This document shows positions 1-12,918 of a DNA stretch of 12,918 nucleotides, one piece after another. Position 1 is the first letter of the stretch. Each line of letters opens with the position of its first letter. Below the pieces are notes generated by a model. It worked only from the letters and a program-made list of their open reading frames with translations. It was not told the origin of the DNA and ran no database searches. The stretch lies in assembly GCA_000316135.1 (NCBI GenBank), contig JH994073.1, positions 1 through 12,918 of the forward strand. Direction: 5' to 3'. The translations under genes and the position numbers were made by a program. Origin of the DNA: Trachipleistophora hominis. Lineage: Eukaryota > Microsporidia > Pleistophoridae.

Positions 1-159
1 AACAGACACCATATATACAAAGCAGGCCTGAATATAATATCCCAAATAAAAACAATACTTTTTTAGTACAACACTTCATACTACAACACTACACCATGTA
101 TAACATCCTAACAACCAACTGCCTACCAAAAAACAACAAACCATATCTTTATTTTGAAA

Positions 160-204
160 GATCGTTTAATTAATCCCTAACACAACCCACACACCTAAAC
201 GATC
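160..204. repeat. Inverted repeat upstream of the first gene
   Basis: GATCGTTTA at 160-168 is the exact reverse complement of TAAACGATC at 196-204. With one mismatch the arms extend to about 12 bp, and 27 bp separate them. It lies in the upstream region of the 317-1276 gene and could be an operator-like site or a decayed terminal inverted repeat. No function is demonstrable. Confidence 0.5.
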
Positions 205-212
205 CTTCCTAG

Positions 213-225
213 GGCGCTGAGCGCC
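213..225 (+). other. GC-rich 5-bp hairpin (GGCGC-TGA-GCGCC)
   Basis: This is a perfect 5-bp G/C stem with a 3-nt loop in otherwise AT- and C-rich DNA. It lies just before an ATG at 230 that I did not choose as the start. If transcription begins near the C5 run at 312-316, the hairpin is promoter DNA rather than leader RNA. Confidence 0.4.
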
Positions 226-311
226 GAGCATGGTTTTAACAACCGTTGGTTCATGGATCATATCAATACAACATTACGTACCACCCCCATTATATTCATT
301 ACGCATTCGTA

Positions 312-316
312 CCCCC
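312..316 (+). promoter_or_regulatory. C5 start-proximal motif of the 317-1276 gene
   Basis: Context is GTACCCCC directly abutting ATG at 317. CCC-type motifs next to start codons are known in microsporidia and are associated with very short 5' UTRs. A second C5 run at 284-288 is followed by ATT rather than ATG. This motif decides the start at 317 over the upstream ATG at 230. Confidence 0.55.
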
Positions 317-1276
317 ATGAAAGACACCATCAATCCAACTGCCACTCCACAAGAAATAGCGGATCTAAACCGTAAAATAGCACAAGCCCTAAAAAAATCA
401 TTTTTTAAGTCACCAGATTACACCACAGCATCCATTCACACATCAGCTCTTGCACTGCTAACCACCCCCCTCAACCACTACAAATGTGCGCTGCTTCAGC
501 TCATATTAAAAGAACATGCCGATGCAATGTTTAGTATGCTTAAAGCCGCCGAGTTTAGTACGTATTTTTATGAGCGGGCGGGAGCACTTAGCTTTGTGAA
601 TGGATGTTATTCAATTGGTGGGAATGCATTCGTTAAAGGATATGAGGGGATTGATAATGATGAGATGTGTATGGCGATTAGACGGTGGATTGGTGATAGG
701 GAAGATGCTATTGTTGAGATGATGAAGATGGGGAAGGATTGCGATGTGGTTGATGACTATGAACGGTATTGTCGTGATAGTTATGAGGATGAATACGGTA
801 CTAGAGAAAGGACTGAGGATAGTAATAGTGTTAAAAACAAGACAGAAGATAATACTAAAAATAGTAGTGCTAAGAACAACAGTACTAAAAATATGAATGT
901 CAACGATACTAGGAATATAATACGGTCATCCACTTACATCCCTGCAACAGATACATCAATACCCGCCCTAAAACTAAATTACCTATACAACGCTCACGTT
1001 CTATATAAGAAAGCACAGATGCCTAAAACTGCAGATTTGATAAAATCAAAAATACTAAGAGAATGCATCATTCAGAGGAAGTACGAGCATGCCGCGTATT
1101 ACGCGTGTGCTAATACGGACGTGATGAGAATGTTAATGTTTTTGAATGGTGGTGATGATGATGAACTAAAAATGATGGATGAGCAAGCGTTGAAGATGAT
1201 GGGGGTTGATGAGTGCGGAGGAATGCTGGTTGAGGAGATATTAGGAAGGAGAGGCAGTGAATACGAACTATTGTAG
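317..1276 (+). CDS. Hypothetical helical protein with a charged N/K/T-rich linker, 319 aa
   Basis: I do not recognise the family. The chosen ATG at 317 is immediately preceded by CCCCC (312-316), the same arrangement as the neighbouring Cfd1-like gene (CCC directly before ATG). An in-frame upstream ATG at 230 would add 29 residues with no clear coding character. From the 317 start, residues about 10-150 look mostly alpha-helical. They are followed by an acidic segment (about 150-165) and a low-complexity N/K/T/S/D/E linker (about 165-200). A second helical region (about 215-319) contains a K/A/Y-rich stretch reminiscent of TPR or alpha-solenoid repeats, but no motif is decisive. No signal peptide or clear membrane segment is visible. 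The end is rich in D, M, G and E. A candidate AATAAA lies at 1376-1381. The coding strand swings between C-rich and G-rich blocks. That it is a real gene is fairly sure from its length in AT-rich DNA and the start motif; its function is unknown. Confidence 0.75.
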   Translation: MKDTINPTATPQEIADLNRKIAQALKKSFFKSPDYTTASIHTSALALLTTPLNHYKCALLQLILKEHADAMFSMLKAAEFSTYFYERAGALSFVNGCYSIGGNAFVKGYEGIDNDEMCMAIRRWIGDREDAIVEMMKMGKDCDVVDDYERYCRDSYEDEYGTRERTEDSNSVKNKTEDNTKNSSAKNNSTKNMNVNDTRNIIRSSTYIPATDTSIPALKLNYLYNAHVLYKKAQMPKTADLIKSKILRECIIQRKYEHAAYYACANTDVMRMLMFLNGGDDDELKMMDEQALKMMGVDECGGMLVEEILGRRGSEYELL

Positions 1277-1343
1277 GGTTGTTAAGCATGATGAAGATTG
1301 GTAAGATATTAGGAAGAATGGGCAACAATATAAACTGTTGTAG
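1236..1343 (+). repeat. Imperfect tandem duplication across the stop codon of the first gene
   Basis: The gene's last 40 or so bases, starting AGATATTAGGAAG at 1236 and ending TTGTAGG with the TAG stop at 1274-1276, recur in diverged form from AGATATTAGGAAG at 1304 to TTGTAGG (TAG at 1341-1343). The offset is 67-68 bp, so the second copy is out of frame and noncoding. It is a decayed local duplication of the 3' end. Confidence 0.6.
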
Positions 1344-1347
1344 GATG

Positions 1348-1365
1348 TACGTAATGTGTTACGTA
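1348..1365 (+). other. Perfect 7-bp hairpin after the first gene
   Basis: TACGTAA, loop TGTG, TTACGTA forms a perfect stem about 70 bp past the stop codon. A wider imperfect inverted repeat surrounds it: GGATGTA at 1343-1349 pairs with TACATCC at 1420-1426. A candidate AATAAA (1376-1381) lies inside the wider loop. It could be a 3'-end RNA structure; there is no bacterial-style terminator T-run directly after it. Confidence 0.45.
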
Positions 1366-1530
1366 GTTTAGCGTTAATAAAATTAGTGTTTGTGTAATAT
1401 AAGATGTAGTGCTACGCATTACATCCCTTTCTTAGTTTTTTTATTGGATTAAACATGTAATGTAAGAATTTTACGTATTTTTTACAATTTGTAATAAACG
1501 TTATTTACATATCTTTAGGATCGGCTTTAC

Positions 1531-1608
1531 AAGGACACGTGCTTAATGGTTAGAGTATGGGTCACCGGGTGGAAAGTTTCGCCTTCAAGTTCGACGGGAA
1601 CCTCCCTT
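1531..1608 (+). ncRNA. GC-rich, tRNA-sized candidate Pol III transcript
   Basis: A 78-base island of much higher GC than its surroundings. It has an A-box-like segment around 1541-1556 (GCTTAATGGTTAGAGT, able to form a 4-bp D-arm-like stem with two wobbles), a B-box-like AAGTTCGACGG at 1588-1598, and a T-rich run with TTTTT at 1613-1617 that could stop Pol III. It does not fold as a proper tRNA: anticodon and T stems do not pair and no U33 plus anticodon fits. A different hairpin is plausible, with GTTTC (1576-1580) pairing GGAAC (1597-1601) and GGG (1567-1569) pairing CCC (1604-1606). It may be a small ncRNA or a tRNA-derived relic. Confidence 0.3.
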
Positions 1609-1743
1609 CTTTCTTTTTACGGTTTGTAACACCGGTATATGACCAAAAGAATAACTCAATAAATCATAATGAGCAGATTAGTTTCTACGAATCAGAAGAA
1701 TATGTGTGGCAATAAAGTAAATGAACAATAATGAAACATATTT

Positions 1744-2395
1744 CTAGTTGAAAACTAGATACGCTGTTCCATTTGTGAAATATATGAATAGATTGGTATC
1801 TGTTAGTACGTTTTTGCTCTTATTTACCTTTATTTAAATTTATTCGAGCGTTCTCAACAACTCGTGTTTTTCTATAAGAATTAAAAAATTAGTTTCTAGA
1901 AAATGATAGCACTTTCACTAAACATCGACCAAAAACGACCGCTAGATAAATTTAAAAACACAGAAATAGCACAAGAGCATATAACTTTCTATTTACTACC
2001 GTAACATAAAATAATATTTTTTAATTGTTTCTCGAATCGACAAATCAGCTTGCAAATTATATTTTTATTATTAACTAGCTGCGCTATTCCGTTTGTGATA
2101 CGGAAATTTAAATTAGTATGTCTAGAACAAAAGTTGTGCTTCTTTGTTCTTAAATTCATTTTAAATCATCCATTTTACCTTCGTTTGCGCTTCTCATCAG
2201 AGATTAAAAAAATTAATCTTCCGCCGACATCGACAATTAATTCAAACATTGATCACAAATGGCTGCTGAGTGAGTTTAGGAACCTGAAAATTTCATATCA
2301 ATATACAACTTATTAATGGTAACGAAAAGATGAAATAACTTTTTTTGATTTTCTAGGATTGGCCAATCAGCTCACAAGTTGTCTTTTTATTATTA
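1744..2395 (-). repeat. Left array of the ~320-bp degenerate repeat family
   Basis: Two recognisable cores are read on the minus strand: AATCAGCTT at 2043-2051 and AATCAGCTC at 2365-2373, 322 bp apart. Each is flanked by the family's A/T-rich runs. Beyond the 2043 core come a TTTTTATTATTA block (2062-2073) and a block with CTAGCTGCGCTATTCC (2075-2090). That second block recurs in diverged form at 1744-1770 (CTAGATACGCTGTTCC). The internal poly-A block at about 2190-2220 is also matched at about 1861-1893, so at least two and a half units are present. The cores and blocks are also found at 5698-6050 and 10770-12670. Confidence 0.6.
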
Positions 2396-2756
2396 TGAAT
2401 ATTTTTATGATGATATACAAATAGTAACCTGATATAGAAATAATTACATTCTTGAACCATTAAAACAACGCTCAAAATTAGCGTATTTTTGTAAAATATT
2501 ACTTTTAAGATAGTATTTTATACCAATATAATAACAAATGACGCATTTAAACTGCTTTTAGTTGTGATTTCATTCAGCAGATAGGAGAATATTGTGAAAA
2601 CTGCTAACAAATAAATAACCGCTGGGATAAATTTTTGCTCCTGAGCCAACAGTCTTCAAGGCTACGGTCGACGCTCAATGTACCAGGAAAGTTTGTTTGA
2701 TGTGTGAGATGTTACTTAAACGGACTTTTAAGCAAAAAAATTTTTGACGTTAATGA

Positions 2757-2987
2757 CTAGTTAAACTGCGACTGTTAAAAAAGATTGAATTGATTAAAGT
2801 TAGGATAGAGGATGTTCTGTAGGAATTTGAACCTATTATTACCGATATAATCAAGATTAGCGATAATTCATTCTAACTTTTAAGGAACCTGATAGAAGTG
2901 ATCGAAGCTCTCGTAATAAATCAAGGGCTAAGAATTGTTAGCAAAGTCATCAAAAGCTTTTCAACGTTAAATAAATGTATAGAGTGA
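2757..2987 (+). pseudogene. Possible decayed helical coding relic with two internal stops
   Basis: Reading from 2757, 76 codons before a TGA at 2985-2987 contain only two stops (TAG at 2820, TAA at 2874). They encode an L/I/V/K/E-rich, amphipathic-helix-like sequence; the last piece begins LLRNLIEVIEAL. No start codon or CCC motif is present. It may be a relic or simply chance: open stretches of 21, 17 and 36 codons are not rare in this DNA. Confidence 0.15.
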
Positions 2988-3027
2988 TTTAATTTAGTAG
3001 CAAACTGCCATAAACAAGAAATCAACT

Positions 3028-4629
3028 TTATACATCTTCACTCATCTGGAAATATAAGCATGAGTAATCCTTGACCAACACTAAATTTTGGACGTCCTTC
3101 AATCGCTTAACACGCAAGTTAATAGGACTACCAATAAAGTATACTTTTCTAGCTTTTTCACAACAACTCACTATCAAATCCATACCTAACCAATCCACGC
3201 CCTGGCATCGCGAGAAATCCATTATTAAAATATCGGTGTACTCCGGTAATACAAATCGTTTTGCCGTCAAGAAACACAATAAGTAATCTACCACAATAAC
3301 CTTAATATTATCTGACTCAATCACATCCAGCGAATCATACAATGCAATCTTTCGTCGGCTTGCAATAATGTAATATGCCACGCAGATTCCCAGCCCAACC
3401 AATACGCCAACAATATACTGGCCAGTCAACCAGCAAATAAGGCACACAACAACAGAGATGCTATATTCATAGATTGATGTAGTAAAAATCGGCTCATAGA
3501 AAGAACTATATAAGAACCCGGCACCCATAACGAACGGTAACATACTTAGTACAAAATTCGGAACGTATCCCTTGATTGTAAGACCAAAAACTGCGATCAA
3601 AATCATTGCCAACGCGGAAACATACCCGTAGATCTTCAACGTTCCACCAGCCTTATAGAACGCAATTGAATAGCAAGCAACGAAGTAACATGGGATGAAC
3701 GTAAACAGATTAGAAAATCCCTGTGTCCCTAACTCGTCCGAAAAATCAAAATTCACTCCAGTCGAAATTTTGTATGCCGGCAGATTAACCGCGATGTGAA
3801 CAGAGTTAAAGAATATTACCGTCAAAATATTGAAGAAGTTGTACACAAATGAACGCCAGTTCAACGTAGATAGGTCTATACGACTCAAAACATAATTTGG
3901 GTATAAAATTTTAGCCTCCTTTATCGGTAACCAATTGTTATCACGCAAGTATTGCATCCGATCACTAGCGCCTACAAATATGAACGCGATACCGTAGAAC
4001 AACGTAATAATTATCAGGGTGTATAGTGGTATGAGGAAATCGGCACCTGCAAGTTTGAACTGCAGGATGAACAAAATAACGGCAACAGCTATAGCAATCG
4101 TACACAGCAACCAATACTTTTTTTCGTAGCCCTTGGGAACTAAGGCCGACCATCCCAAGGGAAACTGGGTGAGACCGATCGCACCAAGACAGCCGTTTAC
4201 GACAGCTTTCGGGATCAGAGAGATCAAGTGCCCAGCCCTTCCGTATTTTAGCAGGAGGCTGACAATTCCAAACCCTACGGAACAAATCAAAAGAATTGCG
4301 ATAAAATTAGTGATATAGCCATTCAACCCGCTGGTGTGTTTGTTGATTATCTTTCCGACGTTCTCCTCCATGAACGGTAAGCTCTCCACGATTACGCTGC
4401 TGATAATAGCAGCATCGATTTTACTGAAATAATTGAACAGTAACTGTGACCATATAGTAGAGTAAATGTAACAAAGCATGCCAATATTCTGCACAATAAT
4501 GTTTTGTTCGGGATCATCGCTCTTAAACATGGCTCGGCCATACGAAAGCATGTCCATCAGTTGAAAAATAATTGCCATCAACGAAGTAGAAATTAAAGCA
4601 GAAATGCTGAAAGTCCGCTTTGGATTCAT
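3028..4629 (-). CDS. SulP (SLC26)-family membrane permease with reduced STAS domain, 533 aa
   Basis: Multispanning transporter of the SulP superfamily, which moves anions or, in the fungal YGR125W/Vsb1-like branch, supports vacuolar basic amino-acid storage. The substrate cannot be told from sequence. Residues 1-430 hold about 10-12 hydrophobic segments. The first carries QLMDMLSYG (23-31), the SulP TM1 signature region. ELGTQGFSNLF (299-309) and FYKAGGT (324-330) match the conserved N-x-x-x-F and GG-T region of the core. Residues about 440-520 form a short STAS-like domain with LIMDFSRCQGVDWLGMDL (468-485). The usual Ser after the Asp is replaced by Trp. The start ATG has CCCC 11 bases upstream (4641-4644). 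It is a paralogue of the gene at 8311-9903, in the same orientation. Its GC content looks higher than its paralogue's. The family is sure; substrate and membrane are open. Confidence 0.92.
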   Translation of the reverse strand: MNPKRTFSISALISTSLMAIIFQLMDMLSYGRAMFKSDDPEQNIIVQNIGMLCYIYSTIWSQLLFNYFSKIDAAIISSVIVESLPFMEENVGKIINKHTSGLNGYITNFIAILLICSVGFGIVSLLLKYGRAGHLISLIPKAVVNGCLGAIGLTQFPLGWSALVPKGYEKKYWLLCTIAIAVAVILFILQFKLAGADFLIPLYTLIIITLFYGIAFIFVGASDRMQYLRDNNWLPIKEAKILYPNYVLSRIDLSTLNWRSFVYNFFNILTVIFFNSVHIAVNLPAYKISTGVNFDFSDELGTQGFSNLFTFIPCYFVACYSIAFYKAGGTLKIYGYVSALAMILIAVFGLTIKGYVPNFVLSMLPFVMGAGFLYSSFYEPIFTTSIYEYSISVVVCLICWLTGQYIVGVLVGLGICVAYYIIASRRKIALYDSLDVIESDNIKVIVVDYLLCFLTAKRFVLPEYTDILIMDFSRCQGVDWLGMDLIVSCCEKARKVYFIGSPINLRVKRLKDVQNLVLVKDYSCLYFQMSEDV

Positions 4630-4640
4630 TGACTATTTGA

Positions 4641-4644
4641 GGGG
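4641..4644 (-). promoter_or_regulatory. CCCC start-proximal motif of the first SulP gene
   Basis: Read on the minus strand, the context is TTTACCCCTC, with 11 bases between the run and the ATG at 4629. It matches the TACCCC context seen at the other SulP gene and at the first gene. Confidence 0.5.
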
Positions 4645-5697
4645 TAAATTACAACAATTTGTTTTTGATAGTGATGATTAATTAGCATTTTTTGGAGTTG
4701 GGAGGAAAAATTAATTTAAAGCATTTTTTAATAAAAAATGAACTTTTCTATTGGCTTTGCTTAATTAATAACAAAAATGAGCATTTCAGAAATAGATTAA
4801 AATATGTAATATATAAATTATACATGACGTTATTACACCTCTTTGATAAAATTTATTTATAAACAACTGAACCACATTACTTAAGTATAGTATCTGAAAA
4901 TATCAATCTATCGCTATACTTAGCTAACTACAATTTGAACTTCAGTATTTCATGATCAACAAGAAAATAAATTTTTGTTTTACTATGATTCATCTTCTAG
5001 CTCAGGCCGAATGGAACTTGCCAAGTATAAAGAACGCTAGCGAACAATGCACACATATTATAATTTTTGATGATTAAGTGAAAATATACACAAATGAAAC
5101 ACTTTGCTTTTTATTTCGAGTAACTTGAAAAAAAGTTTTTTCAGATTTTAGGCTTATCAGTTTTGATATCATGTCATGTTTATCAACAACTCCTTGTTCG
5201 ATGATTTTCAATGCTTGGATAGAAACTGCACAATACTGGATCCCAATATGTTGAACTCTTTTTCGCATCTTTGTATATTTTTTAAGTGAAGAGATCACTT
5301 AACATATAACGTAACATTAACTCTTACATAGTGTAAATAATCACCACTATTTATTGTCATTATTATATTTGCTGTTTGTCTGATTCTATTACTAGTTTTT
5401 TCAAAATAGCAATATTTGTAAGTATGGTAACTTTAGATACAAGGCGAATAAAACAATTTTTAATGTCAAACAAAAATAATTCTTAATGGTGCACAGATAT
5501 AGATAACAAACTCCCTTTACATATTCTACGTATTGTAACATTAGTGATGCGTATCAATAAAAATGTTACACTTTTTGTTGGAAATCGTTTTTTTTCCATT
5601 ATTCATTCTTTGTTCACTATCAATTCTAGGAATCTATCATAATTTGTTAACTTTAACAAGTATAAATGTTTTAAAATAGTTCTACATGGTAAATGTT

Positions 5698-6050
5698 AAA
5701 AACTAGCTACGCAATATAATTTATACATCCGAAGATACTTTAATACGTGTTTAATAAAACTTAATCTCATTTAGTACCATTTCTATGGTAATAACGCCTA
5801 ATCACGTGATTTTCTTTTTTCGATCGAGCCGTAAAAATCAATTTTCGGTCAGCATCAATGGTTTAGCAAATAGCTTTGGTGACAGATCACATCGTGGATT
5901 TACGAACATGAAGATTGTATGGCAACAAAATACTTTTCATTCGTTGCTTAAATTTTTAGATAAAATTTTTTATTTTTTCCAACCTAACAAATTAACTTGC
6001 GAGTTTTCTTTTAATTATTGTGGTGATTATCTAAAGATTAGTATGTTTTA
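5698..6050 (-). repeat. Minus-strand unit of the ~320-bp repeat family
   Basis: Read on the minus strand, it has the core ACTCGCAAGTTAATTTGTTAG followed by A-rich then T-rich DNA (about 5960-6005). It ends in a block at 5749-5772 that matches 11203-11226 at 22 of 24 positions by eye (one contains GATTAAGTTTTATTAAAC, the other GATTAAATTTTATTAAAC). Next comes a CGTAGCTAGTT block (about 5699-5711), in the same order as in the right array. The plus-strand AAGATTAGTATG near 6035-6045 matches AAATTAGTATG near 2110-2120. The intermediate body aligns loosely with the 10820-10910 copy. Confidence 0.55.
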
Positions 6051-6248
6051 ACCAGCAATAACAAGCAGCATAATACGTAATATACAAAGATATGTTTATG
6101 ATGACGAATGTGTTTGGCAATTTTACAGACAATGTTGGTTTAAATGGTTAAAACGTGATATTATTATGATATAACATATTACTCCCGTTTACTTTAATAT
6201 TTTTATATTAGTAGGTGTTTGTGTATGTATTCATATAGCTTATGGTAA

Positions 6249-6251
6249 CCC
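6249..6251 (+). promoter_or_regulatory. CCC start-proximal motif of the Cfd1-like gene
   Basis: GGTAACCC directly abuts the ATG at 6252, mirroring the arrangement at 312-317. Confidence 0.5.
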
Positions 6252-7085
6252 ATGTTATTCATTTCTGTAGTAAGCGGAAAAGGAGGCGTTGGCAAGTCAA
6301 CAATTGCTGCGCTTATAGCAGCAAAGTTGTCGAAGCAGGCGCCTACTCTGTTACTTGACTTCGATATATGCGGTCCATCGATAGGAAATATTTTCCCGGC
6401 AAGTGGAAAAGTTGTTAAAACTCGAACTGGTTTAAAACCTTTACAAGTTAATAACAGCTCCCTATATATCCTGTCCATGTCATCTCTAATAAAAAACGAT
6501 AGTTCGGTAATATGGCGAGCTCCACGCAAATTACAATTGTATGAAATGTTTTACAATAGTGCTTATGAGAATATACTCCAAAACACGACGGAAAGTGATC
6601 CCGATTCTTACGATATTCTCGACAAACACAATAACATAGGTAATAAAACCGCTCAAAAAAACGTTACTGTCGATGAAAGCTGCCAGCTTGGGTATAAATA
6701 CGTTGTAATTGACACTCCTCCGGGTATCACCATAGTCCATTCGTTTATTAAAGAGAAGAATACGAAGATATTGCTTGTTACAACAAGCCAAAATGTTGCC
6801 ATTTCAGATTCAATTAATACAATTAATTTTTTTGGTAAAATAAGCGGTATAATAGAAAATATGAGCGGGCTAAAATGTCCAAACTGCAAGAAAATTACAA
6901 ATATATATTCAAGAAACGGGGGATCACAACTTGCAGAAGAATTTAATATTCCTTTCTATGGAACGCTAGAAATTGATCAAAATATTTCACAGTTTATTGA
7001 AAATGGTACGTTGTACGAAAATATTAACTCTCTTGGTTGCAATAATGTTCTAGATACAGTTGTCAGAAAATTAGTTGGTTCTTGA
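6252..7085 (+). CDS. Cfd1/NUBP2-like Mrp-family P-loop ATPase, cytosolic Fe-S scaffold, 277 aa
   Basis: Mrp/NBP35-family ATPase that, with its partner, builds and hands on 4Fe-4S clusters in the cytosolic iron-sulfur assembly (CIA) pathway. Visible motifs are the deviant Walker A KGGVGKST (10-17), LDFDICGPSIG (35-45), WRAPRK (88-93), DTPPG (154-158), IENMSG (201-206) and CPNC (209-212). CPNC is the CPxC pair that bridges a cluster between two subunits in this family. The four-cysteine N-terminal cluster of Nbp35/NUBP1 is absent because Walker A begins at residue 10, so Cfd1/NUBP2 fits better. Residues about 110-147 are a polar N/D/T-rich stretch just before the YKYVVIDTPPG strand; canonical members have a short link there, so it looks like a lineage-specific insertion. 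The start is supported by adjacent CCC. The gene is divergent from the first SulP gene and convergent with the second. A candidate AATAAA is at 7200-7205. Confidence 0.93.
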   Translation: MLFISVVSGKGGVGKSTIAALIAAKLSKQAPTLLLDFDICGPSIGNIFPASGKVVKTRTGLKPLQVNNSSLYILSMSSLIKNDSSVIWRAPRKLQLYEMFYNSAYENILQNTTESDPDSYDILDKHNNIGNKTAQKNVTVDESCQLGYKYVVIDTPPGITIVHSFIKEKNTKILLVTTSQNVAISDSINTINFFGKISGIIENMSGLKCPNCKKITNIYSRNGGSQLAEEFNIPFYGTLEIDQNISQFIENGTLYENINSLGCNNVLDTVVRKLVGS

Positions 7086-8310
7086 TCGATTTCAAATATG
7101 TTTCAATACGTCTCCTCTGCTGTTAATACCGCCACCTATCACATGAAGCTATCGTTGTCTATATATATATGTCACGTTAATACGTTTTGTTAGCATTTAA
7201 ATAAAATATGAGTTTAAGTTGACATTAAATGAGTAGTTATAATAATTAAACGATTGGTTTATTATTCGATACGAAGGTGTTAAATAATAAAGTTAAAAGT
7301 ATTTTTTAATATAGCAGAGTCCGTTTTAAAATAGCACAAAATAATCGAATTTCTGGTACAGATACATTTGAATACTTCATAGATGCCCAAAAACGAAGTG
7401 TTTTTACTTTTTATTGCGTTAAAATTGTCATCGTGAATAACCGGCCACGACAACCACTTAGGAGAGAATTTTTCACCGATAATTATTCTTTGATAATATT
7501 TGAAAATATAAACTGCGAACAAATTGAGGTTAAGTATTTAAAGAATTTAAAAAACGTTTACCTGTTGGTAATTCGATAATTATATTCGTATATTGCCTCC
7601 TTAAAAATAATACAAAACTGGATAAATTTATTATGTGTCAACACATAGGATTTATTGGTAGCTCAGTTTCAAATTTAATACGCTAAATAAGTTAAAGTAT
7701 ATTTTTATTTAAGTTTTTTAAATACATCCAGTCCCATACAAATAATTACAATCTTCATGGGTAATATATGTTATACAAATATATTTAGATTATTTCAGGG
7801 CTTTCTACCAACCATATCATCGTCTATCAAAAAAGATAAACTAAAAATATGTGTTATATTTTACCTCATTAACTTGTAGTATCAAAAATTATATCAAAAA
7901 GATCTTTTTTGAATTATTTTTATGATATTCTAGAGAACATACACTAATATATTATTCTTGGCGTTTAATCAGCTATAATTTTGATGATACACGATTGGTT
8001 GTGTTGTGAGATGCTGTGAGTAAATAAAAATGCTTTTAGTTAAAAGAAGATGGTTAGTCTCATATATCCAATCAAAGCACATTATTTATCTTTCAATCGT
8101 CTTGAACATTGTAAAAATAGTTGCCAGTAAAAAAGTTTTAAATATATTGTTGGAAAGCAGTAATATTATTGAGGTCGCTATATTAACTCCTAATTCATGA
8201 ATTTGTGCACAGAAAAAATCCGAAATCAAATATATACCGGCAAGAAGCAACAATTCCATACTAAATCGTTTAATAAGACTACATGGAATAAAAATTTTAA
8301 TAATGGGTGT
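7086..8310. other. Convergent intergenic region, no confident gene
   Basis: AT-rich 1.2-kb gap between the 3' ends of the Cfd1-like gene and the second SulP gene. It contains a candidate polyadenylation signal (AATAAA, 7200-7205) and a possible spliced or decayed reading frame on the minus strand (7280-7622, listed separately). No clear copy of the repeat core is seen here, which sets it apart from the other long gaps. The remainder shows nothing I can support. Confidence 0.55.
7280..7622 (-). pseudogene. Possible gene relic, perhaps with a 49-nt intron
   Basis: A minus-strand open frame (7280-7522, stop at 7280) has protein-like composition, including GEKFSPKWLSWPVIHDD. It has no ATG; the frame opens after a stop upstream. 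If the 49-nt segment running from GTAAACG to TTCGCAG (about 7513-7561) is removed as an intron, the frame joins another open stretch (RRQYTNIIIELPT) without a stop. That stretch also runs back to a TGA before any ATG, and no CCC motif is present. I do not recognise the product. Either the 5' end is lost, making it a relic, or the match is chance. Confidence 0.2.
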
Positions 8311-9903
8311 CTATGTTTTCAACTGTTCTGCATTATTTAAAACCTTACAAATTTTATTAAACCGCTTTTCGTTAAAATTGAATGGAACGCCTACGATTAC
8401 GACTTTTTTATCGGGTTTATTAATAGCATCGTAGAGTAGGTCAGAACCAATCCAATCCACAGCCGGACACTCTAAAAGATCGATAACAATCTTTTCATCC
8501 GTAAAATCGTATTTTTTAAACTTGTTCATAGTCATAAAACAAAGTATAAAATCTATTTTTATACAGGTATAGCCTGCTAAAAATTCCGAGTAGGTAGACA
8601 CACGTTGTTCATTGCTTATAGCACGTCTTTTCAGCATAAAATAGAATGCCAAATGTATTAAAATGCCAGTGACAACGCCAAGAAAATAGTCCTCTGTTAA
8701 ATATGAAATCAAACTAATCACAAAAACAACAAGCTGCTCGAATACTTTCGTTTCAGAAATAACGGTTAGCAGCGTATCATAGATCATTGTCGATCCTATT
8801 AGTAGAGGTGGCATACATAGAAGAAATTTTGGAACGTATCCTCGGATAGAACAGCCAAACAACGCAACAAATACCAAAAATAAGCCACTAATGATTCCAT
8901 AAATTCTTTTTGTGCCGCCGCTCCTGTAAAAAGGACCAGAATAACACGATATGAAGTAACATGGTATAAAAGTGAATAGATTAGTATATCCTTGTGTTCC
9001 TAGCTCTGCAGAATAGTCAAATTCAATGTTCAAATCCATTTTGTAGCTTGGCAGATTGTAAGTAACATGTAGCAATGAGAAAAAAACACAAACTAAAACG
9101 GTTCTTAGATTTTTTAACAGAAACCCGAACTGAAGTGTTTCCAACTCAATCATATTAAATAACATGGAAGGATTGATAACCCTATTATCTCTTTCGTGCA
9201 GCCAACCATGTAATATCAATTCGTAAATTAAATCGTTCTTAAACTGGAATATGAAAAACGAATAAAATAAACACATACATACCACCATGCTCAACGGCAT
9301 TATGTACATTATATTTGGATATCGCTTTTGAAGAACGAATACGATAAGAACCACGGCAAAAGCAATTATGTACATCGATAGATGCTCATGATTATAACCG
9401 TTCGGCATAAGTTCTTGCAAACCTACGGGAATTTGAATTATTCCTATGGTTGCAAATATTCCGTAAACTACAGCTTTCGGAATTTGTAAAATCAGTCGGC
9501 CTAGCCTGAGTTTCATCATTATGATGCTGCTAAACGCAAATAAGAGACCAGTAACGAAGAACAAAAAAATACTATTCGTAACTAAAGCCTCCTCACTATC
9601 AACATTTTTTCGGACGTTTTTGCTCATCTTGTGGAAGAAACGAAAGTTTTCTACGATTGCACTGCTGACAATTCCTGCGGGAATAGTGGTAAATATGTTG
9701 TAAAAAATCATAGAGCTTATCGTTGGATATATGTAGAGTATCATACACACTGCGTCAATGTCTTTGCTTGAATTATAATTCTCCATAATTGCACCGCTAT
9801 ATGACAGCATATCCATTAATTCAAATATGCAAACCATAATCACACATGATAACATATTTCTTATTTTGAATTTATCTGAGTTTGCTGTCTCCACCTTCTT
9901 CAT
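8311..9903 (-). CDS. Second SulP (SLC26)-family permease with reduced STAS domain, 530 aa
   Basis: Paralogue of the 3028-4629 gene. Residues 1-430 hold about 10-12 hydrophobic segments, with ELMDMLSYS in TM1 (28-36). ELGTQGYTNLFTFIPCYF (300-317) is nearly identical to the paralogue, and FYRSGGTKRIYG (325-336) follows. The C-terminal STAS-like domain (about 445-515) has IDLLECPAVDWIGSDL (474-489), again with Trp after the Asp. I place the start at the ATG at 9903, preceded by CCCC (9911-9914) with 7 bases between. The open frame extends 13 codons further up to 9942, but that extension begins with GTG, an unlikely eukaryotic start. It is more AT-rich than its paralogue. The substrate is unknown: sulfate or other anion transport, or the amino-acid role of the fungal Vsb1-like branch, are both possible. 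The pair may be specialised for different membranes or stages, but the sequence does not show this. Confidence 0.92.
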   Translation of the reverse strand: MKKVETANSDKFKIRNMLSCVIMVCIFELMDMLSYSGAIMENYNSSKDIDAVCMILYIYPTISSMIFYNIFTTIPAGIVSSAIVENFRFFHKMSKNVRKNVDSEEALVTNSIFLFFVTGLLFAFSSIIMMKLRLGRLILQIPKAVVYGIFATIGIIQIPVGLQELMPNGYNHEHLSMYIIAFAVVLIVFVLQKRYPNIMYIMPLSMVVCMCLFYSFFIFQFKNDLIYELILHGWLHERDNRVINPSMLFNMIELETLQFGFLLKNLRTVLVCVFFSLLHVTYNLPSYKMDLNIEFDYSAELGTQGYTNLFTFIPCYFISCYSGPFYRSGGTKRIYGIISGLFLVFVALFGCSIRGYVPKFLLCMPPLLIGSTMIYDTLLTVISETKVFEQLVVFVISLISYLTEDYFLGVVTGILIHLAFYFMLKRRAISNEQRVSTYSEFLAGYTCIKIDFILCFMTMNKFKKYDFTDEKIVIDLLECPAVDWIGSDLLYDAINKPDKKVVIVGVPFNFNEKRFNKICKVLNNAEQLKT

Positions 9904-9910
9904 TTGGATC

Positions 9911-9914
9911 GGGG
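9911..9914 (-). promoter_or_regulatory. CCCC start-proximal motif of the second SulP gene
   Basis: Minus-strand context AATACCCCGATCCAA, then ATG at 9903. The motif lies inside the GTG-initiated 5' extension of the frame, which argues that the extension is untranslated promoter or leader DNA and fixes the start at 9903. Confidence 0.5.
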
Positions 9915-10407
9915 TATTGGTTATTGAAAGTTCTTTTATCACAACATTATCAGATACAACGTATCATACATAAGTTTCGATAATAATTAGAAAATATGAT
10001 TGATACCGCTAAATTAACCACATAATACTTTGCTTTTGATGTGTGAACGTAATATAACCCCTTTTCCAACATTTTTACAGCCCGTTATTTTTGAGAGGTA
10101 AGTTCAGTAATCGATCAGAAGGTTCATACTGTGAACAGAGTGTTAATGTTAATATAATCACAGTATAATTTCAGTATAATAATTAAAAAAATAGATACTC
10201 GCTGTCATTTCACATTAATCGTAAGAATTATGTCAAATGTCAATAATAAATTCAAATATAACTAAAATAATATGTAAAAAAGTATTATTATATCTATAAA
10301 TTGCACGAAACAACTGTATATGTACTAAAAAATTTTATACATCTATTTAAATATACAAGCAAAACGTGTAACATAGAATACGTGTATACTATAAATTTTA
10401 TCTGGGA

Positions 10408-10680
10408 ATGAAAGGGCAATATTATGTTTTCGGAACATATTCTCTTCCCTACCAATCTACCATATTAAATCCAGTCAACCAGTGCCACTTTATTATAAGA
10501 ACATGGGCATATATAATGAATAATACTGAAATTGCACCGCAAAACAACGGCCTCTGTAGCCACTGTCGGTACTTGACACACCGAGAGATTTTTATTAAAT
10601 GCTCTAGCGAAGATGTAATTATTAATTCAGCGAATTCTCACAAGGCGAAATACTACACATTACCAAAAAACGTATCGTAG
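10408..10680 (+). CDS. Doubtful small ORF, 90 aa
   Basis: Starts with ATG and ends in TAG at 10678-10680. Its GC looks higher than the flanks. The product has a CSHC pair (residues about 50-53) and a further Cys near 65, so a small metal-binding fragment is conceivable, but I do not recognise it. There is no CCC motif in front of the ATG (context CTGGGA-ATG), unlike the four confident genes, and no signal peptide or membrane segment. It may be a small gene, a fragment of a mobile-element protein, or chance. Confidence 0.28.
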   Translation: MKGQYYVFGTYSLPYQSTILNPVNQCHFIIRTWAYIMNNTEIAPQNNGLCSHCRYLTHREIFIKCSSEDVIINSANSHKAKYYTLPKNVS

Positions 10681-10769
10681 AAGCCAATAGCACAAATTCG
10701 CCGTTGAGGTTCCAGTAACTCTACTGCATAACCACTCAAATATTTCAAATGTATTAATCATCATCATTT

Positions 10770-11345
10770 CATAAAAATAAAAAGACTACTCACAATCACG
10801 AACTTATTGTTCTGTTCAAGAAAAAATAAAAAATTTTTTTCAATGTTTTGTTAGAAAATAATAATTTATGACTGTTTCACGATTTCGACGTTCGAAAATT
10901 CGCACAACAATCTTTTGTGACTGATATTCAAAGAAAACACTGACGCTAGTCATATTGTAAGAAAACAACTCTCGCAAGCTGATTAACCAGTTTGATGGAA
11001 AAATCAATCTGTTTTACTTATTTTTCTACAACAAATAGTAATTTACACTGCGCTATATAATTCTAATGTTTATAAACTTACTCCACAAACTTTTAGTAAA
11101 AATATTTCGGTGAAATACTAACTCTCGTCAGGAATTATTTTTAAATCCCCGTTGACGATGACAACTACGTGACTTAAGTTTTCTTAAAATAGAAATAGAG
11201 CTAAATAAGATTAAATTTTATTAAACTCATGCAAATACACCTTTCTTTTTATAAAAATGATAGCATATCTGGTCACTCAATAATAAAAAAGCAACTCACA
11301 AGCTGATCAGTCAGTTTGTAAAAAGCAAAAAATTTTTTTCCACGT
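10770..11345 (+). repeat. Right array of the ~320-bp repeat family, first part
   Basis: Three plus-strand cores. A diverged one is near 10797-10820 (GAACTTATTGTTCTGTTCAAG, followed by A then T runs). AAGCTGAT with CCAGTTT is at 10976-10993, and AAGCTGATCAGTCAGTTTG is at 11300-11318. The last two are 324 bp apart. The block starting GGAATTATTTTTAAATC at 11131 lies 169 bp before the 11300 core; its counterpart in the left array lies 169 bp from the core at 2051. Blocks TAATAAAAAAGC and GATAGCATATCTGGTCACTC precede the 11300 core, paralleling the left copies. Confidence 0.6.
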
Positions 11346-11569
11346 TTTTGTACGTGTTAAAACTATTACCACCTCATATCAATATTAAATAGAGTATCTT
11401 CTTTAAGTAAAATTTATGTATTTATCAATGAACATTTACCGATGATTTTATTATTGACATAATTCATCGGCTTTATTTTGGTATCCATCCTGATAGCTAG
11501 GGAAATATTTTATCTTATTCTATAGATTTACGCGTATATTAGTTATGTACTTTGTTTTATAAATTTTTA

Positions 11570-11612
11570 AAGCGACACCAGTGGTTAATAGTTTTTTAAA
11601 TTGTCTTTGTTC
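11570..11612 (+). repeat. Diverged repeat core
   Basis: GCGACACCAGTGGTTAATAGTT (11572 onward, then T-rich) aligns with the core near 12565 (ACTTGCAAACTGGTTGAATAG). It lies about 278 bp after the 11300 core. It is degenerate, and by-eye alignment is the only support. Confidence 0.3.
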
Positions 11613-11804
11613 TTTATAAATTCGTTCGGTTCGAATTAACTATTCGCATGTTTTTTATCGATAAAGGATCGCGATAACATCGTATACTCGTTAAATAAAA
11701 TGAAAATTTCTATACTTTTTCACATATTAAGGCAACGATGTAGCCATATCGATTAATAATTATAAAACTGGTAAGAATATGCACCGAGCAGAATGAGCTT
11801 GTGT

Positions 11805-11885
11805 TTCTACAAAAATATTACACGGTCACTGTTTATATTTAACTTTTTTAAAAGCTCGCAAACTGAATCGTTTTAGTTAATTTAA
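11805..11885 (+). repeat. Diverged repeat unit fragment
   Basis: Contains AAAGCTCGCAAACTGAATCG (11851-11870), matching the GCAAACTG core of the 12565 copy, preceded by a CACGGTCACTG block that resembles the GGTCACTC block before the 11300 core. It is about 282 bp after the core near 11578. Confidence 0.4.
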
Positions 11886-12539
11886 CTCTATATTTTTTAT
11901 ATTACTTTTAGACACTGAAAAGACAACCTCAAATTAGGCGACCTTCATGTAAAGTTAAAAGATACGTACAAAAACTTCCTCCATCATGAATAATTTTTTC
12001 TTTGATTTAGGTAATAAATCATGTATCGAAACCAGCGTATTTTTTAGACTCTATAAATAAATAAGAAATCTGAATTAACTAAAAAAAGCAAGAGCATATA
12101 TTTTACTTTGCGGTTATTTCACAAAGCAAAATAATTCCATATTTATAACATTCAGCTCTTAAAATCAGCTCTTCTCATGCCAATACTAAACGACGTTTGC
12201 TTTTAAAGTAACATATATAGTTAAAAATATATTCGCGGCATACCCGTAAACGTTTTTACATATCTCAGCGCTTTTTCGGTACGTTTTCGCTGCAAATAAA
12301 TAACCAGCATCTTTTATTGCTATTATTGTCATAGAACAAGAAAGCAAGAAATCGTTGCACAAATTGATAGCTAATTATGATGCAAATGCATAATATAAGA
12401 AAATTAGTCCTGTGGGAATGTATAATATAATATGTTTTTATTCTGTTGACTAATATTTTGTACATATAGTTGCATTCACATCGGTAATTTTCTGGTATAT
12501 TTCAAATAATATATATTGATAAGAAGTTCAAATTGTCAT

Positions 12540-12670
12540 TCATTCAACATTGATAAAAGGACAACTTGCAAACTGGTTGAATAGTTCAAGAAAAACAAAA
12601 ATTAATTCTCTTTCAGTAAAGAATAAAATGATGGCTATCATTCAATTTAAAAACCACAAAATTCCGTCAA
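12540..12670 (+). repeat. Repeat unit copy near the window end
   Basis: Core ACAACTTGCAAACTGGTT (12561-12578) is followed by GTTCAAGAAAAACAAAAATT, the same A-run order as in the other copies. The distance from the previous recognisable core is about 710 bp, room for one lost unit in between. Confidence 0.5.
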
Positions 12671-12918
12671 ATTCTCTTACCAACGATGTGTAATTAAAAT
12701 ATTATTGCCAACCAAAGAATAAATTTTTTCGCAATCGGATGAAAAATGAAAACTACGTAAACGCAACTATATTAGTGTTGAAATTTCGATAAAATAAGTT
12801 TAATTCTTTTGCAAGTATGCTAATTTAACCATAATATTTATAACTAGTATAGTACAGTGAATATTAAACAAAAACGACTCATGGTTGTACTTTCCTTTTT
12901 GGTTTTATCCGATAAACG

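Follow-up and report, generated by a model that had tools for sequence, protein, structure and literature searches.

What is the degenerate repeat that recurs between the genes of this stretch of DNA? The window analysed here (12,918 nucleotides) makes up one entire contig in an assembly of 5.51 Mb from a microsporidian close to Vavraia culicis. A preliminary description had listed nine cores of the repeat in it, and had proposed that the family fills the intergenic DNA as an old satellite, a MITE or LTR array, or a structural chromosome element. A profile built from 28 aligned copies located outside the window matched seven stretches of the window with scores of 39.6 to 264.5 bits, far above the top score (9.7 bits) obtained in 200 dinucleotide shuffles, and further copies were present elsewhere in the genome. 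The repeat family is thus real and genome-wide, and it withstood the two refuting conditions set in the preliminary description, namely scores no better than shuffled sequence and a lack of copies elsewhere in the genome. The seven stretches corresponded to the cores at about 2043, 2365 and 5990 on the minus strand and at about 10797, 10976, 11300 and 12570 on the plus strand. The two remaining cores were not recovered: the one at 11578 had no profile match and gave 4.9 bits (E 0.48) with the 5' end model, on the other strand, and the one at 11860 gave -0.6 bits with the profile and 3.5 bits (E 1.3) with the 5' end model. The reported spacings of 322 bp on the left (repeats at 2028 and 2350) and 324 bp (10976 to 11300) held, and the copies behind both of them are head-to-tail neighbours. 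That the family "fills" the intergenic DNA was an overstatement, because, of the approximately 6,860 bases of intergenic DNA in the interval 1744-12670, the matched stretches account for about 1,655 (24%); the region 7086-8310 contained no profile match. Rfam returned nothing for the whole window at gathering scores, or for the stretch 1480-1680 at E values up to 1.

The family unit is about 325 bp long, starts with 5'-TC and finishes with a hairpin, eight bases and CTAG-3'. The 3' end pattern (CTAG, at most two mismatches) was found 98 times in the genome and twice in the control, and the 5' end pattern 93 times and not at all in the control. For 35 of the 93 5' ends, the same strand carried a 3' end less than 1 kb downstream, involving 34 different 3' ends in all, versus a single pair on opposite strands, and the distance spanned by the paired ends was 311-345 bp in 27 of the 35 cases. 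Five more same-strand pairs were found in reverse order, the arrangement expected of tandem neighbours. A T directly followed 40 of 42 3' ends (at most two mismatches, collected loci); alignment A2 comprises 39 of 40 ends, L023:2539-2579 being omitted because an A rather than a T comes after it. As read from the alignment, the terminus is CTRR in 29 of the 32 aligned copies and TTRR in three. The hairpin, with the consensus TTCCGTTTTATAAACGGAA, stands eight bases ahead of CTAG; its cells were paired in 84.3% and 91.3% of cases in two tests, neither of which revealed covariation in excess of shuffles. The 5' end consists of the TC start and about 50 conserved bases. TC was observed at the model start in 19 of the 32 aligned copies, and variable TCA/TCAT repeats blur the exact terminus: in the 16 bases preceding the model start, TCA was four times and TCAT eight times commoner than further out (19 copies). 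No coding capacity was recognised in the element, an exact search of viral contigs with the 5' pattern gave no match, and a search of prokaryotic genome contigs with the 3' pattern found none.

Across the 32 aligned copies, both ends were better conserved than most of the interior, where one ten-base block was conserved to the same degree as the ends. Such ends, together with an ATTGG in the 5' end that we take to be a CCAAT box core, might be expected of an element that selection maintains for a structural or regulatory role (as centromere, origin or promoter module), possibly derived from a Helitron. However, the 32 copies differ from the consensus by 13.8-43%, three of the four aligned window copies by 35-39%, and conserved ends would be expected anyway if only copies with working ends had spread. 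Judged by sequence conservation alone, nothing favoured a structural chromosome role, and we consider selection for such a function very unlikely.

The copy in locus L013 interrupts another dispersed repeat, of which the uninterrupted sequence or close variants were present at five distinct places (L020, L024, L055/L002, L058/L036 and L029). On the Helitron strand, the empty site reads ...TTAA|TATATAACAT and the filled site ...TTAA|TC(TCATAATAAT...CTAG)|TATATAACAT. The L013 copy lies precisely between A and T and, one shared T apart, its insertion duplicated no target bases; the empty site gives TC as the first bases of this copy. Since this T is common to both sides, the letters also fit an insert starting with C and a 1-base duplication of T; A|TC...CTAG|T is the conventional reading of the ambiguous T in Helitron insertions. 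The empty-site search compared the flank joins free of N from 30 of the 32 aligned copies with the collected loci, and the spanning matches were mostly the copies' own ends or other copies; the one locus followed up, L013, yielded the single empty site found.

The empty site also bears on other classes of short dispersed elements. A SINE, a MITE or a solo LTR would likewise be short, dispersed and lacking in recognised coding capacity, half of the distinct family matches in the collected genome loci were full length (43 of 84), and the TCA/TCAT simple repeats at one end resemble the tail of a SINE. On the other hand, terminal inverted repeats were absent, TCATAATAAT... and ...GCGCAGCTAG not being inverted copies, and the ends were not TG...CA. 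Target-site duplication was not convincing either: in 500 permutations, the three scores computed on 18 copies were attained 61, 79 and 27 times, the last being borderline, and were thus not clearly above shuffled pairings, while the empty site duplicates nothing beyond the shared T. A MITE was rejected because the family lacks both terminal inverted repeats and target-site duplication, and a solo LTR because it lacks TG...CA ends and a target-site duplication of 4-6 bp. The SINE reading, prompted by the simple repeats at one end, was dropped after the target-duplication test and the empty site. Altogether, membership in one of these classes appears highly improbable.

The tandem copies raise the case of an old satellite, that is, a head-to-tail array with a repeat period near 325 bp whose units decayed and were scattered. 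The neighbours at 322 and 324 bp are in line with it, as are seven tandem junctions in the collected loci, four of which are a clean CTRR|TC and three are not clean. However, most copies in these loci are solitary and have unrelated flanks and sharp ends, the 98 3' ends and 93 5' ends are spread over 73 contigs, and Tandem Repeats Finder detected no array in the window. The seven junctions also compare with 84 distinct matches, and the precise insertion in L013 contradicts this origin, to which we attach almost no probability.

Given their termini, the insertion between A and T and the empty site, we are highly confident that the repeats are decayed copies of one non-autonomous Helitron family of about 325 bp, a new family of a known kind. 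The preliminary description was correct in seeing a mobile repeat of some age, partly in tandem, but a satellite, a MITE and an LTR array all misfit.

The best preserved copy in the window (2074..2398, minus strand) scored 264.5 bits with the profile made without window copies and was 14.8% from the consensus. It runs from TC at 2398-2397 to CTAG at 2078-2075, with T (2074) as the next base; the 3' end model gave 61 bits (2074-2114) and the 5' end model 55.6 bits. Its 3' terminal hairpin lies at 2087..2105 on the minus strand, as read from the sequence and from columns 333-351 of alignment A1. A second copy (1754..2072, minus strand; 139.3 bits, 3' end model 28.7 bits) adjoins it to form a minus-strand head-to-tail pair with the junction CTAG|TTAATAATAAAAA. 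A diverged, nearly full-length copy at 5702..6022 (minus strand, 83.6 bits, a row in alignment A1) has a decayed hairpin and has retained CTAG|T. On the plus strand, a 5' fragment covering model positions 1-178 (10769..10950, 56.5 bits) is followed, 11 bases on, by the next copy, which is nearly full length (10958..11272; 72.4 bits over 10962-11265; also in A1) and finishes with CTGG at 11269-11272. Straight after this CTGG, another 5' fragment (11273..11360, plus strand, model positions about 1-88; 39.6 bits over 11279-11360) opens with TC, giving the junction CTGG|TCACTCAATAATAAAAAAG. The last copy (12549..12857, plus strand) is diverged and nearly full length (model positions 5-321), with 53.5 bits and 33 bits for the 5' end model. 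All these Helitron copies look long dead. They lie among genes encoding two SulP-family transporters on the minus strand (3028..4629, PF00916 E 3.6e-13, 83% identity to VCUG_02561 of Vavraia culicis floridensis; and 8311..9942, PF00916 E 3.4e-9) and, on the plus strand, a Cfd1/Nbp35-type Fe-S P-loop NTPase (6252..7085, PF10609 E 2.3e-47; E 1.5e-28 against the PDB CFD1 chain 6g2g).

According to PMC4038834, the Lep1 non-autonomous Helitrons are a lepidopteran family with horizontal transfer that is also present in the microsporidian Nosema bombycis. As described there, Lep1 and the present family are both short and non-autonomous, with 5'-TC, 3'-CTRR, a palindrome near the 3' end, A|T insertion and a microsporidian host; ours differs in being old and numerous in its own genome, a distinction drawn from the description of Lep1 and not from its sequence. 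Coding Helitrons of the same lineage, with PF14214 ORFs, are listed in PMC4202319 for V. culicis (one Helitron family), N. bombycis, N. ceranae and Hamiltosporidium; its table has none for Trachipleistophora hominis, for which coding Helitrons are reported in PMC3486916. These two reports rest on coding sequence and, in their accessible sections, hold no 325-bp non-coding family with ends. PMC5876387 describes Helraiser/Helibat1 as an autonomous element, reconstructed from bat copies, with ends of about 150 bp; its circles join TC directly to CTAG, and Helitron tandem arrays are reported for plants and bats. By this description, Helraiser shares with our family the 5'-TC, the hairpin then CTAG-3', the A|T target and the absence of duplication, and the CTRR|TC found in four of seven junctions is only a genomic counterpart of the TC-CTAG joint in its circles.

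To the observed ends, copy numbers, A|T insertion at one empty site and CTRR|TC junctions, a mechanism can be fitted whose enzyme and rolling-circle steps we infer from known Helitrons. The element would carry the two ends needed by a Helitron transposase (HUH-nuclease/helicase) acting in trans. This protein would nick one strand at the 5' TC, the strand would be peeled off by helicase-driven rolling-circle replication until the hairpin/CTAG stop, and it would then be joined between A and T. Occasional read-through of the stop may have left head-to-tail copies, which would account for the spacings of 322-324 bp.

No intact transposase was found, and a PF14214 search gave zero matches in the element's own genome and equally in the control genomes. 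A PIF1 helicase remnant is located elsewhere in the genome (C14), and Helraiser, which it resembles, was its sole match in the PDB at E values up to 1 (E 0.0011). Its tie to the 325-bp family is unproven because no matching 3' end lies nearby (best 12.4 bits, E 0.16). The transposase could plausibly have come from the coding Helitrons of this microsporidian lineage.

Helitron fossils thereby explain roughly a quarter of the window's intergenic DNA, as well as dispersed repeats at many other sites in the genome. Annotators would have been misled by the repeat classes proposed initially, and the defined pair of ends can now be used to annotate related genomes. The empty site and the tandem junctions record insertion of the rolling-circle type for a microsporidian.

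Another dispersed and apparently mobile element, about 46 bp long, was observed at approximately 100 places in the same genome. It has no inverted ends and no tail and is too short to encode a protein, and many copies have direct duplications on either side, each about 7-12 bp long (L067 and L074, with more than five mismatches, as well as L064 and one duplicate, were omitted from this analysis). Unless it represents the minimal remnant of some known transposon, it might conceivably rank among the smallest of all mobile DNAs and transpose by a route not described so far, an idea that we regard as rather doubtful. One Helitron copy is inserted inside a 46-bp element, and one 46-bp copy is apparently inserted inside a Helitron.

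The repeat unit proposed in the preliminary description proved genuine: a profile of 28 copies from outside the window recovered seven window stretches scoring 39.6–264.5 bits (best of 200 dinucleotide shuffles, 9.7 bits), a score that is not independent, as these copies came from loci found by window queries, chiefly via the copy at 2074–2398. Two of the cores proposed there, at 11578 and 11860, were supported neither by the full-length profile nor by the end model. The 322-bp pair and the copy at 5975 were also recovered by a direct-repeat search of the window. The window constitutes the whole of contig C106 (12,918 bp) in an assembly of 5,508,218 bases in 119 contigs. Compared with its own genome, it gave at least 64 matches, mostly 70–80% identical, with higher values for short ones, and the query 1990–2420 gave at least 49, self included. 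The examined loci, which were chosen for matching the element and are thus no random sample, contained 84 distinct element matches (43 full copies, 19 5′ pieces, 19 3′ pieces, and 3 internal pieces); seven of the pieces adjoin N or a locus edge. Of the genome matches listed for the window, three, to 157–258, 2639–2740, and 11355–11407, did not overlap Helitron copies. The first two of these stretches both match positions 13432–13544 of contig C75, on opposite strands and at 73–74% identity, and may represent a third small repeat.

When correctly oriented, most of the examined copies share the first and last model positions and have unrelated flanks. The unit starts with TCATAATAATAAAAAGACAACT... 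in the 2074–2398 copy (minus strand), and the family consensus ends with ...TTCCGTTTTATAAACGGAATAGCGCAGCTAG. These are the Helitron features described in excerpts of PMC4038834 and PMC5876387, in which the 5′ end is TC, the 3′ end is CTRR with a palindrome close by, and insertion is between A and T. With two mismatches allowed, the 3′ end pattern had 98 genome matches against 2 for the control; with three allowed, the 5′ end pattern had 93 against 0. A 3′ end was located within 1 kb downstream of 35 5′ ends, involving 34 distinct 3′ ends, and pairing otherwise amounted to one opposite-strand pair and five same-strand pairs in reverse order; no partner was found within 1 kb for the other ends at these thresholds. 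The pairs spanned 311–345 bp in 27 of 35 cases and 362–811 bp in the other eight. Among 42 distinct 3′ ends of the examined loci with up to two mismatches, the following base was T in 40 and A in 2; for 14 ends with three or four mismatches, which include some chance matches, it was T in 10, A in 2, and C in 2. The hairpin pairs exhibited no covariation beyond shuffles, as is expected of dead copies, but this gives no support either. The conserved 5′ end (window 2360–2375 and others) contains ATTGG, a CCAAT-box core, and a regulatory side effect is possible.

The empty-site search covered only the examined loci and found one such site. The Helitron copy of locus L013 (contig C16) lies between two halves of another dispersed sequence, uninterrupted copies of which were observed in L020, L024, L055/L002, L058/L036, and L029. 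On the Helitron strand, the empty site of L024 reads ...CTTTAATTAA/TATATAACAT, the other empty copies being the same or having few differences, and the filled site of L013 reads ...CTTTTATTAA/TCTCATAATAAT...CTAG/TATATAACAT. The 331-bp insert, with TC as its first and CTAG as its last bases, lies between A and T. Like all Helitron insertions, it has one T that both sides share, so the insert boundary is set by convention; no duplication extends beyond this T. A 25-base pattern of the uninterrupted site, with three mismatches allowed, matched 25 times, against 0 for the control.

Seven head-to-tail junctions were found in the examined sequences. CTRR is directly followed by TC at four of them (L001, L002, L003/L010, and window 11272 to 11273); of the others, bases are missing at the junction of the window pair at 2073, and those of L043 and L036 deviate from this form. 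Excerpts of the Helraiser paper (PMC5876387) describe the same direct joining of a CTRR-type end to TC in circles, and cite tandem arrays for plants and bats. In five cases (L011, two in L032, L037, and window 10769–10962), a 5′ fragment stops 2–12 bases short of the following copy, which has the same orientation, a pattern that an interruption and resumption of rolling-circle copying might leave.

Judging from its divergence, the family is old, since 32 aligned copies were 66.7% identical on average (range 0.47–0.93) and 13.8–43% from the consensus. Conservation was 0.84–0.91 over the first 60 alignment columns, 0.86–0.89 over the last 26, and 0.62–0.85 in the interior, apart from a single block that reached 0.90. 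The sequence examined contained no intact transposase, though the PF14214 search of the genome could not have demonstrated absence. A PIF1 helicase remnant (37.2 bits; PIF1, 3.1e-9) lies between two host genes on contig C14 (L063:6393–6551, minus strand), with no recognisable end of the family nearby. Helraiser was its sole PDB match (E 0.0011), and it is the relic of a Helitron-type helicase. A transposase source within the lineage is likely, given the PF14214 ORFs reported from V. culicis in excerpts of PMC4202319. Coding Helitrons have been reported for the microsporidian lineage of Trachipleistophora/Vavraia, and Lep1 in N. bombycis. Among the papers listed for Helitrons with microsporidia, Trachipleistophora, or Vavraia, none was seen to describe a non-autonomous family of 325 bp from the Vavraia lineage, although it may carry a name in sources beyond these listings, such as supplementary repeat libraries. 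As far as these sources show, the family is new and its kind already known.

The sequence hosting the empty site belongs to a dispersed element about 46 bp long (consensus TAAGACTTGTCTGTCATAAGGGGTCAATCTTTAATTAATATATAAC), whose first 20 bases matched the genome 100 times when three mismatches were allowed, against 1 for the control. The element occupies about 100 places outside the window (e.g., in L080, L092, L103, L058, and L013). Many copies are flanked by 7–12 bp target-site duplications, clear cases being ATTAAATG (L080), AATTAATG (L103), and TACTATATTATG (L092). The mean left–right flank match in 44 of 46 copies was 5.66, above all 300 re-pairings (mean 4.40), and in an earlier set of 26 copies the observed mean was reached in none of 2000 re-pairings. 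The flank score was at least 7 in 13 of the 44 copies, and the duplication is thus not present in every copy. No inverted ends or tail were found in this element, and its 3′ part had no match in the window. One copy appears nested in a Helitron in L058, the L013 Helitron is nested in another copy of the element, and Helitron ends abut the element in L040 and L089. To our knowledge, it fits no known family, and no such unit was among the papers listed on short interspersed elements or target-site duplications in microsporidia.

A block at window 1535–1620 carries tRNA-like A- and B-box words and a T-run; it was recognised neither by ARAGORN, with introns also allowed, nor by Rfam. Of the four main genes, two encode SulP transporters and one a Cfd1-like Fe-S NTPase, and the fourth is a 348-aa ORF that matched no Pfam family. 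By eye, C-runs were seen just 5′ of their likely starts, in keeping with the CCC signal of microsporidia that excerpts of PMC3486916 describe in T. hominis. The SulP protein encoded at 3028–4629 shares 83% identity along its entire length with VCUG_02561 of Vavraia culicis floridensis. The two diverged SulP genes (3028–4629 and 8311–9942) lie on the same strand on either side of the Cfd1-like gene. A 110-bp stretch common to both, with 70% DNA identity, was detected by the direct-repeat search, and the pair is likely an old local duplication.
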